From NCBI RefSeq assembly GCF_009689005.1, contig NZ_AP021879.1, forward strand, positions 7,193,501-7,257,500: a DNA stretch of 64,000 bases, in the 5' to 3' direction. The translations under genes and the position numbers were made by a program. Below are positions 1 through 64,000 of the stretch, one piece after another (the first letter of the stretch is position 1; each line of letters begins with the position of its first letter). The stretch comes from Desulfosarcina ovata subsp. ovata. GTDB taxonomy: Bacteria; Desulfobacterota; Desulfobacteria; Desulfobacterales; Desulfosarcinaceae. Under the pieces are notes generated by a model. It saw only the letters and a program-made list of their open reading frames with translations, made no database searches and was not told the origin of the DNA.

Positions 1-561
1 CTTCACCAGCGGCGGGGTGGCCGCAATGGGCCTGCCGTAGCAACATCCATAGCTGATGCAGGCCAGGCGGCCGATGCCTTCGCCCAGGGCGTAGCCCACC
101 ATCAAGGCCGCGACCACGGCCATGCTTTCAAATCGGATCGCCATCCAGCGGCCGGCGATCGCTTCCATGAGCAACACCAGCCAGGGCGCGGCCACAATGC
201 CCACAAACGATGCGGCGCCCACGCTGAGGGTGTGGGGTTTTTTCTCAACCCAGCGGGCGATAATGCGCGATGCCGGCAGGCAGCATCCCAGCAGCGTTGC
301 CATCACGGCGGCAAAGACGCCCGGCGCGACACCCGATGCGCCGGTGAGCACCAGGACCAGGGCAACGGCAGCCCCGAGCGCCATGGCGTTGAACAGGCCG
401 TAGTAGGTCAGGTTGAGACCCTGCCACGATCCGTCGGCCCGTTTTTTCACGGGAATGGCGCAGATGATCTGCCAGCGTTCCCCGGGCAGTACTTTAAAGG
501 CCCAGCCGTAGACCATGGCCAGGATAATGGCCAGCGTACTCATGAAAAGCCAGTTTGTCAT
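1..561 (-). CDS. Lgt-like membrane protein (prolipoprotein diacylglyceryl transferase family), 3' end outside window
   Basis: The reading frame begins at the ATG at 561 and is still open at base 1, so about 187 residues are visible and the C-terminus is missing. It is strongly hydrophobic with several membrane segments. Near the visible end it has the cysteine-rich signature GRLACISYGCCYGRP, which is typical of Lgt-family relatives rather than of canonical Lgt. It starts 16 bases after the phosphatidylserine decarboxylase stop and is probably co-transcribed with it, which would fit a lipid or phosphoglycerol transfer role in the inner membrane. The exact substrate cannot be told from this fragment. 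Confidence 0.6.
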   Translation of the reverse strand, partial: MTNWLFMSTLAIILAMVYGWAFKVLPGERWQIICAIPVKKRADGSWQGLNLTYYGLFNAMALGAAVALVLVLTGASGVAPGVFAAVMATLLGCCLPASRIIARWVEKKPHTLSVGAASFVGIVAAPWLVLLMEAIAGRWMAIRFESMAVVAALMVGYALGEGIGRLACISYGCCYGRPIAATPPLVK

Positions 562-577
562 TGATTCGGTTCCTTTT

Positions 578-1603
578 TCAGGCCTTGCGTCCGATCTCCG
601 AGCGCACCCTGACGTCGGTCTCCACCAGGGGGGCCTGGAAGTTCAGCGTGTAGCGGCTGGTGACGTCACGGCGCCGCATGTTGGCCAGGATGTCTTTGGA
701 AAAGATCACGCGCTGCCGCTCGAAAATCAGGATGTCAACGCTGCTGCCCGGCCGGTAGAGACTCTTGGGGCAGCCGCGCTTGACGAACATGCCGGCTGCC
801 AGATCCAGCGGATCATCGTAGCGGATCGTGCTGTAGCACTGGACGATATCGCCGATCATCATGGCCACCACCTCGATCATGGCCACCTGTCCGATGCCGG
901 TTCCGCCGGGAACGTCCGTATCGATAATGGTGACCACGCGCCGGTTTTTCGAAAAAGGCGTTACCATGGAGACCACCGCGCCGGGGTTGCACGAATGGCA
1001 ACGGCCGTCAATGGTGTAAATGTCGCGGATGATTCCGGCCACGGGCGTGTGGTTGTAGTGGTATTTGTCCGGGGTCAGCCGGAAAAGGGCAAAATCGCCA
1101 CCGTCAAAGGCATCGATCCATTGCGTTTTCTCCTCTCCCAGCAGCTCTGTGAAAGAGAAGAACTTCTCCTTTAGGAAAAGCGTATGCGGACGGTCGAAGG
1201 AGCCCACCAGTACGCGGGCATCGGCAGGGGAGACGATCCGTTCCGGCGCCTGGGGCATGGGACGGCAGGTCCAGTAACGGATCCGGCGTTCGAACAGTTT
1301 GCGCGGGGAATCCAGGCTGTCCGGAGCGTCCAGGCATTCGTCCAGGTCGATGCCCATCCGGCGGATACGTTGCAGCCGTCGGGAACCGTTGATGCCCAGG
1401 GAGAAGTCAAAATTGAGAAAACCGAGCAGGGCCGACATGCGCCGCGACGTGGCGGCCCGGAACAAAAGGGAGGGGTTTTCGCGTGCCCCGGCGTACAGGC
1501 GATGGATCAGGGGATCGGCGATCAATCGCTCGGTGGTCACGCCGGCCGTTTGGCGGTCAATGTACTGGTGGGGTGTCGGTTGCATGGTCAGGCAAAACTC
1601 CAT
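578..1603 (-). CDS. psd: Phosphatidylserine decarboxylase proenzyme
   Basis: This 341-residue protein matches the phosphatidylserine decarboxylase family, which converts phosphatidylserine to phosphatidylethanolamine at the inner membrane. Visible signatures are SPADARV near residue 120, the HYNHTPVAG histidine block in the middle, and the self-cleavage site PGSSVD, with G286 followed by S287. In the family, cleavage there gives a small alpha chain with an N-terminal pyruvoyl group. The start overlaps the end of the upstream 820-residue gene by 47 bases; a second ATG at 1585 is equally possible because neither has a strong ribosome binding site. It lies in a leftward operon between the 820-residue unknown protein and an Lgt-like protein. 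Confidence 0.88.
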   Translation of the reverse strand: MEFCLTMQPTPHQYIDRQTAGVTTERLIADPLIHRLYAGARENPSLLFRAATSRRMSALLGFLNFDFSLGINGSRRLQRIRRMGIDLDECLDAPDSLDSPRKLFERRIRYWTCRPMPQAPERIVSPADARVLVGSFDRPHTLFLKEKFFSFTELLGEEKTQWIDAFDGGDFALFRLTPDKYHYNHTPVAGIIRDIYTIDGRCHSCNPGAVVSMVTPFSKNRRVVTIIDTDVPGGTGIGQVAMIEVVAMMIGDIVQCYSTIRYDDPLDLAAGMFVKRGCPKSLYRPGSSVDILIFERQRVIFSKDILANMRRRDVTSRYTLNFQAPLVETDVRVRSEIGRKA

Positions 1604-4019
1604 CGTTGGGTGAACCGGACCGGGGGTTCCGTTTCATGTGGGTGAGGGTCAGCAGCATCAGGTGGATCAACCGGGCCAGGGCCGGCGTCGTAAGGGCCTC
1701 GTTCACCACGGCGGATCGACGGTTGCGGATCTCGGTGGCTGCATCTTTTCCCCCAAGGACCGAAAAAAGGGCCTGATTGTAAATCCCCCGGCGCCAGGTG
1801 GACATTCCGTCGAGGTGACGGACCTGCTCGGTCCACACGTCCAATGCCTGTTCGATCTGCTCTTTTTTCAGATCTTCGCGGTAGAACTTCTCTGCGGCGC
1901 TGTTGAATTCATCACTGGACAGGGCCATGGGGGCTGCGGCACCGGCATTGTCGCAGATCCGCCGCGTCAACCGGCCGGCTGCCGTATGGCAACCCTTTCC
2001 CGCCGTGCGACGGGCCAGGTCCGCAAGGGTGGGCCCCAGGCCGCCCGCTTCGATCAGTTCCGGGGCATCCTGGTGCAGCAATTTGACCAGCATCTGCCGG
2101 AAATCGACCATCCGTACCCGGGTATATCCGGCATAGCGACGGCTGTTGCGGATGTTGGCGGTTTTTCGTACCATGCGTGCCAGCAGGTGGTTGGGCGTAT
2201 CCGTGCGCACATAGAAAGTGGGAATCCCGGCCGCCGTACCGAAGAAGATCTGGCGCCGCTCGCTTTCAATGAACGGGTGGTCGGGAATGTCGGCGTGGGT
2301 GACGGCACCGGTGAAAATATACTTGTAGGCCAGGCTGGTGACCAGCATCTGCAGGTTTGCCGCCGGTGCCATGTCGCGCTGGAGGTTTTCGAAAAGACTG
2401 TAGTGGCGGCCTTCGAATCCGCTGAAGCCCATGGTCTGGAAGCAGCGTGCCCGGTAGAGCATGTACAGCGGCATGCACGGGTCGAACACGCCCATGTCGC
2501 CCAGGTCCTGTTTCAGGCGCGTTTCGTTTCCCAGGCAGCCGTCCAGGGCGGGGCTTTCGTCGGTGGCCATCAGGGCTACCAGATAGTCGATCAGCCGGAA
2601 ATCGGGAACGAAATCGCCCTTGAGACCAAACCCGCGCGCCAGGGTACGATCCAGCCATTCCGGGCCGAAGGGCGTGATGCAGCGGCCCAGGATTTTCATG
2701 TGGGCCTTTTTTTTCCAGCGCCGCCAGAGCATTCTCAGGTGGGTGAAGTCCAGTTCGTGGGGCAGGAATCCCAGAACCCGCTCGGGATGGAAATCCATGA
2801 AATCGATTCGGTAGGGCGCTGCCGAAAAGGTGCCCACGAACAGCGGCAGGAAATGCTCGATGATCTTGATGGCCAGGTCGCCGTAATGCTTCTCTTCCGC
2901 AGGACCGAAGCCGGAACCGGGATCCTGCATACAGCCCGTCAGCCGGCGGCTGCCCAGGCTGATGTGGGTGCCGTTGTTGGCCAGGCTGATGTTTGAGGTG
3001 CTGGGCAGGACCACCAGGTTGTTGGCGACGATGCCTGCCTCGCGCAGCTTGATCACCGCGTTGAGCTGGCTGCGTGAGAGCACTGTGTGGCACAGGTGCA
3101 TGTAGCGGTGCTTGGCCTCTCCGTCGTTCCAGCCGGACAGGCAGGGGCTCATGAAGAGTGATCGGTAGAAGCTGTCCGAGATGAGCGCGTTGAGGCGTTT
3201 CTGGCGTAGGGGCGGGTGGGGGGCGAAATAGAGGGTTGCCCGCTGGCCGCTGTCGATGAGGCCGAACTGCCGATTGGCATACTGGATCAAAAGCTGCGAG
3301 AACAAAAAGCGCAGGGAGGTTTCCCGGGCCAGGGCGTCACCCGGTCCGGCCTGCCCGTCGGCGCATACCGGATGGAAGGAGAAGGTTTCCGGCGACGTAT
3401 TGTCCGAGAGAAAATGGTTCATGGCCGCCTGGCCGGCGTCGCGGATGGTGGCGTGCACGGACGGGTGGCCCACGGCATCGGCCAGGGCCAGTTTCAGCAG
3501 GTAGCTGATGGGGATGCGCAGATATTCGCAGCCGGCCATGGTGATGGAAAACTGGCAGGCATCGCTGCGCTGGGGACTGTCTTTGCGGCGCTTGTCGGCC
3601 TGCAGGTCTTCCGCGAAGACCTGTCGGGCATAGGGGGTCAGTGCATCAACGGGCAGACGCACCCAACTGTTCTCCCAGACCCGGTCATGATTGCTTTCCA
3701 GAAAACGTTCCAGGGCGGTAATCCGAAACTGCGGGGTGTCTCCCCGCCGGGCTCGCTTTTTAAGGTTGCGGAAAAAGCCGGAGGCTTCGATCTCGCAGGC
3801 CAGATCCACCTGCTCGCGATCGCCCAGAACAGCGGTCTGGTATTCGTTTTCGGCACCGGCGGTGGTGTCGTACGGCGTGAAAGGAAGGCTCCGGGCCAGC
3901 CCGTCCGGGGTTGCCGTGTCGATTTCCAGCAGATGAATCAGTTTAAACCGGTTGGCCGCCGGATTGACGGGTGGTTGGGGCGCTTCCAACGGGAGGGGCT
4001 GGCCGGCCAGTGGGATCAT
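1557..4019 (-). CDS. Large protein of unknown function (820 aa) upstream of psd
   Basis: I do not recognise this family. The protein is 820 residues, apparently soluble, with no signal peptide or clear membrane segment and no obvious nucleotide-binding motif. It is rich in Arg, His and aromatic residues and has many scattered Cys. The ATG at 4019 has an AGAGAG element just upstream and lies 13 bases after the stop of a 28-codon gene. Its 3' end overlaps the start of psd by 47 bases, so translational coupling with phosphatidylserine decarboxylase is likely. Context suggests a role linked to phospholipid or envelope metabolism, but that is inference only. Codon use and GC content look native. 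Confidence 0.7.
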   Translation of the reverse strand: MIPLAGQPLPLEAPQPPVNPAANRFKLIHLLEIDTATPDGLARSLPFTPYDTTAGAENEYQTAVLGDREQVDLACEIEASGFFRNLKKRARRGDTPQFRITALERFLESNHDRVWENSWVRLPVDALTPYARQVFAEDLQADKRRKDSPQRSDACQFSITMAGCEYLRIPISYLLKLALADAVGHPSVHATIRDAGQAAMNHFLSDNTSPETFSFHPVCADGQAGPGDALARETSLRFLFSQLLIQYANRQFGLIDSGQRATLYFAPHPPLRQKRLNALISDSFYRSLFMSPCLSGWNDGEAKHRYMHLCHTVLSRSQLNAVIKLREAGIVANNLVVLPSTSNISLANNGTHISLGSRRLTGCMQDPGSGFGPAEEKHYGDLAIKIIEHFLPLFVGTFSAAPYRIDFMDFHPERVLGFLPHELDFTHLRMLWRRWKKKAHMKILGRCITPFGPEWLDRTLARGFGLKGDFVPDFRLIDYLVALMATDESPALDGCLGNETRLKQDLGDMGVFDPCMPLYMLYRARCFQTMGFSGFEGRHYSLFENLQRDMAPAANLQMLVTSLAYKYIFTGAVTHADIPDHPFIESERRQIFFGTAAGIPTFYVRTDTPNHLLARMVRKTANIRNSRRYAGYTRVRMVDFRQMLVKLLHQDAPELIEAGGLGPTLADLARRTAGKGCHTAAGRLTRRICDNAGAAAPMALSSDEFNSAAEKFYREDLKKEQIEQALDVWTEQVRHLDGMSTWRRGIYNQALFSVLGGKDAATEIRNRRSAVVNEALTTPALARLIHLMLLTLTHMKRNPRSGSPNDGVLPDHATDTPPVH

Positions 4020-4032
4020 TGTTCTCTCTTAT

Positions 4033-4119
4033 CTAAAAGAAGAAGGTCATCCATACACTGGCAGCAATGCACAGCAGGGAGGCTGACAACATGGCGATAT
4101 CCGTCGGGCAGTTGTTCAT
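4033..4119 (-). CDS. Small hydrophobic peptide (28 aa) leading the psd operon
   Basis: A 28-codon frame starts at the ATG at 4119 directly behind a near-perfect Shine-Dalgarno sequence (GGAGGAAATACC, then ATG) and stops at 4033, 13 bases before the 820-residue gene. The product has a short polar N-terminus (MNNCPTDIA) followed by one hydrophobic stretch ending in three Phe, the shape of a single-pass membrane micropeptide. The strong ribosome binding site is the main evidence that it is translated. It could be a real small membrane protein or a leader peptide coupling translation into the operon. Confidence 0.55.
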   Translation of the reverse strand: MNNCPTDIAMLSASLLCIAASVWMTFFF

Positions 4120-4256
4120 TGGTATTTCCTCCGCCATTTGGTGGAATTCTTTCTTGCCGGAATCCTAAAACTCCAAGTTTAATCATGACGAACCCTAAAG
4201 GCTGCTGATTAGCCCTTTGTTTACCATCCATTAGAAAATGGTTAGACCCCTAGGAA

Positions 4257-4949
4257 ATGTTCCCATCACCCAGAACCATGGCAAATATAGTCAACCGAAA
4301 CGGCTTTCGTTTGCGTCTGGTAGAGAAAGCCAAACCTTTAAAAAAACCGCAAACAGACGCTATTTTCAACAATATCAAAGAAAAGGACGGACAACAGTTT
4401 GACGAAGGAGAGAGCAAGCGAATAAGCATTGACTGCAAGGCCACCGTGAAAATCGGAGAATATAGCCGCGGAGGTAAAACACGTGGCGATAATCAGGCTG
4501 CCGACCACGACATGGGTTGTAAGGAAAAATATACGCCGTTTGGTGTATTGGATGAAGACAGCGGACAGTTGAACATCATCTTTGGAAGTTCCTTCAAGAC
4601 AAGCGATTTTATCTTAGACAGCCTATATGAATGGTGGAACCACATACCTGCCGAGGAACGCGATAGCATTTCCCTCCTTCAGATTAAGGCTGATAACGGC
4701 CCGGAGAGCAATGGGCAGCGAACTCAGTTTCTCAAACGAATGATGGATTTCACTGACTACATCGCAAAGCCCGTACAAATTCTTTATTACCCGCCATACC
4801 ACAGCAAATATAACCCTGTGGAGCGATGTTGGGGAATCTTGGAACAGCATTGGAACGGAAACAAGCTTGTGGATAGGGAAACTCCCGGTATGCAACCCTT
4901 GATGCGCCTTGAAGACGAACACAAGCCCGGCGCAATTACGTTCAATTAA
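4257..4949 (+). pseudogene. ISAzo13-type transposase remnant, truncated at both ends
   Basis: The frame carries the central DDE catalytic part of an ISAzo13-family transposase: IDCKATVKIG with the first Asp, KADNGPESNG with the second Asp, and NPVERCWGILEQHWNG with the Glu. Intact family members are around 400 residues; here the first 100 or more residues are missing. Real homology stops at about 4880, where the sequence passes into a palindromic repeat arm (4881-4967) and the last 23 codons are repeat-derived. No terminal inverted repeats are seen, so this is a dead fragment. Confidence 0.8.
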
Positions 4950-4967
4950 TTTCATCCCCGATCCTAA
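4881..4967 (+). repeat. Half copy of a 165-bp palindromic repeat (copy 1)
   Basis: Bases 4881-4967 match 13364-13450 at 85 of 87 positions by eye. At 13286-13450 the same sequence is the right arm of a long imperfect hairpin whose ends read TAAGGATCGGG and CCCGATCCTAA. Here only the right arm is present, beginning exactly at the hairpin loop, and it is fused to the end of the ISAzo13 remnant. Confidence 0.85.
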
Positions 4968-5143
4968 GCCGGTTTTTTCAGATCCTGGCGGACGAACTCA
5001 ACCCGCTTTCACAGATAAACAGCGTGGGCGGATCGACCTTGAACAAAATTTCAGGATCAATCAAAAAGCGCCCTTTGACGGTGTTTTTTTTCACCTGAAC
5101 GCTGTCGGCAACATTTTGATTGCGACTGCCGATGATCGGCAAC

Positions 5144-7261
5144 TTAAAAACCGAACTGCACGGCAGCAATGATATTGATGCCGGGTTCGGGGATAAAATC
5201 CATGTCGTCCTTGCGCAAATGGGACAGATAATATTTGTCCAGAATATTCTCGATATTGAGCGTGAGCTGCATGTCGTGTATCGCCGACCAGACGGTGGGA
5301 ATATCCAGGCCCGTCCGCAGATTGAATACGGCATAACCGGGAGTTTTGTCTTCGTCGGGGGCCGGATGATTCTGGCGTGCATAAAGGTCTCCGGAAAGCT
5401 CGATCCAATACCGCATGGTGTCGTACAGATGACTTTCCCATCGAACACCCAACGTGCCGTTCAAGGGTGGAATATTATTGAGACGGTCCCCGCTGTCGCG
5501 ATCTTTACCCACGACACTCGAGATGGTTCCAAAAACGCTGAAGCTGTCGGTAAAAGCGAACTGGGCCTCACCGTCAAAACCATAAAGTTCGGCATCCTGA
5601 ACATTGACATATTTATATGTGGGAATGTCGGAAATAAAGGAGGTGTCCTGTAAAACCGTATCGATGTAATCGTCGACCCGAGTGTAGAACAGGTTGAAAG
5701 ATCCCTGAAAACGGGAATAACGAACTTTCATCCCGACATCGTAATTGTAGGAATATTCCGGGTCCAGATCTGGATCACCGATTAAAATCTGGCTCCCGCC
5801 ACCGCGAGTCGAAAATCGTTCGAAGATGTCCGGCGCACGAAATCCGCTGCCGACATTGGCCGTCAGGTGGTAATGTTCCGTCAGCCTATAAAGCAGCCCG
5901 ATGTTAAAGGTGGCGGCACTGTCATCTGCGTCTGAAAAATCGTTGATCTCCGAACTTGACGAAGTCTGGGCCCCTGAAGCGTTGTAACGCGAATCGGTAA
6001 ACTCGATATCTTTGGCGCTTGCATCAAAATAGTCATACCGGCCGCCCGCGATCAGCGTCAGCTTTGGCATCAGGTGCATTTCGTCCTGAACAAAGGCACC
6101 ATAGTGGTATCGCTCGGCATCCGGTACCGGTTGAAACTTCAGGCGTCTGGCGAGGCTGTCATTGCTGTTTCGTTGAATGAGCTGGGTTTCCGTCGAATCC
6201 GTTCCTTCACGAACGGCCTCGAATCCGGCGGTGAGACCGTGCCGGTCGCCGAGTGGAATCAGCCCTTGAAAAGAGCCTCCGATTGCGCTCGTCTCAATAT
6301 CGTTGGATTTCAGATTATAAACCGGGCTGCTGGAACTGGGAAACCTGCCTTTAAACGAACGGTCCTGATCAACATAATAAATTCGGGCTTTGAGATTCTC
6401 GAAAAAACTCAGATCGGTGGCTTCATAACCGAGTTTGTAGCTATTCGTATCAAAACGATCAAAATGGGAATAGGGTGCGGAAGGATCCTTTTGCGGTACC
6501 CCCATGTCGTCGATCTGGTTGATTCGCAAGGACGCCGTCAGGCCTTGTTTGTCGCTCAGGGCATAGCGGGCTTTCAGATCGAGGTTGCGGTTTTCAAACT
6601 GCGAATTGTTGATTTCGTCACCGTTTCCATCCGTGTAATTTTCCACATCCCGGCCCGAGATGCCCAGCAGGAAACCCAGTCCCTTACCTCCCGCAGCCAG
6701 TTCGTAGCGCCCGAACCAACCATTGTCCGTACTGGAATAGCGGCCTTTGATGGTGTTTTCCATCTGCCACTGATCCCCTTCGGAAAATTCAACCTCACGG
6801 GTGATGATATTGATGACACCCCCCAGGGCATCGGTGCCGTAAAGTGCGGATGCCGGCCCCTTGACAACTTCGATCCGGGAAACCGAACCCATATCCATAA
6901 ATGGCGTAAACGGCATTCGACCTGCCCACAGGTTGGTTTCACGATCGCCGTCGTAAAGCACAAGCACCCTGTTTTGTCCAAGCCCACGAATGACCGGACT
7001 GGTTTCCCAGGAACCGGCACTTTCCATGGAAACACCGGGGATATCGGCAATGGCGTCGGCAATCGATGCCGGAGCGGTTTCCTGAAGACGTTGTTCATCG
7101 ATTGTCGAAATGGGCGTCGGTACATCAAAGGTATTGTCTTCCGAGCGGGTGGCGGTAACCACAATGGTATCCATCAGATACACGTTGTCTTCGGCAAGGC
7201 CATTGATGGCAAACGATAAAATGAAACAGAATGTGATGGTGAAACGGCAGAAAATGGACAT
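5144..7261 (-). CDS. btuB: TonB-dependent outer-membrane receptor, BtuB-like (cobalamin/corrinoid uptake)
   Basis: A 705-residue protein with an N-terminal signal peptide (cleavage probably after GLA, near residue 23), then a TonB box around DTIVVTA, a plug domain (GVSMESAG, then RIEVVKGPASALYGTDALGGVINI) and a beta-barrel ending in the C-terminal aromatic residue typical of outer-membrane proteins (VQFGF). Length fits BtuB and related receptors. A cobalamin riboswitch lies upstream on the same strand, so the ligand is very probably vitamin B12 or another corrinoid, and expression should fall when cobalamin is plentiful. No ABC importer partner is in the window. Confidence 0.88.
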   Translation of the reverse strand: MSIFCRFTITFCFILSFAINGLAEDNVYLMDTIVVTATRSEDNTFDVPTPISTIDEQRLQETAPASIADAIADIPGVSMESAGSWETSPVIRGLGQNRVLVLYDGDRETNLWAGRMPFTPFMDMGSVSRIEVVKGPASALYGTDALGGVINIITREVEFSEGDQWQMENTIKGRYSSTDNGWFGRYELAAGGKGLGFLLGISGRDVENYTDGNGDEINNSQFENRNLDLKARYALSDKQGLTASLRINQIDDMGVPQKDPSAPYSHFDRFDTNSYKLGYEATDLSFFENLKARIYYVDQDRSFKGRFPSSSSPVYNLKSNDIETSAIGGSFQGLIPLGDRHGLTAGFEAVREGTDSTETQLIQRNSNDSLARRLKFQPVPDAERYHYGAFVQDEMHLMPKLTLIAGGRYDYFDASAKDIEFTDSRYNASGAQTSSSSEINDFSDADDSAATFNIGLLYRLTEHYHLTANVGSGFRAPDIFERFSTRGGGSQILIGDPDLDPEYSYNYDVGMKVRYSRFQGSFNLFYTRVDDYIDTVLQDTSFISDIPTYKYVNVQDAELYGFDGEAQFAFTDSFSVFGTISSVVGKDRDSGDRLNNIPPLNGTLGVRWESHLYDTMRYWIELSGDLYARQNHPAPDEDKTPGYAVFNLRTGLDIPTVWSAIHDMQLTLNIENILDKYYLSHLRKDDMDFIPEPGINIIAAVQFGF

Positions 7262-7336
7262 GTTGGTCTCCTTTGTATTGAAATAGAATCAGCCTGCGCA
7301 CTTACTCAGGGAAACCACGCCCGCCACAAACGCAAA

Positions 7337-7368
7337 AACCCGAAGCCCTTTTTTTGGCTTCGGGTTAC
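7337..7368 (-). terminator. Intrinsic terminator between the riboswitch and btuB
   Basis: On the minus strand the sequence forms an 11-bp stem (AACCCGAAGCC with GGCTTCGGGTT) followed by a short T run. It lies between the cobalamin aptamer and the btuB start, so it is the likely expression platform: ligand binding would favour this hairpin and stop transcription. Confidence 0.7.
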
Positions 7369-7424
7369 CCATCTGTACCGAAAGCGATTCTCAGCCGTCA
7401 TTCCCCTTTGAGTTGAGAACTTGA

Positions 7425-7590
7425 GATCACAGCAGGTCTTCTGACTTCCGGTTCATCCGCAAACGATGCCTTCCCGGAATCATCCAGTGGCATGATATCG
7501 TCTTTGTCCCCGGTTACAGCGGTGGGTCCGCCCCCGATTCGCACGGGGTTCCCTTTTTATCCCGAAGGAACTGCAATCCAAATAAATTGT
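7425..7590 (-). promoter_or_regulatory. Cobalamin riboswitch (adenosylcobalamin aptamer)
   Basis: Read on the minus strand the block has the conserved elements in order: GGGAACCCCGTGCGAATC, then CCGCTGTAACCGG, the B12-box-like GCCACTG at about 7485-7492, GGGAAGGC, and GAAGTCAGAAGACCTGCTG near 7432. This order and spacing match cobalamin aptamers upstream of btuB genes. It controls the receptor at 5144-7261. Confidence 0.92.
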
Positions 7591-7591
7591 G

Positions 7592-8112
7592 ATAGCCGGA
7601 AAACAGTACAGTTAGTTACGATTCCAGCCTTTTTTGTGAGTATTCGTTTATTGTTTTTGAGGCATTTCGTCAACCCTATTTTCCCTGTATTGCGCTGTAC
7701 CGGAGCAAACGGTCAGCCAATGAGGCGACTTTGGAAGAATTGAAATCAGTTTTCTCTTAAACTATCTGGCAGATAACCGTCTCGTCCGATGGGCCACCGG
7801 GGTTCGTATCATTAATGCAGTTCATTCACTGTTTTGAAACCGGCGTCGGTAAGCGATAAGAACCCTTTTTCTGCCCTTGCACCAGAAGCAGCGAGGCAGT
7901 CCCCAGTTTACAATCCCCATATAAGATGGTAGTCATTTCAAAAATATGTTCTAAATTGCCTTCGTCCAACCCGTTTTATCCATCATCCCGCATCGTGCTA
8001 AAAGACCTTCGACATTGAATCAGCACCGTCGTCTGTTGGGAGTAACGTCGCTTCAATGGTTGGCGCGACGACGGATAACACGCTATCCATTGCAATATTA
8101 ACTTAATTAACA
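7592..8112 (+). other. Intergenic stretch without a recognisable gene
   Basis: About 520 bases between the riboswitch and the AT-rich island. I see no convincing coding frame, RNA gene or long repeat. The base composition falls towards AT at the right edge, marking the transition into the island. Confidence 0.5.
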
Positions 8113-8328
8113 ATGATAAAAATGGGATCTGAAAATCTGAAACGTTATATTAGTAAAAAAGTTGCTGAAGAATTATGGAATTTAAGCAGGGGCAGATGCT
8201 GTTTGTGCCGTATGACCATTCCAGCTGAAAAAAGCGGTTGGGCCGACATATCCGATTATCTAGAGAGACATCACTTGATGATAGTAACTATAATCCATTT
8301 ATGCAAATTCGTGCTGAAATACATTTAA
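8113..8328 (+). pseudogene. Possible HNH-type N-terminal fragment (71 aa), probably frameshifted
   Basis: The short protein contains a CCLC knuckle (GRCCLCR) and a downstream ERHHL, the spacing of a degraded HNH or zinc-binding nuclease N-terminus. It then runs out of frame and stops. The next open frame (from about 8238 or 8301) starts inside it in another phase, so the two may once have been one gene broken by a frameshift near 8270. It has poor ribosome-binding context and low GC. The assignment is tentative. Confidence 0.35.
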
Positions 8329-9074
8329 TCACGCTGAACTTGCATTATTTCATAGATATTAAGGCCGGCGATTTTGTTACGATTAAAGAACTAAGCGACT
8401 TTGTCCTTTCTAACATCATTACACCTATGGCAGAATATGATGATAATTATTTATGGAAAGACATAAATGATTTGGAATTGGCATATGAGTCTGATTTGAA
8501 AAAGAGAATTGATTCAAATAAGATAGTGAAAGCGTGCATAAAGAAAAATGACCCATTTATACCTATATTGACTATCACTCATCAATATGCAGCCATAGGG
8601 GCTGGACGTATAGCTGTTTTACGAGCGAATATCAAGGGTCCATTTAAAGATTTATTGAATCTAAGGCATACCACTAAAACACTGCTTCAAACTCATGGAT
8701 TCGCGGGTCCTTTGGAAGACCTTGATTTACTTGAAAGCTGGCTGCAAATGATAGATGATCAATACAGCCGCAGATGGTTGAAAAAAATCGTACTGCTTCT
8801 TGATAAGTCTCCTACATGGAAAGAAACACTTCATCATTGTCGGGATAAAATGCAGGATGAAGATAAACCAATTAGAAATGTTGATAGATTTTTCAATGAA
8901 ATGCAAATGATGTGTAAAAGAATATATGATACTGTGACGGATGATATGGATATTAAAGCCAGTGTTCAGCTTGATAATAGACGTATGGTGTTATGGAGTA
9001 TTATCCGTGGTCATATGATGGAATCTATTAAGGCTCTAATAGAACTGAAAAGATATAAAGAAACCTTAATCTGA
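8301..9074 (+). CDS. Protein of unknown function in AT-rich island
   Basis: An open frame of about 257 codons from the ATG at 8301; the same frame is open back to a TTG at 8238. I do not recognise the family. The product is mostly alpha-helical, rich in Lys, Asp, Ile and Met, without membrane segments or signal peptide. Its AT-rich codon use differs sharply from the neighbouring btuB and hydrolase genes, which points to horizontal acquisition. It may be the C-terminal part of a gene whose N-terminal HNH-like piece lies at 8113-8328. Confidence 0.5.
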   Translation: MQIRAEIHLITLNLHYFIDIKAGDFVTIKELSDFVLSNIITPMAEYDDNYLWKDINDLELAYESDLKKRIDSNKIVKACIKKNDPFIPILTITHQYAAIGAGRIAVLRANIKGPFKDLLNLRHTTKTLLQTHGFAGPLEDLDLLESWLQMIDDQYSRRWLKKIVLLLDKSPTWKETLHHCRDKMQDEDKPIRNVDRFFNEMQMMCKRIYDTVTDDMDIKASVQLDNRRMVLWSIIRGHMMESIKALIELKRYKETLI

Positions 9075-9241
9075 AAATTCATCAACGCTTGCGTCGGAGG
9101 TATTAATTTTTTAAAATTAGCTAACCCTATGCTGGTAAAGACGCGCAAAACGACCGGATGAGTGAGCAGGGCCGCATATTACATACCAAACAAGATGGGC
9201 GCCGGGAATTACCTTGATTATCAATCTATGAAAGGAAGCTT

Positions 9242-9841
9242 ATGGCATTGCCAGCAGAAGTAAAAAAAGGACTCTACATCAACAGGCTGTTATCATTATT
9301 ATCAACACCCGGAAGTAGGGCCCAACAGAGTTCACACAGTCAGTTTACAGGCAATAAAGTATATCGATATACAGCATGGTATAATTGTACTTATGTGGCC
9401 GCAGGAGGAGGGGCAAGAACCCCATGCTATCGATTGTCGAAAAACAATCCCCGTAACTTCCTGTATGTCGGAAATATTCAAGGCGGGGTAGCTGTCGGTA
9501 TTGTGCCTAAAAGGACAAGTCCATTTTATGTATACAGCGATAATTATGGTGGGTGTGAATGGCAAATCCTTGCCCGCAAAGATGGAACCGCGGCTGCATT
9601 TCTGCATGTATATAAAGGCGCCGAAGGCCTTGCAAATTATACATTAGGCGGCAATTGGGAGCTAAGAGGCAAGGTCGAATCTTCTCCGGTGGCAAAAATA
9701 GTCGGCCAAACAAAAAACATAATTTCGTTTGCATATGTGGCCTCTGGATGGACATTCGCAGAATGCTGTATGCTGGCGACGGATAAGCAAGATGGAACAG
9801 TTGATTCGATTTACGAATACAAGGCTATAAAGATTAGTTGA
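9242..9841 (+). CDS. Protein of unknown function (199 aa)
   Basis: Starts at the ATG at 9242 after GAAAGGAAGCTT, a good ribosome binding site. The product has no signal peptide. It is rich in Gly, Tyr and Trp with alternating hydrophobic strands (such as NFLYVGNIQGG and YVYSDNYGGCEWQI), suggesting a beta-rich fold. I do not recognise the family. It sits alone between the AT-rich orphan gene and a group II intron fragment, so it probably belongs to the same acquired island. Confidence 0.55.
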   Translation: MALPAEVKKGLYINRLLSLLSTPGSRAQQSSHSQFTGNKVYRYTAWYNCTYVAAGGGARTPCYRLSKNNPRNFLYVGNIQGGVAVGIVPKRTSPFYVYSDNYGGCEWQILARKDGTAAAFLHVYKGAEGLANYTLGGNWELRGKVESSPVAKIVGQTKNIISFAYVASGWTFAECCMLATDKQDGTVDSIYEYKAIKIS

Positions 9842-9893
9842 CAATCAAGACTGGAAGGCCTGAGCAGGGTAGCATCTTACTATTAACTGGTAA

Positions 9894-9914
9894 ACCCCCA
9901 GCTTTACCGGGGGA
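9894..9914 (+). terminator. GC-rich hairpin after the 199-aa gene
   Basis: CCCCCAGCTTTACCGGGGG forms a compact hairpin with no T run after it. It lies immediately 5' of the candidate group II intron end; some bacterial group II introns insert just after such hairpins. Confidence 0.35.
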
Positions 9915-9916
9915 CT

Positions 9917-10090
9917 GTGCGTCTGTGAAGAGGCCATAACAGCACGGTGAAAGTCCATGTCGGAGCAGGGCCAAGACCCCGTAACTGATGAAAACTGCGT
10001 CGCCGTGAGGCGGGTTGGAGAGCAACCGGAAGTGAACCAGCGGTCCGTGCCTAGCATGGGAGCGAAGGGGAACTCGCTGGCGCTTTATAG
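9917..10090 (+). mobile_element. Candidate 5' fragment of a group II intron
   Basis: The block begins with GTGCG, the group II intron 5' consensus. It continues with several short GC-rich hairpins and motifs that resemble domain I of bacterial introns, such as ACGGTGAAAGTCC and GGTTGGAGAGCAACCGG. No reverse transcriptase frame and no domain V or VI follow before ordinary sequence resumes at about 10090, so this would be a 5' relic. The call rests on motif resemblance only. Confidence 0.42.
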
Positions 10091-10149
10091 AAACCGCATA
10101 ACCGGATTCCAATTCAAATGCGGTCACCCTGCCAATTTTCTTGCATGTC

Positions 10150-10179
10150 TTGACAGTCGCCGAGAAAGCAGACTAAAAT
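10150..10179 (+). promoter_or_regulatory. Sigma-70-type promoter candidate
   Basis: TTGACA at 10150 and TAAAAT at 10174 are separated by 18 bases. The only rightward gene downstream is the small HEAT-type gene at 10437, which would leave a leader of about 250 bases. Confidence 0.4.
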
Positions 10180-10436
10180 AATGTTTCATTTCATTGTGCT
10201 TTTGTGCGGATTCGTAAAAGCCGTCTGTTTCCAAAGTGGTTTCACTGATTGCTCCTCTCTTACGCCTGCGGATTACTGAACGACAAACATCATTATTTCA
10301 GGATGGTTTGTCATGCAGAAACGAATCGTTATGAAACTGTGCCTACCCGGCTCCCGGCGGAGCAGGTCGCCCTCCGGGAGTATATCCAAAACTTGATTCA
10401 ACTGCGATGCAGACAGACGCCAAAAGGAGGTGGGTG

Positions 10437-10625
10437 ATGAAATTTTCGGATTTTTTTGTGCCGAGATGGCAAAATTCCAATCCGGAGGTCCGTAAAGCAG
10501 CCGTGGCACGGCTGAAGGATATCAGACTGCTGGGACAGATTGCCGAAAAAGATACCGATCCCGGTGTCAGCCAGGCGGCCCTGAACCAGTTGGAAACGCT
10601 TCAGGTGAAAGAGACCGTCTCATGA
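10437..10625 (+). CDS. Small HEAT-repeat-like protein (62 aa)
   Basis: The ATG at 10437 is chosen because AAAGGAGG lies just before it; a longer frame opens upstream but has no such site. The 62-residue product contains helical repeat text (NPEVRKAAVARLKDIRLL, then DPGVSQAALNQLETL) that resembles two HEAT-like helical hairpins. Such small proteins usually mediate protein contacts. It stands alone, convergent with the alpha/beta hydrolase gene. Confidence 0.6.
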   Translation: MKFSDFFVPRWQNSNPEVRKAAVARLKDIRLLGQIAEKDTDPGVSQAALNQLETLQVKETVS

Positions 10626-10702
10626 CGGAATGGCAGTTTCAAAGCAATCAGGTCCGGCGGGTGACCCGGCCTTCCGGGCCTGAACCACGCCAACACATCC
10701 TC

Positions 10703-11509
10703 TCACCGGTTTGTAATTCTGTCCGCTAACGCACCGACCGCTTCCAGGTATCGATCCATTCCGCGTAAGAAAATATCGTTGTGGTTGGCCTTGTGAATTT
10801 TCAGCAGGGTCTTGTCCGCTGCGCCACTGGCATTGAACAGAGCCAGGCCGTCGGCAAAAGGGATGATATGGTCGAGCTCGGCGTGGATGATCAGGGTGGG
10901 GCCGGTAAACGCACGGATTTTTTCCAGGTTGGAAAAGCCTGACGATTCATCAAAACCAATGCGCTGCGGATCGATTCCCAAAAGCCGCAGCAGTGGTCCG
11001 GCCCAGGCGAAGCCGCTTTCGACAATCAGACCGTCGATCCGCTCGTCGCCGGTGGCGGCCAGTTCAAGAGCCGATGCACTGCCCAGTGATCGTCCCATAA
11101 CGATCAGTGGGCCGTTCACTCCATTGTCTTTCAGCCAGTTACAGACGTAATCAAACACCGGCCGGCAATCGGCCATCATGGCAGATACCGTCGGGTGGCC
11201 ATCGGAACAGCCGTAGCCCCGGTAATCCACGGCGATGAAATGGATGCCCAGGCGGTTGAACATCGGCGCAATGTCATCGTAATCGGAAACGATCTCGCCG
11301 TTGCCGTGAAAAAAGAGAATCACGGGGCCGCTGTTGCCGGCCATGTAAAAACGCGCGCCGATGCCGATTTCGGCCGCTACCGGAATCCGCACTTCATGAA
11401 AGCGCTGTCCCCCATCGACCGGACCGGCCACCTTGCGGGGATGGAAGAGAGAAGCAAGGACCTCGGGCCGGTCCAGGGCACGGTAGTCGGCAGTGGGCGT
11501 AGGCGACAT
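10703..11509 (-). CDS. Alpha/beta hydrolase
   Basis: A 268-residue alpha/beta-hydrolase-fold protein. The start at 11509 follows TTAAGGAGAAACGC, a clear ribosome binding site; an upstream in-frame start at 11596 lacks one. Visible features are the oxyanion block FFHGNGE, the nucleophile elbow GRSLGSASA, an acid residue in HAELDHIIPF and a late His in ANHND. There is no signal peptide, so it is cytoplasmic; the domain type is that of BAAT/acyl-CoA thioesterase or bem46-like hydrolases, and the substrate is unknown. It diverges from the metallophosphoesterase gene. Confidence 0.8.
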   Translation of the reverse strand: MSPTPTADYRALDRPEVLASLFHPRKVAGPVDGGQRFHEVRIPVAAEIGIGARFYMAGNSGPVILFFHGNGEIVSDYDDIAPMFNRLGIHFIAVDYRGYGCSDGHPTVSAMMADCRPVFDYVCNWLKDNGVNGPLIVMGRSLGSASALELAATGDERIDGLIVESGFAWAGPLLRLLGIDPQRIGFDESSGFSNLEKIRAFTGPTLIIHAELDHIIPFADGLALFNASGAADKTLLKIHKANHNDIFLRGMDRYLEAVGALADRITNR

Positions 11510-11619
11510 GCGTTTCTCCTTAATTAACGAGTGGAAGGCAATGTCCCTATTATCTGCAGGCCGGTCCGATTCCGTCAAGGGCCGTTTACAAGGCAATCTG
11601 AAAAAGGTAAAGAGTCCCC

Positions 11620-12237
11620 ATGAAGATACTCTCGGTTTCGGACATCGTGGTTGCGGAGCTGTCTGGCCGGTTTGATGTGGGGCCGTTTAAGGATGTCGAT
11701 TTGGTGTTGGGCTGCGGCGACCTGCCACCTGAGTATCTGGCGGCCATCCGTCAGCGTCTGGATGTTCCGCTCTATTACGTCAGGGGCAATCACGACATCC
11801 GTTATCAAAACGCACCGCCCACCGGTTGTCGGAACCTTCACCAGCGTCGGATCGACTTCAAAGGGGTACGCATCATGGGGTTGGAGGGATCGCGCTGGTA
11901 CAACGGGGGCCCGGTGCAGTACCGGGAGTTTCAGATGCGACAGATGATCTGGCGGATGCTGCCGGGACTGTGGTTTGGCGGCGGGGTGGATATTGTGGCT
12001 ACTCATGCTCCCCCCAGACACATCAATGATGCGGAAGACCGATGTCACCGCGGTTTCAAGAGCTTTCTGAAATTGATTTCCCGGTTCAAACCACGCTATT
12101 TCATTCATGGTCACATTCATTCCCATTTTGCCGCAACGGAGCAGCGACGGACCCGGGTGGGCAACACCCAGGTGATCAACACCTTTGGCTATCACCTTCT
12201 GGAGCTGACCCATGCGCAACCTGACGGATCTGATTAA
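11620..12237 (+). CDS. Calcineurin-like metallophosphoesterase
   Basis: A 205-residue protein with most of the calcineurin-type motif set: GCGDL near residue 33, GNHD near 57, THAPP, and GHIHSHF near 166. The first motif, normally Asp-x-His, reads SDIVVAEL, so its metal-binding His is absent. The substrate is unknown. The last 26 bases overlap the start of the ParB-like gene, so the two are probably co-translated. Confidence 0.8.
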   Translation: MKILSVSDIVVAELSGRFDVGPFKDVDLVLGCGDLPPEYLAAIRQRLDVPLYYVRGNHDIRYQNAPPTGCRNLHQRRIDFKGVRIMGLEGSRWYNGGPVQYREFQMRQMIWRMLPGLWFGGGVDIVATHAPPRHINDAEDRCHRGFKSFLKLISRFKPRYFIHGHIHSHFAATEQRRTRVGNTQVINTFGYHLLELTHAQPDGSD

Positions 12238-13288
12238 GAACTGGCTTCACGGCAGCCGCGATAGCGAAGCCAAGTGTTTTCGTGAAAACCAGGAGTGCGA
12301 AGGCGCCTTTGACCACATTGACCGGGGCATTTGCCGCGTGCCCATGGACAAGATCGTGGGCAGCGTCGGGCGGTACCACGACTTTGACAGCCAGTTCAAA
12401 CTGAAAGAACACATGCCCGCCGACCGGCTGGTCAGCATCAAGCGGGCCATGCAACAGGGCCGCGCCCTTCCACCGGTCAAGTTGTATCAGATCAAGGATG
12501 AGTATTACGTTCTGGATGGTAATCATCGTATCGCCGCGGCCAAATCTTTCGGGCATTCCGATATCCGTGCCAAAATTGTCGAGTTCATCCCATCCAGCAA
12601 CACCCTGGAGAACATCGTTTACCGTGAACGGCGCCAGTTTATGGATCAGACCGGGCTGGGGCATGCCATCGAACTTACCGAAGTTGGACAGTTCCCCCAT
12701 CTGATGGCGCAGGTCAAAAAGCATAAGCAGTTCATGGAGACGGCTGAAAAACCGGGAATTACATTGGACGATGCGGCCGAAGACTGGTACCGGAGCATCT
12801 ATTGCCCGTTGACCGAAATCATCCGCAAGGGGCGCCTGTTGTCTTTCTTCGAGGGACGGACCCTGGATGATCTGTATGCCTATATCTCTTATCACCAGTG
12901 GGAGAAGGGGCGGAACAGAAAATATGGTATCGGAATTGACACGCTGATTCCCAGGAGTATGGAGGCATTCAGGGAAAAAATGGCCAAAATGAAAAAAGAA
13001 GAATACCCGGAGATGCTGCGGGGCATCACCGCGTTTATCATGATTGCTGCCGAGGCCAAACGCGAGTCCAGAATCGTCGACCGGCTTTTTGCATTGCCCG
13101 AAGTCCGGGAAGTTCACTCGGTGCATGGAAGCATCGATATTCTGGTGAAGATTGAGTTGACCCGGGATTTGCTTACGTCCGATGCAGAGGTGATTGGCCA
13201 GTTTGTGCAGGAAAAAATCCGCCAGGTTCCCGGTGTCCAATCCACCCAGACCCTGATCCCTGGGCAATCCAGAATCAAGACTGCCTAA
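12212..13288 (+). CDS. ParB-like nuclease-domain protein fused to an AsnC/Lrp ligand-binding domain
   Basis: A 358-residue protein with an unusual architecture. Residues of about 45-130 form a ParB/Srx-like domain with the signature DGNHRIAAAKSFG. The middle is helical. The last 80 residues (from about PEVREVHSVHGSIDILVKI) look like the AsnC/Lrp C-terminal RAM domain that binds amino acids and oligomerises. No helix-turn-helix is obvious, so it is not a normal Lrp regulator. It overlaps the upstream phosphoesterase by 26 bases. Its stop codon TAA coincides with the outer end of a palindromic repeat (13286-13450). Confidence 0.75.
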   Translation: MRNLTDLIKNWLHGSRDSEAKCFRENQECEGAFDHIDRGICRVPMDKIVGSVGRYHDFDSQFKLKEHMPADRLVSIKRAMQQGRALPPVKLYQIKDEYYVLDGNHRIAAAKSFGHSDIRAKIVEFIPSSNTLENIVYRERRQFMDQTGLGHAIELTEVGQFPHLMAQVKKHKQFMETAEKPGITLDDAAEDWYRSIYCPLTEIIRKGRLLSFFEGRTLDDLYAYISYHQWEKGRNRKYGIGIDTLIPRSMEAFREKMAKMKKEEYPEMLRGITAFIMIAAEAKRESRIVDRLFALPEVREVHSVHGSIDILVKIELTRDLLTSDAEVIGQFVQEKIRQVPGVQSTQTLIPGQSRIKTA

Positions 13289-13450
13289 GGATCGGGAATT
13301 TTATTAATTGAACAAAATTGCTTGTTCTTGCGCCCGTCTTCCGCGTTGCATCAACGGCCACATACTCCCGGTATGCAACCCTTGATGCGCCTTGAAGACG
13401 AACACAAGCCCGGCGCAATTACGTCCAATTCATTTCATCCCCGATCCTAA
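13286..13450 (+). repeat. 165-bp palindromic repeat, full copy (copy 2)
   Basis: The left end TAAGGATCGGG (13286) and right end CCCGATCCTAA (13450) are inverted repeats, and the two arms can be aligned along nearly the whole length with mismatches, including CGTCTTC on the left and GAAGACG on the right of the loop at about 13364-13374. The right arm is 85/87 identical to 4881-4967. It has no coding capacity, which makes it MITE-like. Its left end supplies the stop codon of the ParB-like gene. Confidence 0.8.
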
Positions 13451-13504
13451 ACGGTCGCCATAGAATTCGTTTTCTCCGTAGGACGTCCGTTTTTTTATTT
13501 TGTA

Positions 13505-13533
13505 TTGACAGTGTTTGCAGGGTGTTATATTAA
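13505..13533 (+). promoter_or_regulatory. Sigma-70-type promoter of the usp gene
   Basis: TTGACA at 13505 and TATTAA at 13528 are spaced by 17 bases, an almost ideal promoter about 70 bases before the universal stress protein start. Confidence 0.7.
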
Positions 13534-13603
13534 TAAACCTTCGAACTCGTGATCGGTGAGCCACCGGCCGTAACGCGACATTAACAAAGGTAGAGGCGAG
13601 ACA

Positions 13604-14161
13604 ATGTTCAAAGGCATCAACACCATCCTGTTTACCACGAATTTGACCCGAAACTGTGTTCCTGCATTTGATGTGGCCGTTATTCTGGCGCTGAAGTTTC
13701 AGGCCAAGATCATACTGCTGCATGTGATGGAGAAGGTTCCTGACTATGTCGAAGGCCGGTTGGAGGGGCTCCTCGGTGAGGGACACTACAAAGAGATGGT
13801 AAGCTCTTACGAAAATGAGGTTCGCGAGAAACTGATCGGTAAACGATCAACCAGCAAATTGATCCAGAAAGCGCTGGAGCGGTTTTGCCTGGAAGCTGGG
13901 ATTGACGACGAAGCCTGTGGCTACCAGGCCCGTGAAGTGGTCATTGATGATGGTGATGTCGCTGAAAGCGTTATTAAAAATGCGAAGGCGCATGACTGCG
14001 ACCTGGTTGTCATGGGGGGACACGAAGCCGCTTTCCTGAAAAAATCAGTCGGCAACAAAATAAAAACGGTTCTGGGGAAATCGAAGATACCGGTTCTCGT
14101 AGTCCCGGCCGATCCCAAAGAGATTGCCGACTTGCCGGAAGTTATCGGCTGGAAAAGCTGA
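13604..14161 (+). CDS. Universal stress protein (UspA family)
   Basis: A 185-residue UspA-family protein. It starts with the typical strand MFKGINTILFTTNLTRNC and ends with the conserved nucleotide-binding stretch VVMGGHEAAFLKKSVG followed by PVLVVP. An insertion of about 40 residues in the middle makes it slightly longer than the common 140-150 residues. It is cytoplasmic and the family binds ATP or responds to stress and growth arrest. It is a single gene behind its own strong promoter, convergent with the Crp-type regulator. Confidence 0.85.
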   Translation: MFKGINTILFTTNLTRNCVPAFDVAVILALKFQAKIILLHVMEKVPDYVEGRLEGLLGEGHYKEMVSSYENEVREKLIGKRSTSKLIQKALERFCLEAGIDDEACGYQAREVVIDDGDVAESVIKNAKAHDCDLVVMGGHEAAFLKKSVGNKIKTVLGKSKIPVLVVPADPKEIADLPEVIGWKS

Positions 14162-14285
14162 TCCGGCCCGGAGCGATATCCTGTCCGGCCGAAATCGGTA
14201 AACTGCCATTGATGGCGGGCGGGGTATTCGAGTTTTACGGTCCGTCCGCTGCATTATCCCCTTGCTGAAATCAAAACAGCCGGTT

Positions 14286-14981
14286 TCAGATCCATAACTC
14301 CTCAGATTCGGGGTCGATCAGAGCCTCGGGCTTGATAATATGGATCTGGCCCCGGCTTTTTTCGATGATGCCCTTCTGGCGCAGATCGCTCAACACGCGC
14401 AGGGCCGACTCGGTGGTCGTGCTTGCCAGATCGGCAATTTCCACTGCAGTGAAGTTCAAAAGGGGACCAAATTTTTCAGACAGGCGGTGCAGTACCCGTT
14501 TGAGCCGTTGAACCACCTTTTTTTCCTGCATGTCGAGGATCCGGCTGTTCGAACTGTCCAATGCCTGACCCAGGATATCGATAATGTTGACGATCAATTG
14601 CGGATAGGCAAAGGCAAAGCGAATAAAATCCTTGCGCTCAATGGACACCACTGTCGACGCCGCCGCCGCTTCGGCAACGTTTGCCCGCGCTTCCCCGGTA
14701 AACGGACCGACCAGATTGATCGGCTCTCCCGGTCCTGCCAGCAGGTAGGTCAATCGCTTGCCAAGGGGCGAGTATCTGGAGACCCGAATCATTCCTTCCT
14801 CCACCAGCACAAAACTTTCGCACGGTTCTTCTGCCTGGGAAAGGACATCGTTTTTTTCGTATCGCTTTATAACCGCCGATCCGGCAAGTTCCTCCTGCGC
14901 CTTCAGGGGAATTCCTTTCATTACGTCGGACCGGCCGAACAGGGTGATGATTCTGTCAATGTCTGCATGGGGTTTTGTCAT
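14286..14981 (-). CDS. Crp/Fnr-family transcriptional regulator
   Basis: A 231-residue protein with an N-terminal cyclic-nucleotide-binding-type barrel (FVLVEEGMIRVSRYSPLGKR) and a C-terminal winged helix-turn-helix (FTAVEIADLASTTTESALRVLSDLRQ is the recognition part). It lacks the N-terminal cysteine cluster of oxygen-sensing Fnr. It lies downstream of the molybdenum hydroxylase operon but is separated from it by a terminator, so it is transcribed on its own. The target genes are unknown; the adjacent hydroxylase operon is one possibility. Confidence 0.82.
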   Translation of the reverse strand: MTKPHADIDRIITLFGRSDVMKGIPLKAQEELAGSAVIKRYEKNDVLSQAEEPCESFVLVEEGMIRVSRYSPLGKRLTYLLAGPGEPINLVGPFTGEARANVAEAAAASTVVSIERKDFIRFAFAYPQLIVNIIDILGQALDSSNSRILDMQEKKVVQRLKRVLHRLSEKFGPLLNFTAVEIADLASTTTESALRVLSDLRQKGIIEKSRGQIHIIKPEALIDPESEELWI

Positions 14982-15091
14982 AGACTCTGTTTAGCGCATC
15001 TGACGCATTTGTGGAATGCTTTTGTTGACGATCCGCTCATTTCAGAGTGGGACTGCCCCAACATGCACTGTTTTGTTCAGCCGTCTGAAAT

Positions 15092-15130
15092 AAAAAAAGG
15101 GGCCGCCACAACGGGTCAGCCCCTTTTTTT
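15092..15130 (-). terminator. Terminator of the molybdenum hydroxylase operon
   Basis: AAAAAAAGGGGC and GCCCCTTTTTTT flank a short loop, so the hairpin can work in both directions. It lies 33 bases after the stop of the large hydroxylase subunit. Confidence 0.8.
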
Positions 15131-15162
15131 ACGTTTGGTTATGCGGCGTTGTTGCCCGCTGG

Positions 15163-17511
15163 TTATTTTTTATGCGCCTGCAAGGCCTCATAGATGCGTT
15201 GGGGGGTCAGGGGCGTCTCAAAAATTCGAACCCCGGTGGCGTTATAAATGGCGTTGAGCACGGCCGGAATGGTGGGCATGATGGCACCTTCACCCACCTC
15301 CTTGGCCCCAAAGGGACCGTTGGGCTCGTTGCTTTCCACCACGATGGCATCCACCGGCGGCATGTCCAGGGCCGTGACCATTTTGTACTCGGCGAAATCG
15401 CTGTTGATCACATTGCCCTTGTCATCGAATTTAACCTCTTCGTGCATGGCCTCACCGATGCCCATGGAGATGGATCCCTGCATCTGGCCTTCCACGGAGG
15501 TACGGTTGATTGCCTTGCCGCAGTCGTGGGCGTCGACGATTTTGGTAATGGTCACCTGGCCGGTTTCCAGATCTACGTCAACCTCGGCCACCTGGGCGCT
15601 GCAGCCGTAAGCTGGCGATGTGCCCACAGCCGCCCCTTTGTAGGTTCCCCCCAGGAAATGGGGTTTGTATTTCCCGGTCCCCACGATGGTGCCTTTTTTC
15701 AGGTAGGCGATGCGGGAGGCTTCCTTGAAGGTGAGATATTCGGTGTCCGGGTTATCCGTCCAGCCGCGGTGCTCTTTGATGTAGCGTGTGCGCAGCCCCA
15801 TGAAATCCACCTCACGGTCGAATACGATCCGGCCTTCGACAATGTCGATGGATTCAACCGGCACGTCCAGTTCGTCGGACAGCACTTCAAGAACCTGGCG
15901 CCTGACATCTTCGGCCGCATCCTTGGTGGCATGACCGGTCATCAGAGTCTGGCGGCTGGAGTAGGCCCCCAGGTCGACCCCCATGTCCGTATCGCCGGAG
16001 GCAAGCCGGATGTATTCCAGGGGAACGCCCAGGGCCTCGGCCGCGATCATGGCAAAGGCCGTGTCCGAGCCCTGGCCGATTTCCGCCGAAGCGGTATAGA
16101 CCAGCACGGTTCCACCATCTTCGGTCAGCTTGATCATTACCGTGCCGTGGTAGGTATCGGAGCGATAGATGGGAAACCCGGCACCGGAGACGAAGAACCC
16201 GCAGGCCAGGCCGATGCCCTTGCCCGGCGGCAATTTGCCTTTCTTGGTCTTCCAGTCGGACCCTTCCGTAACCGCACCCAGGCACTCGGCCATGCCAAGG
16301 CTGCTCATGTTGAGGTCATTGCAGGTGATATCGCCGGTTTCCATCATGTTTTTCAGGCGCAGTGCCAGGGGGTCGATACCCAGCTCCTCGGCGATCATAT
16401 CCAACTGCTGCTCAAAGGCGGCCCGGGCGATGACGGCTCCATGGCCGCGTTGGGCGCCGCAGGCCGGCTTGTTGGTGTAGATGCGGTAGCCGTCGTATTT
16501 CATGTTTGGCAGCTTGTAGGGGCCGGCCAGCAGAGACCCGGCGTAGTAGACCGTGGCCGGTCCGAAGCTGGCATATGCGCCGCCGTCCAGGTGGCATTCG
16601 TGTTCCAGGGCCATCAATGTGCCGTCTTTTTTGACGCCGATGGTCAGTTTGTGGGTGAAGGCGTGGCGGCCGCGGTTGAACAGGAAAACCTGCTCCCGGG
16701 AGTAGTTCATCTTCACCGGTCGACCGGTTTTGAGCGCCATGAGACTGCAGGCGAGTTCCATGGGATTGGTGCCGGCCTTGGGACCGAATCCGGCGCCCAC
16801 GTAAGGCTTGAGTACCCGGACCTTGCCCACCTCCAGCCCCAGTACCATGGCCACCGTGCGCTGGACATAGTGGGGCGACTGGGTCGAACTGGTCAGGGTC
16901 AGGTTGCCTGACAGATCGACTTCGGCGATGCATCCCTGGGGTTCGATAAAGCCGCCGTCCTGGCGTTTGTTTTTCACCGTCGTGGTCTTGATCAGGTCGC
17001 ACTGCTTGAAGGCCGCGGCCACATCACCGAATTCCTGGTGGACTTCACCGGTGATGTTACGGGGATATTTCTCATGCAGCTGGGGGGCGCCCTCGGCCAT
17101 GGCATCCTCGATGGTCAACACCACCGGCAGCGGTTCGTACTCCACCTTGATCAGTTCGACGGCCTTCTCGGCGGTTTCGCGGTCAATGGCCGCCACGGCG
17201 GCAATCTCGTCACCCACATAGCGGACCTTGTCATGGCAGAACACGGTTTCGTCATAGCGTGCCGGACTGACGCCGTATCTGACCAGCCCGGCCTCCTTAG
17301 CGGTCACCACGCATTTGACGCCGGGCAGCTTCTCCGCTGCCGATGTGTCGATGCTGACAATCTTTGCGTGGGCGATGGGACTCTGAAGCAGGGCCCCGTG
17401 TAACATGCCGGTCTTGCTAATATCATCAACGAACACCGCCCGGCCGCTTGCCTTGGCCGGTGTATCGATTCTCCTGGCCCGGCTGTTGATCACTTTATGG
17501 TCGCTCATCAT
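15163..17511 (-). CDS. Molybdenum hydroxylase large subunit (xanthine dehydrogenase / hydroxybenzoyl-CoA reductase family)
   Basis: A 782-residue molybdopterin-binding subunit. It has the N-terminal XDH a/b hammerhead and the long Moco-binding region with the GAGFGPKAG and AEIGQGSDTAF motifs. The C-terminal GAKEVGEG includes the probable catalytic Glu741. Size and organisation fit 4-hydroxybenzoyl-CoA reductase alpha subunits and other aromatic hydroxylases. Start: ATG at 17511 after GGAGGAAATA. It is the last gene of a four-gene leftward operon (molybdopterin-binding protein, FAD subunit, 2Fe-2S subunit, this). The substrate is likely aromatic or N-heterocyclic; that part is inference from the neighbourhood. 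Confidence 0.82.
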   Translation of the reverse strand: MMSDHKVINSRARRIDTPAKASGRAVFVDDISKTGMLHGALLQSPIAHAKIVSIDTSAAEKLPGVKCVVTAKEAGLVRYGVSPARYDETVFCHDKVRYVGDEIAAVAAIDRETAEKAVELIKVEYEPLPVVLTIEDAMAEGAPQLHEKYPRNITGEVHQEFGDVAAAFKQCDLIKTTTVKNKRQDGGFIEPQGCIAEVDLSGNLTLTSSTQSPHYVQRTVAMVLGLEVGKVRVLKPYVGAGFGPKAGTNPMELACSLMALKTGRPVKMNYSREQVFLFNRGRHAFTHKLTIGVKKDGTLMALEHECHLDGGAYASFGPATVYYAGSLLAGPYKLPNMKYDGYRIYTNKPACGAQRGHGAVIARAAFEQQLDMIAEELGIDPLALRLKNMMETGDITCNDLNMSSLGMAECLGAVTEGSDWKTKKGKLPPGKGIGLACGFFVSGAGFPIYRSDTYHGTVMIKLTEDGGTVLVYTASAEIGQGSDTAFAMIAAEALGVPLEYIRLASGDTDMGVDLGAYSSRQTLMTGHATKDAAEDVRRQVLEVLSDELDVPVESIDIVEGRIVFDREVDFMGLRTRYIKEHRGWTDNPDTEYLTFKEASRIAYLKKGTIVGTGKYKPHFLGGTYKGAAVGTSPAYGCSAQVAEVDVDLETGQVTITKIVDAHDCGKAINRTSVEGQMQGSISMGIGEAMHEEVKFDDKGNVINSDFAEYKMVTALDMPPVDAIVVESNEPNGPFGAKEVGEGAIMPTIPAVLNAIYNATGVRIFETPLTPQRIYEALQAHKK

Positions 17512-17589
17512 TATTTCCTCCCGTTTTTATGCGCCACAATCGTTGTTATGGGCAGGCTAAAGGGGTTTCAAAAGGGCGCAGTCATGGTG

Positions 17590-18042
17590 CTAAACGCTTT
17601 TAATGGCATCGATGATTTTCTGATAACCGGTGCAGCGGCACAGGTTTCCCGAAATCGAGGCCCGGATTTCGCTCTCCTCGGGTTTCGGATTTTTGTCGAG
17701 CAGATGTTTGGCGGACAGGATCATGCCGGATGAGCAAAAACCGCACTGGATGGCTCCGTGCTCCACAAAGGCGTCCTGGACGGGATGAAGCCCCGCTTCA
17801 TTGGCCAGACCCTCAATGGTTTCGACTTTTCGGCCATTGGCCTGGACGGCCAGCACCAGACAGGAATTGACCGGAATGCCGTCCAGGATTACCGTACAGG
17901 CACCGCAGTCGCCGGTTTCGCACCCTTTTTTCGTGCCGGTCAGTTTCAGTTCGTAGCGGATGAGATCCGTTAGACTTAGATTCGGTTCAACGGCCATTTC
18001 ATACTCACGGTCGTTCACCGTCAATTTGATCAGTTTTTTCAT
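17590..18042 (-). CDS. Molybdenum hydroxylase 2Fe-2S subunit
   Basis: A 150-residue small subunit with both [2Fe-2S] centres: the plant-ferredoxin-type set C41, C46, C49 and C61 (GCETGDCGACT, then NSC), and the C-terminal set in QCGFCSSGM and LCRCTGY. These relay electrons from the Mo site to FAD in the xanthine dehydrogenase family. It lies between the FAD and Moco subunits with short gaps, so it forms one complex with them. Confidence 0.9.
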   Translation of the reverse strand: MKKLIKLTVNDREYEMAVEPNLSLTDLIRYELKLTGTKKGCETGDCGACTVILDGIPVNSCLVLAVQANGRKVETIEGLANEAGLHPVQDAFVEHGAIQCGFCSSGMILSAKHLLDKNPKPEESEIRASISGNLCRCTGYQKIIDAIKSV

Positions 18043-18117
18043 GCCTATTCTCCTTGGATGTTGTTCGTCGCCGCTAAAGCGGAATGTGGCTTCGACCGCC
18101 CGCGGTGACAGGGAAGG

Positions 18118-18996
18118 TTACGCACCACTGGCCTGGCGATGGGCGATGTCCAGGGTCCGTTTGGTCAAAACGCCCACCATGGCCTTGCGGTAGCTGGCCG
18201 ATCCCCTGAAATCGTCGATGGGGGTACAGTCCTGGCGGGCCGCTTCACCGGCTTTGAGAAAAAGGGCTTCGTCCGGTTTTTGCCCCAGCAGTACCGATTC
18301 GGCCGTGCCGGCACGCAGTGGCGTCGGACCCACGGAGCCCATGACGATGCGTGCTTTTTTAATGGAACCGTCTTTTTCATCCAGTTCGATGTAGGATGCC
18401 ACGTTGACCACATTGCAATCCTGGGCCTTGCGGACGCCCAGGTTGATGTACCCGGCGCCCTGGCCGTCTGTCGGGGTCGGCACACGGATTTCGGTGAGCA
18501 CTTCTTCGGGCCGCAGTTCGGTGAATCCGGGGCCCTTGAAAAAATTACCCAGCAGAACTTCTCTCTCTCCCTTACTGCTCACCAGGATGACCGTTGCCCC
18601 ATAGGCAATCAAGGACGGGGGCAGATCGGAGGCCGGTCTTGCCGATCCGATATTCCCGGCGATGGTGGCCCGGTTGCGGACCAGGGGCGAGCCCAGCGCC
18701 CGCGCACCGGAACGCAGGGCCCCGAGCTTTTTCTCGACCAGGGGATCGGTGGTCAGTTCGGCAACCGTATAGCGTCCACCGATGACGATCTGGTCTCCTT
18801 TTTCGGTAATGCCGTGCATGGATTCGATTTTTGACAGACAGACAAGGTTTTCCGGAGCAAGGATCTTTTTTTTCATGTTCACCATAAGGTCGGTCCCGCC
18901 GGCCAGCAGCTTGGCCTTTGGACCAAAGGTGGCCATGATCTCGCAGGCTTCGTCAATGGAAGCCGGTTCATGAAAGTCAAACCTGGGCAGTAGCAT
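18118..18996 (-). CDS. Molybdenum hydroxylase FAD-binding subunit
   Basis: A 292-residue medium subunit. The start at 18996 follows AAGGAGGGGAGAG. It has the FAD-binding AKLLAGGTDLMV and the TIAGNIGSARPASDLPP motif near residue 110. In true 4-hydroxybenzoyl-CoA reductases this subunit has an extra loop carrying a [4Fe-4S] cluster with four Cys; here the corresponding region has no Cys cluster. The complex is therefore more like ordinary aromatic or purine-type hydroxylases. Confidence 0.87.
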   Translation of the reverse strand: MLLPRFDFHEPASIDEACEIMATFGPKAKLLAGGTDLMVNMKKKILAPENLVCLSKIESMHGITEKGDQIVIGGRYTVAELTTDPLVEKKLGALRSGARALGSPLVRNRATIAGNIGSARPASDLPPSLIAYGATVILVSSKGEREVLLGNFFKGPGFTELRPEEVLTEIRVPTPTDGQGAGYINLGVRKAQDCNVVNVASYIELDEKDGSIKKARIVMGSVGPTPLRAGTAESVLLGQKPDEALFLKAGEAARQDCTPIDDFRGSASYRKAMVGVLTKRTLDIAHRQASGA

Positions 18997-19121
18997 CTCT
19001 CCCCTCCTTGTGAATGGGTTTAGGTCGTGCGCCGTCCGCATCCGGCAAACGTCGATTTTGCGAATGCGCACCATAATAATGTGAAAACCGTTGGATCGAC
19101 CGCCGGCAACATGGCCGAGGA

Positions 19122-20150
19122 TTATTTGCCAAACGGGCAGTTCGGGTACCGGCACTCCGGGCAGTTGGCGCAGAAACCGCCATGGCCCAGGGAAACGATA
19201 TCCTCGCGGGAAATGGTTTCGCCGGCCAGCATGCGCGGGATCACCAGATCGAAGATGCTGGCCCCGTAGTACATGACACAACCGGGCAGGCCCACCACCG
19301 GGACATCGCCGATATGGGCGAGCATAAACATGGCCCCCGGCAGCACCGGCGCCCCGTAAGTGATGATTTCAGCGCCGGCGGCCCGGATGCTTGCCGGCGT
19401 CTGGTCGTCGGGATCAACGGACATGCCACCGGTGACGGCCACGAATTGAGCGCCATCGCGGATCAGCCCGTGGATGGCCTCAACGGTCATGGGAATATCG
19501 TCGGAGACAAAGATCTGGTCGATGACCCGGCTGCCCAGTTCGCCGAATTTTTTGCGCAGCACCGGCCCGAAGCGATCCTCGATGCGGCCGTGGTAGATTT
19601 CACTTCCGGTGGTGACGATGCCCACCTTGAGGGAGGCAAAGGGTTTGACCTGAACCACCGGAAAGTATTCCTGGCAGATGTCCTCGATGTCCTCGATGGC
19701 CTCGATGCGTTTGGTTTCTGTAAAAAGTGGGATGATGCGTGTCCCGCCCACGGGCTGATCCGGTTGAACATGCCGATGGGTGTGCAGGGTGGCGAACATG
19801 ATGTCCTCGACTGCGTTGATTCGGCTAAGGGCCTCGGTGTTGATCGTCAGCAGACCGTTTTGGGTCGCGACCAGATTGACTTTCCCTTCAGCGGGATCGG
19901 TCAGGCGCAGTCCGCTGCCGGCTGAGGCGATGGCGATCCGGTGGGCCGCCTCGTCCTCATGAATCGTTCCGCTTTGCATGTCGAAGACATAGATATGCGC
20001 TTTGCCGAGATCGAGGAGTTTCTCAACATCGTCCGGTTGAATAATGCGACCTTTTTTAAAGGCTCTGCCTTTAAAAAATCCGGGAACGATTTGGGTAATA
20101 TCATGGCAAAGCACTTTCCCAACTGCCTCTTCAACCGGAATCGCCTTCAT
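19122..20150 (-). CDS. Molybdopterin-binding protein (MoeA/CinA-like) of the hydroxylase operon
   Basis: A 342-residue protein with a MoaB/Mog-type molybdopterin-binding domain in the C-terminal half: VGIVTTGSEIYHG, then AVTGGMSVDPDDQTP, then GLPGCVMYYGASIFDL. The first 120 residues are a different beta-rich region. It ends with a Cys-rich tail (CANCPECRYPNCPFGK) that could bind a metal. Start at 20150 (MKAIPVEEAVG), after TAGGAGCC. As the first gene of the operon it probably helps insert or mature the molybdenum cofactor of the hydroxylase. Confidence 0.8.
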   Translation of the reverse strand: MKAIPVEEAVGKVLCHDITQIVPGFFKGRAFKKGRIIQPDDVEKLLDLGKAHIYVFDMQSGTIHEDEAAHRIAIASAGSGLRLTDPAEGKVNLVATQNGLLTINTEALSRINAVEDIMFATLHTHRHVQPDQPVGGTRIIPLFTETKRIEAIEDIEDICQEYFPVVQVKPFASLKVGIVTTGSEIYHGRIEDRFGPVLRKKFGELGSRVIDQIFVSDDIPMTVEAIHGLIRDGAQFVAVTGGMSVDPDDQTPASIRAAGAEIITYGAPVLPGAMFMLAHIGDVPVVGLPGCVMYYGASIFDLVIPRMLAGETISREDIVSLGHGGFCANCPECRYPNCPFGK

Positions 20151-20223
20151 TGAATGGCTCCTATTTAGTGGTAATTGGATAGTTCGGGTTGGTTTAGAAA
20201 TTACTACTATAATGAATAAATGC

Positions 20224-20251
20224 ATCCTATCATCGAAGTTATTTCTGTCAA
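20224..20251 (-). promoter_or_regulatory. Promoter candidate of the molybdenum hydroxylase operon
   Basis: On the minus strand TTGACA (20251-20246) and TAGGAT (20229-20224) are separated by 16 bases, about 75 bases before the first gene. The surrounding 150 bases are strongly AT-rich. Confidence 0.42.
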
Positions 20252-20351
20252 CAAATTTGTTTAAAAAAGATAAAAATATAATAAAAATAACTATAAATAA
20301 CAAAATACGATAATAAAATAGGGAGCAGCTCCTGTATTTTGATCAAATTTA

Positions 20352-20369
20352 AGTTCATTATAATGAACT
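20352..20369. promoter_or_regulatory. Perfect 18-bp palindrome, operator candidate
   Basis: AGTTCATTATAATGAACT is its own reverse complement over 18 bases. It lies in the 940-base divergent region between the hydroxylase operon and the IclR-type gene, about 100 bases upstream of the candidate hydroxylase promoter. Confidence 0.5.
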
Positions 20370-20651
20370 AATCGTGCGGTCCGGCTAATCGGTGAAACCC
20401 GGGCCCGCCGATCTGGCCACAGATCAAATGACGGATTGCATGCAAAACAGACGTGTTGGAAGCCTTGCCGTTTGGTTTGTCAAACTCGAAACCGGTCAAC
20501 CGGATCCGGCGGGAAGAGGTGCTGACTCTATAGATGGCTTCACGAGCATGGTATCAGGTGTGATGGTGAAAACGATGATGACCGCCTTTTTTAAAGGAAG
20601 GGTCATATATTCAAAAGATACCGCTTTTAAAATGGTGGGGTGCATTTGTCG

Positions 20652-20680
20652 TTGACAAGCTATTATAGCTTTTATATAGC
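20652..20680 (+). promoter_or_regulatory. Promoter-like site with embedded 15-bp palindrome
   Basis: TTGACA at 20652 and TATAGC at 20675 are 17 bases apart. Between them, at 20657-20671, lies AAGCTATTATAGCTT, a palindrome with one central base. No good coding frame starts within 400 bases, so the transcript, if real, has a long leader or is non-coding. The rest of 20303-21090 shows no gene I can support. Confidence 0.38.
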
Positions 20681-20972
20681 TACATTTAAGCCTATAAAAA
20701 GCTTTTTTGTCGCTTACTCGTTCGTAGGTAGAATACCTTATGGCCAACGCTTCATTATGCGGTCGCGTGACAATCGTTGCCGGCGGAAGGGTGATGACTT
20801 TCCCCCATTGTATCGCATGCGGAGGTCTTTGGTGGCATGGCCCGGAAAGCCGAATTCCTGGCTGCTCCCCGCCACTATGGAAGATCTGTACATTTGTTTT
20901 GCATAGGGTCTTCCGGTAGATCGATTGCACGACTCAAAGCCTTGAAGACTGGGGCGTTTACGTATTTTTTTC

Positions 20973-21001
20973 TTGACAAAACCAGAGCATATAAGTAGAT
21001 A
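20973..21001 (+). promoter_or_regulatory. Promoter of the truncated IclR-type gene
   Basis: TTGACA at 20973 and TAGATA at 20996 are spaced by 17 bases, about 90 bases upstream of the start at 21091. Confidence 0.55.
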
Positions 21002-21090
21002 TAGAGATCAACAGTTCTCCATAGAGAAAATACATGAGCGAAAACCGGTCTTTTTTGACTAATTCATGACCCCAAACGAAAAGGGATAAT

Positions 21091-21564
21091 GTGTCACTGA
21101 ATTACAAAAGAGTTCCGGCGATTGATAAGTGCTTTTCTATTCTATCACTTATGGCGGACGCAAAACGTCCTTTCCGGTTCTATGAAATCGTAAAACGGCT
21201 GAAGCTGAACAAAAGCACGGTCTTTAATATTTTGCATACATTGCACGACCTGAATGTGCTTGAACGGGGACACGACGGACTCTTTCGGTTAGGTCCCCAA
21301 CTTTACATCCTGGGAAAAGCGGCGGCTCAAATGGGCGTGACAAACCAGATACACCACGTCCCTCAAAAAACCGTCGATCATGGAATCCAATCTGATTTAA
21401 ATTTGGGACAAGCAGACAGGCCGGAGGCCATGCCGCAGCGGCAGAGCCGGTCGGTGGCCTATGATCAGGACAAGATCAGAATGCTGATTGAGAATAGTGA
21501 AATTTTCAGGTGCTTCTGGTGGGATATGCATATGCTCACCGCAGCCGGTGGCAGGCACCTGTAA
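21091..21564 (+). pseudogene. IclR-family regulator with only the DNA-binding domain
   Basis: The first 75 or so residues are a good IclR winged helix-turn-helix: VPAIDKCFSILSLMADAKRP, then LNKSTVFNILHTLHDLNVLERG and LFRLGPQLYILG. After about residue 80 the similarity stops and an unrelated 75-residue tail follows, whereas IclR proteins are about 250 residues with a C-terminal effector domain. It has its own promoter and sits just before bamR. It is either a broken regulator or an unusual HTH-only protein; I favour truncation. Confidence 0.65.
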
Positions 21565-21681
21565 TAGCGGTCAGGTGAGTCAAGGGGAGCAGAAACAGCC
21601 TTAAAAATTAAGTGGGTACGATCGATCCATCAGATAATCTTTAAATTTGACCGAATCAGGAGAAGATTAAGGGGAATACTT

Positions 21682-22452
21682 ATGACCGAACTCAGTTTTC
21701 ACGAAATGACCAAGGAGAAGGGCGCTGCTCGAGTCGTCCTCAACCGTCCCAAACACAACGTTTTCAACATCGAAATGATGCAGGAACTGACCGCATTGCT
21801 GGACGAACTCAATGCCGATGACGACCTGAAGTGTGTTGTGATTTCGGGAAAAGGCGCCAGTTGGTGCGCCGGTGTGGAAGTCGGCGATCACAAACCGGAA
21901 TTGGCACCGGAGATGATCCGTGTTTTCGATGCGCTCCTGAAACAGATCCACGCCATCAAGGTTCCCACCATCGCCGCCGTACACGGTGCCTGCCTGGGCG
22001 GCGGTATGGAAGTGGCCATCGCCTGTGACATGGTGGTTGCGGCAAAAGCCGCGGTTTTCGGTCAGCCGGAGATCAAATTGGGATTCCTTCCGCCCTATGC
22101 AGCGGTACGTCTGCCCCATCTTGTCGGTCCGTCCAAGGCGATCGAAATCTGCACCACCGGCCGCCGATACACAGCCCAGGCCATGTATGAAATGGGCCTG
22201 ATCAGCGATATTTTGGAAGACGACGCATTCGAAGAAGGGCTCGGCAAAGTGATCAAGGAGATCGGCCACGCCAGCCCACTGATTATCCGCCTCAATAAAA
22301 AAGCGGTCAAACAGCATCTGGGATTGGGGATCGATGCGGCCATGGAAAGCGTTGGTGATATGTTCCTCAACCAACTGATGAAAACCGAAGATACCCTGGA
22401 AGGCATTAAGAGCTTCGAGGAGAAACGGCGAGCCGAGTGGGTCAACCGTTAG
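21682..22452 (+). CDS. bamR: Cyclohexa-1,5-dienecarbonyl-CoA hydratase
   Basis: A 256-residue crotonase-superfamily protein with the oxyanion-hole segments ISGKGASWCAGVEVGDH and HGACLGGGMEVAIACDMVV. Similarity and length fit dienoyl-CoA hydratase (BamR/Dch), which hydrates cyclohexa-1,5-diene-1-carbonyl-CoA to 6-hydroxycyclohex-1-ene-1-carbonyl-CoA in anaerobic benzoyl-CoA breakdown. The assignment is strengthened by the next two genes, which carry the following two steps in pathway order. The start at 21682 follows GGAGAAGATTAAGGGGA. Confidence 0.85.
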   Translation: MTELSFHEMTKEKGAARVVLNRPKHNVFNIEMMQELTALLDELNADDDLKCVVISGKGASWCAGVEVGDHKPELAPEMIRVFDALLKQIHAIKVPTIAAVHGACLGGGMEVAIACDMVVAAKAAVFGQPEIKLGFLPPYAAVRLPHLVGPSKAIEICTTGRRYTAQAMYEMGLISDILEDDAFEEGLGKVIKEIGHASPLIIRLNKKAVKQHLGLGIDAAMESVGDMFLNQLMKTEDTLEGIKSFEEKRRAEWVNR

Positions 22453-22540
22453 CCATTTCCCGATGTTCGCGACAGTTGGGTGACGTTCGATTGGCACACT
22501 CCCTGTGCCCACTGTCGACCCCGTAAAGTCAAATACGGAT

Positions 22541-22588
22541 AAGCGCGGGCAGACCGAACACCCCGGTTCGATCTGTCCGCGCCCGAAT
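22541..22588 (+). other. Intercistronic hairpin between bamR and bamQ
   Basis: GCGCGGGCAGACCGAA and TTCGATCTGTCCGCGC can pair around a GC-rich loop. There is no T run, so it is more likely an mRNA-processing or stabilising hairpin than a full terminator. Confidence 0.5.
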
Positions 22589-22640
22589 CTTATGAGAGCC
22601 CCTCTTTCAACCCCATAGAGATCGAGAAGGAGCAGTTATC

Positions 22641-23714
22641 ATGGCAACAATGATATCTTGGCAGATGGTGGAAAGAAACAAGCCTTTGGTGCGCGTCGAA
22701 GCCCCTATTCCCGAACCCGGTCCCGGTGAAGTGATCATCAAAGTCGCCGGATGCGGTGTTTGTCACACCGATCTCGGGTTTTTCTATGACAACGTTCCGA
22801 TGAAATCCGAGATGCCGATTACCCTCGGCCACGAAATCAGCGGAACCATCGAAGCCACCGGCCCCGGCACCGAAGAGTGGAGCGGGTGCGCGGCGATTAT
22901 CCCGGCGGTCATGCCCTGCGGCGAATGTGCGGACTGCAAGGAAGGCCGGGGCAACATCTGCATGAAACAGAAGATGCCCGGTAACGACATCCAGGGCGGG
23001 TTCGCCAGCCACATTCTGGTGCCGGCCAAACAGCTGTGCAAGGTGCCGGTGGACGAAAACATGAATCCGGTGTCCAAGACCGACATCACCCTGGAGGAAC
23101 TGTCCGTGGTGGCCGATGCCATTACCACGCCCTATCAGGCCATTGTCGAAGCCAAACTCAATGAAACCGACATTGCCGTTTTCAACGGTGTCGGCGGTGT
23201 GGGCGGATACGGCGCCCTGCTGGCCAAGAGTTTCGGTGCCGCCGTGGTGGCCATCGATGTGGACCAGCCGAAACTGGACAATCTGGCGCCTTTCATGGAT
23301 GCGACCTTCAATGCCAGGGAACTTTCGTTCAAGGATCTGCGCAAAGCGGTTTACGGGGTGGCCAAAGAGACCGGCCGGTCGCGCACCCACCTGAAGATTT
23401 TCGAAACCTCCGGCACCGCTGCCGGCCAGAAGACCGCTTTCGGTCTGATGACCTTCGGATCCCATCTTTCCGTGGTCGGTTTCACCCTCGACACACTGGA
23501 TCTGCGCCTGTCCAACCTGATGGCCTTCAACGCCACGGCACGGGGCAACTGGGGCTGCATTCCCGAGTACTACCGCCCGGTGGTGGATCTGATCCTGGAC
23601 GGCAAGATGCCCCTCAAGCAGTTCGTCAAGACTTTTCCGCTGGATTCCATCAACGATGTATTTGAGAATGCTCACCAGCGAAAGTACAACCAGCGTCCCA
23701 TTATGGTTCCATAG
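22641..23714 (+). CDS. bamQ: 6-hydroxycyclohex-1-ene-1-carbonyl-CoA dehydrogenase
   Basis: A 357-residue zinc-dependent alcohol dehydrogenase. Catalytic zinc ligands C38 and H64 (GCGVCHTD, GHEISG) and structural zinc ligands C93, C96, C99 and C107 are all present, and GVGGVGGYGALLAKSFGA is the NAD-binding loop. It oxidises the 6-hydroxy product of BamR to the 6-oxo compound with NAD. The start follows GAGAAGGAGCAGTTATC. It sits in the order bamR-bamQ-bamA as in Geobacter and sulfate reducers. Confidence 0.9.
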   Translation: MATMISWQMVERNKPLVRVEAPIPEPGPGEVIIKVAGCGVCHTDLGFFYDNVPMKSEMPITLGHEISGTIEATGPGTEEWSGCAAIIPAVMPCGECADCKEGRGNICMKQKMPGNDIQGGFASHILVPAKQLCKVPVDENMNPVSKTDITLEELSVVADAITTPYQAIVEAKLNETDIAVFNGVGGVGGYGALLAKSFGAAVVAIDVDQPKLDNLAPFMDATFNARELSFKDLRKAVYGVAKETGRSRTHLKIFETSGTAAGQKTAFGLMTFGSHLSVVGFTLDTLDLRLSNLMAFNATARGNWGCIPEYYRPVVDLILDGKMPLKQFVKTFPLDSINDVFENAHQRKYNQRPIMVP

Positions 23715-23732
23715 TAACTGAAAGCGAAAAAT

Positions 23733-23757
23733 GCCGTCGCCGGCGTTTTGCCGGCGA
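23733..23757 (+). other. Short perfect hairpin between bamQ and bamA
   Basis: GTCGCCGGC and GCCGGCGAC pair around a loop of about 6 bases; it lies 19 bases before the bamA start and close to its ribosome binding site. Confidence 0.5.
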
Positions 23758-23775
23758 CCCCACAAGGAGGAGAGA

Positions 23776-24909
23776 ATGAGTGATTTAAGTTGGATGCCCA
23801 GAGAAGACGGACTTAAAGACCATCACCTGTGGAGTGAAAATACCTTCGGTACCGAGGCTCCGGGTGTGATCTATGAAAAGAAACCGATTCTTGATCCTCA
23901 GGGCAACCCGGTGGACGGAGTTTATTCTGCCTGGGTAACATTGAACAACCCCAAACAGTACAACTCCTACACCACCGAGATGGTGAAGGGGGTCATCGCC
24001 GGTTTCCACCGGGCATCTGCCGACACATCCGTTGTGGCCTGTGTGTTCACCGCCATGGGTGACAAGGCCTTCTGTACCGGCGGCAACACCAAGGAATATT
24101 CCGAATACTATTCCAAACGGCCCAACGAGTACGGCCTGTACATGGATCTGTTCAACGCCATGGTGGATACGATTCTGTTTTGCAAAAAACCGACCATCTG
24201 CCGGGTGAACGGCATGCGCGTAGCCGGCGGCCAGGAGATCGGTATGGCCTGCGATATCGCCATTTCCAGCGACCTGGCGATCTACGGTCAGGCCGGCCCC
24301 AAGCACGGCAGCGCTCCGGACGGTGGCAGCTCCGATTTTCTGCCCTGGATGCTGCCCATGGAACTGGCCATGTGGAACTGCGTTTCCTGCGAGATGTGGA
24401 GTGCTTACAAGATGTATCGCCTGGGCCTGATCTCCAAGTGCGTGCCGGTAATCAAGGACGGTGACAAATGGGTGCGCAACCCCACCGTCATCACCGATTC
24501 CTACGTGGCCGACGGCGATCTGGTGTACGGCGAATACAAGACCGGCGATGCCGCCAAAGAGGCCCGCGCCTACGTGAAAACGGCGACCACCGATTTCGAA
24601 CTGCTTGACAAAGAGGTCAACAAAATCTTGTGGACCTACGCCAACCTGTTCCCCGGCTGCCTGATCAAGAGCGTCGAGGGTGTCCGTCTGAAAAAGAAGT
24701 ATTTCTGGGATCAGGCCAAGGTGATCAACCGTCACTGGTTGGCGGCCAACATGTCCGGGGAGGCTTTCCTCGGCTTCGGCGCTTTCAACACCAAGAAAAT
24801 CACCGGTACGGACACCATTGATTTCCTCGAATACCGTCGGCGTCTGGCCGCCGGCGAAACCCTGGACGACGTCCTGATGGCGGCGGTTCTGGGAAAACCC
24901 AAAGAATAA
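23776..24909 (+). CDS. bamA: 6-oxocyclohex-1-ene-1-carbonyl-CoA hydrolase (ring opening)
   Basis: A 377-residue crotonase-superfamily hydrolase. The start at 23776 is chosen for its AAGGAGGAGAGA; the frame stays open upstream. It has the expected GDKAFCTGGNTKEYSEYYS and NGMRVAGGQEIGMACDIAIS segments, and GPKHGSAPDGGSSDFLP. BamA/Oah adds water and opens the ring to give 3-hydroxypimeloyl-CoA. BamA is widely used as a marker of anaerobic aromatic degradation, so this call is firm. Confidence 0.95.
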   Translation: MSDLSWMPREDGLKDHHLWSENTFGTEAPGVIYEKKPILDPQGNPVDGVYSAWVTLNNPKQYNSYTTEMVKGVIAGFHRASADTSVVACVFTAMGDKAFCTGGNTKEYSEYYSKRPNEYGLYMDLFNAMVDTILFCKKPTICRVNGMRVAGGQEIGMACDIAISSDLAIYGQAGPKHGSAPDGGSSDFLPWMLPMELAMWNCVSCEMWSAYKMYRLGLISKCVPVIKDGDKWVRNPTVITDSYVADGDLVYGEYKTGDAAKEARAYVKTATTDFELLDKEVNKILWTYANLFPGCLIKSVEGVRLKKKYFWDQAKVINRHWLAANMSGEAFLGFGAFNTKKITGTDTIDFLEYRRRLAAGETLDDVLMAAVLGKPKE

Positions 24910-24938
24910 CAACCCCCATCACGAAGAGAGGGAGAACC

Positions 24939-25688
24939 ATGTTGCTGGAAGGAAAGAGTGCAATCGTTACCGGTGGGTCCCAGGGGATCGGGACGGCGAC
25001 GTCCCTGATGCTGGCCAAAGAGGGTGCCAATGTCTGCCTGACCTACCGGAAACATAAGGAAGAGGCCGAAGCCGTAGTGAAAGAGATCGAAGCGATGGGA
25101 CGCAAGGCGATTGCCGTCAAATGCGACATCGCATCTTTTGCCGAAGCCGAGGCCGTGGTCAAGGCCACCGTCGAGGCTTTCGGACGGCTCGACATCCTGG
25201 TCAACAACGCCGGTATGAACTGGGACGGCGTATGCTGGAAGATGACCGAGGATCAATGGGATCGCGTCCTTGAGGTCAACCTGAAGGGATACTTCAACTT
25301 CACCCGGCACGCCGCTCCGCTGTTCAAGGAACAGAAATACGGACGCATTGTCAATGTTACCTCCATTAACGGCATGCGCGGCAAATTCGGACAAACCAAC
25401 TACTCGGCCTCCAAGGCTGGTATCATCGGTTATACCAAGGCCGTGGCCAAAGAACTGGGCGGCTTCGGGGTCACGGTCAATGCGGTTGCTCCCGGCCTGA
25501 TCGAAACCCCCATGTTGAAGGAATCCGAGGCCCGGGACAAAATTGTCGACATGGCCATGGCCGAAATCGTGCTGAAACGGGTTGGAGAACCCGATGATCT
25601 GGCCAACATGGTCGCCTTTTTGGCATCGGACAAGGCCAAACACGTTACCGGTGAGGTGATCAAGGTGGATGGCGGCCAGTACATCTGA
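24939..25688 (+). CDS. SDR-family oxidoreductase, probable 3-hydroxypimeloyl-CoA dehydrogenase
   Basis: A 249-residue short-chain dehydrogenase with the cofactor motif TGGSQGIGTA near residue 12, NNAG, and the catalytic set N, S (VTSINGM), Y and K (YSASKAG). Sequence alone would say FabG-like 3-oxoacyl reductase. Placed directly after bamA and before a thiolase, the likely job is oxidation of 3-hydroxypimeloyl-CoA to 3-oxopimeloyl-CoA; that is inferred from context. A GC-rich hairpin follows the stop. Confidence 0.75.
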   Translation: MLLEGKSAIVTGGSQGIGTATSLMLAKEGANVCLTYRKHKEEAEAVVKEIEAMGRKAIAVKCDIASFAEAEAVVKATVEAFGRLDILVNNAGMNWDGVCWKMTEDQWDRVLEVNLKGYFNFTRHAAPLFKEQKYGRIVNVTSINGMRGKFGQTNYSASKAGIIGYTKAVAKELGGFGVTVNAVAPGLIETPMLKESEARDKIVDMAMAEIVLKRVGEPDDLANMVAFLASDKAKHVTGEVIKVDGGQYI

Positions 25689-25731
25689 TGGCTATCCAGA
25701 AATAAGCAGCCTGCGGTTCAGATGGTCTGTT

Positions 25732-25790
25732 TGCGCGTTTTGGAACTCCTCGATCGATGATGGGTGCGCTTGAGGACTCCAAAACGCGGC
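25732..25790 (+). other. Long hairpin between the SDR and thiolase genes
   Basis: CGCGTTTTGGA at the left and TCCAAAACGCG at the right pair perfectly, with a further ACTCCTC / GAGGAC extension and a 20-base loop. There is no terminal T run. It could be a partial terminator or an mRNA-stability element dividing the operon; 235 bases separate the two genes. Confidence 0.55.
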
Positions 25791-25923
25791 TGTTTATCCG
25801 GATGTCGTCAATAGTTTTGTGGTAGTGGCGCATCCGGGATACAGGCCCGCCGCTGATGAATGGTAACGGTTCAGTCGTTCATGCCGTCCATTCGTAAACC
25901 CCGACAAAATAAAGGAATGACCT

Positions 25924-27093
25924 ATGGGAAGAGTAGCCATTATAGGTGTTGGGCAAAGCAAGTTTGTCCGTAAATATCCGGGTTCGATCCGGGAGTTGGC
26001 GTTTGAAGGGTTTAAAGAAGCGATCACCGATGCGGGGATCACGGCCAAGGACATCGACGCATCGGTGTTCTGCTCGGCACCCGAATATGACAAGCAACGG
26101 TCGCCATCGGCGGTGATCGCCGAATACCTGGGGCTCAACCCCCAGCCCACTTTTTACGTAGAGTCCCTGTGCTCCTCCTCCAGCACCGGTTTGAAGCTGG
26201 CCTACAGCATGGTCGCCTCGGGCGTCCACGACATGGTGGCGGTGATCGGTCTGCAGAAGATGTCCGAGATTTCCTCGGCCGAATCACAGGAGCGCATGGG
26301 GCGCGGTGCGGACATTCAGTGGGAGAGCCCCTTTGGTACGATGATGCCGGCTTACTACGCTATGCACGCCCAGGCGCACATGGCCAAATACGGCACCACC
26401 CCTGAGGACCTGGCCGCGGTTCGTGTGAAGGCGGCCACCTACGGTCAGATCAACGAGCGTGCCGTCTACCGCAAGGCAGTGACGCCGGAGATGTTTACCG
26501 ATCCGGAAAACATGATGGCCAGCCCGGTTTCCAGCCCCCTGCGGGTGGGGGATTGCTGTGCCAACGCCGACGGCACGTCCTGCATGATCGTGGCCAGTGA
26601 AGAAAAGGCCAAGCAATTCAGCAAGAAACCGATCTGGGTCCTTGGCGTGGGCGCGGCCAGCGCCAGTGTGAATCTGACCGGGCGTGACAAGCTCCACGGC
26701 CTGAAGGCGGCCGAGCAGGCGGCCAAGCAAGCTTACGCCATGGCCGGCGTGGGCCCTAAGGACATCGACGTTGCTGAGGTGCATGACTGTTTTACGATTG
26801 CCGAAATGTTGGCTTACGAGGCCTTGGGGTTTGCCGAGCCTGGTGGTGCCAAGGAACTGATCCAGGGCAAGGAGACTTACAAAGAGGGCAGTATCCCGGT
26901 AAATGTGGACGGTGGTCTGCTCTCTAAGGGACATCCCATCGGCGCCACGGGCGGCAGCCAGGTACGTACGATTGTGCTGCAGCTGCGCGGCGAGGCCGGT
27001 GACATGCAGGTAAAGGACCCGCAGATCGGGCTGGTGCACAACATCGGCGGCGTGGGCATCTACGGTAACGTGACCATTTTCGGAAAAGAGTAG
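25924..27093 (+). CDS. Thiolase, probable 3-oxopimeloyl-CoA thiolase (BbsB-like)
   Basis: A 389-residue thiolase-fold protein of the SCP-x/BbsB-like group that works with a DUF35 partner. The acyl-accepting Cys83 lies in SLCSSSSTG and the GHPIGATG motif is at 336-343. The usual C-terminal Cys motif is replaced by VHNIGG, which is usual in this subgroup. Pathway order suggests cleavage of 3-oxopimeloyl-CoA to glutaryl-CoA and acetyl-CoA. It starts after AAAGGAATGACCT and is 13 bases from the DUF35 gene. Confidence 0.82.
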   Translation: MGRVAIIGVGQSKFVRKYPGSIRELAFEGFKEAITDAGITAKDIDASVFCSAPEYDKQRSPSAVIAEYLGLNPQPTFYVESLCSSSSTGLKLAYSMVASGVHDMVAVIGLQKMSEISSAESQERMGRGADIQWESPFGTMMPAYYAMHAQAHMAKYGTTPEDLAAVRVKAATYGQINERAVYRKAVTPEMFTDPENMMASPVSSPLRVGDCCANADGTSCMIVASEEKAKQFSKKPIWVLGVGAASASVNLTGRDKLHGLKAAEQAAKQAYAMAGVGPKDIDVAEVHDCFTIAEMLAYEALGFAEPGGAKELIQGKETYKEGSIPVNVDGGLLSKGHPIGATGGSQVRTIVLQLRGEAGDMQVKDPQIGLVHNIGGVGIYGNVTIFGKE

Positions 27094-27106
27094 ACTGGAG
27101 GAAAAA

Positions 27107-27538
27107 ATGGGCAAAAAACAGGAAGATGTCCGCTTCGGCAAGTTCGGCACGGTCAGCTTTACGAAAACAACAAAGGTGAACGATTTTGTCGATTATCTGG
27201 AGAGCGGCAAAGTGATGTATACGCACTGCAAGAAGTGCGGAGCGAACTTTTTCCCACCGCGAGCCGACTGTGAGGGCTGTCTGTCCAGCGACATGGAGTG
27301 GAAGGAAGTGAGCGGAACGGGCAAGCTGGTCTCGTACAGTCAACTCAAATATGCCCCGGTGGGCTTCGACAATGACTTGCCGTACAGCATCGCCATGCTG
27401 GATTACGGTGACATTCAGGTGTTCGGTCGCCTGGACAGCGCACTTGATATCAAGGATGTGGAAGTCGGCATGGAAATGACCACCGCGGTCAACACGCTTG
27501 CCGAAGGACAGTTCAACTACGTATTTAAAAAAGCATAA
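27107..27538 (+). CDS. DUF35 OB-fold zinc-ribbon protein, thiolase partner (BbsA-like)
   Basis: A 143-residue protein with the rubredoxin-like zinc knuckle CKKCGANFFPPRADCEGC near residue 45, followed by an OB-fold (GKLVSYSQLKYAPVGF). Such DUF35 subunits form complexes with thiolases of this type and are needed for acyl transfer, as shown for BbsAB. The gene follows the thiolase by 13 bases with GGAGG before its start. Confidence 0.85.
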   Translation: MGKKQEDVRFGKFGTVSFTKTTKVNDFVDYLESGKVMYTHCKKCGANFFPPRADCEGCLSSDMEWKEVSGTGKLVSYSQLKYAPVGFDNDLPYSIAMLDYGDIQVFGRLDSALDIKDVEVGMEMTTAVNTLAEGQFNYVFKKA

Positions 27539-27580
27539 GGACGGCATTCATCCTGTCGTTTTTAAAGGAGTGATAGCGGT

Positions 27581-28744
27581 ATGGATTTTAAACTTTCCAA
27601 AGAACATCAGATGCTGCAAAAGGCCGTCCGCGATTTCTGTAAGAAGCAAATCGCCCCCAATGTGGAAGAGTGGGACAAGAACCATTACTTCCCTTACGAA
27701 GAAGTCATGAAGCCCATGGGCGAGTTGGGATTCTGGGGCACCGTGATTCCCGAAGAGTACGGCGGAGAGGACATGGGCTTTCTGGCCGCCATGATCGTCA
27801 CCGAAGAACTCGCCCGGGTGTGCAGCTCGTTGCGCGTTCAGGTGAACATGCAGGTATTGGGGTGCGCCTTCACCATCTTCCGGTACGGCACCGAGGAAGT
27901 GAAGAAGAAATACATCGAGGGGCTGTGCTCGGGTGAGTTGATCGGCGGGTTCGGCATCACCGAACCGGATGCCGGTTCGGACGTCATGGCCATGTCCAGT
28001 ACGGCAGAAGACAAGGGCGACCACTGGCTGCTCAACGGCAACAAGACCTGGATCTCCAACGCCCAGGTGGCTGACGTGTTGATCTACTACGCCTATACCG
28101 ATCCCGATGCCGGTTCCAAGGGGCTGTCGGCCTTTGTCATCGAGCCCAAGAACCACAACGGCGTCAAAACCACCGCGCTGGACAAACTGGGCTCCTGGAG
28201 TTCACCCACGGGCGAGGTGTTCCTGGACGGCACCAAGGTGCCCAAGGAGAACATTCTGGGCAAACCCGGCGACGGCGCCAAGATCGTCTTCGGCTCCCTG
28301 AACCAGACCCGCCTGTCGGCCGCCGCCGGTGGCGTTGGCGTGGCCCAGGCCTGCCTGGACGAGGTTACCAAATACTGCAACGATCGCAAGCAGTTCGGCA
28401 AGCCCATCGGAACGTTCCAGATGAACCAGGACATGGTCGCCCAGATGGCCACGGAGATCGACTGCGCCAGGTATCTGGTTTACCGTGCCGCCGTGGAGAA
28501 AGACAACGGCAAGCTCAACAACGGCCTGGATGTGGCCAAAGCCAAATACTTCGTCGGTGAAACGGTCAACAAGTGTTCCAACTATGCCATGCGCATTTTG
28601 GGTGCCTACGGTTACTCCACCGAGTATCCGATCGCCCGCATTTACCGGGATGCCCCCACCTACTACATGGTGGAAGGATCGGCCAATATCTGCAAGTCAA
28701 TTATCGGACAGGATCAGCTGGGATACAGGAAGGCCAACCGCTAA
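27581..28744 (+). CDS. gcdH: Glutaryl-CoA dehydrogenase, probably non-decarboxylating
   Basis: A 387-residue acyl-CoA dehydrogenase. FAD and substrate motifs are GGFGITEPDAGSDV and WISNAQVAD; the catalytic base is Glu365 in YMVEGSANI. As recalled, the sequence is strikingly close to the Desulfococcus multivorans enzyme, which oxidises glutaryl-CoA to glutaconyl-CoA without decarboxylation. That would leave decarboxylation to a separate sodium-pumping glutaconyl-CoA decarboxylase not seen here. Electrons go to EtfAB, encoded about 2.7 kb downstream. Confidence 0.85.
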   Translation: MDFKLSKEHQMLQKAVRDFCKKQIAPNVEEWDKNHYFPYEEVMKPMGELGFWGTVIPEEYGGEDMGFLAAMIVTEELARVCSSLRVQVNMQVLGCAFTIFRYGTEEVKKKYIEGLCSGELIGGFGITEPDAGSDVMAMSSTAEDKGDHWLLNGNKTWISNAQVADVLIYYAYTDPDAGSKGLSAFVIEPKNHNGVKTTALDKLGSWSSPTGEVFLDGTKVPKENILGKPGDGAKIVFGSLNQTRLSAAAGGVGVAQACLDEVTKYCNDRKQFGKPIGTFQMNQDMVAQMATEIDCARYLVYRAAVEKDNGKLNNGLDVAKAKYFVGETVNKCSNYAMRILGAYGYSTEYPIARIYRDAPTYYMVEGSANICKSIIGQDQLGYRKANR

Positions 28745-28770
28745 AGCGTCGCCATTTTTCTGCAGTGTGT

Positions 28771-28798
28771 ATCGCCCGGGCCGCGAGGCCCGGGCGAT
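28771..28798 (+). terminator. Strong hairpin after gcdH
   Basis: CGCCCGGGCC-GCGA-GGCCCGGGCG is a perfect 10-bp GC stem; the following ATTCTTGTATCGTTTTG is only weakly T-rich. It probably ends or attenuates the bam transcript. Confidence 0.6.
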
Positions 28799-28859
28799 TC
28801 TTGTATCGTTTTGTTCTGAAAATTGCTCGATGGCTATGGCTCCCCTGAAAGGAATTGCG

Positions 28860-29022
28860 TTAAGGCGATTGGCGGATAAGCATATACCAGGATGCGCCGG
28901 ATTTTCATTCGTATTCAAGGCGGGCTTTTTTACGCATAGTGAGGCTATGTGTGGAAAAGCCCAACGCAGAAGACGGATGAAAAGACAAGCAGGCGGGTAT
29001 ATTCTTTGACAGAAATCGCCTA
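28860..29022 (+). repeat. About 163-bp palindromic repeat, non-coding
   Basis: The ends TTAAGGCGATT and AATCGCCTAA are inverted. Inside, GCATATACC pairs with GGGTATATTC, TTTTCATTCGTATTC with GAAGACGGATGAAAA, and GGGCTTTTTTACGCATAG with CTATGTGTGGAAAAGCCC around a 5-base loop. The whole unit can fold as one long hairpin. Length and plan resemble the repeat at 13286-13450, but the ends differ. No coding frame is present in 28745-29256. Confidence 0.75.
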
Positions 29023-29256
29023 AGGGCTGATCCGTGGAGCGCCCTCATTCAAGAGACGCCAAGCTTTGGTGGTCCCTCCCTTCAACTACCACCGCTCTGC
29101 CATGTGGCACCTCCAACTCTTGCTTGAGGGCACTCTGCCACTCATATTCATCCAGCGTTTTACCCATGGCGCGGGGATGATCGCGACGATGTGCCCCCAC
29201 CCATCGATTCCTTTCAACGGGCCAAGCCGAATAACAATGAAAGGAATGTGTCAGCC

Positions 29257-31323
29257 ATGCAGCCTGCGTTGATCGCTCCAGCCGAGTATGTCTTTCTTTT
29301 TATCCCCACGGTCCTTTTTTCATTACTGATACCTGTCGTGGGGATTGCCGTATTCACCTACATCATGGCCCTGCGTGCGGCCCCGTTGGTCAAAGCAGCC
29401 CCGGACAAGCGTTTTGACCGCATCCCGCAGCGTATTTTCAATGTGTTCAAGATCTGGCTGGGCCAGTACCGCCAGCCGCGTTACCGCGTTGCCGGCGTGG
29501 TTCACATCATCATCTTCGCCGGGTTTCTGGTGCTGAGCGTCCGGTCGACGTCACTGGTGATCATCGGCCTGTCCGAGGATTTTGTGCTGCCCGGGTTTGG
29601 CGGCGTCATCGGCGACATTTACAATGTTCTCAAGGATTACGCGGCCACGGCCGTGTTGGTGGCCTGCTGCATCGCCGCCTGGCGCCGGGCCGTGGTCAAG
29701 CCGGAGAGGTACAAAGTGCCGGCCAAGTACGGCCATGATCACACGGCCGAGGCGCTGTTTGTACTGGGCCTGATCTCGACCCTGATGATTTCCGAGAGCC
29801 TGTTCGAGGCCAGCAGCGTGGCGGCCAACGCCCAGTCGGGGCTGCACGCCGAGTTCCTGGCGCCCCTGAGCTTGGTCTGGTTGTTCAAGAATTTTCTGAT
29901 GTTCTCCTCGGAAGGGACCCTGCAGGCGATCCACATCATCGCCTACTATATTCACGACTTGACCTTCTTCTTTTTCCTCTGTTTTTTGCCTCTGGGCAAG
30001 CACTTTCACGTGATCACCTCGATATTCAACGTCTTTTTCATGCGTATCGACCGGGGGAACATCAAACCGGTGCGTCACGGCATCAAGGCGGAGGAACTGG
30101 ACGACCTGGAATCCTTCGGGGTGAAAAAGATCGAAGATTTTACCTGGAAGCATCTTCTGGATTTTTATTCGTGTGCCGACTGCGGGCGCTGCTCGGACAA
30201 CTGCCCGGCCAACGCCGTGGGGCGGCCCCTGTCGCCGCGTTTCATTTCCATCAAGGGGCGCGACACGCTTTTCAAGAACTACCCCATCTACCCGTACGGA
30301 TCGCCGTTCAAGAAGAGTGAACCCTTGATCGGCACGGTCTACGAGGAGGACGAGATCTGGTCATGCACGACCTGCGGGGCGTGTGAGCAGGAGTGTCCCA
30401 TCGGCATCGAGTATATCGACAAGATCGTGGATCTGCGCCGCGGCATGGTGGACGAGGGGATGGTTCCCCAGAGCCTGCAGAAGCCGCTTAAGGCCCTTGA
30501 GAAGCGTGGCAACCCGTGGGGCAAGATGGAGAAGAAACGCGCCGAATGGACCAAGGATCTTCCCGAGGGTGTGACGGTGAAGGACCTGACCAAGGATTCG
30601 GCCGAGACGTTGTACTTTGTGGACAGCATCACCAGCTATGACGACCGCATGCAGGATCTGGGGCGGGCTACGGCGACGATCCTTTCGCGCGCCGGTGCGG
30701 ACTTCGGTATCCTGGGCAAGGCCGAGAAGGACGCGGGCAACGAGATCCGGCGCTTCGGCGAAGAGATGCTCTTTCAGACCATGAAGGAGATGAACACCGA
30801 TGCGATCACAGACAGCGGTGTCAAGCAGATCGTCACGGCCGACCCGCACGCCTACAACGTGCTGAAGAACGACTACAGCGGGCTGCCGCCGGTGGAGCAC
30901 ATCAGCCAGTTTATCACCCGCAGCGTGCGATCGGGCGCTCTGAAGCTAACCGGCGCCAATGGGGACGGCAAGGTTTACACCTATCACGATCCCTGCTACC
31001 TGGGCCGCCACAACGACGTCTACGAGGATCCGCGGGAGGCGCTGGACGCCATTGCCGGTTTGAAGCGGGTGGAGATGGAGCGCAGCCGTGACCGTTCGTT
31101 CTGTTGCGGCGGCGGCGGGCTGATGCTGTTCTACGAACCCGAAGAGGAACAGCGCATGGGCGTTTTGCGAGTGGAGATGGCGGCCAAGGCCGGTGCCAAC
31201 GTGATCGTGACGGCGTGCCCCTTCTGCCTGGTGAATATGGAGGATGCCATCAAGGTGGCCGGCCTGGAAGGGCAGATGGAGGCCATCGATCTGTCGGAGC
31301 TGATCGCAAGCCACCTGGCGTAA
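29257..31323 (+). CDS. Membrane FeS oxidoreductase, ETF:quinone oxidoreductase type (EMO-like)
   Basis: A 688-residue protein. The first 270 residues form about six membrane helices resembling a nitrate-reductase gamma-like cytochrome b domain. Two [4Fe-4S] motifs follow, CADCGRCSDNCP near 306 and CTTCGACEQECP near 369, then two CCG domains (PCYLGRHN and FCCGGGG near 616, with ACPFCLVNM). This layout matches the membrane enzyme that passes electrons from ETF to menaquinone in beta-oxidising anaerobes. The ATG at 29257 is preferred over an upstream in-frame start. It precedes etfBA and links the dehydrogenase to the respiratory chain. Confidence 0.85.
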   Translation: MQPALIAPAEYVFLFIPTVLFSLLIPVVGIAVFTYIMALRAAPLVKAAPDKRFDRIPQRIFNVFKIWLGQYRQPRYRVAGVVHIIIFAGFLVLSVRSTSLVIIGLSEDFVLPGFGGVIGDIYNVLKDYAATAVLVACCIAAWRRAVVKPERYKVPAKYGHDHTAEALFVLGLISTLMISESLFEASSVAANAQSGLHAEFLAPLSLVWLFKNFLMFSSEGTLQAIHIIAYYIHDLTFFFFLCFLPLGKHFHVITSIFNVFFMRIDRGNIKPVRHGIKAEELDDLESFGVKKIEDFTWKHLLDFYSCADCGRCSDNCPANAVGRPLSPRFISIKGRDTLFKNYPIYPYGSPFKKSEPLIGTVYEEDEIWSCTTCGACEQECPIGIEYIDKIVDLRRGMVDEGMVPQSLQKPLKALEKRGNPWGKMEKKRAEWTKDLPEGVTVKDLTKDSAETLYFVDSITSYDDRMQDLGRATATILSRAGADFGILGKAEKDAGNEIRRFGEEMLFQTMKEMNTDAITDSGVKQIVTADPHAYNVLKNDYSGLPPVEHISQFITRSVRSGALKLTGANGDGKVYTYHDPCYLGRHNDVYEDPREALDAIAGLKRVEMERSRDRSFCCGGGGLMLFYEPEEEQRMGVLRVEMAAKAGANVIVTACPFCLVNMEDAIKVAGLEGQMEAIDLSELIASHLA

Positions 31324-31413
31324 GGGCGAAAGATGTTTCGCCCCTACCCCAATCCAGGGGCTCCGAATGATAAATTTAGCAGCGGGATTTAACAAGCAAC
31401 AAGGAGGATTAGC

Positions 31414-32202
31414 ATGGAGATTTTGGTATGCGTCAAACGGGTACCCGATACCGCCGAGAACGAGATCGAGGTCAACGGCTCGGGCAGCGATATAGAACGT
31501 GACGACCTGGTGTACTCGGTCAACGAATGGGACAACTACGCCGTGGAAGAGGCGATTCAGATCCGCGATAACGTGGGCGGTACGGTAACCGTGGTCACGG
31601 TGGGCGACGACGAGTCCGAAGAGGTGCTGCGCCGGGAGATGGCCATGGGCGCGGACAACGGGATTCTGTTGACCGACGACGCCTTCGAGGGCTCCGACGG
31701 CAAGGGCATCGCGACCCTGCTCAAGGCGGCGGTGGAGAAGGGCAAGTACGACCTGATCCTGACCGGCGCCCAGGCCGACGACGGCGCCGGCCAGGTGGGC
31801 GGCATGCTGGCGGCGATGCTGGACGTCCCCTATGCCTCGCTGGTGAACAAGATCGAGGTGAATGGCGACAAGCTGAAGGTGGGCCGGGAGATCGAAGGCG
31901 GCAACCAGGAGATGAACGAGATTGCCATGCCCTGCGTGCTGTCGATCCAGACGGGTATCAACGAGCCGCGCTACGTGGGTATCCGCGGCATCCGCAAGGT
32001 GGCCTCGGTGGAGATTCCCGAGCTTGGGGCCGGCGACCTGGGCGTGGACGCGGGCGCGGTGGGCGCGGCCGCCGCCAAGGTGAAACGGGTGGATTACTTC
32101 GTGCCCGAGCTGGGCGAGGGTGCCGAGATGCTCGAGGGCAGCACCGAAGAGATCATCGCCAAACTGATTGAACACCTGAAGGCCAAAGGAGGACTGAAAT
32201 AA
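31414..32202 (+). CDS. etfB: Electron transfer flavoprotein beta subunit
   Basis: A 262-residue EtfB with the usual start MEILVCVKRVPDT, the nucleotide-binding VGDDESEEVLRREMAMGAD, and the recognition-loop text PYASLVNKIEV. The start follows AAGGAGG. The stop overlaps the etfA start by one base (TAATG). With EtfA it carries electrons from glutaryl-CoA dehydrogenase to the membrane FeS oxidoreductase. Confidence 0.92.
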   Translation: MEILVCVKRVPDTAENEIEVNGSGSDIERDDLVYSVNEWDNYAVEEAIQIRDNVGGTVTVVTVGDDESEEVLRREMAMGADNGILLTDDAFEGSDGKGIATLLKAAVEKGKYDLILTGAQADDGAGQVGGMLAAMLDVPYASLVNKIEVNGDKLKVGREIEGGNQEMNEIAMPCVLSIQTGINEPRYVGIRGIRKVASVEIPELGAGDLGVDAGAVGAAAAKVKRVDYFVPELGEGAEMLEGSTEEIIAKLIEHLKAKGGLK

Positions 32203-33170
32203 TGGCTGACATCTACGCATATATCAATCACAAGAACGGCGTGGCCGACGATTCGGCCCTGGAACTGATCGAGGCCGCCAAAAAGATCGACGCTGGCGCG
32301 GCGGTAACCGCCATCGTGACCGGATCGGGCAGCGAACTGGACCAGGTGGCCGATGCCGTGGCCGCGACCTATCCCAAAGTACTTAAGTTCAATGCCGATG
32401 CCCTGGCCTATCCCAATGCCGAGGTGGTGCGCAAACTGCTGGTCAATGTGCTGCCCGCGGATGCGATCCTGCTGGTGGCCCACGACACCTTCGGCATGGA
32501 CCTCTCCCCGGGCCTCTCCATCAAACTGGATTCGGCCTTTGTTTCCGACGTGGCCGACATCGAGGGCGTCGACGGCAGCACCTTGAAGGCGATCCGCCAG
32601 GAATACTCGGGCATGGTGAGCACCCACGTGACCTGCGACATTTCCGCCGGTGCGGTGATCAACGTGCGTCCGGGCTGTTTCGCGCCGGACGAGAGCCAGT
32701 CCGCCGGGGGCACGGTGGAGGACAAGTCCGGTGACGCCGGCGATCTTTCCACGGGACGCACCTTCCTGGAAGTCGTGGAAGCCGAAGTCGGCGACGTGGA
32801 CATCACCAAATCGGACGTGCTGGTCTCCGTGGGCCGCGGGATCGAAGACGAGGAGAACATCGAGATCGCCCAGGAACTGGCCGACGCCATGGGCGCGGTG
32901 GTTTCCTGCTCGCGTCCCATCGTGGACGCCAAATGGCTGGAGAAATCCCGCCAGGTGGGAACCAGTGGCCAGACGGTCAAGCCCAAGGTGTACATGGCCT
33001 GCGGGATCTCCGGCAGCTTCCAGCACATGGGCGGGATCAAGGGCTCGCCGTTCATCGTGGCGATCAACAAGAACGTCAAGGCCCCGATCTTCCAGGTGGC
33101 CGACGTGGGCATCGAGGCCGACATCCTCGAATTTCTGCCCGAGCTGACCGAGGCGATCGGCGAGCTCTAA
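32202..33170 (+). CDS. etfA: Electron transfer flavoprotein alpha subunit
   Basis: A 322-residue EtfA. The C-terminal FAD-binding domain is clear: SVGRGIEDEENIEIAQELA, CSRPIVDAKWLEKSRQVGTS, ACGISGSFQHMGGIKGS and AINKNVKAPIF. The first part (MADIYAYINHKNG) is the shared alpha/beta domain. It is translationally coupled to etfB. A terminator hairpin follows 11 bases after the stop. Confidence 0.92.
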   Translation: MADIYAYINHKNGVADDSALELIEAAKKIDAGAAVTAIVTGSGSELDQVADAVAATYPKVLKFNADALAYPNAEVVRKLLVNVLPADAILLVAHDTFGMDLSPGLSIKLDSAFVSDVADIEGVDGSTLKAIRQEYSGMVSTHVTCDISAGAVINVRPGCFAPDESQSAGGTVEDKSGDAGDLSTGRTFLEVVEAEVGDVDITKSDVLVSVGRGIEDEENIEIAQELADAMGAVVSCSRPIVDAKWLEKSRQVGTSGQTVKPKVYMACGISGSFQHMGGIKGSPFIVAINKNVKAPIFQVADVGIEADILEFLPELTEAIGEL

Positions 33171-33180
33171 ACGGGATAGG

Positions 33181-33229
33181 AACGGATGCGGGGAATGACA
33201 GTCGTGCCATTCTCCGCACCCGCTTTTGT
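33181..33229 (+). terminator. Terminator after etfA
   Basis: GGATGCGGGGAATG pairs with CATTCTCCGCACCC and is followed by GCTTTTG. Confidence 0.7.
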
Positions 33230-33288
33230 CCGCAGAATGATGGGCACCTGAGAATCACCGATCCATCACCCGACCGATCTGCGGACAA
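33229..33288 (+). other. Second hairpin after etfA
   Basis: TGTCCGCAGA and TCTGCGGACA are perfect inverted repeats 40 bases apart, immediately after the etfA terminator. It may be a back-up terminator or a processing site. Confidence 0.45.
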
Positions 33289-33402
33289 GAATCGACATCC
33301 GGTCTGATAGTATGGTCAGATGAATGGGAAATAGCCATAACCGAACATTTATGATAAATTGGTGGCTATCGGTCGATAGAACCTTTTCCAAGGATTCAAG
33401 CC

Positions 33403-34947
33403 ATGGCCCAGGAAGCCCTGCTCACGGAACTGGAAGACTTCCTTAAACGAAACCGCGATACGATTGTCGACGAATGGGTGCGGCGGTTGCACTCATCGGT
33501 TGGCGAAAAGTATTCCGATAGACCCATAGATGAACTATACAAAACCGTTGCAGATGCTTACGATGGAAACTGCAGTTACCTGATCGATGAGGATCCATCA
33601 CGGATCGATCGATTCATCGAAAGCATCACCCGCCTTCGGCTCAGTGCCGGATTCTCCCTATCAAGCGTTCAGACCGCCTTCGAACTGTTTCGCGAAATCG
33701 TTACCCCCATGTTTTTCCAGGCGTTTCCATCCGATATCTGCCAGGACATGACGGTCAGGGTGAACCAATGTATGGCCTATGTGGTCCAGCAGCACAGTGA
33801 ACTGTTCCAGGCCATGCATGAAAAAACCATTCGTGAGCATAACCGCGAACTGAAGTGGAAGGTTCAGCGCCGGACTGCCGAACTGGCTGAATCCGAGCGA
33901 AAATACAAAACCCTCGTGGAAGAGATTAACGACGGATATGTGGTGGTTCGGGACGAATTGATTGTTTTTGCCAATCCGGCATTTGCAAAAATTCACCAAT
34001 GGCCGCAAAGCGAGGTCGTCGGACACCGGTTTATCGATTTTGTCGATCCGCAAAGCCGTGACAAGATCATGTCCATCTACCAGCGAAGCATGATTATTGG
34101 AAAAGCGGTGACGTCCAAAGCATTTGAATACATGCGGCTGACCCGTGACGGACGGAGCTACCCCACGGAAATTCTTGCACGGATCACCCACTATGACGAC
34201 CATTTGGCCACCATCGCGATTTGCCGGGACATTACCGAACGCGTGAGAATGGAAAAAAAGGTCCGTGAGGCCGAGCGGATGGCCACCATCGGGCAGATAA
34301 CGGCATCCCTTTCCCACGAGATCCGCAATCCCCTTTCCGCCATCAAGCTCAACCTGCAGGTGCTGAAGAAGAATGCCATGCTCAGGGGAAACGACGAGCG
34401 GCGCCTGGACATATCCGTTCAGGAGGTTAAACGGCTGGAGCGCATACTGCAGGAGTTGCTGGACTTTGCCAAACCTCTTGACCTTAATCCGCAACCGGCG
34501 GACATCCAGGTCCTCATGTATCATTGCACGGAACTGTTGGACGAAAAATTCAAGCAAAAATTCATTCGGGTGCGTTTTGAACAGGATGTGGCCATGCCCA
34601 TGGTGCCCCTGGATGCACAACGGTTTCAGCAGGCGGTAATGAATTTGCTGTTCAATGCAATCGATGCATCACCCGAAGGCGGTACGGTCCGGATTGCCGT
34701 CGGCATCGTCTGTCGCAACGGCCAGCGCTATGCCGCCATCCGTGTTTGTGACGAGGGGCCGGGCATTCCGACGGAACTGAGGGGAGAGATCCTGAAACCG
34801 TTTTTTACCACCAAAACCCAGGGGACCGGGTTGGGGCTGACCAACACCGATCGGGTGGCCAAGGAGCATGGCGGTTGGCTGGAAATTGACGATACGGTTT
34901 CCGCGGGGGTCGCCTTTACGCTGATGATGCCCGTTGGAGGACATTGA
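33403..34947 (+). CDS. PAS-domain sensor histidine kinase next to the benzoate genes
   Basis: A 514-residue soluble kinase. Residues of about 1-150 resemble an RsbR/RsbRD-type helical sensor (VDEWVRRLHSSVG, FELFREIVTPMF). A PAS domain spans about 165-280. The phosphoacceptor is near His304 (SLSHEIRNPLSAIKLN), then a HATPase with NLLFNAIDASPEGG and TQGTGLGLTN. There is no membrane segment, so it senses an internal signal, possibly a CoA ester. Its response regulator follows with a start 2 bases past this stop. The pair resembles BamVW of Geobacter in position and type. Confidence 0.83.
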   Translation: MAQEALLTELEDFLKRNRDTIVDEWVRRLHSSVGEKYSDRPIDELYKTVADAYDGNCSYLIDEDPSRIDRFIESITRLRLSAGFSLSSVQTAFELFREIVTPMFFQAFPSDICQDMTVRVNQCMAYVVQQHSELFQAMHEKTIREHNRELKWKVQRRTAELAESERKYKTLVEEINDGYVVVRDELIVFANPAFAKIHQWPQSEVVGHRFIDFVDPQSRDKIMSIYQRSMIIGKAVTSKAFEYMRLTRDGRSYPTEILARITHYDDHLATIAICRDITERVRMEKKVREAERMATIGQITASLSHEIRNPLSAIKLNLQVLKKNAMLRGNDERRLDISVQEVKRLERILQELLDFAKPLDLNPQPADIQVLMYHCTELLDEKFKQKFIRVRFEQDVAMPMVPLDAQRFQQAVMNLLFNAIDASPEGGTVRIAVGIVCRNGQRYAAIRVCDEGPGIPTELRGEILKPFFTTKTQGTGLGLTNTDRVAKEHGGWLEIDDTVSAGVAFTLMMPVGGH

Positions 34948-34948
34948 T

Positions 34949-36298
34949 ATGTCCAAGGTATTGGTCATTGACGATGAAATGCCGATTCTAGAATCGTTGG
35001 AGATGTTTCTCAGCGAAAAGGGGTATGATGTCCGCACCGCCGCATCGGCGGCGGCAGGCATGGCAGCCTTTAAAAGTTTTGCTCCCGATGTGGTCATTCT
35101 CGATATCCGGTTGCCGGACAGTTCCGGATTTGAGGTGCTCGACGGGTTCAACATGTCGGCCGAGCCGCCGAAGGTGATCATGATCACCGCTTTCCATGAC
35201 ATGGAGGCGGCGATTACCTCGATGAAACGCGGGGCCTACGATTATATCCACAAACCCTTGGATGCCGACGAGATCGAGAACGCCGTGGAGAAAGCCGTGC
35301 GGGCAACCGAGGCGGAACGCGCCGCGCCGGCGTCCCTTGATCCGGTCGACGCCACCCTGGACGATGTCATCATCGGCAAAAGCAAGGCCATCCTCGATGT
35401 CTTCAAGACCATGGGGATTTTGTGCCAGAACGATGCCACGGCCTTGATTCAGGGGGAAACCGGTACGGGGAAGGAGCTGATTGCGCGGGTCATCCACAAA
35501 AACAGCAAGAATCAGGCGGAACCGTTTATTACCCTGGACTGCTCCGCGGTGGTGGAAACCCTTTTGGAAAGCGAACTCTTCGGCCATGAAAAAGGGGCCT
35601 TTACCGGTGCCGCCCAGACCAAGATGGGACAGATCGAACTGGCCGGCAGGGGAACCCTTTTTCTGGACGAAATCGGCGAACTGCCCCTTGGCATTCAGGG
35701 GAAACTGTTGGGATTTCTCGAACGCCGCGAATACCTCCGTGTGGGGGGGCAGTTTCCCCAGAGGGCCCATTGCCGGATTCTGGCGGCCACCCATCGCGAC
35801 CTGAACCAGATGGTGCGTGATGGGCAGTTCCGCCGGGATCTGTTCTTCCGGCTGAACGTGATTCCACTCAGTGTCCCTCCGTTGCGCGAGCGCCTGGAGG
35901 ATATTCCCGATCTCACCCATCATTTCCTCAATATCATCCGCCGGTCCATGAACAAATCGCATTTGCGACTGCAGGAAAGTGCCGTCGCCGCCCTGATGAG
36001 ACATCAATGGCCCGGCAATGTCCGTGAACTGAAAAATGTGATCACGGCCGCCGCCATCCGTTCGCGGAGCCACGTGGTCCTGAGAGAGAGTGTGGATGCC
36101 GTTCTGGCGCAGCAGCACACAGCGGCCGATACCATCGATACCTCGCCTGACCTGTCGAGCCTCGAGCATCAGCATATCCTGCGGGTGCTGCGCAGCGTGG
36201 GTTGGAACCGAACCCATGCCGCTCGCCTGCTCGGAATCTCCCTGCCGACCCTGCGCAGCAAGATCCGTAAATTCGGAATCGATCCCTCGGAAACCTGA
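34949..36298 (+). CDS. Sigma-54-dependent response regulator (NtrC family)
   Basis: A 449-residue activator with a receiver domain (Asp52 in [10 protein letters not shown]), an AAA+ domain with Walker A GETGTGKE near residue 170 and the sigma-54 loop GAFTGA near 216, and a C-terminal Fis-type HTH ([20 protein letters not shown]). The start at 34949 has GGAGG upstream inside the kinase gene. A well-matched sigma-54 promoter lies 165 bases downstream of the stop, before the symporter and benzoate-CoA ligase genes, which are its likely targets. Confidence 0.9.
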
Positions 36299-36461
36299 TC
36301 CCCCTCGCCCGACCTGAAAGCTTTTTTCTAACCCGGTAAGTTTATTTCATCTTCCACCGTTTCGATCCTCCTGCCGGAACCCATCCCGAAAATACAGAAA
36401 GACAATAGGAAACAGTAAGTTATAAAAAAATAAAAAAGAATAAATAAAATTCATTAGGCGA

Positions 36462-36477
36462 GGGCATTTCATTTGCA
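36462..36477 (+). promoter_or_regulatory. Sigma-54 promoter of the benzoate uptake/activation operon
   Basis: GGGCATTTCATTTGCA carries GG at 36463-36464 and GC at 36475-36476, the exact -24/-12 spacing, with GGCA and TTTGCA matching the consensus. It lies about 105 bases before the small membrane protein gene at 36580 and just after a sigma-54 activator gene. The flanking 60 bases are AT-rich, suited to activator-driven bending. Confidence 0.8.
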
Positions 36478-36579
36478 ATAAGGCGTCACATCTGATGCAA
36501 AGTGCCCACGTTGGGCGATTTCTGTTTTCGAGCGGATGTTAAACAGGTCATTAAATCCACTCACCACAAAGGAGGATCA

Positions 36580-36843
36580 ATGAAGGACAAATCGGATTGG
36601 AAAAGACGTGTTTTTCTGGCGGTGTTCTGCGTACTCACCGTTTTCTGCTGGTGCCCCATCGGTTACGGGTCCTATGGACCGGCATCGTTGGTCTGGGGAA
36701 TGCCCAACTGGGCGGTTACCGCACTGCTAATCGGGGTATTCCTGTTTTTCCTGGAGATGTTTTACCTCTTCGGGACCCGGCTGACCCTCAACGACGATCA
36801 GCTGCCGGACGTGATCAAAGCCCTGCGAGAAGACATCCAATAA
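36580..36843 (+). CDS. Small two-helix membrane protein paired with the symporter
   Basis: An 87-residue protein with two hydrophobic helices (RVFLAVFCVLTVFCWCPIG and AVTALLIGVFLFFLEMFYLF) and a charged C-terminus. The start follows AAAGGAGGATCA. It is 27 bases from a sodium:solute symporter; small accessory membrane subunits of this type often precede SSS transporters. A direct role in transport is inferred from this pairing. Confidence 0.7.
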   Translation: MKDKSDWKRRVFLAVFCVLTVFCWCPIGYGSYGPASLVWGMPNWAVTALLIGVFLFFLEMFYLFGTRLTLNDDQLPDVIKALREDIQ

Positions 36844-36870
36844 AAAGATTCCAACCCAAAGGAGTACGCC

Positions 36871-38418
36871 ATGTTTGCCATCAGTGTGATTACCGCAATT
36901 TGTTTGGTTTCCGTGTTTGTCGGTTACCTGGCCTTCCGCCGTGGATTTACCCGTACGCCGGATGACTATTTTGTGGCCGGTTCCAGCCTCGGCTACTTTG
37001 TTTTGATTTTCAGCCTGCTGGCCTCGTTTCTGAGTGCCTTTTCCATGTTCGGCATGTCCAGCCTGGGCTACCGGACCGGCTTCGGCGCCCTGTTTGTCCT
37101 TACGGTCAACCTCGTTCCCTTAGGCTTCCTTTGGTATTACATGCATCGCAAGACCTTTGTGCTGGGGCGTGCGCGCGGCTGGATGTCCATGGGCGGTCCC
37201 TTTGGGGAGAGATACGGCAACGGTATGCGCGCCGTGATTCCGGTGGTAGTGCTGCTGGCCTCGATTCCCTATCTGGTCGCCCAGGTCCAGGGCATCGGGC
37301 TCATGGTGGAAGCGCTTAGCGAAAAAGCCATTCCCTACCATATGGGATTGTTCTTCGTGCCGATCTTCATCTCCTTCTACCTGATCATGGGCGGCATGAA
37401 GGGCGCCGCCTGGGTCAACACGATCCAGGGTGTCTTTTTCTCGATCATGGTGTTTGTGCTCTTTTTTGCCGTCATGGCCAAAAACGGCGGCTTCGTGCCG
37501 ACCATGCAATTGGTATTCGATTCCCATCCAGATCTGTTTCAGTTGGGGGCCAAGGGGGGAAAACTGTGGAGCTACCCCATGGTATTCGGATTTGCCGCTG
37601 CCATGTGTCTGGGGTGTGTCTGTTTTCCCCAGCCATACATGCACGCCTACTCAAGCCGCACGGTCAAAGGGTTTAAAACCATGTTGCTGAGTTTCGGCGG
37701 TATCTGCCTGATCATCATCACCATGCCGACCCTGATCGGTATCGCTGCCACGGTCATCGTCCCCGGTCTCAAAGGCGTGCAGGCCGACAAGGTATACGGC
37801 ATCGTGGCCTCCCAAACCCTGCCCGACCTGCTGGCGGCCCTGGCCGTGGCCGGCGGGTTCACCGCCGCCATGTCCACGGTCAACGGCCTGGTCTTCGGCA
37901 ATGCCACCAACCTGGCCAACGACCTGCTCAAACTGATGGTTCCCAATGTCGATCAGAAAGGTCTGGTCAATGCCGCGCGCTGGTCGGTGGCCGGCATCAT
38001 GGCCATCTGTGTGGTCATTTCCTGGAATCCGAACACGCCGGTGGCCGAATTGTCCGTGCTTGCCTTCGGTACCGTTGCCGTGACCATCTTTCCGCTGTGG
38101 GGGGCCTATTTCTGGAAACGGGCCACCGCCAGCGGCGCCTTGGCCAGCACCATCATCGGCCTGGGTATGAACATTGTCTTTTTTATCTGGGGCGGCAAAA
38201 AAATGGTCCTGTTTCCCAGCGACAAACTGTTTCAGCTGAACGGCTTCCTGGCTGCCTTTATCGTTGCCGGAGTGGTTTTCTTCGTCGTCTGCCTGTTGAC
38301 CAAACCCGGCAAGGTCGAGCAGAAAAGCCTGGCCCTGTTTTTTCATCCTGCCCTGGATGGAAAACTGGGGGGCAACGCCAAGCAGGAAAGCTCCGATCGC
38401 GAGTGGGTGAAGGCCTGA
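36871..38418 (+). CDS. Sodium:solute symporter (SSS family), probable benzoate or aromatic acid importer
   Basis: A 515-residue integral membrane protein with about 13 helices and SSS-family text such as DDYFVAGSSLGYFVLIFSL, SAFSMFGMSSLGYRTGFGAL and GGFTAAMSTVNGLVFGNATN. It should import an organic anion with sodium. Its position, between a sigma-54 promoter and a benzoate-CoA-ligase-like gene, suggests benzoate or a related aromatic acid as the substrate. Confidence 0.85.
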   Translation: MFAISVITAICLVSVFVGYLAFRRGFTRTPDDYFVAGSSLGYFVLIFSLLASFLSAFSMFGMSSLGYRTGFGALFVLTVNLVPLGFLWYYMHRKTFVLGRARGWMSMGGPFGERYGNGMRAVIPVVVLLASIPYLVAQVQGIGLMVEALSEKAIPYHMGLFFVPIFISFYLIMGGMKGAAWVNTIQGVFFSIMVFVLFFAVMAKNGGFVPTMQLVFDSHPDLFQLGAKGGKLWSYPMVFGFAAAMCLGCVCFPQPYMHAYSSRTVKGFKTMLLSFGGICLIIITMPTLIGIAATVIVPGLKGVQADKVYGIVASQTLPDLLAALAVAGGFTAAMSTVNGLVFGNATNLANDLLKLMVPNVDQKGLVNAARWSVAGIMAICVVISWNPNTPVAELSVLAFGTVAVTIFPLWGAYFWKRATASGALASTIIGLGMNIVFFIWGGKKMVLFPSDKLFQLNGFLAAFIVAGVVFFVVCLLTKPGKVEQKSLALFFHPALDGKLGGNAKQESSDREWVKA

Positions 38419-38552
38419 CGCCTAGTTCAGCCGTTGATGGAAAGAAAAAACCGATTTTTAAAATAATAAATACTTATTTCCGGAGGGCATGGCGGAAATG
38501 AACAAAAAGCCTCATCGCCGACCCTGCCTCCGGGCCAGAAAGGAGTTCTCTG

Positions 38553-40112
38553 ATGGATTTTACGTTGAACCTGCCAGAACAATTCAATGCTGCCGATTAT
38601 TTTGTGGATCGCAATATCCGCGAGGGACGTGCCGACAAGGTGGCCGTTCTCTGCGAGGATCGCCAACTGACATACGGCCAGGTCCAGGCGGGAATGAACC
38701 GGGTGGGAAACGGGCTGCGGTCCCTGGGCGTGCGCATGGAGGAACGGGTGGCCTTGCTGCTGCTCGATACCGAAGTCTATCCTCAGGCCTTCTTCGGTTC
38801 CATTAAAATCGGTGCCGTGCCGATCTGCATCAATACCCTGATGCGTCCCAAGGACTATGCCTATTTTCTCAATGACAGCCGGGCGCGGGTGCTGATGGTG
38901 GATCAGAGCCTGCTGGGGATCATTAACGGCGTCCGTTCGAAACTCAACTTCCTCGAACATGTGATCGTGGTCGGTGGCACGGCCGACGAGACCGATCTGG
39001 TCTTCGATACCTGGGTTGCCGGTCATTCCGACGCGCTGGAAGCGGCGCCGACCACGCCGGACGATGCCTGCTTCTGGCTTTACAGTTCCGGTTCCACAGG
39101 TTTGCCCAAAGGCACCGTACACCTCCATCACGATATGGTTTACGCTACGGAAACCTACGGCAAACAGGTACTGAAAGTGAAGGAGACGGACGTTTGCTTT
39201 TCCGCGGCCAAGCTGTTTTTTGCCTACGGGTTGGGCAATGGCCTTTACTTCCCATTCAGCGCGGGCGCAACAACGGTTTATCACCCGGGGCGGCCGACCC
39301 CCGACGCCATGTACAGCACCATTGCCAAGCACCGCCCGACCATTTATTATGCCGTACCCACCCTGTTCGGCAGCATGTTGGTTCAGGATGGCGCACTGGA
39401 CGGGGTGCGCATCTGTGTCTCGGCGGGTGAAGCCCTGCCTGCGGAGATCCTGAAGCGTTGGAAAGAGCGTTTCGGTGTCGGGATCATGGACGGCATCGGT
39501 TCGACGGAAATTTCGCATATTTTCATCTCCAACCGGGAAGACGACATGCGTGCCGGTTCCACGGGTAAACTGGTCCCCGGATACGAGGCCCGCATCGTGG
39601 ACGATGACTTAAACGACGTTGCCGAAGGCGATGTCGGCACCCTGCTGATCAAAGGCGACAGTATTGCCGCCTATTACTGGAACAAACACGAAAAGACCAA
39701 AAAAACCATGCTGGGTGACTGGATCAATACCGATGACAAATTTTTCCGTGATGAAGATGGTTACTTTTTTTATGTCGGACGTTCCAACGATATGCTCAAG
39801 GTCGGCGGCATCTGGGTGTCTCCCATCGAAGTGGAGGCCTGTATCATGGAGCACGCCAGTGTTCTGGAATGCGCCGTGGTGGGGGCGCCGGACAAGGAGA
39901 ATCTTATCAAACCCAAAGCTTATGTGGTCCTTAAGGATAATTTCGAGCCCGGCGAGGAGCTTTCCAAGGAGATTAAGGAATATGTGAAGAAGGCGTTGGC
40001 CCACTACAAGTATCCCCGCTGGATCGAGTTTGTTGACGAACTTCCCAAAACGGCGACTGGAAAAATCAAGCGCTTTATGTTAAAGGACCAAGCCACGCAG
40101 ACAGCAGCATAA
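38553..40112 (+). CDS. bamY: Benzoate-CoA ligase family protein
   Basis: A 519-residue AMP-forming ligase. The P-loop YSSGSTGLPKGTVHLHHDM is near residue 178 and the C-terminal Lys motif PKTATGKIKRF near 502. The start MDFTLNLPEQFNAADYFVD is characteristic of benzoate-CoA ligases. It would convert benzoate, CoA and ATP to benzoyl-CoA, AMP and PPi, feeding the pathway encoded at 21.7-28.7 kb through a benzoyl-CoA reductase not in this window. It is transcribed with the symporter. Confidence 0.85.
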   Translation: MDFTLNLPEQFNAADYFVDRNIREGRADKVAVLCEDRQLTYGQVQAGMNRVGNGLRSLGVRMEERVALLLLDTEVYPQAFFGSIKIGAVPICINTLMRPKDYAYFLNDSRARVLMVDQSLLGIINGVRSKLNFLEHVIVVGGTADETDLVFDTWVAGHSDALEAAPTTPDDACFWLYSSGSTGLPKGTVHLHHDMVYATETYGKQVLKVKETDVCFSAAKLFFAYGLGNGLYFPFSAGATTVYHPGRPTPDAMYSTIAKHRPTIYYAVPTLFGSMLVQDGALDGVRICVSAGEALPAEILKRWKERFGVGIMDGIGSTEISHIFISNREDDMRAGSTGKLVPGYEARIVDDDLNDVAEGDVGTLLIKGDSIAAYYWNKHEKTKKTMLGDWINTDDKFFRDEDGYFFYVGRSNDMLKVGGIWVSPIEVEACIMEHASVLECAVVGAPDKENLIKPKAYVVLKDNFEPGEELSKEIKEYVKKALAHYKYPRWIEFVDELPKTATGKIKRFMLKDQATQTAA

Positions 40113-40154
40113 CCGAACGGTCCGATCAATATCCATTAACTGCAGCTTTTTTGT

Positions 40155-40204
40155 CTCCGGACGATGTGAACCGTTTTGGTTTGCGTTGTCCGGAGCATTT
40201 TTGT
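40155..40204 (+). terminator. Terminator after the benzoate-CoA ligase gene
   Basis: CTCCGGAC and GTCCGGAG pair across a 25-base loop and are followed by CATTTTTG. Confidence 0.65.
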
Positions 40205-40253
40205 GTCGGTGCATGGCGGGCAAACCGCCTGCGCCGATATCGCAAAAAGAAAA

Positions 40254-40841
40254 ATGGGAAAAAAAGAGATGCGTGAAAAACCGGCACTGCTGATTATCGA
40301 CATGGTAAAGGATACCTTTGACGACGCCCATCCGCTCCCGATCACCCCGTTCGGGCGGCAGATCATTGAACCCATCAACGGGCTGATTCGCGGATTTCGC
40401 AAACAGGCCTGGCCCGTCGTTTTTTCGACCGATGCCTTTCATGAAGACGATTTTATCTTCAAAGGCCGCATGAAACCGCACTCCCTGGCCGGCACGCAAG
40501 GGGCCGAGGTGATCGATGAACTGGATCGTCAGCCCGAGGATCTCTGGCTGCCGAAGCCTCGTTTTTCCGCCTTTTTCGGGACAACGCTGGATGAATGGCT
40601 GAAAGCGCGTGGGGTTACCTTGTGTGCCGTGGCCGGGCTGGCGACCAATTTCTGTGTGCTGACCACGGTCATGGATGCCCTGTGCCACGATTTCAAGGCC
40701 GTTTTTCTTGAAGACTGCACGGCCACCTGGTCTGAAGAGGTCCACCAGCAGGTGCTCAACAATTATCGTCGCAACCCGTTGGATCCGCTCCTGCGCGTAC
40801 TCAGCGCCCAGCAGTTGGTTGACACCCTTGGGATGGATTAG
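40254..40841 (+). CDS. Isochorismatase-family cysteine hydrolase
   Basis: About 195 residues with the cysteine-hydrolase catalytic set: Asp in LLIIDMVKDTF, Lys in LPKPRFSAFFGT and Cys in GLATNFCVLTTVMDAL. Family members include nicotinamidase and other amidohydrolases. The start is uncertain: 40254, 40269 and 40176 are all in frame and none has a good ribosome binding site. It lies just after the benzoate-CoA ligase terminator. The substrate is unknown. Confidence 0.78.
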   Translation: MGKKEMREKPALLIIDMVKDTFDDAHPLPITPFGRQIIEPINGLIRGFRKQAWPVVFSTDAFHEDDFIFKGRMKPHSLAGTQGAEVIDELDRQPEDLWLPKPRFSAFFGTTLDEWLKARGVTLCAVAGLATNFCVLTTVMDALCHDFKAVFLEDCTATWSEEVHQQVLNNYRRNPLDPLLRVLSAQQLVDTLGMD

Positions 40842-41263
40842 GGAGCAACCAAAAAAAAACCACCATTTTAATCCGCGTCTGCCCTTGTGTTTTCCTTTGC
40901 AGATCGCATCAACCCGGAAAACGGTCAATTGGGCCGGGGACAAATCGTTGTGTCCCGGTGATCGCGCTTGGGCCAAGCGCCGGCCATCCCATATGGTTCG
41001 GTCGTTTGGTCTTATTTAATAAACTGAATTTCAATCAAAATTCACTCTCCCATCATAATATATTTTTCAGAAGCATGATCGGGATCATAGACGGAAAGAG
41101 GCGTTTGACGTAAAACTCATTCATCCAGGGGCACCATGCTCGATAGCGTCTTCAAAGATTCACCCGGAATGGCGTGATCACGGTAGCTCTGCCCCGGTAG
41201 GAACGCAAAGGCCAAACGATTTATCGATCTTTAGAATAAAACTTAAAAAAAAAGGAGTGTGAA
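40842..41263 (+). other. Intergenic region before a small orphan gene
   Basis: About 420 bases without a supportable coding frame. The right part has GC-rich blocks (GGGGCA near 41130 and TGCCCC near 41190 can pair) and ACGCAAAGGCCAAACG near 41203, probably the structured leader of the gene at 41264. The left part looks featureless. Confidence 0.45.
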
Positions 41264-41467
41264 ATGGAGTCGAACATCGATCTGCATGAAATGGATGCAA
41301 TGGTGCGAAGGATCCAGCTCGCGGCTGAACGCCTGAATCGTCTCGGTGAAAAGTTTCCCACTTTGGCCAAAAATTCGCTTCATGTTCTGACCAGCGCGAA
41401 AACGTTGGAGCTTAATATTGGCGACCTGCTCCATCTGAATGACGCCAAGGGCGCGAAAGTCGCCTGA
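41264..41467 (+). CDS. Small protein of unknown function (67 aa)
   Basis: The ATG at 41264 follows AAAAAGGAGTGTGAA, a strong ribosome binding site, and the gene ends at a strong two-way terminator, so it is a single-gene unit. The product is helical and polar (MESNIDLHEMDAMVRRIQLA, then AERLNRLGEKFPTLAKN) with no membrane segment. I do not recognise the family. Confidence 0.6.
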   Translation: MESNIDLHEMDAMVRRIQLAAERLNRLGEKFPTLAKNSLHVLTSAKTLELNIGDLLHLNDAKGAKVA

Positions 41468-41490
41468 TCCCACCACTATTTCCGATCGCA

Positions 41491-41552
41491 AATAAAAAAG
41501 GGGGAGATCACCGGACCGTTTGACACGGATGGGCGATCTCCCCCCTTTTTGG
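41491..41552. terminator. Bidirectional terminator
   Basis: AAAAAAGGGGGAGATC and GATCTCCCCCCTTTTT form a 13-bp or longer stem. It serves the 67-residue gene on the plus strand and the thiolase-like gene on the minus strand. Confidence 0.85.
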
Positions 41553-41564
41553 TTTTTTCGACAA

Positions 41565-42755
41565 TCAACCGACTTTCAGAATCAGTGCCGCACCCGTATC
41601 GCCGGCTGCGCAACCGGTAAACATCACGTAGCCGCCGCCAAGCATCACGGCTTCCTCGATGCCTTCGATGATGCAACGGCCAGCCGTGGGCGCCTGGGGA
41701 TGGCCAAACACCATTGAACTGCCATAGTTGTTGAAACCGTTGACGTCGATCTTCATCTCATTGGCCATGTAAATATCGTTGGCCGAGAAGGGGTTGTGGG
41801 TCTTGATCACTTTCATCTCCCCGACGGACAGACCGGCTTTGTTCAGGGCCATCTGGGCGGCGGGCACGGGGGCCATGGCCATATGGGCTTTTTTGACCCG
41901 GGAGTAACCGTAGGAGATCACTTGGATCTCGATGGCCGGCTGGGTGCTCAGGGATTTGGCTTTTTCGCGACCGGTGACCACGATGGCGCAGTTTCCGTCC
42001 GCCGGATGGGTCTGGGCGCCAAAGGTGTGTACGCCACCCGGCAGCACGGGTCTCAGCCCAGCCAGCCCTTCCTTGGTGCTCTTGGTGATGCCCTCGTCGG
42101 CATCCAGGGTGATGGTTTTCTTCTTGGAAATTTTCACTTCCACCGGAAACATGTAGCGTTTCTGGAAGGCCCGGTCGTCCTTTAACGAGTCGGTATACTG
42201 CTCATAGCGCCGCAGGGCCACCGCATCACACTCTTCACGGGTAACGCCGGCCATGGCGGATACGTTTTCGGCCGTCTGAATCATTGCCGTACCGCCCCAG
42301 GGATCCAGATTGAAATGCTCCATCACCCAGTCTTCCGATACCACCTGGCCGCCGGGGCCGCCCGGATTGGGCCAGATGCTGTGAGGGCCGTTTGAGCAAC
42401 GGTCGGTAAACAGGTTGTAGACATTCTCGCAAAATCCGTTTTCAATGGCCATGGAGGCCTGATAAACGCCGGTGGTGGACGTCGAGCAGGCTTGACTGAT
42501 AAGCACCCCCGGGCTGTCCTCGGCACCGATCAGGGCGGCGGACCAGGGTCCCCCATAGAAAATCTTGGGCTGTCCGATGGTGACCCCGAGAATGACGTAG
42601 TCAAACATCTTGGGATCCCAGCCTTTGCTTTCGATCCAGCGCTTGGAGGTTTGCGCGCCGAGGGTAATGGCGTTTTCGCCCTGAAGGCTGCCCTGCCATC
42701 TGGAAAAAGGCGTGCTGTAATAACCGCCGTATGGGATGTAAGCTTTTGTAAACAT
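41565..42755 (-). CDS. Thiolase-family protein (acetyl-CoA acetyltransferase-like)
   Basis: A 396-residue thiolase. The nucleophile is in SQACSTSTTG near residue 90, GHPQAPTAGR forms the third motif, and the C-terminal Cys lies in GCAAGDTGAALIL near 383. All catalytic positions of a biosynthetic/degradative thiolase are kept, with an unusual GHPQAPTAGR in place of GHPxGATG. The start follows GAGGAGGATTTGTACG. It is probably transcribed alone or with the SatP-like gene upstream; its acyl substrate is unknown. Confidence 0.8.
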   Translation of the reverse strand: MFTKAYIPYGGYYSTPFSRWQGSLQGENAITLGAQTSKRWIESKGWDPKMFDYVILGVTIGQPKIFYGGPWSAALIGAEDSPGVLISQACSTSTTGVYQASMAIENGFCENVYNLFTDRCSNGPHSIWPNPGGPGGQVVSEDWVMEHFNLDPWGGTAMIQTAENVSAMAGVTREECDAVALRRYEQYTDSLKDDRAFQKRYMFPVEVKISKKKTITLDADEGITKSTKEGLAGLRPVLPGGVHTFGAQTHPADGNCAIVVTGREKAKSLSTQPAIEIQVISYGYSRVKKAHMAMAPVPAAQMALNKAGLSVGEMKVIKTHNPFSANDIYMANEMKIDVNGFNNYGSSMVFGHPQAPTAGRCIIEGIEEAVMLGGGYVMFTGCAAGDTGAALILKVG

Positions 42756-42827
42756 CGTACAAATCCTCCTCTATTGGGATGAATAAAAATCCGAACAAGG
42801 CACTCACGCCAGGGTCGGGCAGACAAT

Positions 42828-42936
42828 CTATAGCATTCACGATAATGTTTTTGGGCTACGTTATCGGTCGTCGCGGTACGTTTTATACAGCTTCCTCCCT
42901 CTGGCCTTGCCAAAAACATTATCATAAAAGCTATAT
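42828..42936. repeat. 27-bp inverted repeat around a 55-base spacer
   Basis: The left arm at 42828-42854 (CTATAGCATTCACGATAATG, then TTTTTGG) and the right arm at 42910-42936 match as inverted repeats at about 22 of 27 positions, with the inner 14 bases perfect. It lies in the 239-base gap between the SatP-like gene and the thiolase-like gene. It may be a MITE relic or a large transcript hairpin. Confidence 0.65.
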
Positions 42937-42994
42937 CAAAGAAGATGTTGCCGGTTTGCCCGCCCTTTGGCGGTAAACCGGCAACGCTTAAGGC

Positions 42995-43600
42995 TCAGTT
43001 GACCACGACAAGCGGTTTGCCAACAGGGAAAACCGTTTTCTTGAAGGTGGTGTTGATGATGTTCGCCGTTGCCAGATAAATACCGAAAATACCGACCATC
43101 AGAATGCAGTATGCGGCAAACTGTGCGGCCATGGCGGGGGGCAGGATGCTTCTGAACTTCAGCATGACCAGAAACCAGAGCGCCGCATCGGCAAAAATCA
43201 GAGCAACGAAAAAGACCGGCGATCCCACTAGATAAGCCGGGGTGAACAGGGAGAGGACAATGGCGAGTACCAACCAGGCGTATGGGTCACTGGCCATGGC
43301 AAAGTGGATGCCTTTGGCGTGACAGATGAATTCGGCAAGGTTGATCAAGGCGGTCACTAACATGAAAAAACTGCTGAAAAGAAGCATAACGTTGCCAGCC
43401 GCCAGGCTCTTGTCCTTCAATTCGATGATAGCGGCCACAAATTGACAGACAAACCCGCCGAAAAGCCAACAGGCCACCGCCAGACGGCTTTCTTCACCGA
43501 TACGACCTGTCAACAGACCAAAGAAGATAAAACAGGCAATCGCCAGGGCGCCCAGGGCCTGGGGCGCAGGGCTGGCAAAACTGTGAGATTCGTTAGACAT
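42995..43600 (-). CDS. GPR1/FUN34/YaaH-family acetate transporter (SatP-like)
   Basis: A 201-residue membrane protein with six helices. Family features include the N-terminal NPxG-type segment in changed form (SPAPQALGALAIACF), internal hydrophobic repeats, and NLAEFICH. Members move acetate or succinate with protons. It sits between acyl-CoA ligases and a thiolase-like gene, in keeping with acetate handling during oxidation of organic acids. Confidence 0.78.
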   Translation of the reverse strand: MSNESHSFASPAPQALGALAIACFIFFGLLTGRIGEESRLAVACWLFGGFVCQFVAAIIELKDKSLAAGNVMLLFSSFFMLVTALINLAEFICHAKGIHFAMASDPYAWLVLAIVLSLFTPAYLVGSPVFFVALIFADAALWFLVMLKFRSILPPAMAAQFAAYCILMVGIFGIYLATANIINTTFKKTVFPVGKPLVVVN

Positions 43601-43636
43601 TTTGTGTTCTCCTGTTATTGAAAGAATGACGTTCCA

Positions 43637-45142
43637 TTAAGCGATGGGTTTCGATTCGGCTCTGAGCTCACGCTTGAGAATTTTACCGGTCGCACTTTTG
43701 GGCAGTTCATCAATAATGAGAACACGGCTGGGAACCTTGTAGGCGGCCATGTTTTCACGGCAATAGGCGATAATTTCTTCCGGTGTTGCTTTTTTATCAT
43801 CTTTCAGGACGATGGATGCACAAACCGCCTCGCCTTTTTCCGGATGGGGAATGCCGTAAACGGCCAACTCTTTGATTGCCGGATGACGGTACAGGTACTG
43901 TTCGACTTCCGCCGGCCAGATCTTGAACCCGGCGGCATTGATCATGTCCTTGACGCGGTCGACAATGAAAACATACCCGTCTTCGTCCTTTTTGCCGATG
44001 TCACCGGAATGCAGCCAGCCGTTGCGCAGGGTACGTTCCGATTCGTCAGGCCGGTTCCAGTAGCCTTTCATTACCCCCGGCCCTTTGATGCAGATTTCTC
44101 CCCATTGGCCGGGAGGCACATCGTCGTCAAACTCATCTTTGATTTTGATCTCGACATTTTCTACCGGCGTTCCGATACTGCCGAATTTGTGATGGTAGTT
44201 GTGGTTGTAACAGGCAAAGGGGGAGGATTCGGTGAGCCCGTAACCTTCGTGAATCTGGCGGCCGAAACGTTCTTTCCAGCGCAGGAAAATCTCCTGGGGC
44301 AAGGTGGCTGCGGCGGAGAAATCATAGCGGATAGAAGAGATGTCATAGTCGGAAAGATCCATATTCAACAGGTTGATGAAGATGGTCGGTACGGCAAAAA
44401 ACATAGTAACCCGATTTTTGGCAATGGATTGCAGCACCGCGTCGGGCACAAACCGCCGGAACAGAACCAGGGTCGAACAGGTGTTGAAGGTCCCGTTCAT
44501 GATGAAGTTCTGACCGAAGACATGGAATATCGGCAGGAACAGGGCCATCCGGTCGTCGGCAGTAAAACCGGCATGATGAGCGGCACTGAAGGAATTGGAT
44601 ACCACGTTGCCGTGGGTCAACATGGCCCCCTTGGGGAAGCCCGTGGTCCCGGAGGTGTAGAGAATAACGGCAACTTCGTCACGATCCGGATCGCTGCTCG
44701 CCATGGACTCGGATCCGTCCTGGATCCATTCATTGATGGTCGGATTCCCCTGGGCATCGCCCTCGCAGACCAATACATGTTTCAGATCGGGGTAGTCGTC
44801 CTTTTTGACATTCGGAAGTAGTTCGTCTACCGTGCAAAGCAGAATGGAACCCGAATCGTTGAGAATGTATTTGAGTTCTCCCGATTTGAGCATCGGATTA
44901 ACGGAAACGGCGACGGCCCCGATTTTCAGTGTGGCGATGTAGCAGATAATGAATTCGGGAACGTTCGGCAGGTAGAGGGCGACACGATCCCCTTTTCCGA
45001 CACCCTGTTTGGTCATCGTGGACGCAAGCCGGGTGGCCTGGCTGTTCAGTTCGCCGTAGGAAATGTTCCGGCCTTCGAAAATGATGGCGGCCTTCTCCGG
45101 AAAGATCTTTGCTGCTTGTTCGACATTCTGGGTTACATTCAT
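43637..45142 (-). CDS. Acyl-CoA ligase (AMP-forming), fatty-acid-type
   Basis: A 501-residue ANL-superfamily ligase. The P-loop YTSGTTGFPKGAMLTHGN is near residue 155, YGLTESSP near 305 and the C-terminal Lys in PKSATGKILKREL near 490. The start at 45142 (MNVTQNVEQAAKIF) is chosen for its CGGAGGTATCCA; the frame is open 26 codons further upstream. General similarity is to long- or medium-chain fatty acid ligases; the precise acid is not clear. It is 36 bases from the SatP-like gene, so the two are likely one transcript. Confidence 0.85.
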   Translation of the reverse strand: MNVTQNVEQAAKIFPEKAAIIFEGRNISYGELNSQATRLASTMTKQGVGKGDRVALYLPNVPEFIICYIATLKIGAVAVSVNPMLKSGELKYILNDSGSILLCTVDELLPNVKKDDYPDLKHVLVCEGDAQGNPTINEWIQDGSESMASSDPDRDEVAVILYTSGTTGFPKGAMLTHGNVVSNSFSAAHHAGFTADDRMALFLPIFHVFGQNFIMNGTFNTCSTLVLFRRFVPDAVLQSIAKNRVTMFFAVPTIFINLLNMDLSDYDISSIRYDFSAAATLPQEIFLRWKERFGRQIHEGYGLTESSPFACYNHNYHHKFGSIGTPVENVEIKIKDEFDDDVPPGQWGEICIKGPGVMKGYWNRPDESERTLRNGWLHSGDIGKKDEDGYVFIVDRVKDMINAAGFKIWPAEVEQYLYRHPAIKELAVYGIPHPEKGEAVCASIVLKDDKKATPEEIIAYCRENMAAYKVPSRVLIIDELPKSATGKILKRELRAESKPIA

Positions 45143-45231
45143 TGGATACCTCCGTGGGTTGATAAACGTTAACCGCTTTACTTTTTGGACATCATGCGGA
45201 ACAAACAAAAAGATATTCACGAAGTGGCGAT

Positions 45232-45261
45232 AATGTAGCTTTTTTGATCGTTCTCTGTCAA
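45232..45261 (-). promoter_or_regulatory. Promoter candidate of the acyl-CoA ligase gene
   Basis: On the minus strand TTGACA (45261-45256) is followed after 18 bases by TACATT (45237-45232), 90 bases before the chosen start. Confidence 0.5.
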
Positions 45262-45437
45262 TATCTTTTTGTGGGTCAACAACAGCTGAAAATACTTAAA
45301 AACTAATAGATTAGATATATATCTGCGTAATCCATTCTGGTGAATTCAAATCGCCGCACACCATCCATCGGTTGTGGCGGGCTGCAGGAACTGATTGCCG
45401 TTTAATGTGCCGTTTCCCCCTGTAGAATTACTTTCAT

Positions 45438-47075
45438 TTATGCTTCCGCTCTTTGGCGTTCTTCTTCACGAACCTCTCTTCGCAGCAATTTTCCCAGTTT
45501 TGATTTTGGCAGCATGTCACGAAATTCGATGTACTGGGGAACCTTGTGGGGCAACAGTCTTTTTCGGCACCACTTGATCAGTTCATATCCGGTGATGCCC
45601 TTGATATCACTTTTCAGGACCACACACGCCTTGATCCGTTCGCCAACCGTTTTGTCCTCAACACCCACCACGCAGGTGGCGACGACCGCCGGATGTTCCT
45701 GGAGCACCGCCTCGATTTCCGATGCCGACACCTGGTGGCCATCGTGATTGATGGTATCGGTGGTGCGGTCGACAAAAAAAAGGTTGCCATGGTTGTCCAT
45801 GCGCATGACATCCGAGGTGCGATACCAGGTTAATCCATCCAGATCGATGAACGCCTCTCGGGTTTGCTTGGCATTGTCCACATAAGCGGTGGGCATGTTC
45901 TCAGAGTGGACCAGAAGTTCTCCTGGCTCACCGGCTTTCACCGGATCCAAAAAGATCGGGTCAACGATTTTGACCTTTTTCGAGCTCACGACATGGCCGA
46001 CGCTGTTGGCTGGAAACGGCCGATCCACCGGGCACATGGCCACCCCACCGCATGTCTCCGTGCATCCGTACCCCTGGTGGATTATTTTTCCGAAACGGGA
46101 TTCCCAGCGCCGGTTCAGTTCTAGCGGAAGGACATCCCCGGCACTGAACCAATAGTCGACCGAAGTCAGGTTGTACTGGTCAAGCCGTTCATGCTCCAGC
46201 ATCATCCGGTAAAAGGAGGGCACTGCGATCAGGGCGCGGACCTTGAACCGTGCGATGGCATCAAACGTGGCGTCGAGATTGACGCTGGGTTGAATTAGCA
46301 AAGTCCCGCCGACGAGCAGGATTGCCAGTCCGCAGGTTTGGCCAAGAATATGGAAAAGCGGGGAATGGCAAAGAACGATGTTCTCACGGCTGGGAATCAG
46401 CGGACGGCTGGTACGGATCTGCTCCCGCGCCGAAACCAGAAAATGGCGGTGACTGATCGGAACGCCCTTGGAAGATTGCGTGGTTCCGCCCGTGTACAGC
46501 ATTTCCGCCGTTTTCAGCGGGTCGATTGGCAGTTCCGGAAGTTGAGACGTTATTCCATTATGCAACAACTTCCGGAAATGGTAAGTTTTGCCATCCCATG
46601 CGACCCGGCCTCGCGGAATCATATTGAAAAACCAGCCAAAGGTGCGTTTGTACCCGGGCAGCATATCGGCCATACGGGCGACAACCACATTTTCCACAAG
46701 ACTTTCGGACATCACCCGCTGAACATATCCGAAATTGGTATCTGCGCAGACGATCATCGATGCTCCGCTGTTGTCTACGATATGGGCCAAGTCATGGGGA
46801 AGATAGATGGGGCTGACCGGCACACAAACCCCGCCCGCCCGCAGAATTCCAAGCCAGCTGACAATCCAGTGAACCGAATTGGGCAGATAGATCACCACCT
46901 TTTCACCGGGACGAACCCCCAGGGCGATCAACGCCCCGGCAAGGCGCTCAGCCGCCACTCTCACCTCGGAATAACTGAAGCGGCTTCCCAGATAGATCAC
47001 GGCACTGTGCGACGGGCAGCTTCGGGCCATGCGTTCAAAGGCGGCGTAAATATTGTCGGTGTGCACCGGCATCAA
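45438..47075 (-). CDS. AMP-dependent acyl-CoA synthetase downstream of an ABC importer
   Basis: A 545-residue ANL ligase with a P-loop of slightly unusual form, YTGGTTQSSKGVPISHRH near residue 193, YGCTETCGG near 330 and C-terminal PKSKLGKLLRREV. Distant from the fatty-acid ligase next door (43637-45142). It lies at the end of the livKHMGF-type operon, so it may activate the acid that the ABC transporter brings in. Whether it is aromatic, dicarboxylic or branched cannot be told from sequence. Confidence 0.82.
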   Translation of the reverse strand: MMPVHTDNIYAAFERMARSCPSHSAVIYLGSRFSYSEVRVAAERLAGALIALGVRPGEKVVIYLPNSVHWIVSWLGILRAGGVCVPVSPIYLPHDLAHIVDNSGASMIVCADTNFGYVQRVMSESLVENVVVARMADMLPGYKRTFGWFFNMIPRGRVAWDGKTYHFRKLLHNGITSQLPELPIDPLKTAEMLYTGGTTQSSKGVPISHRHFLVSAREQIRTSRPLIPSRENIVLCHSPLFHILGQTCGLAILLVGGTLLIQPSVNLDATFDAIARFKVRALIAVPSFYRMMLEHERLDQYNLTSVDYWFSAGDVLPLELNRRWESRFGKIIHQGYGCTETCGGVAMCPVDRPFPANSVGHVVSSKKVKIVDPIFLDPVKAGEPGELLVHSENMPTAYVDNAKQTREAFIDLDGLTWYRTSDVMRMDNHGNLFFVDRTTDTINHDGHQVSASEIEAVLQEHPAVVATCVVGVEDKTVGERIKACVVLKSDIKGITGYELIKWCRKRLLPHKVPQYIEFRDMLPKSKLGKLLRREVREEERQRAEA

Positions 47076-47100
47076 TGGGCAATCCCTGAAATGGTTGATG

Positions 47101-47204
47101 TTACCTGGGTCCCAGAATCAGATCGGGAACGAACGGGGTCAGCCAGGGGACAAAGGCCAATACGAAAAGGGCCGCGATATAAATGAGCGGATGCGCTGAG
47201 CGTC
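47101..47204 (-). other. Short hydrophobic frame between livF and the ligase
   Basis: In the 130-base gap a frame ending with TAA at 47101 encodes about 33 residues (HPLIYIAALFVLAFVPWLTP and on to LILGPR) with the look of a membrane-permease segment. No ATG or GTG start with a ribosome binding site is seen. It may be the relic of a deleted permease gene, for instance a LivM N-terminus, or a small membrane peptide using an unusual start. Confidence 0.3.
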
Positions 47205-47981
47205 TTAATTTTGTCCATCCACTCCATCCTCAGCCAGCCTGCCGAAATAAGCGGCATGGATCTCCGGATTGCCGATCAGTTCCGCCCCGGTACCACTGAA
47301 GGTCAGCATCCCGTTTTCGAGAACATACCCACGATCGATAATCGGCAGAACCGGTTGGGCAAACTGCTCACAGATCAGTACCGTGATGCCGGAAAACTGT
47401 TTCAATTCAACCACCGCCTGCATGACTGTCGCTTGCATGTGTGGACTCAGTCCCAAAAGCGGCTCATCCAAAAGGAGCAGGGCGGGCCTTGCCACCAGTG
47501 CCATGGCAATGGCCAGCATTTGCTGTTCGCCACCGCTGAGGAATCCGGCCACGCGTCGTTTCAATGCCTTCAGGGCCGGGAACAATCTGAAGATATACGC
47601 CAGGCTGTTGCTGATTTCACTTCGTTTGCGCAGGTAGCCGGCAATCTTCAGGTTTTCCAGGACACTGCTTTCCTGGAAAATGGGGTGGCGTTCCCGTGAG
47701 AGCACAATTCCGTTCAGCACGCGCTGACGCGGTGTCCAATCGATGATATCCTCGCCCTTGAAATAAATGTGGCCATAGGTGGAAATGCGCTTACCGCCGC
47801 GGCGTTGTGAATTGATGCGCATGTCGTTGACCAGACCGGCCACCGCGTTGAGCAGGGTTGTCTTGCCGGCGCTGTTGGAGCCGATCACCGCAACCACCTC
47901 TCCCTGCTGGACGGTCAGATTGAGGCCGTTGAGGGCCAGTGCGTTTTCAAAAAAAACCATGAGATTTTCAATTTCCAGCAT
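47205..47981 (-). CDS. livF: Branched-chain amino acid-type ABC transporter ATPase
   Basis: A 258-residue ATPase with Walker A GSNSAGKTTLLNAVAG near residue 33, the signature FLSGGEQQMLAIAMAL, Walker B LLLLDEPLLGLSP and a switch His-type region (VLICEQFAQ). The signature begins LSGGEQ as in LivF. It forms the ATPase pair with the adjacent LivG. The gene is next to livG, in the same direction, with a 60-base gap. Confidence 0.88.
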   Translation of the reverse strand: MLEIENLMVFFENALALNGLNLTVQQGEVVAVIGSNSAGKTTLLNAVAGLVNDMRINSQRRGGKRISTYGHIYFKGEDIIDWTPRQRVLNGIVLSRERHPIFQESSVLENLKIAGYLRKRSEISNSLAYIFRLFPALKALKRRVAGFLSGGEQQMLAIAMALVARPALLLLDEPLLGLSPHMQATVMQAVVELKQFSGITVLICEQFAQPVLPIIDRGYVLENGMLTFSGTGAELIGNPEIHAAYFGRLAEDGVDGQN

Positions 47982-48041
47982 CGCTACGGCCTGCCTGAAT
48001 ACCCCTTTAACGGTGAGTCGCTACCGTCAGGGCCGTTTTTG

Positions 48042-48833
48042 TCAATCGTCTGAGATGCCGTTCCCTGGCCTGGGCAGCGATTCACAATCGGCACCCAGAT
48101 AGGCGTTTTGCACCGTCTGGTCGGCCATCACCGCCGGGCACCGGCCGTCGGCGATTTTGCGGCCATTGTCCATGACGATGACCCGGTCGGCGATCTTGAA
48201 AAGTTCTTTCAGGCGGTGCTCGATCATGATAATGGCTTTGCCCTGCTGGCGCAGTTTCTCGATGATGGGGGTGAGGCTGGTGACCTCGGCCAGGCTCAGT
48301 CCCGAAAAGAGTTCGTCGAGTATGATCAGCCGGGGCCGCAGGGCGATGGCCTTGGCCAACTCAAGGCGTTTGAGATAGCCCTGGGGCAGCCCCCCGGCAT
48401 CCTGATAAGCCACCCGGGCGTCCCGCTCAAAGCCCACCTCTTCGAGAAGATCCAGGGCGACGGCACTGCGGTTGCCACATCGGCCTCCCAGAAAACCGGT
48501 GACCCGGGGGGAGTACAGGCTCACGATCATATTCTTGTAGGCCGGCAGCCGGTAAAAGGGGCGCACCATCTGGAACGTCCGGGCGATACCCAGGCGCACG
48601 ATTTTATGCGCCGGCAGATGGTGGATGGGCCGCCCCATGAAATGGACGCTACCGGCAGAGGGTCTGACGAATCGGGTAATCAGGTTGGCCAGGGTGGTTT
48701 TGCCCGACCCGTTGGGGCCGATCACGCCCAGGATTTCGTTTTCCTGCAACCGGAAACTGACCGTATCGACGGCCCGGATTCCCCCGAATGACTTGCTCAG
48801 GTCCGTTACTTGCAATACCGGCCGGCCTGTCAT
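48042..48833 (-). CDS. livG: Branched-chain amino acid-type ABC transporter ATPase
   Basis: A 263-residue ATPase with Walker A GPNGSGKTTLANLITRF, a LivG-type insert (FQMVRPFYRLPAYKNM), Walker B RLIILDELFSGLS and the switch in IIMIEHRLKEL. The signature is GLPQGYLKRLELAKAIAL, with PQGYLK replacing the usual LSxGxQ, a marked deviation. The start at 48833 overlaps the livM stop as ATGA, showing translational coupling. Confidence 0.85.
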   Translation of the reverse strand: MTGRPVLQVTDLSKSFGGIRAVDTVSFRLQENEILGVIGPNGSGKTTLANLITRFVRPSAGSVHFMGRPIHHLPAHKIVRLGIARTFQMVRPFYRLPAYKNMIVSLYSPRVTGFLGGRCGNRSAVALDLLEEVGFERDARVAYQDAGGLPQGYLKRLELAKAIALRPRLIILDELFSGLSLAEVTSLTPIIEKLRQQGKAIIMIEHRLKELFKIADRVIVMDNGRKIADGRCPAVMADQTVQNAYLGADCESLPRPGNGISDD

Positions 48834-49846
48834 CGTTCCACCGCCACCCACCGCTCGGACTGGTGATACTTGCGTTGAATGAATTGAAAGAGTCCCCCGG
48901 GCCAGGTGATGATGAAAAGCACCATCAGGAGACTGTAGAATACCACCCGCAAGCTGCCGGCCCCTCGTAAAATTTCCGAGAGCGGCACCAGGATCAGCGC
49001 ACCCAGTACGGCACCGGCCAGGCTGCCCTGCCCTCCCACCACTGCGGCGGCGATGGGTAGAATCGAGTAGTCCAGGGCAAACCCGCTCATTCCCGCGAAC
49101 ATGCTGACATGGGTCATGAACGCACCCGCGAAAGCGCCCGTGGTACCGGCCATCAGCAGTACCTGGGCCTTGAACCAGTAGATGTTCAGACCGGCGCTGA
49201 TGACCGTGCGGTCATTGTCGCGGATGGCCCTGATCACCAGTCCATAGTCGGAGCCGAGCAGACGCTGGAAACCGAACATGGCCACCAGCAGCATGCCGGT
49301 GGCCAGATAACTTTCCAGACGGACCGAGGGCAGAGGAACGATGCCGCTGAGTCCGTCGGTACCACCGAAAAGGCGCGTGGCTTCGATCACCCGTACGAGC
49401 ATCAGGGGGATGATCAGGGTAACCATGGAAAAGTAGATCCCCCGCAGGCGCAGGACCGGCAACAGCATCAACGTACAGATCAGGCCGCCCAGTAGGCTGG
49501 CGACCGGCAGGGTGATGGCCACCGGAAGATGCCAGTAGTGGTTCATGGCACCGGTAAGATAGGCGCCCATGCCGAAAAAGAGCGACTGCCCGAGCGAGAT
49601 GATTCCGCTTTGGGCCAGGATATCCCAACTGATGGCCAGAAGACCGTAGACGGCAACGGCCAAAAGGACTTTCTGCCAGTAAGGGTCCAGGATCAGGGGC
49701 AGCAGAAGAAAACCCAGCGCCGGCATCACTCGAGGGGCGGCCAGGTAGAGCATTTCCCGCCATGAGGTGAGCACGAATACATCCTCAGCGCGGGCCTTGA
49801 TGCCCCGATCGATTCTTTCCCGGCGTCTGATAACGGAGGTGTTCAA
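48830..49846 (-). CDS. livM: Branched-chain amino acid-type ABC transporter permease
   Basis: A 338-residue permease with about ten helices and LivM text such as AQSGIISLGQSLFFGMGAY, SDYGLVIRAIRDNDRTVISAG and VVGGQGSLAGAVLGALIL. The likely start is TTG at 49846, which overlaps the livH stop (TTGA); the frame runs further back only inside livH. It is coupled to both neighbours. Confidence 0.82.
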   Translation of the reverse strand: MNTSVIRRRERIDRGIKARAEDVFVLTSWREMLYLAAPRVMPALGFLLLPLILDPYWQKVLLAVAVYGLLAISWDILAQSGIISLGQSLFFGMGAYLTGAMNHYWHLPVAITLPVASLLGGLICTLMLLPVLRLRGIYFSMVTLIIPLMLVRVIEATRLFGGTDGLSGIVPLPSVRLESYLATGMLLVAMFGFQRLLGSDYGLVIRAIRDNDRTVISAGLNIYWFKAQVLLMAGTTGAFAGAFMTHVSMFAGMSGFALDYSILPIAAAVVGGQGSLAGAVLGALILVPLSEILRGAGSLRVVFYSLLMVLFIITWPGGLFQFIQRKYHQSERWVAVER

Positions 49847-50715
49847 ATTCGCTCCTGCAGGGCTTTCTGTTTGCCGAACAGGCCCGATGGATGGATTACC
49901 AGGACCAGCAGGATCGCCGCCAGGCTGATGACCATGGTCCATTGGGAGCCGATGAACGCATCGGTGAAGCGTTCGGTAAAACCGATGATCAAGCTGGCCA
50001 GGATGAGGCCCGGGGTGCTGCCCAGGCCACCGATGATACACACGGCCAGGGCCTTGATGAGCACATCGTAGCCCTCATCGGGCGATATGCATCCCAACGG
50101 GACGATCAGGGTTGCCGCCAATGCCGCCAGTCCGGCGCCCAGGGCCACGGCCAGCATGGCGATGTTATCGGGGTTTATGCCGAAGGTGAGTGCGGTTTGT
50201 CTATTCTGCGCAATCCCGCGGAACCCCAGGCCCAATGCCGTGTGGTGGGTGAACCCCCAAAGCAGCAGCACCAGTGTGGCGGCCACCGGAACGATCAGGA
50301 TGCGCTGCACGTCCACGGGGATTCCGGCGACAACGACACTGCGGTCCAGTATCACCGGCAAGGTGTAGTCGAAGCCGACCAGCCCGGCGTATCGGAGCAA
50401 CTCTATAATGGCCAGGCCGATGCCAAAGGTAACGATGACCTCGGCGAGGGCCTGGCCGTGAATGCGGATCAGCACCAGTCGGTAGAGGAGTGCCCCTGCG
50501 GCGGTGCAGCCCAGTACGGCCACGGCCACAGCCAGGGGGTAGGGCAGACCCAGCCGGTAAATCAGAACCCAGTCGGCGTAGGCGGCCAGCACGTAAAAGG
50601 CGCCGTAAGCGAAGTTGGCCACGCGGCTGATTCCAAAGGTAAGGTTGAACCCGAGGGCCGTCAGGACCAGAATGGCACTGTTGATAATGGCGTATAGGAT
50701 GGTTCCGACGATCAA
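49843..50715 (-). CDS. livH: Branched-chain amino acid-type ABC transporter permease
   Basis: A 290-residue permease. LivH-like text includes ILTALGFNLTFG-type start segments, FGISRVANFAYGAFYVLAAY and IAQNRQTALTFGINPDNIAM. The probable start is TTG at 50715, two bases after the stop of the binding-protein gene; longer forms would overlap that gene heavily. Together with LivM it forms the membrane channel. Confidence 0.82.
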   Translation of the reverse strand: MIVGTILYAIINSAILVLTALGFNLTFGISRVANFAYGAFYVLAAYADWVLIYRLGLPYPLAVAVAVLGCTAAGALLYRLVLIRIHGQALAEVIVTFGIGLAIIELLRYAGLVGFDYTLPVILDRSVVVAGIPVDVQRILIVPVAATLVLLLWGFTHHTALGLGFRGIAQNRQTALTFGINPDNIAMLAVALGAGLAALAATLIVPLGCISPDEGYDVLIKALAVCIIGGLGSTPGLILASLIIGFTERFTDAFIGSQWTMVISLAAILLVLVIHPSGLFGKQKALQERI

Positions 50716-50716
50716 T

Positions 50717-52036
50717 TCAGGTTCCTTTGACGGTAATGCGGGCCGGCCGGCGGCATGTGTTGACCGGTGCCAGGCCATCCGGCAGTTCGATTTTTCCCTC
50801 GGCAATGCGGGGCGGGAAAACGATCCTGCGCCTGCCGTCCGCCTGCCATTGAAAAACAGCCGCCACGGCGGTGGTGTCAGGGGCTCGGCCGTAAACCAGC
50901 TGATGTCGGTCATTAAAGCGCATCCGCCCCATCATGCCGCTGCGATCGGTCTGCTCCAGGGCGGCCACGATGGCATCGGCATCCAGCGTGCCGGCCCGGG
51001 TGATGGCATCGGCCAGAATAAAGACCGATTCATATGCCGGTGCCGGTCCGTGACCGGCCCGCAGGGGCTTTTCCCAGCGTCGCTGGTAGGCTTTCTGGAA
51101 CGCCGCCGAGGCAGGCATGGTGGGGGACGCGATGGCACTGCCCAACTCGACATTGCAATTGATCGCCCCGGTGATTTGGCCGTTGAACGTTTTCCACGAC
51201 GCCGGACCGGCCAGGGGGGAAATAAAACCGGCCAGAAGGGCCGGCACCCGCATCGTGTGCCACTGCTTTACCAGGATGCCGCTTTGGGGCATGTCGAAGA
51301 TGGGCAGGATCACCTGGGCACCGGTGGCCCGCACTTTCATCAATGTGGATGAAAAATCGCCCGCGCCGGTTGGATAACTGCGTTGATCGACGATTTCCCA
51401 ACCGGCCTTCTCAAAATAGGTGTTGCGCAGGGCATCGGCTGCGGAACGGGCCCAGGCGACCTCCTGGTTGAGGATGAAAACCCGCTTGAAGCCGAAGGTT
51501 CGCTTGATCAGGTCCATGACGCCGGCCAGGTTGTCCACCAGGAATCGGGCGTTGGGGCAGGTTCTGAAAAGATATCGATAGGCGTCCGGACGGGCCTTGA
51601 TCTTATCCTCGAAGGCGGGTGACATGGCAAGGGTAGCGAGCATGGGTGTTTTGTACCGGGCGATGAGATCCATGGCGGCGATGAGCGTTTCGGAGCGATA
51701 GGGGCCCACCAGCAGGGCTGCCGGGCGGGTTTCCAGAATCAGCTTTTCCATGCCCAAAAGCGCCTCGGCGACCGGAACGCCCGGCGCTGCATCGCGAATA
51801 TCCAGGGGCTCGATAACAAGGGGGCGTTTCTGGGTGCCCACCGTAATTCCCCCCCTGGTATTGATCGCTTCGGCTGCCATCTGCACCGCCCGCAGGCACG
51901 CCTTGCCTTCGAGAAAGCCGGTGGCGGTGGGAACACCGACAACGATGGCATCACCCGTCCGGCCCATCGATGGGATCAGGAGGAGCAGGAGAGACAGTAC
52001 CTGCAACGGTCGGCGGATGTTGATGGGCGTGGGCAT
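50717..52036 (-). CDS. Periplasmic binding protein of the Liv-type transporter (first copy)
   Basis: A 439-residue type I periplasmic binding protein. A signal peptide (RRPLQVLSLLLLLIPSMG) is followed by a mature part beginning about DAIVVGVPTATG. Typical family segments are GGITVGTQKRPLVIEPLDIR, LVGPYRSETLIAAMDLIARY and GHGPAPAYESVFILADAI. It is the first gene directly linked to livH and is about half identical by eye to the next protein upstream (52303-53643). The ligand is unknown, possibly an aromatic or small organic acid given the ligase in the operon. Confidence 0.85.
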   Translation of the reverse strand: MPTPINIRRPLQVLSLLLLLIPSMGRTGDAIVVGVPTATGFLEGKACLRAVQMAAEAINTRGGITVGTQKRPLVIEPLDIRDAAPGVPVAEALLGMEKLILETRPAALLVGPYRSETLIAAMDLIARYKTPMLATLAMSPAFEDKIKARPDAYRYLFRTCPNARFLVDNLAGVMDLIKRTFGFKRVFILNQEVAWARSAADALRNTYFEKAGWEIVDQRSYPTGAGDFSSTLMKVRATGAQVILPIFDMPQSGILVKQWHTMRVPALLAGFISPLAGPASWKTFNGQITGAINCNVELGSAIASPTMPASAAFQKAYQRRWEKPLRAGHGPAPAYESVFILADAITRAGTLDADAIVAALEQTDRSGMMGRMRFNDRHQLVYGRAPDTTAVAAVFQWQADGRRRIVFPPRIAEGKIELPDGLAPVNTCRRPARITVKGT

Positions 52037-52302
52037 GAAGACGGTTTCTCCCCATTATCCTGAAGTCTATAGGCGCGGACAATCGTTGCCGTTTATACGC
52101 AAACGCCATGCCGAAGTATTTAACCTGTTGAAAACTAAGGATAAATGTAAAATTCCGGTCGAGATGACCGTTAAATGTGTTTCCTAAAGAAACAGGTCGG
52201 GGGGGTCAGATGGGGAGAAAAACCGCTCCGGTTTTAGAAATAGATAATAAATAACGGATGGTTATTTAACATGTTACGAAAGGAAACAGCCCCTTGTCAG
52301 TT

Positions 52303-53643
52303 TCAGGGGGCAGAGGAGGGGGGCAGCAGGATCTCCCCCTCGGCCAGGGACGGGGGATAGACAATCACCCGCTGGCCACGCTCGTTCCACTGAATCAGGC
52401 AGGCGACCGCCGCCTCCTCGGGATCGGTGCCGAAAATGACCTGATGACCGATGTTGAAACGCAGCCGTCCCATGGCGCCCATCCGGTCGGCGCCTTCCAG
52501 GGCGGCGGTGATCCGCCTTGCATCGAGGCTGCCGGTCGCTGTGATGGCCTGGGCCAGCAGGTAAATGGATTCATAGGTGGGGGCCGGGCCATGGCCGGCT
52601 TCGATCTCCCGCTGGTAGCGGTTCTTAAAGGCATTGTAAAATCGCGATGCGGGGGCAACGGTTTGTGAGGGGATGTTGCCCAGTTCAAAGATCATGTTCA
52701 GGACTCCGCCAATCCGGCCATTGAAGCGCTTCCATGCACCGGGGCCCATCATCGGCGAAATGAACCCGCACAAAAGACCTGGCGACCGTCGGGCTTTCCA
52801 TTGCACGACCAACTGACCGCTATGGGGTGTATCGAAAATAGACAGGATCACCTGCGCGTCCTTGCGGGCGGCCTCGGCCAGGGCCACCGAAAAATCGTCG
52901 GTTTCGTAGGGGTAGTGCCGCGTCGCCAGAATCTGCCAGCCGGTCGGCTTGAAATAGAGTTTGAGCATCAGCGAGACGGTACTGCGTGCCCAGGCGGCAT
53001 CCTGACTGATGATGAAGACCCGGCGGAAGCCGTATTGTTGATTCAAGAAGCGCATCGCCGCGATAAGCCCGTCCGCCAGGTAGCGGGTATTCAGGCCGGT
53101 TCTGAAAATGGTGCGGTACGTGTCCGGCTGGTGCATGATTTTTGACTCCATGGCCGGCGTCATGGCGATGGTGCTGAGCATGGGGATTTGTCGGCGGGCG
53201 ATCACATCCATGGCCGGCAGGAGGACTTCCGACCGGAACGGTCCCGCCACCACCGCCATGGACCGGCTGGTGGTTAAGAACGATTCCAGCCGCGCAACGG
53301 CATCCTCGACCGTTACATCCGCCTGGGCATCCTTCAGGTCGACGGCTTCAATCTTCAGCCGGACCCGCCGGTTGCCTACCGCCACCCCACCACCCTGATT
53401 GATCTCCTCAACCGCCAGGCGGGCCGCCAGCAGACTGTCGCGGCCTTCCAGTGTGGTCAGCGATGTGGCCACTCCGATGACCACCGGGACCTCTCCCTGC
53501 ACATGGCCGGGCATCGCCATCATCAACAGAAACAGCAGGCCGATTCCCGTGGACAGGCGCCTCCCCAGCCTGCGGCGAACCGGGTAACCATTCTTGTTGG
53601 TGGTGTGATCGGAAACCCACCGTCCCGATTCAATCCATGCCAA
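52303..53643 (-). CDS. Periplasmic binding protein of the Liv-type transporter (second copy)
   Basis: A second type I binding protein, paralogous to the previous one: GGGVAVGNRRVRLKIEAVDL, VVAGPFRSEVLLPAMDVIAR and GHGPAPTYESIYLLAQAI line up with it segment by segment. A signal peptide (RRLSTGIGLLFLLMMAMPG) precedes EVPVVIGVATS. The start is not settled: there is no ATG between the repeat-like upstream sequence and the signal peptide, so a TTG at 53643 is given; an ATG at 53727 is in frame but lies within low-complexity sequence. Duplicate receptors suggest two related ligands. Confidence 0.75.
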   Translation of the reverse strand: MAWIESGRWVSDHTTNKNGYPVRRRLGRRLSTGIGLLFLLMMAMPGHVQGEVPVVIGVATSLTTLEGRDSLLAARLAVEEINQGGGVAVGNRRVRLKIEAVDLKDAQADVTVEDAVARLESFLTTSRSMAVVAGPFRSEVLLPAMDVIARRQIPMLSTIAMTPAMESKIMHQPDTYRTIFRTGLNTRYLADGLIAAMRFLNQQYGFRRVFIISQDAAWARSTVSLMLKLYFKPTGWQILATRHYPYETDDFSVALAEAARKDAQVILSIFDTPHSGQLVVQWKARRSPGLLCGFISPMMGPGAWKRFNGRIGGVLNMIFELGNIPSQTVAPASRFYNAFKNRYQREIEAGHGPAPTYESIYLLAQAITATGSLDARRITAALEGADRMGAMGRLRFNIGHQVIFGTDPEEAAVACLIQWNERGQRVIVYPPSLAEGEILLPPSSAP

Positions 53644-53817
53644 ATGCAAAAATCCAAATGTCAATTGAAGGATCGGATCGATTATAAGCGGGCAGCATAC
53701 CCCCATTTGGCATTTTTCATTTGACATTTGACATCCGGTGCATGGTTTTCTTATTATTCGTTTTCGGGAATCGCCAGCCTGCCTTTGACAACGGACCGCC
53801 CTTTCGGAATACAACCA

Positions 53818-55686
53818 ATGACTGTCCGGCTTTCCATCTCCTCGAAACTGCTGCTGCTGATTCTGCCGTTGATCTGCCTGCCCATTGCCATTACCGGTTA
53901 TTTCTCCATACACGCCGCCGTGGACCGCGTCAATCGCCTGGTGCGCCATGAACAGGAGGCCAAGGTGGGGGTGGCGGCGGACAAGCTCAATGACATCTTT
54001 ACCAAACTGCGCATCGATCTGGAGACGATCACCCGTTTGCCGGTGATCGAGGATCATTATATTGCCCGTTCCTTTCGCCTGCGCGCGGAAACCGAGTTCA
54101 ACGGCGAGACCATTACCCGTCTGTTCAGTGATTTCCTTCAGCGGACGCCTGCTTACCGGCGGATCCGGTACCTGGATGAGACCGGGCGTGAGCTGATCGT
54201 GGCAAATGCGGCCGGAGAAAGCGGCGGTACGGAGGCGCCGGGACCACAGGCATACTTTTCAGCCGCACGCCGCCTGCCGCCGGAAGCGGTGTATGTCTCC
54301 GATGTGGAAAACCGCGGGGAGCGTGGCCGACCGGTGATGTACTGGTCCAAAGCGGTCTTTTCCGCCATGCACGATTTCACCGGTGTGGTGGTCATCGATC
54401 TCGATTTTGACAGCATTCTTCAGATCATCAAAAAGATTCATGTCGGAGAGCGGGGGTATGCCTTCCTCGTTGATCAATCCGGCCGCATTGTGGCCCATCC
54501 CCGCTTTGCGCCCTATGCCCTGACAACCGAAAACGATGCCGATCCCAGTTTGAACGCCTTGGTCGATCAAATGACCAGCGGCAAAACGGGATGGGAACGC
54601 TATTTCTTTAAGGGTGAGGAGAAGATTGCCGTCTTCGCCCCGATTGCACCCATGGGCTGGTCCATTGCCGTGACCACGCCCACCAGTGAATTCAGGAAGG
54701 AGGCCCGGGCCATTCAGACCCGTGTTCTCCAGGTGGTTGCCCTGACGCTGGTTTTTGCCATTTTGGGGGTCAGCCTGCTCTCCTATTTCATGCTGCGGCC
54801 GGTGCGCAATCTGGTGGCGGCGACGCGCAAGATTGCCACCGGAGACCTGAACCAGGAGATTCCGGTTTCGTCGAGCGACGAATTGGGGGAACTGACGCGG
54901 TCGTTCAACCGGATGGTCAAGAACCTCTCCCGGATCCAGAACGAGCTGGTGCGTTCGGAAAAACTGATCTCCCTGGGGCGGCTTTCCGCCGGCATGGCCC
55001 ATGAGATCCGCAACCCGCTCAATGCCATGAAAGGGGCCGTGGTGCTGATTCAGCGCAAGCGAGCGGATGATTCCCTGGTCCAGGAGTATACGCAGCTGGT
55101 CTCGGAGGAGATCGACCGCCTGAACCTCTTTGTGACCGATTTTCTCTATTTTGCCCGGCAGGCCAAACCCAAACCGGTTCCGGCCGATCTGAACCAGTTG
55201 ATCCTCTCCGTCGAGCAGCTTTTCACCGAGCAGGCCCAGCGCCAGGCCATCCGGTTCAACAACCGGTTGTCCGAGGGGCTGCCAGAGGTCTTGCTGGACA
55301 TTCATCAGATTGAGCAGGTCTTGGTCAACCTGCTGATCAATGCCATGGATGCCCTGCCGGAAGGTGGTGATATCACCTTTTCGACATTTTTGGTCAAATC
55401 CGACGACGGGTCGCCGGACCGGGTGCGGGTTGAGGTTCGCGACAATGGCGTCGGCATCCCGGAAACCCATTTGCAGGCCATTTTCGATCCCTTTTTCAGC
55501 ACCAAGGATTCGGGAACCGGCCTCGGACTGCCCCTCAGCCTGGGCATTATCGAAAGCCACGGCGGCAGTCTGGCGATCCGCCCCCGCGAGCAGGTCGGTA
55601 CCGTGGCCACACTTGAGCTGCCGGTGCATGGCGCAACTTTTTTCAAGGAGCTTTTTAGTGAAACAGAAAACCATTCTGGTGGTTGA
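53818..55686 (+). CDS. Membrane sensor histidine kinase with dCache domain
   Basis: A 622-residue kinase. There is a first membrane helix (LLLLILPLICLPIAITGYFS), a periplasmic dCache-type sensor of about 250 residues (GERGYAFLVDQSGRIVAHPR), a second helix near 305-325, a HAMP domain, the phosphoacceptor near His394 (GMAHEIRNPLNAMK) and a HATPase (NLLINAMDALPEGG, TGLGLPLSLGII). The ATG at 53818 is chosen; the frame is open 30 codons upstream. It diverges from the transporter operon and overlaps its response regulator by 29 bases, so it may sense the transporter substrate. Confidence 0.87.
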   Translation: MTVRLSISSKLLLLILPLICLPIAITGYFSIHAAVDRVNRLVRHEQEAKVGVAADKLNDIFTKLRIDLETITRLPVIEDHYIARSFRLRAETEFNGETITRLFSDFLQRTPAYRRIRYLDETGRELIVANAAGESGGTEAPGPQAYFSAARRLPPEAVYVSDVENRGERGRPVMYWSKAVFSAMHDFTGVVVIDLDFDSILQIIKKIHVGERGYAFLVDQSGRIVAHPRFAPYALTTENDADPSLNALVDQMTSGKTGWERYFFKGEEKIAVFAPIAPMGWSIAVTTPTSEFRKEARAIQTRVLQVVALTLVFAILGVSLLSYFMLRPVRNLVAATRKIATGDLNQEIPVSSSDELGELTRSFNRMVKNLSRIQNELVRSEKLISLGRLSAGMAHEIRNPLNAMKGAVVLIQRKRADDSLVQEYTQLVSEEIDRLNLFVTDFLYFARQAKPKPVPADLNQLILSVEQLFTEQAQRQAIRFNNRLSEGLPEVLLDIHQIEQVLVNLLINAMDALPEGGDITFSTFLVKSDDGSPDRVRVEVRDNGVGIPETHLQAIFDPFFSTKDSGTGLGLPLSLGIIESHGGSLAIRPREQVGTVATLELPVHGATFFKELFSETENHSGG

Positions 55687-57040
55687 AGATCGCGGCAATA
55701 CCCTCAAGGTGATCGCGGCCATCCTTGAAGACGAGGGCTACCATGTTTTAAGTGCTACCCATGGGCAGGCAGCCCTGGATCTTTATCGGACCCATGCGGA
55801 AATCGATGTGGTGCTGTCCGACCTGAAAATGCCGGAAATGGACGGTATGGCTCTGTTCAAGGCGATGCAGGCCATCCGCCGTCCACCGCCTTTCGTGATC
55901 ATGACCGCTTACGGCACGGTCAAGTCCGCTGTCGGCGCGCTTAAGGAGGGAGTGGCCAACTACCTGATTAAACCACTGGACTATGAGGAGCTGGTGATCG
56001 TTCTGGAAAAAGCGGTCCGTGATTACAGCCTCTCCCAGGAGTTGAAAGCCTTGAAGGCGAGCATTGGGCAAAACGACGCCTTCCACGACATGATCGGCAG
56101 CGACGAAAAGATGCTTAAAATTTTCGAGCGGGTACGCATGGTAGGCCCCACGGACGTCTCGGTCCTGATATACGGAGAGACCGGTACCGGCAAGGAACTG
56201 TTGGCCCGCGCGATTCACCTGGAGAGCAGTCGGCACCGCCTCCCGATGGTCTGCATCAACTCGGCGGCCCTTTCGGAAAACCTGCTGGAGGCAGAGCTGT
56301 TCGGGTATGTCAAGGGGTCATTTACCGGCGCGGTTAGCGACCGGCAGGGCCGGTTGGAAAGTGCCCACCAGAGCACACTGTTCCTGGATGAAATTGGCCA
56401 CATGAGCCTCAAATTGCAGGCCAAGCTGCTGCGCTTCCTGCAGGAGATGAGTTTCGAGCCGGTGGGCGACAGGAACGTCCGGCATGTGGATGTGCGGGTC
56501 ATTGCCGCCACCAATCTGGACTTGCAGGAGTTGATCCAGCAGGGAAAATTTCTCAAGGATCTGCTCTATCGGCTGGAAGTGGTGCCCATGCGGCTGCCTC
56601 CGCTGCGGCAGCGCAGCGGGGATATCTGTCTGCTGGCCGACCATTTTGTCCGGCAGATGGCCCGGCAGTATAACAAACCGGTTGACGGCATCACCCCGGA
56701 AGCGCTCAAGTGCATTTCCGCCTACGCCTGGCCCGGCAATGTGCGGCAGCTGAAGAATACCATGGCCCGCTCGGTGATTCTTTCACGGGGGGCATTGTTG
56801 ACAGAGGCCGACCTGCCGGAGAGCGTCGTCGGTGGCGCTGCCAGCGTTTTCGGATTGGAAAACGACGCAATCTTCCCACCGCTGCCGCCCGAAGGGATTT
56901 CCCTGAAAACCATGGAGATCGATTTGATCCGGCGAACCCTCTCCCGGTGCGAAGGCAACAAAAGCCTGGCTGCGCGCCAACTGGGCATATCGAGGAAAAC
57001 CCTTTACGAAAAAATTCAGCGCTATGATCTGGAGGGATGA
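55658..57040 (+). CDS. Sigma-54-dependent response regulator
   Basis: A 460-residue NtrC-type activator starting at GTG 55658 behind CAAGGAG. The receiver has Asp55 (VVLSDLKMPEMDG). The AAA+ domain has Walker A GETGTGKE near residue 173 and the sigma-54 contact loop in the variant form GSFTGA near 220 rather than GAFTGA. A Fis-type HTH (GNKSLAARQLGISRKTLYEKI) ends the protein. Partner of the upstream kinase. Targets may include the divergent transporter operon and the PEP-CTERM gene downstream. Confidence 0.88.
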   Translation: MKQKTILVVEDRGNTLKVIAAILEDEGYHVLSATHGQAALDLYRTHAEIDVVLSDLKMPEMDGMALFKAMQAIRRPPPFVIMTAYGTVKSAVGALKEGVANYLIKPLDYEELVIVLEKAVRDYSLSQELKALKASIGQNDAFHDMIGSDEKMLKIFERVRMVGPTDVSVLIYGETGTGKELLARAIHLESSRHRLPMVCINSAALSENLLEAELFGYVKGSFTGAVSDRQGRLESAHQSTLFLDEIGHMSLKLQAKLLRFLQEMSFEPVGDRNVRHVDVRVIAATNLDLQELIQQGKFLKDLLYRLEVVPMRLPPLRQRSGDICLLADHFVRQMARQYNKPVDGITPEALKCISAYAWPGNVRQLKNTMARSVILSRGALLTEADLPESVVGGAASVFGLENDAIFPPLPPEGISLKTMEIDLIRRTLSRCEGNKSLAARQLGISRKTLYEKIQRYDLEG

Positions 57041-57227
57041 TCGGTGCGGGCGCTAGGAAAGGCTGTTTTGCCCACAACACGTTTGTTCTATTTTTTATGA
57101 AATATATTCCATAATAGGAAGTAAACTTCCCTGAATTTGTGTACTTTTTCGGTTTTGTAACTCTTCTCTTGATTCTATAACAAACTGAAATAAAAGCAGA
57201 AAAAAATAAATTGAATTTCCCTTAAAA

Positions 57228-57246
57228 CCTGCACGGTGATTGCATA
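57228..57246 (+). promoter_or_regulatory. Sigma-54-like promoter candidate before the PEP-CTERM gene
   Basis: CCTGCACGGTGATTGCATAA matches the sigma-54 pattern at 13 of the 14 positions from GG to GC; the single difference is T for the first G of the -24 GG (57230), with the -12 GC intact at 57242-57243. It lies about 105 bases before the PEP-CTERM gene and 190 bases after a sigma-54 activator gene. The rest of 57041-57347 is AT-rich without a gene. Confidence 0.45.
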
Positions 57247-57347
57247 ACCTAGGGCCGTTCCAAACAGTTCCATTTCCATCCATTGCAATTAATCGTTCCG
57301 ATGGCTTTGGTCGGACCCCTTGCGGTTTCGGAGCAGGAGAGGGAAAG

Positions 57348-57794
57348 ATGCGTCGTATCTCAAAACCACTCGTTTTTTCAGGATGCCTTTTAATTTTCAG
57401 CCTTATATTGAGTCTGGGGCCCTTGCTCGATCAGGGCAAGGATACGGGGACAATGGCGATCGAATCTGCCGATGCCGCCGAAACAGCGATCGGATGGTTT
57501 CCGGATCGATCGCCAGATGGGGCGGCCACCCGGAACCATGTGGTTAACGGCATTGATTTTGGCAGCCTGTCGTTTGATCCGTTGTTTCCCGCCGGGGTTT
57601 TTGCCGAGATGCGCAATTTTAGCGAGTACGGGGGATCTGTGCTCGACCTGGTGCTGGGCATATTTCATCAACCCAACGTGCAGACACTGGAACCCTGTCC
57701 GGTTTCTGTTGCCGAACCCGGCTCGCTTATGCTGCTGGGTGCCGGGCTTTGCGGTCTTGCTGGTGTCACCCGTAGAAAATTTTTGAAGAAGTAA
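57348..57794 (+). CDS. PEP-CTERM sorting-domain protein
   Basis: A 148-residue secreted protein. The start at 57348 follows CAGGAGAGGGAAAG. An N-terminal signal segment (LVFSGCLLIFSLILSLGPLL) precedes a short, low-complexity mature region. The C-terminus is a PEP-CTERM anchor: the motif VAEPGS is close to the classical VPEP, followed by LMLLGAGLCGLAGVTRRKF with the terminal basic cluster. Such proteins are processed by an exosortase and exported to the envelope or extracellular matrix. No exosortase gene is in the window. Confidence 0.8.
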   Translation: MRRISKPLVFSGCLLIFSLILSLGPLLDQGKDTGTMAIESADAAETAIGWFPDRSPDGAATRNHVVNGIDFGSLSFDPLFPAGVFAEMRNFSEYGGSVLDLVLGIFHQPNVQTLEPCPVSVAEPGSLMLLGAGLCGLAGVTRRKFLKK

Positions 57795-57917
57795 ATCCAA
57801 CCTGAATTTGGATTTTCTATCTGTTGGCAGAATTTGGCGGTGCGGTTCTTTTTTATTGGGCATCGAACATCCAGCGCTGAATGATGAGATCTCTTCGCCT
57901 CGTCATCCGAAAAAAAT

Positions 57918-58069
57918 CTCTCGCGGAGTCGCAGAACTCACAGAGAGAAACAACAAATTGTGTGGGCTTCGCCCAAAAGGCCAAAAACGGACCCATGCCA
58001 TCGCTCATTATTTGATTTCCTTCTCAGAAATGAAACATCCTCTGTGTCCTCAAGCGAAGCGGGCGAGAG
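57918..58069. repeat. Inverted repeat of CTCTCGCGGAG...CTCTGTG type
   Basis: CTCTCGCGGAGTCGCAGAAC at 57918 (continuing to CACAGAG at 57945) and an imperfect inverted copy at 58040-58069 (CTCTGTG to GGGCGAGAG) flank about 95 bases. Similar CTCTGCG/GCGAGAG sequences are found scattered in many bacterial genomes. No real gene is seen between 57795 and 58220. Confidence 0.5.
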
Positions 58070-58130
58070 AGAAGATGGTTTTCAGCCCCCTTCGAGGGGT
58101 CTTCATCAAACCACCCGCTCTGCGGGTGGT

Positions 58131-58185
58131 CGGTGGTTTTGACGTCGGCATGGCCCATGAGTTCCTGGACGACTTCGGATCCGGT
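58131..58185 (-). pseudogene. Tiny relic of a tyrosine recombinase C-terminus
   Basis: On the minus strand this stretch reads GSEVVQELMGHADVKTT, which lines up with IRTVQELLGHKDVSTT of the integron integrase at 59153. The match is limited to 15 or so residues around the conserved GH of tyrosine recombinases, so it is a fragment at most. Confidence 0.4.
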
Positions 58186-58220
58186 ATGAATTTGGGCTTG
58201 CTTTCCATTATGGGTATATC

Positions 58221-58844
58221 TTAAACCCCTACCTTCCTAATCACCCCCACATACTTCCCCAAAACGGTCACCTGGCTGCGCTGCGGCCCCTTGAACACCA
58301 ATGGCGCATAGGCGGCATTGGCCGGTTCCAGGGTCAGACTGCTCCGGTCGAAACGCACGATTTTCAGCGTGGCTTCAGCCAGGAGATTCTGTACCATAAC
58401 GGCAGCGATCTGCCCGTTTTCGACCCGCTTCTGCGGGCGGATGATCGCCAGGTCGCCGTCCATGATGTGGGCATCGATCATGGAGTCTCCCTTGACGCGC
58501 AATCCGAAGCAGCGTTTGCAGCCAAACAGGGCCGGCGATATGGACAGCTCCGCTTCAATGTTTTCGATGGCTTCCATGGGTTGGCCGGCAGCGATCGTTC
58601 CGATCAACGGAATGCCGGGGCCGATCACATCCCTGTTGAACCGCCAGGCCCGTTTTTTTCCCGGTTCGGCCACAAGATAGCCCTTGTCCTTAAGAAGGTT
58701 CAGGATGCGGTGGATACCGGCCGGTCCGCTCAGCCCGAAATGGGCGCAAATTTCGCGCACCGTGGGGGCCATGCGGTGTTCCTGCTGAAACGCGATGATG
58801 TACTCCAGTACGCTTTTTTGTCGTGGCGTGAGATCGGATGTCAT
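58221..58844 (-). CDS. lexA: LexA repressor
   Basis: A 207-residue LexA. It has a winged HTH (RMAPTVREICAHFGLSGPAG), a self-cleavage site at Ala86-Gly87 (IGTIAAGQP), catalytic Ser121 (VKGDSMIDAHIMDGD) and Lys161 (EATLKIVRF). Length and motif spacing are normal. The start at 58844 lacks a strong ribosome binding site. LexA represses SOS genes until RecA promotes cleavage; in several bacteria it also controls integron integrases, and an integrase gene lies 308 bases upstream of this gene in the same direction. Confidence 0.9.
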   Translation of the reverse strand: MTSDLTPRQKSVLEYIIAFQQEHRMAPTVREICAHFGLSGPAGIHRILNLLKDKGYLVAEPGKKRAWRFNRDVIGPGIPLIGTIAAGQPMEAIENIEAELSISPALFGCKRCFGLRVKGDSMIDAHIMDGDLAIIRPQKRVENGQIAAVMVQNLLAEATLKIVRFDRSSLTLEPANAAYAPLVFKGPQRSQVTVLGKYVGVIRKVGV

Positions 58845-58862
58845 GGAATCGCTCCATAATAA

Positions 58863-58894
58863 TGTTGATAAACAGCCGCTGACACACATCAACA
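58863..58894. promoter_or_regulatory. Inverted repeat upstream of lexA (operator candidate)
   Basis: TGTTGAT at 58863 and ATCAACA at 58888 are inverted repeats 18 bases apart, 19 bases before the lexA start, a usual place for autoregulation. It does not match the well-known enterobacterial LexA box and has no obvious counterpart before the integrase gene. Confidence 0.35.
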
Positions 58895-59058
58895 GCCTCG
58901 CCAACCCCGGCCCCTTGTATGCAGGATAACCGCATTTGGATCGATTTGCAGTTCTTCGCGGGCATGGCCCGCTCTTACACGCATCAATGGCTTCGTCAAG
59001 CATGGTTTTGTAAGAGCTGGCCATGCCTGCGACTTTTACCTATTTCCAACGCTCCGGC

Positions 59059-59123
59059 GGTTTTTGCCTGGTTTCCATGCTCCAGCGGTTTTTTTCCTGG
59101 TTCCCATGCTCCAGCGTGGGAAC
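59059..59123. repeat. Tandem repeat ending in a hairpin, downstream of the integrase gene
   Basis: TTTCCATGCTCCAGCGGTTT and TTCCCATGCTCCAGCGTGGG are successive imperfect copies at 59072 and 59101. The second forms GTTCCC/GGGAAC, a hairpin known from many genomes. The rest of the 308-base gap 58845-59152 shows no gene. Confidence 0.5.
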
Positions 59124-59152
59124 CCAAACCTTTCGGTTAGAATTCATTACGG

Positions 59153-60193
59153 TCAATTCTTGAAAAGCATGTCACTTGGGCTTTGCACACCCTTGCCGCC
59201 CTTGTTAAGCACATGGGTATAGATCATGGTCGTAGACACATCCTTGTGGCCCAGCAGTTCCTGCACGGTTCGAATATCATACCCCGATTCCAACAGGTGT
59301 GTCGCAAAGCTGTGCCGCATGGAGTGGCAGCTTCCGGGTTTTGTTATCTTGCAGGATTTGATGGCCTTTTTAATGGCACGTTGCAGTACCGCCTCAGATA
59401 GGTGATGGCGTTGTTCGATGCCGGTCCTGGGGTCGATGGACCGTTTGGTTGCTGGGAATACATACTGCCATGACCAGCTACGATTCGCATGAGGGTATTT
59501 TCTTTCCAGGGCATATGGGAGATACACCGTCCCGAATCCTGCCTTCAGATCGATTGCATGTGCAAGTTTGATCTTTTCCAGATGCCTCGATAGCGCCTCA
59601 ACGACGATTTCCGGTAGCATGGTAACCCGGTCTTTCTGTCCCTTGCCGTTACGAACAACAATTTGCTGGTAACCAAAATCGATATCTTTAACCCGCAGCC
59701 GGACGCATTCCATCAAACGCAGGCCCGCCCCATAAAGCAGTTGGCCCATGATCCAGGTGACGCCGTCAAGCTGTAAAAGGATGTTTCGGACTTCCTCCCG
59801 GGTGAAGACTACCGGTAATTTTAATGGCCTTTTTGCGTACGTCAGATTTTCGAATTGAGAAAGTTCCTTTTTCAGGACATGGCGATAAAGAAACACAAGG
59901 GCGCACAATGCCTGGTTCTGAGTGGAACTGGCAACTTTTCTCTGGACGGCCAGATAGTTCAAAAAATCGGTTATATGGTTTTCATTGAGATCGTTGGGGT
60001 GGCGTTTGTCATGAAAAAAAATGTACCGTTTGATCCATCCGAGGTATGATTCCTCGGTACGGATACTGTAATGCATGCGGCGGATGCAATGTCGAACCTG
60101 ATCCAGCAAACGTGGTTTTGTGCCATCCAGGTCTTTAACCATTGAAGACGGATCGTAAGAATTGTTTGGGGTTGTGGGAAATCGTTCAGCCAT
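59153..60193 (-). CDS. intI: Integron integrase
   Basis: A 346-residue tyrosine recombinase. Catalytic residues are R159 (GAGLRLMECVRLR), H290 and R293 (CHSMRHSFATHLL), H316 (ELLGHKDV) and Y325 (MIYTHV). Residues of about 210-250 (AHAIDLKAGFGTVYLPYALE, then HANRSWSWQYVFPA) are the extra patch that separates integron integrases from XerC/D and binds folded attC sites. The start at 60193 follows CGGAGGCGCGCC. It points away from the cassette array, the standard integron layout. Confidence 0.93.
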   Translation of the reverse strand: MAERFPTTPNNSYDPSSMVKDLDGTKPRLLDQVRHCIRRMHYSIRTEESYLGWIKRYIFFHDKRHPNDLNENHITDFLNYLAVQRKVASSTQNQALCALVFLYRHVLKKELSQFENLTYAKRPLKLPVVFTREEVRNILLQLDGVTWIMGQLLYGAGLRLMECVRLRVKDIDFGYQQIVVRNGKGQKDRVTMLPEIVVEALSRHLEKIKLAHAIDLKAGFGTVYLPYALERKYPHANRSWSWQYVFPATKRSIDPRTGIEQRHHLSEAVLQRAIKKAIKSCKITKPGSCHSMRHSFATHLLESGYDIRTVQELLGHKDVSTTMIYTHVLNKGGKGVQSPSDMLFKN

Positions 60194-60242
60194 GGCGCGC
60201 CTCCGATCAAACTCATTAAATCCATGATACCAAATATTTACA

Positions 60243-60271
60243 TTGACACTTCGGTTGATTACGAATATTTA
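60243..60271 (+). promoter_or_regulatory. Candidate cassette promoter (Pc)
   Basis: TTGACA at 60243 and TATTTA at 60266 are spaced by 17 bases and point towards the cassettes. It lies in the intI upstream region, where some integrons carry Pc. Confidence 0.45.
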
Positions 60272-60374
60272 TTTCTCGTATACTCAAAAACGTTGCTTTC
60301 CAAAAGATCCAGGCATTAACATTTGTTCATGTTACACTATGCATTCATGAAATGTCAATTTTTTATTTGACAAT

Positions 60375-60495
60375 TTAGTCGTATAGCAAGGTTGAATATG
60401 GTTGATAGGCTGCAAATTAGTCGTATAGCAAAGTTTCGTAAACAATAATGTCGTATTATAAGGCGACTGTTCGGTCGTCTAATCTATGTTGGGGC
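60375..60495 (+). other. Probable attI site
   Basis: Two direct repeats TTAGTCGTATAGCAA at 60375 and 60417, 42 bases apart, resemble the integrase-binding direct repeats of attI. The core GTTGGGGC lies at 60488-60495. The crossover would fall between G60488 and T60489. This core is the exact complement of the attC left end of cassette 1 (GCCCCAAC at 60975), as expected if cassette 1 had integrated here. Confidence 0.7.
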
Positions 60496-60974
60496 GCAAT
60501 ACAGTGACCGTATTTAAAATCTTAGAAATCACAGGTGCACTAGCATCAATATCAGCATGGATAATGGCCTATTTTAATTGGCAAGGCGATGACCATACTA
60601 AAACAATGATCGCCGCCTTTACCGGGATAGTATTAGCTATTCTCACGATTTGGGCGCATTATTCAAAACATCAAAAAGATACGTCCAATGAAAAATATGA
60701 TATTCTATCCGATATATTATTTGTAATGCCTGAGCCCGATGTAAAGGTGTTAGGACCCAAAAAGAACCGGAATGTTTATACTATCAATTACCCACGTCCA
60801 TTTAAATTTCTCCCAAATCTTAAAGTTGAATGCATTAGAGGAGGAGGGAAGTTGATCCTCTTTGATGAAACAAAGGAATCTTTCAAAATAAAAGTGGTAA
60901 GGCCAATGATACCTCGCCCTTTCCTAAAGAAAGTGAAAGTGCACTGGATTGCTAAAGGACAATTGATTGAATAA
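60486..60974 (+). CDS. Cassette 1 protein: two-helix membrane protein with C-terminal beta-rich domain
   Basis: A 162-residue protein with two membrane helices (about residues 10-30 and 41-58) and a C-terminal domain of about 90 residues rich in beta-type segments (NVYTINYPRPFKFLPNLKVE, then SFKIKVVRPMIPRPF). I do not recognise the family. The ATG at 60486 straddles the attI crossover, so either the start is donated by attI or translation begins at the GTG at 60504. AT-rich, in contrast to the host. It is the first cassette and therefore the best placed for expression. Confidence 0.65.
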   Translation: MLGRNTVTVFKILEITGALASISAWIMAYFNWQGDDHTKTMIAAFTGIVLAILTIWAHYSKHQKDTSNEKYDILSDILFVMPEPDVKVLGPKKNRNVYTINYPRPFKFLPNLKVECIRGGGKLILFDETKESFKIKVVRPMIPRPFLKKVKVHWIAKGQLIE

Positions 60975-61033
60975 GCCCCAACAAATCCTTTCAGCTGACG
61001 GCGTTCCGCCGCCGCTGAAGGCACCGTTGGGAT
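60975..61033 (+). other. attC site of cassette 1
   Basis: A 59-base imperfect palindrome. R'' GCCCCAAC at 60975, CCTTTCAGC and GCTGAAGG as the L'' and L' arms with one unpaired base between them (an extrahelical base is typical of attC), and R' GTTGGGAT at 61026. It starts directly after the stop codon of cassette 1. Confidence 0.85.
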
Positions 61034-61042
61034 ACATGATTT

Positions 61043-61837
61043 ATGAAACAAACAAAAATTAAAAATCCCCTTACTGTTATCTCAATCTTCGCAGGTTTGG
61101 CTGAGGTGAGCGGTACAGCGATACTGCCTCTTTTAGATGCAAGTGCACAATCCTATTATATCTGGTTCTTGATGATATTTCCTTTGGTCATTGTGATACT
61201 ATTTTTTATGACACTGAACTTCAATCATAAGGTCTTATATGCACCATCTGATTTCAGTGATGAGGCTAATTTTATAAATTTATTTGACCGTGCTACACCG
61301 TTGCAAAAAGAAAAATCATTAAATGATGATGTTAAACAAATTTTGAACGAAGAACAAAGTGTTGATCAGAGCAAATCCATACAACCAGCAAATATTGATA
61401 CAATAAAAATACGATCATTGGTCTTACTATCAGAACAATACGCCCTCTCACGAATTGAGGAGGAATTTAAAACTGAAGTTGGTAGAGATGTTACTGTAAG
61501 CGTTGAGGGCGATAATCGTAGTTATATGCTAGACGGAAGTCTGCATTTAGGGAATTGGACTATTGGAATTCAAGTAAAATATGTTGAAAAAACTATTCAG
61601 TTGCGACAGCGGATAAGGTCAGCGGTTTCACAGGGTATGTTATTTTTCGATATCTTGAAACCAGTAGAACCTTACAAGGCGAAATTAATAGTTGCCATTG
61701 TATGCATATCAAAAGAACTCCAAGCAGAAATCGCGATGGTCGCTGAAAAAATACTAAGAGAAATTAGCACTGATATGGAAATTCCAACAGATTATCGAAT
61801 TTATAATTTAGAAGATATAGCGAATCCCAACAACTAA
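61043..61837 (+). CDS. Cassette 2 protein: two-helix membrane protein with possible PD-(D/E)XK-like domain
   Basis: A 264-residue protein. Two membrane helices lie at about 11-31 and 38-58, then a polar linker to about 125. The C-terminal part has a predicted restriction-endonuclease-like pattern: E141, then D164 in YMLDGSL and Q177-x-K179 in IGIQVKYV, which resembles the D...QxK of Mrr-type nuclease folds. The family is not recognised. The gene is bounded by attC sites on both sides, and is AT-rich. Membrane anchoring plus such a domain would suit a defence-type effector, but that is speculation. Confidence 0.65.
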   Translation: MKQTKIKNPLTVISIFAGLAEVSGTAILPLLDASAQSYYIWFLMIFPLVIVILFFMTLNFNHKVLYAPSDFSDEANFINLFDRATPLQKEKSLNDDVKQILNEEQSVDQSKSIQPANIDTIKIRSLVLLSEQYALSRIEEEFKTEVGRDVTVSVEGDNRSYMLDGSLHLGNWTIGIQVKYVEKTIQLRQRIRSAVSQGMLFFDILKPVEPYKAKLIVAIVCISKELQAEIAMVAEKILREISTDMEIPTDYRIYNLEDIANPNN

Positions 61838-61884
61838 ATTCAGCGGACGCAAAAAGACGCGCCGCTGATTTTAGCGTGTTGGAC
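61824..61884 (+). other. attC site of cassette 2
   Basis: R'' ATCCCAAC at 61824, the exact complement of the cassette start GTTGGGAT at 61026. CTAAATTCAGCGG and CCGCTGATTTTAG form the inner stem around an AAAAA loop, and GTTGGAC at 61878 is a perfect GTTRRRY core. The last codons of the cassette gene lie inside the site. Confidence 0.87.
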
Positions 61885-61919
61885 GAATGCTGCCGAGCAG
61901 CAGGAAGTAGATTGAAAGA

Positions 61920-62132
61920 ATGGGCAAAGGAAAGCGACTTAAGAAGTTGAGAAGAACATCCGAAGCATCCTTTTCTGATAAGTTTCAGGAGACGTTTACC
62001 AGGAACTTCCAGAAAGAGTTGAAAAACTCCGAATTGTGGGATGAAATTGTTGCCCAGTATGGTGAAAAACGTGCCCTGGAACTCATCAGGGAATGCAAGG
62101 CGGAAGTAAAGACAGACATGGAAATAAAATGA
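61920..62132 (+). CDS. Small basic protein preceding the IS91-type transposase
   Basis: A 70-residue, highly charged, helical protein (MGKGKRLKKLRRTSEASFSD and on). Its stop overlaps the transposase start as ATGA at 62129-62132, so the two are probably translated together. It is GC-richer than the cassettes. It could be an accessory gene of the IS91-type element, or the start of a third cassette invaded by it. Confidence 0.5.
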   Translation: MGKGKRLKKLRRTSEASFSDKFQETFTRNFQKELKNSELWDEIVAQYGEKRALELIRECKAEVKTDMEIK

Positions 62133-63319
62133 AAGCCGGGATTGTTCAGCAGATATTCAACGATCATTTCGAGGAATACCGGAAAGGCCGCATTTTAGAT
62201 GCCCGGCAATGGCGGGCGGCCTGGGACATCATGACCTGCCAGACGCCGGAAAAGGGATACCATGTGGATGAATGCCCGAACGGCGATTACCGGGTGATCC
62301 TGCCCAATTCGTGCAAGAACCGGTCGTGTCCGCGGTGTGGTTCGACCGAGACCCAATTGTGGCTGGAGCGCAGACGGTCTCAAGCCCTTGACTGTCCCTA
62401 TTTTCATGTGGTGATAACGATCAGTCATGATCTGCATGGCATCTGGAGGGCCAATCGAAAGCTGTTCACGGGGCATATGATGCGTAGCGCATGGGGTTCC
62501 TTGCAGGAGCTTTTGAGTGACTGTCGCTGGCTGGGTGGTCTACCCGGGGTGATCGCGGTCTTTCAGAGTTGGGACGATGACCTTCGCGAGCATTGCCATC
62601 TTCATTTAATCGTGACCGCCGGCGGCTTGACCCCCGATGGCCGGTGGGTGAGCGCCAGGAAAGACATGCTGGTATACACGCCGGTGCTCGCGTCGAAGTT
62701 CAGGGGCAAGTTTCTGGATTCCCTCAGGCAAGGATTCAACCCCCTGACTAAAACCGGCCGGCCGAAGCCGTCGGAGCAGTTACTGTCTCCGCCGCCTGGC
62801 AAAAGGGTTCAACAATGCCTGAATCTACTCAACAAGCTCGGCCGGGTTCGCTGGCACGCCGACATCGAGCCGGCTTACGAGCATGCCAACGGGATTTTCA
62901 AATACGTCGGCCGGTACATCCGCCGGGGACCGATCTCTGAAAAGCGGATTGTGGGTTATGATGGGGATAAGGTAACCATCGCCTATGCGCATCCGGAAAA
63001 GCATGAGAGGCCGACCTTCAAGCTGGATGCACAGACATTTATCCGTCGCCTGTTGGATCATGTACCGGAGAAGGGAACGCATCTGGTCAGATCCTACGGT
63101 CTTTTCCATCCAACCCAGTTGGAAAAACTGAATCTGGCACGAGCGTGTCTGGGCCAAAAGGCGTATGTCCCCGGAATCGAGCGACCGACGACCATTGAGT
63201 TGCTGCGCCAAATGTTCCCGGATCTTTCTGAAACCCGTTGTCCGCATTGCGGGGAGATACTTCGCACCGTTTTTGTCTACCGTGGCGGCCATACCGAGCC
63301 CTGGAGGCTGGCCGCATGA
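62129..63319 (+). CDS. IS91-family transposase (HUH/Y type)
   Basis: A 396-residue IS91-type transposase. The N-terminal zinc-finger set is NRSCPRCGSTETQLWLERR, the HUH motif is EHCHLHLIVTAGG near residue 161, and a likely catalytic Tyr is in FKYVGRYIRRGP near 264. A second Cys pair is near the C-terminus (TRCPHCGEI). The ATG at 62129 is chosen for its overlap with the preceding small gene. The family transposes by a rolling-circle route and can move adjacent DNA. It looks full-length. Confidence 0.88.
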   Translation: MKAGIVQQIFNDHFEEYRKGRILDARQWRAAWDIMTCQTPEKGYHVDECPNGDYRVILPNSCKNRSCPRCGSTETQLWLERRRSQALDCPYFHVVITISHDLHGIWRANRKLFTGHMMRSAWGSLQELLSDCRWLGGLPGVIAVFQSWDDDLREHCHLHLIVTAGGLTPDGRWVSARKDMLVYTPVLASKFRGKFLDSLRQGFNPLTKTGRPKPSEQLLSPPPGKRVQQCLNLLNKLGRVRWHADIEPAYEHANGIFKYVGRYIRRGPISEKRIVGYDGDKVTIAYAHPEKHERPTFKLDAQTFIRRLLDHVPEKGTHLVRSYGLFHPTQLEKLNLARACLGQKAYVPGIERPTTIELLRQMFPDLSETRCPHCGEILRTVFVYRGGHTEPWRLAA

Positions 63320-63535
63320 CACCATCAACGTCCACTTTTTCAACCGATGCAGATCGCATATGGCATCGTTGCGCCAAAAACATGAAGAAGCCGGCTGCAT
63401 TTACACAAGTTCACCCGCGTTTAAATGATTTTTCCTCAAACATGGATCAACATTGTGTGAAACTGGCAGGCATGGCATCAGAAAGAGCTTGTTTTGGGAG
63501 ATTGTGGATTTCAGAAAAATCCATATACTGGATTC

Positions 63536-64000
63536 TGAGGTGGACCCCAAAGGTTGGGCAGCCGGACGGAGTGAATAAGCTATAAGCAAAAATAAAAATG
63601 AAAAGTGTGACAGCGTCATGCCGCCTCAGCAAATGGACGAGGTAATCCGAAGTAAACCTCATCCGGGGTCTTGTCGTCAAGAGAAGAATGGCCTCTGACG
63701 AGATTATAGTATTGAATCCACTTGGCCAGCCCCAACCGGAGGGACTTGCCATCCTCGAATGAATGGAGATAAATGAACTGGTGCTTAAGGGTCCACCATA
63801 GCCGCTCCACAAAGATGTTGTCATGGCAGCGGCCCCGGCCATCCATGCTGATGGCCACCTGGTTGTCTTTGAGTACCTGTGTAAATGCATTGCTGGTGAA
63901 CTGGGCGCCTTGGTCCGAGTTGAAGATTTCGGGCGCCTCAAGACGGCTCAGCGCCTCTTCCAGGGCATTGATACAGAAGTCTGTATCCAACGTATTGGAA
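63536..64000 (-). mobile_element. IS3-family element, continues past the window
   Basis: The element's right end is placed at 63536, where TGAGGTGGACCCCAAAGG begins; IS3-family ends carry terminal TG and often a GGACCCCAAA-like inner sequence. The transposase frame reading leftward lies inside. The left end is outside the window. The 63320-63535 stretch between the IS91-type gene and this end shows no gene. Confidence 0.65.
63616..64000 (-). CDS. IS3-family transposase (OrfB), C-terminal part
   Basis: The frame is open at the window edge, so only the last 128 or so residues are seen. They contain part of the DDE domain: Asp in FNSDQGAQFTS and the Glu in NIFVERLWWTLKHQFIYLH, followed by the usual C-terminal YNLVRGHSSLDDKTPDEVYF. 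It belongs to an intact-looking IS3-type integrase core. The N-terminus and OrfA are outside the window. Confidence 0.88.
   Translation of the reverse strand, partial: SNTLDTDFCINALEEALSRLEAPEIFNSDQGAQFTSNAFTQVLKDNQVAISMDGRGRCHDNIFVERLWWTLKHQFIYLHSFEDGKSLRLGLAKWIQYYNLVRGHSSLDDKTPDEVYFGLPRPFAEAA

Follow-up and report, generated by a model that had tools for sequence, protein, structure and literature searches.

The left end of a 64,000-nucleotide stretch of the Desulfosarcina ovata subsp. ovata genome (7.63 Mb, one contig), henceforth referred to as the window, raises the question of what an 820-residue protein of unfamiliar family does beside two proteins that resemble lipid enzymes. The operon lies on the minus strand and is read leftwards. 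It contains a hydrophobic leader peptide ORF (4033..4119; 28 codons, with a GGAGG ending eight bases before the ATG), the gene for the 820-residue protein U820 (1557..4019), a phosphatidylserine-decarboxylase-family paralogue referred to as Psd2 (578..1603; PF02666, E 9e-37) and an Lgt-fold membrane protein referred to as LgtL. The window holds the first 187 of the 350 LgtL residues (1..561), and the remainder lies beyond its left end; the full 350-residue protein is encoded at 8509-9561 of locus L003. A DUF2062 gene (L003 8035-8508; PF09835, 95.2 bits), outside the window, abuts LgtL with no gap, and the operon thus extends past the window. The start of Psd2 overlaps the end of U820 by at most 47 bases, or fewer if Psd2 starts at an inner ATG. 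The initial annotation had described the two as fused by this overlap; the overlap is present, and the genes occupy two different frames and are not fused.

Immediately upstream of the operon lies an ISAzo13-type DDE transposase ORF (4257-4949, plus strand; PF07592, profile positions 39-251 of 308), and the context on that side may therefore be rearranged. A TonB-dependent receptor gene (5144-7261, minus strand; PF00593, PF07715) is also located upstream. Left of the window, approximately 3 kb further downstream than the DUF2062 gene, the minus strand of L003 (2254-4899) encodes a protein of 881 residues whose C-terminal part is a CHAT protease domain (PF12770).

A scan of named genomes, one genome per species, identified 346 stretches encoding U820 relatives, of which the best 80 were examined. 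Psd was found downstream of U820 in 78 of these best 80 loci and LgtL in 70; when only the 73 loci with 2 kb or more of downstream sequence are counted, LgtL is found in 70. This recurrence exceeds chance, and it is the opposite of a U820 gene occurring mostly without psd or Lgt-like neighbours, the pattern named beforehand as evidence against a shared system. Among the loci without LgtL, L047 ends at the U820 gene, L105 encodes a full-length U820 (7935-10379) with neither a Psd nor an LgtL match in 8 kb downstream, L060 and L087 contain Psd and no LgtL in 8 kb of downstream sequence each, and the six others have just 259 to 1145 bases left downstream. Genes may intervene, and the distance from the U820 match reaches 5.5 kb for the start of Psd and 6.6 kb for that of LgtL (L059). 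By their titles, two of the recovered loci come from SAR324 (L054) and Candidatus Brocadia (L065), assignments in which misbinning is possible.

Similar patterns were observed in two further samples. U820 was present in 20 of 60 kin genomes, counting the window's own; of the other 19 kin loci, taken with 1.5-kb flanks, 16 have Psd and 14 have LgtL next to U820, and three of the misses (L022-L024) are partial U820 matches. Across 395 genomes of the phylum, U820 (E up to 0.001) was detected in 46, LgtL (E up to 1e-10) in 45 and both in 44. The exceptions are G061 and G426, which contain U820 fragments only and no LgtL, and G176, which contains LgtL and no U820. The G426 fragment is a 31-position piece (C1:3048054-3048146) in a one-contig genome with the same genus label as G351, which encodes full U820; it is perhaps a remnant left after loss of the unit. 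Pairwise distances of U820, Psd2 and LgtL correlate at 0.84 to 0.89 over 67 common sets, a value that indicates agreement only, as it includes no species-tree control. The plasmid collection yielded no match for U820 or for the LgtL of L030.

Other neighbours recur near the operon, and none is constant. DUF2062 proteins form clusters of 12 and 3 loci, with one member on the opposite strand, and a zinc phospholipase-C-like protein was found near U820 in 10 of the 80 loci. A PHP-glycosyltransferase (21 of 80 loci) and a radical SAM protein (9 of 80) were considered as core parts, rejected on these counts and retained as occasional partners. The PHP-glycosyltransferase occurs in 62 of the 395 phylum genomes, 17 of which are among the 46 with U820, and the radical SAM gene occurs in 12, of which 7 contain U820. 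In the window's genome the two genes are adjacent to each other at a site distant from the operon (G000:C1:2487333-2491473), and in some other species they sit in or beside it.

Psd2 was aligned across 74 sequences including the window (5 of the 78 loci were left out for short or wrong frames). Residues D128, H182, H185, S287 and S288 are present in 74 of 74 sequences and G286 in 73; these include the Asp, His and Ser positions that we take to be catalytic and what is presumably the GSx cleavage motif. Because the catalytic positions are kept throughout, Psd2 should be an active pyruvoyl decarboxylase. Six NCBIfam models matched Psd2, all under their cut-offs, the best being PRK00723-type at 118.9 bits versus an equivalog cut-off of 371. 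Psd copies were counted in 43 of the 46 U820 genomes (G061, G387 and G426 were left out), and all 43 hold at least one further, unlinked Psd in addition to the copy close to U820 on its contig (at a distance of 2.8 kb in G116). In the window's genome, the Psd outside the operon is a 222-residue protein. Since every U820 genome tested has this additional enzyme, the operon copy looks dedicated.

The same data bear on a simpler explanation, in which the operon merely tunes phosphatidylethanolamine supply, Psd2 acts as a second phosphatidylserine decarboxylase and U820 and LgtL serve an unrelated step. The fully kept catalytic residues of Psd2 agree with this explanation, which nevertheless has to accommodate a Psd elsewhere in 43 of 43 genomes and the co-occurrence of U820 and LgtL with only one or two exceptions each way, neither protein fitting that route. 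We consider it unlikely.

The initial annotation's description of U820 as a protein of unfamiliar family was borne out. No usable match emerged from searches of Pfam, NCBIfam, PADLOC and PDB sequences, and no Pfam family matched U820 at E up to 1. Eighteen Pfam families were listed among 50 U820 members, each matching one member (best E 0.004), and were taken as chance. Before any fold search, the stretches GxENE, DNTSPE and NNGTHxSLGS had been judged similar to the glutamine-synthetase/glutamate-cysteine-ligase superfamily. A structural model was then predicted from 50 sequences (pLDDT 84, pTM 0.90), and fold comparison by VIA placed 18 PDB entries of this superfamily at Z 9.4 to 18.5, with the next entry at 3.5. 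The matched entries comprise glutamate-cysteine ligase, YbdK, PafA and Dop (Dop at Z up to 14.6), and the nearest are gamma-glutamylcysteine synthetases. Foldseek gave its highest probabilities to GshAB, GshA, yeast GCL, PafA and Dop, with every E-value above 0.001. U820 thus belongs to a known fold superfamily, and the copies of Pfam and NCBIfam that were searched contain no named family for it.

Conserved positions were examined in an alignment of 80 rows, consisting of 79 loci and the window (L071 was left out for its short frame). The published strand motifs of the superfamily are ExE (or ExH) on strand 1, [HD]x[NH] on strand 4 and Ex[RK]x2D on strand 6 (Iyer and colleagues 2008, PMC2588565). 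In U820, E57 and E59 are kept in all 78 rows that have letters at these positions and lie on predicted strand 52-59, which places an ExE on the first core strand. E116 (79/79) and E211 (80/80) also lie on predicted strands, assigned as strands 2 and 3 by position and conservation only. H352, E536 and R538 are kept in 80 of 80 rows and form the motifs H352xS354 and E536xR538xxS541. Both serines, likewise invariant wherever the rows have letters, differ from the published motifs, S354 standing where N/H is expected and S541 where D is expected; PafA also varies at strands 4 and 6, with [HQ]x[NH] and [QH]x4D (Iyer and colleagues 2008, PMC2588565).

By sequence comparison alone, no relation of U820 to the superfamily appears significant. 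Alignment to GCS2 by hhalign gave E 0.35 with twelve sequences, of which at least two (L117, L118) were in wrong frames; restricted to sequences with a G-x-E-x-E-like motif, it gave E 0.15 over 39 columns (NNGTH to SAAPY). The GCS1, GCS2 and PafA family models did not match U820; PF04262 found nothing in 43 U820 genomes and PF04107 found nothing in the window's genome. GCS2 was detected in 12 of 118 phylum genomes, including G146, which also carries U820. A hydropathy window identified no transmembrane segment in U820, and a helix rich in Trp, Arg and Lys (425-438) may rest on a membrane. Because of its predicted fold and largely conserved superfamily motifs, U820 is very probably an ATP-dependent carboxylate-amine ligase of the glutamate-cysteine-ligase fold, a statement about class alone; structure prediction thereby supplied the enzyme class that the initial annotation had not given.

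The fold also includes Dop, and U820 could therefore be an amide hydrolase or phosphatase-like enzyme that removes a group rather than attaching one. The Dop match and the two serines that depart from the published ligase motif agree with this assignment; the acidic, His and Glu-x-Arg positions kept throughout, and the ligases that make up the majority of the fold matches listed, make it improbable. Still less credible is a gamma-glutamylcysteine synthetase that serves a soluble thiol and has lipid neighbours only incidentally. Such an enzyme would explain the nearest folds and the absence of PF04262 from 43 of 43 U820 genomes, yet it would not need the near-constant Psd2 and LgtL neighbourhood, and G146 has a GCS2 match in addition to U820.

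The leader peptide had been annotated as a 28-residue membrane peptide with a perfect ribosome binding site at the head of the operon. The ORF and its GGAGG are present, and a general role is not supported: when the ORFs were aligned and inspected by eye, a similar small ORF was clear at the same place in four of the 80 loci (L028-L031) and the window, all titled Desulfosarcina. The peptide has thus been seen clearly only in Desulfosarcina and is no general part of the system. This distribution makes it very improbable that the operon is a Pup-like system in which a small protein tag is ligated to a lipid or membrane protein, an idea that draws on the shared predicted fold of PafA and Dop and on the peptide ahead of U820 in the window.

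LgtL was modelled from the L030 homologue and 38 sequences (pLDDT 92). The model matched E. coli Lgt (5azb) at Z 12.7, with the next entry at 4.9, and E. coli Lgt was also the sole Foldseek match with an E-value below 0.001 (9.7e-4). The LgtL of the window's genome matches the LGT Pfam model at 30.3 bits (cut-off 24.9), and the same genome encodes a canonical 287-residue Lgt at another site (236.7 bits); a third, weak match, to an ORF next to an ABC ATPase, was taken as chance. The LGT model matched 37 of 38 LgtL members at E up to 0.1. In a 59-genome sample, its matches consisted of a group at 112 bits or more and nine weaker ones, seven of which are operon LgtL.

The residues of LgtL were compared in 69 rows, representing 68 of 70 loci and the window (L038 and L039 were left out for odd frames). 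R165, R257, E261 and R264 are present in 69 of 69 rows and are equivalent to R143, R239, E243 and R246 of E. coli Lgt. The register was set by hhalign at E 0.013 and a probability of only 3.3%, with identical residue spacing; alignment to a single Lgt gave E 0.29. In E. coli Lgt, R143 and R239 are essential, R239, E243 and R246 form a network, E151 contacts the phosphatidylglycerol headgroup, and H103 is essential and probably located close to the peptide (Mao and colleagues 2016, PMC4728403). The H103-equivalent position in LgtL is V, L, I, A, T or C and is His in none of the 69 rows. C168 and C173 are present in 69 of 69 rows at the N146 and E151 equivalents, and a third invariant Cys lies beside the E151 equivalent. 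Since H103 (HGGL motif) and the N146/E151 signature are absent, LgtL was classed as an Lgt-fold protein and not as Lgt, in agreement with the earlier remark that its signature is unlike real Lgt. The fold and kept residues suggest a diacylglyceryl-handling enzyme, which would use another donor headgroup and another acceptor.

On balance we lean slightly towards U820, Psd2 and LgtL forming a conserved three-enzyme unit that makes an amide-containing, amine-bearing envelope lipid. In this proposal U820 would activate a carboxylate and join it to an amine. Psd2, distinct from the genome's other Psd, would decarboxylate an amino-acid-headed lipid to give an amine, and LgtL would act as a membrane transferase for a diacylglyceryl group with altered headgroup and acceptor sites. 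Pyruvoyl-enzyme Psd chemistry requires a free alpha-amino group, so Psd2 would act either ahead of any step that blocks this amine or on a gamma-glutamyl amide, at its glutamate end. It is the families of the two partners, Psd2 and LgtL, that point to a lipid product. An undescribed envelope-lipid system had been suggested from the window; the constant Psd and LgtL neighbours uphold part of that suggestion, and the lipid itself is less secure, as substrate and product cannot be read from sequence. Points against the proposed pathway are the lack of a U820 Foldseek match at E 0.001 or below, the two GCS2 profile values, S354 and S541, the missing LgtL histidine, the LgtL-less loci L060, L087 and L105, the last of which lacks Psd as well, and the genomes G061, G426 and G176, in which only one of U820 and LgtL was matched.

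A more specific and speculative route, which we think has little chance of being correct, begins with a gamma-glutamylcysteine-like amide made by U820. LgtL would place a diacylglyceryl group on its thiol and Psd2 would decarboxylate the amino-acid head, giving a thioether-linked, possibly phosphorus-free envelope aminolipid. All three enzymes would in this case retain the chemistry of their ancestors and apply it to a small molecule. LgtL would then lipidate a small-molecule thiol as Lgt does a lipoprotein cysteine, producing in effect a lipoprotein anchor without the protein. Whatever the route, a widespread enzyme with two constant partners, encoded in 346 stretches at one genome per species, is still unnamed in the Pfam and NCBIfam copies searched. 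If the proposed pathway is correct, glutamate-cysteine-ligase-type chemistry has been recruited to membrane lipid synthesis, and these anaerobes bear a headgroup that could be revealed by lipidomic comparison of strains that have the operon with strains that lack it.

No description of the operon was found in the titles and abstract openings of open-licence papers, a scope that does not imply that it is unpublished. A review on bacterial aminolipids (PMC11631085) describes N-acyltransferases and related activation and does not contain the terms Lgt, phosphatidylserine decarboxylase or glutamine synthetase. OlsB-type N-acyltransferase aminolipid synthesis resembles the proposed pathway in yielding amide-containing membrane lipids, by analogy only. 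Psd2 shares PF02666 and the Asp, His, His and Ser positions with phosphatidylserine decarboxylase and differs in scoring below the equivalog cut-off and in never being the only copy in the 43 genomes tested. LgtL shares with Lgt the fold, the LGT Pfam match and the four R143/R239/E243/R246 equivalents, whereas it lacks the H103 histidine, has Cys at the N146 and E151 positions and occurs in a genome with a separate canonical Lgt. U820 resembles GshA, GshAB, YbdK/GCS2, PafA and Dop in its predicted fold and in the order of its ExE, HxS-type and ExR motifs. It differs from them in its 820 residues, compared to about 360 to 740 in the matched chains, in its lack of a Pfam or NCBIfam match, in its two Ser motif positions and in its gene partners, Psd and LgtL.
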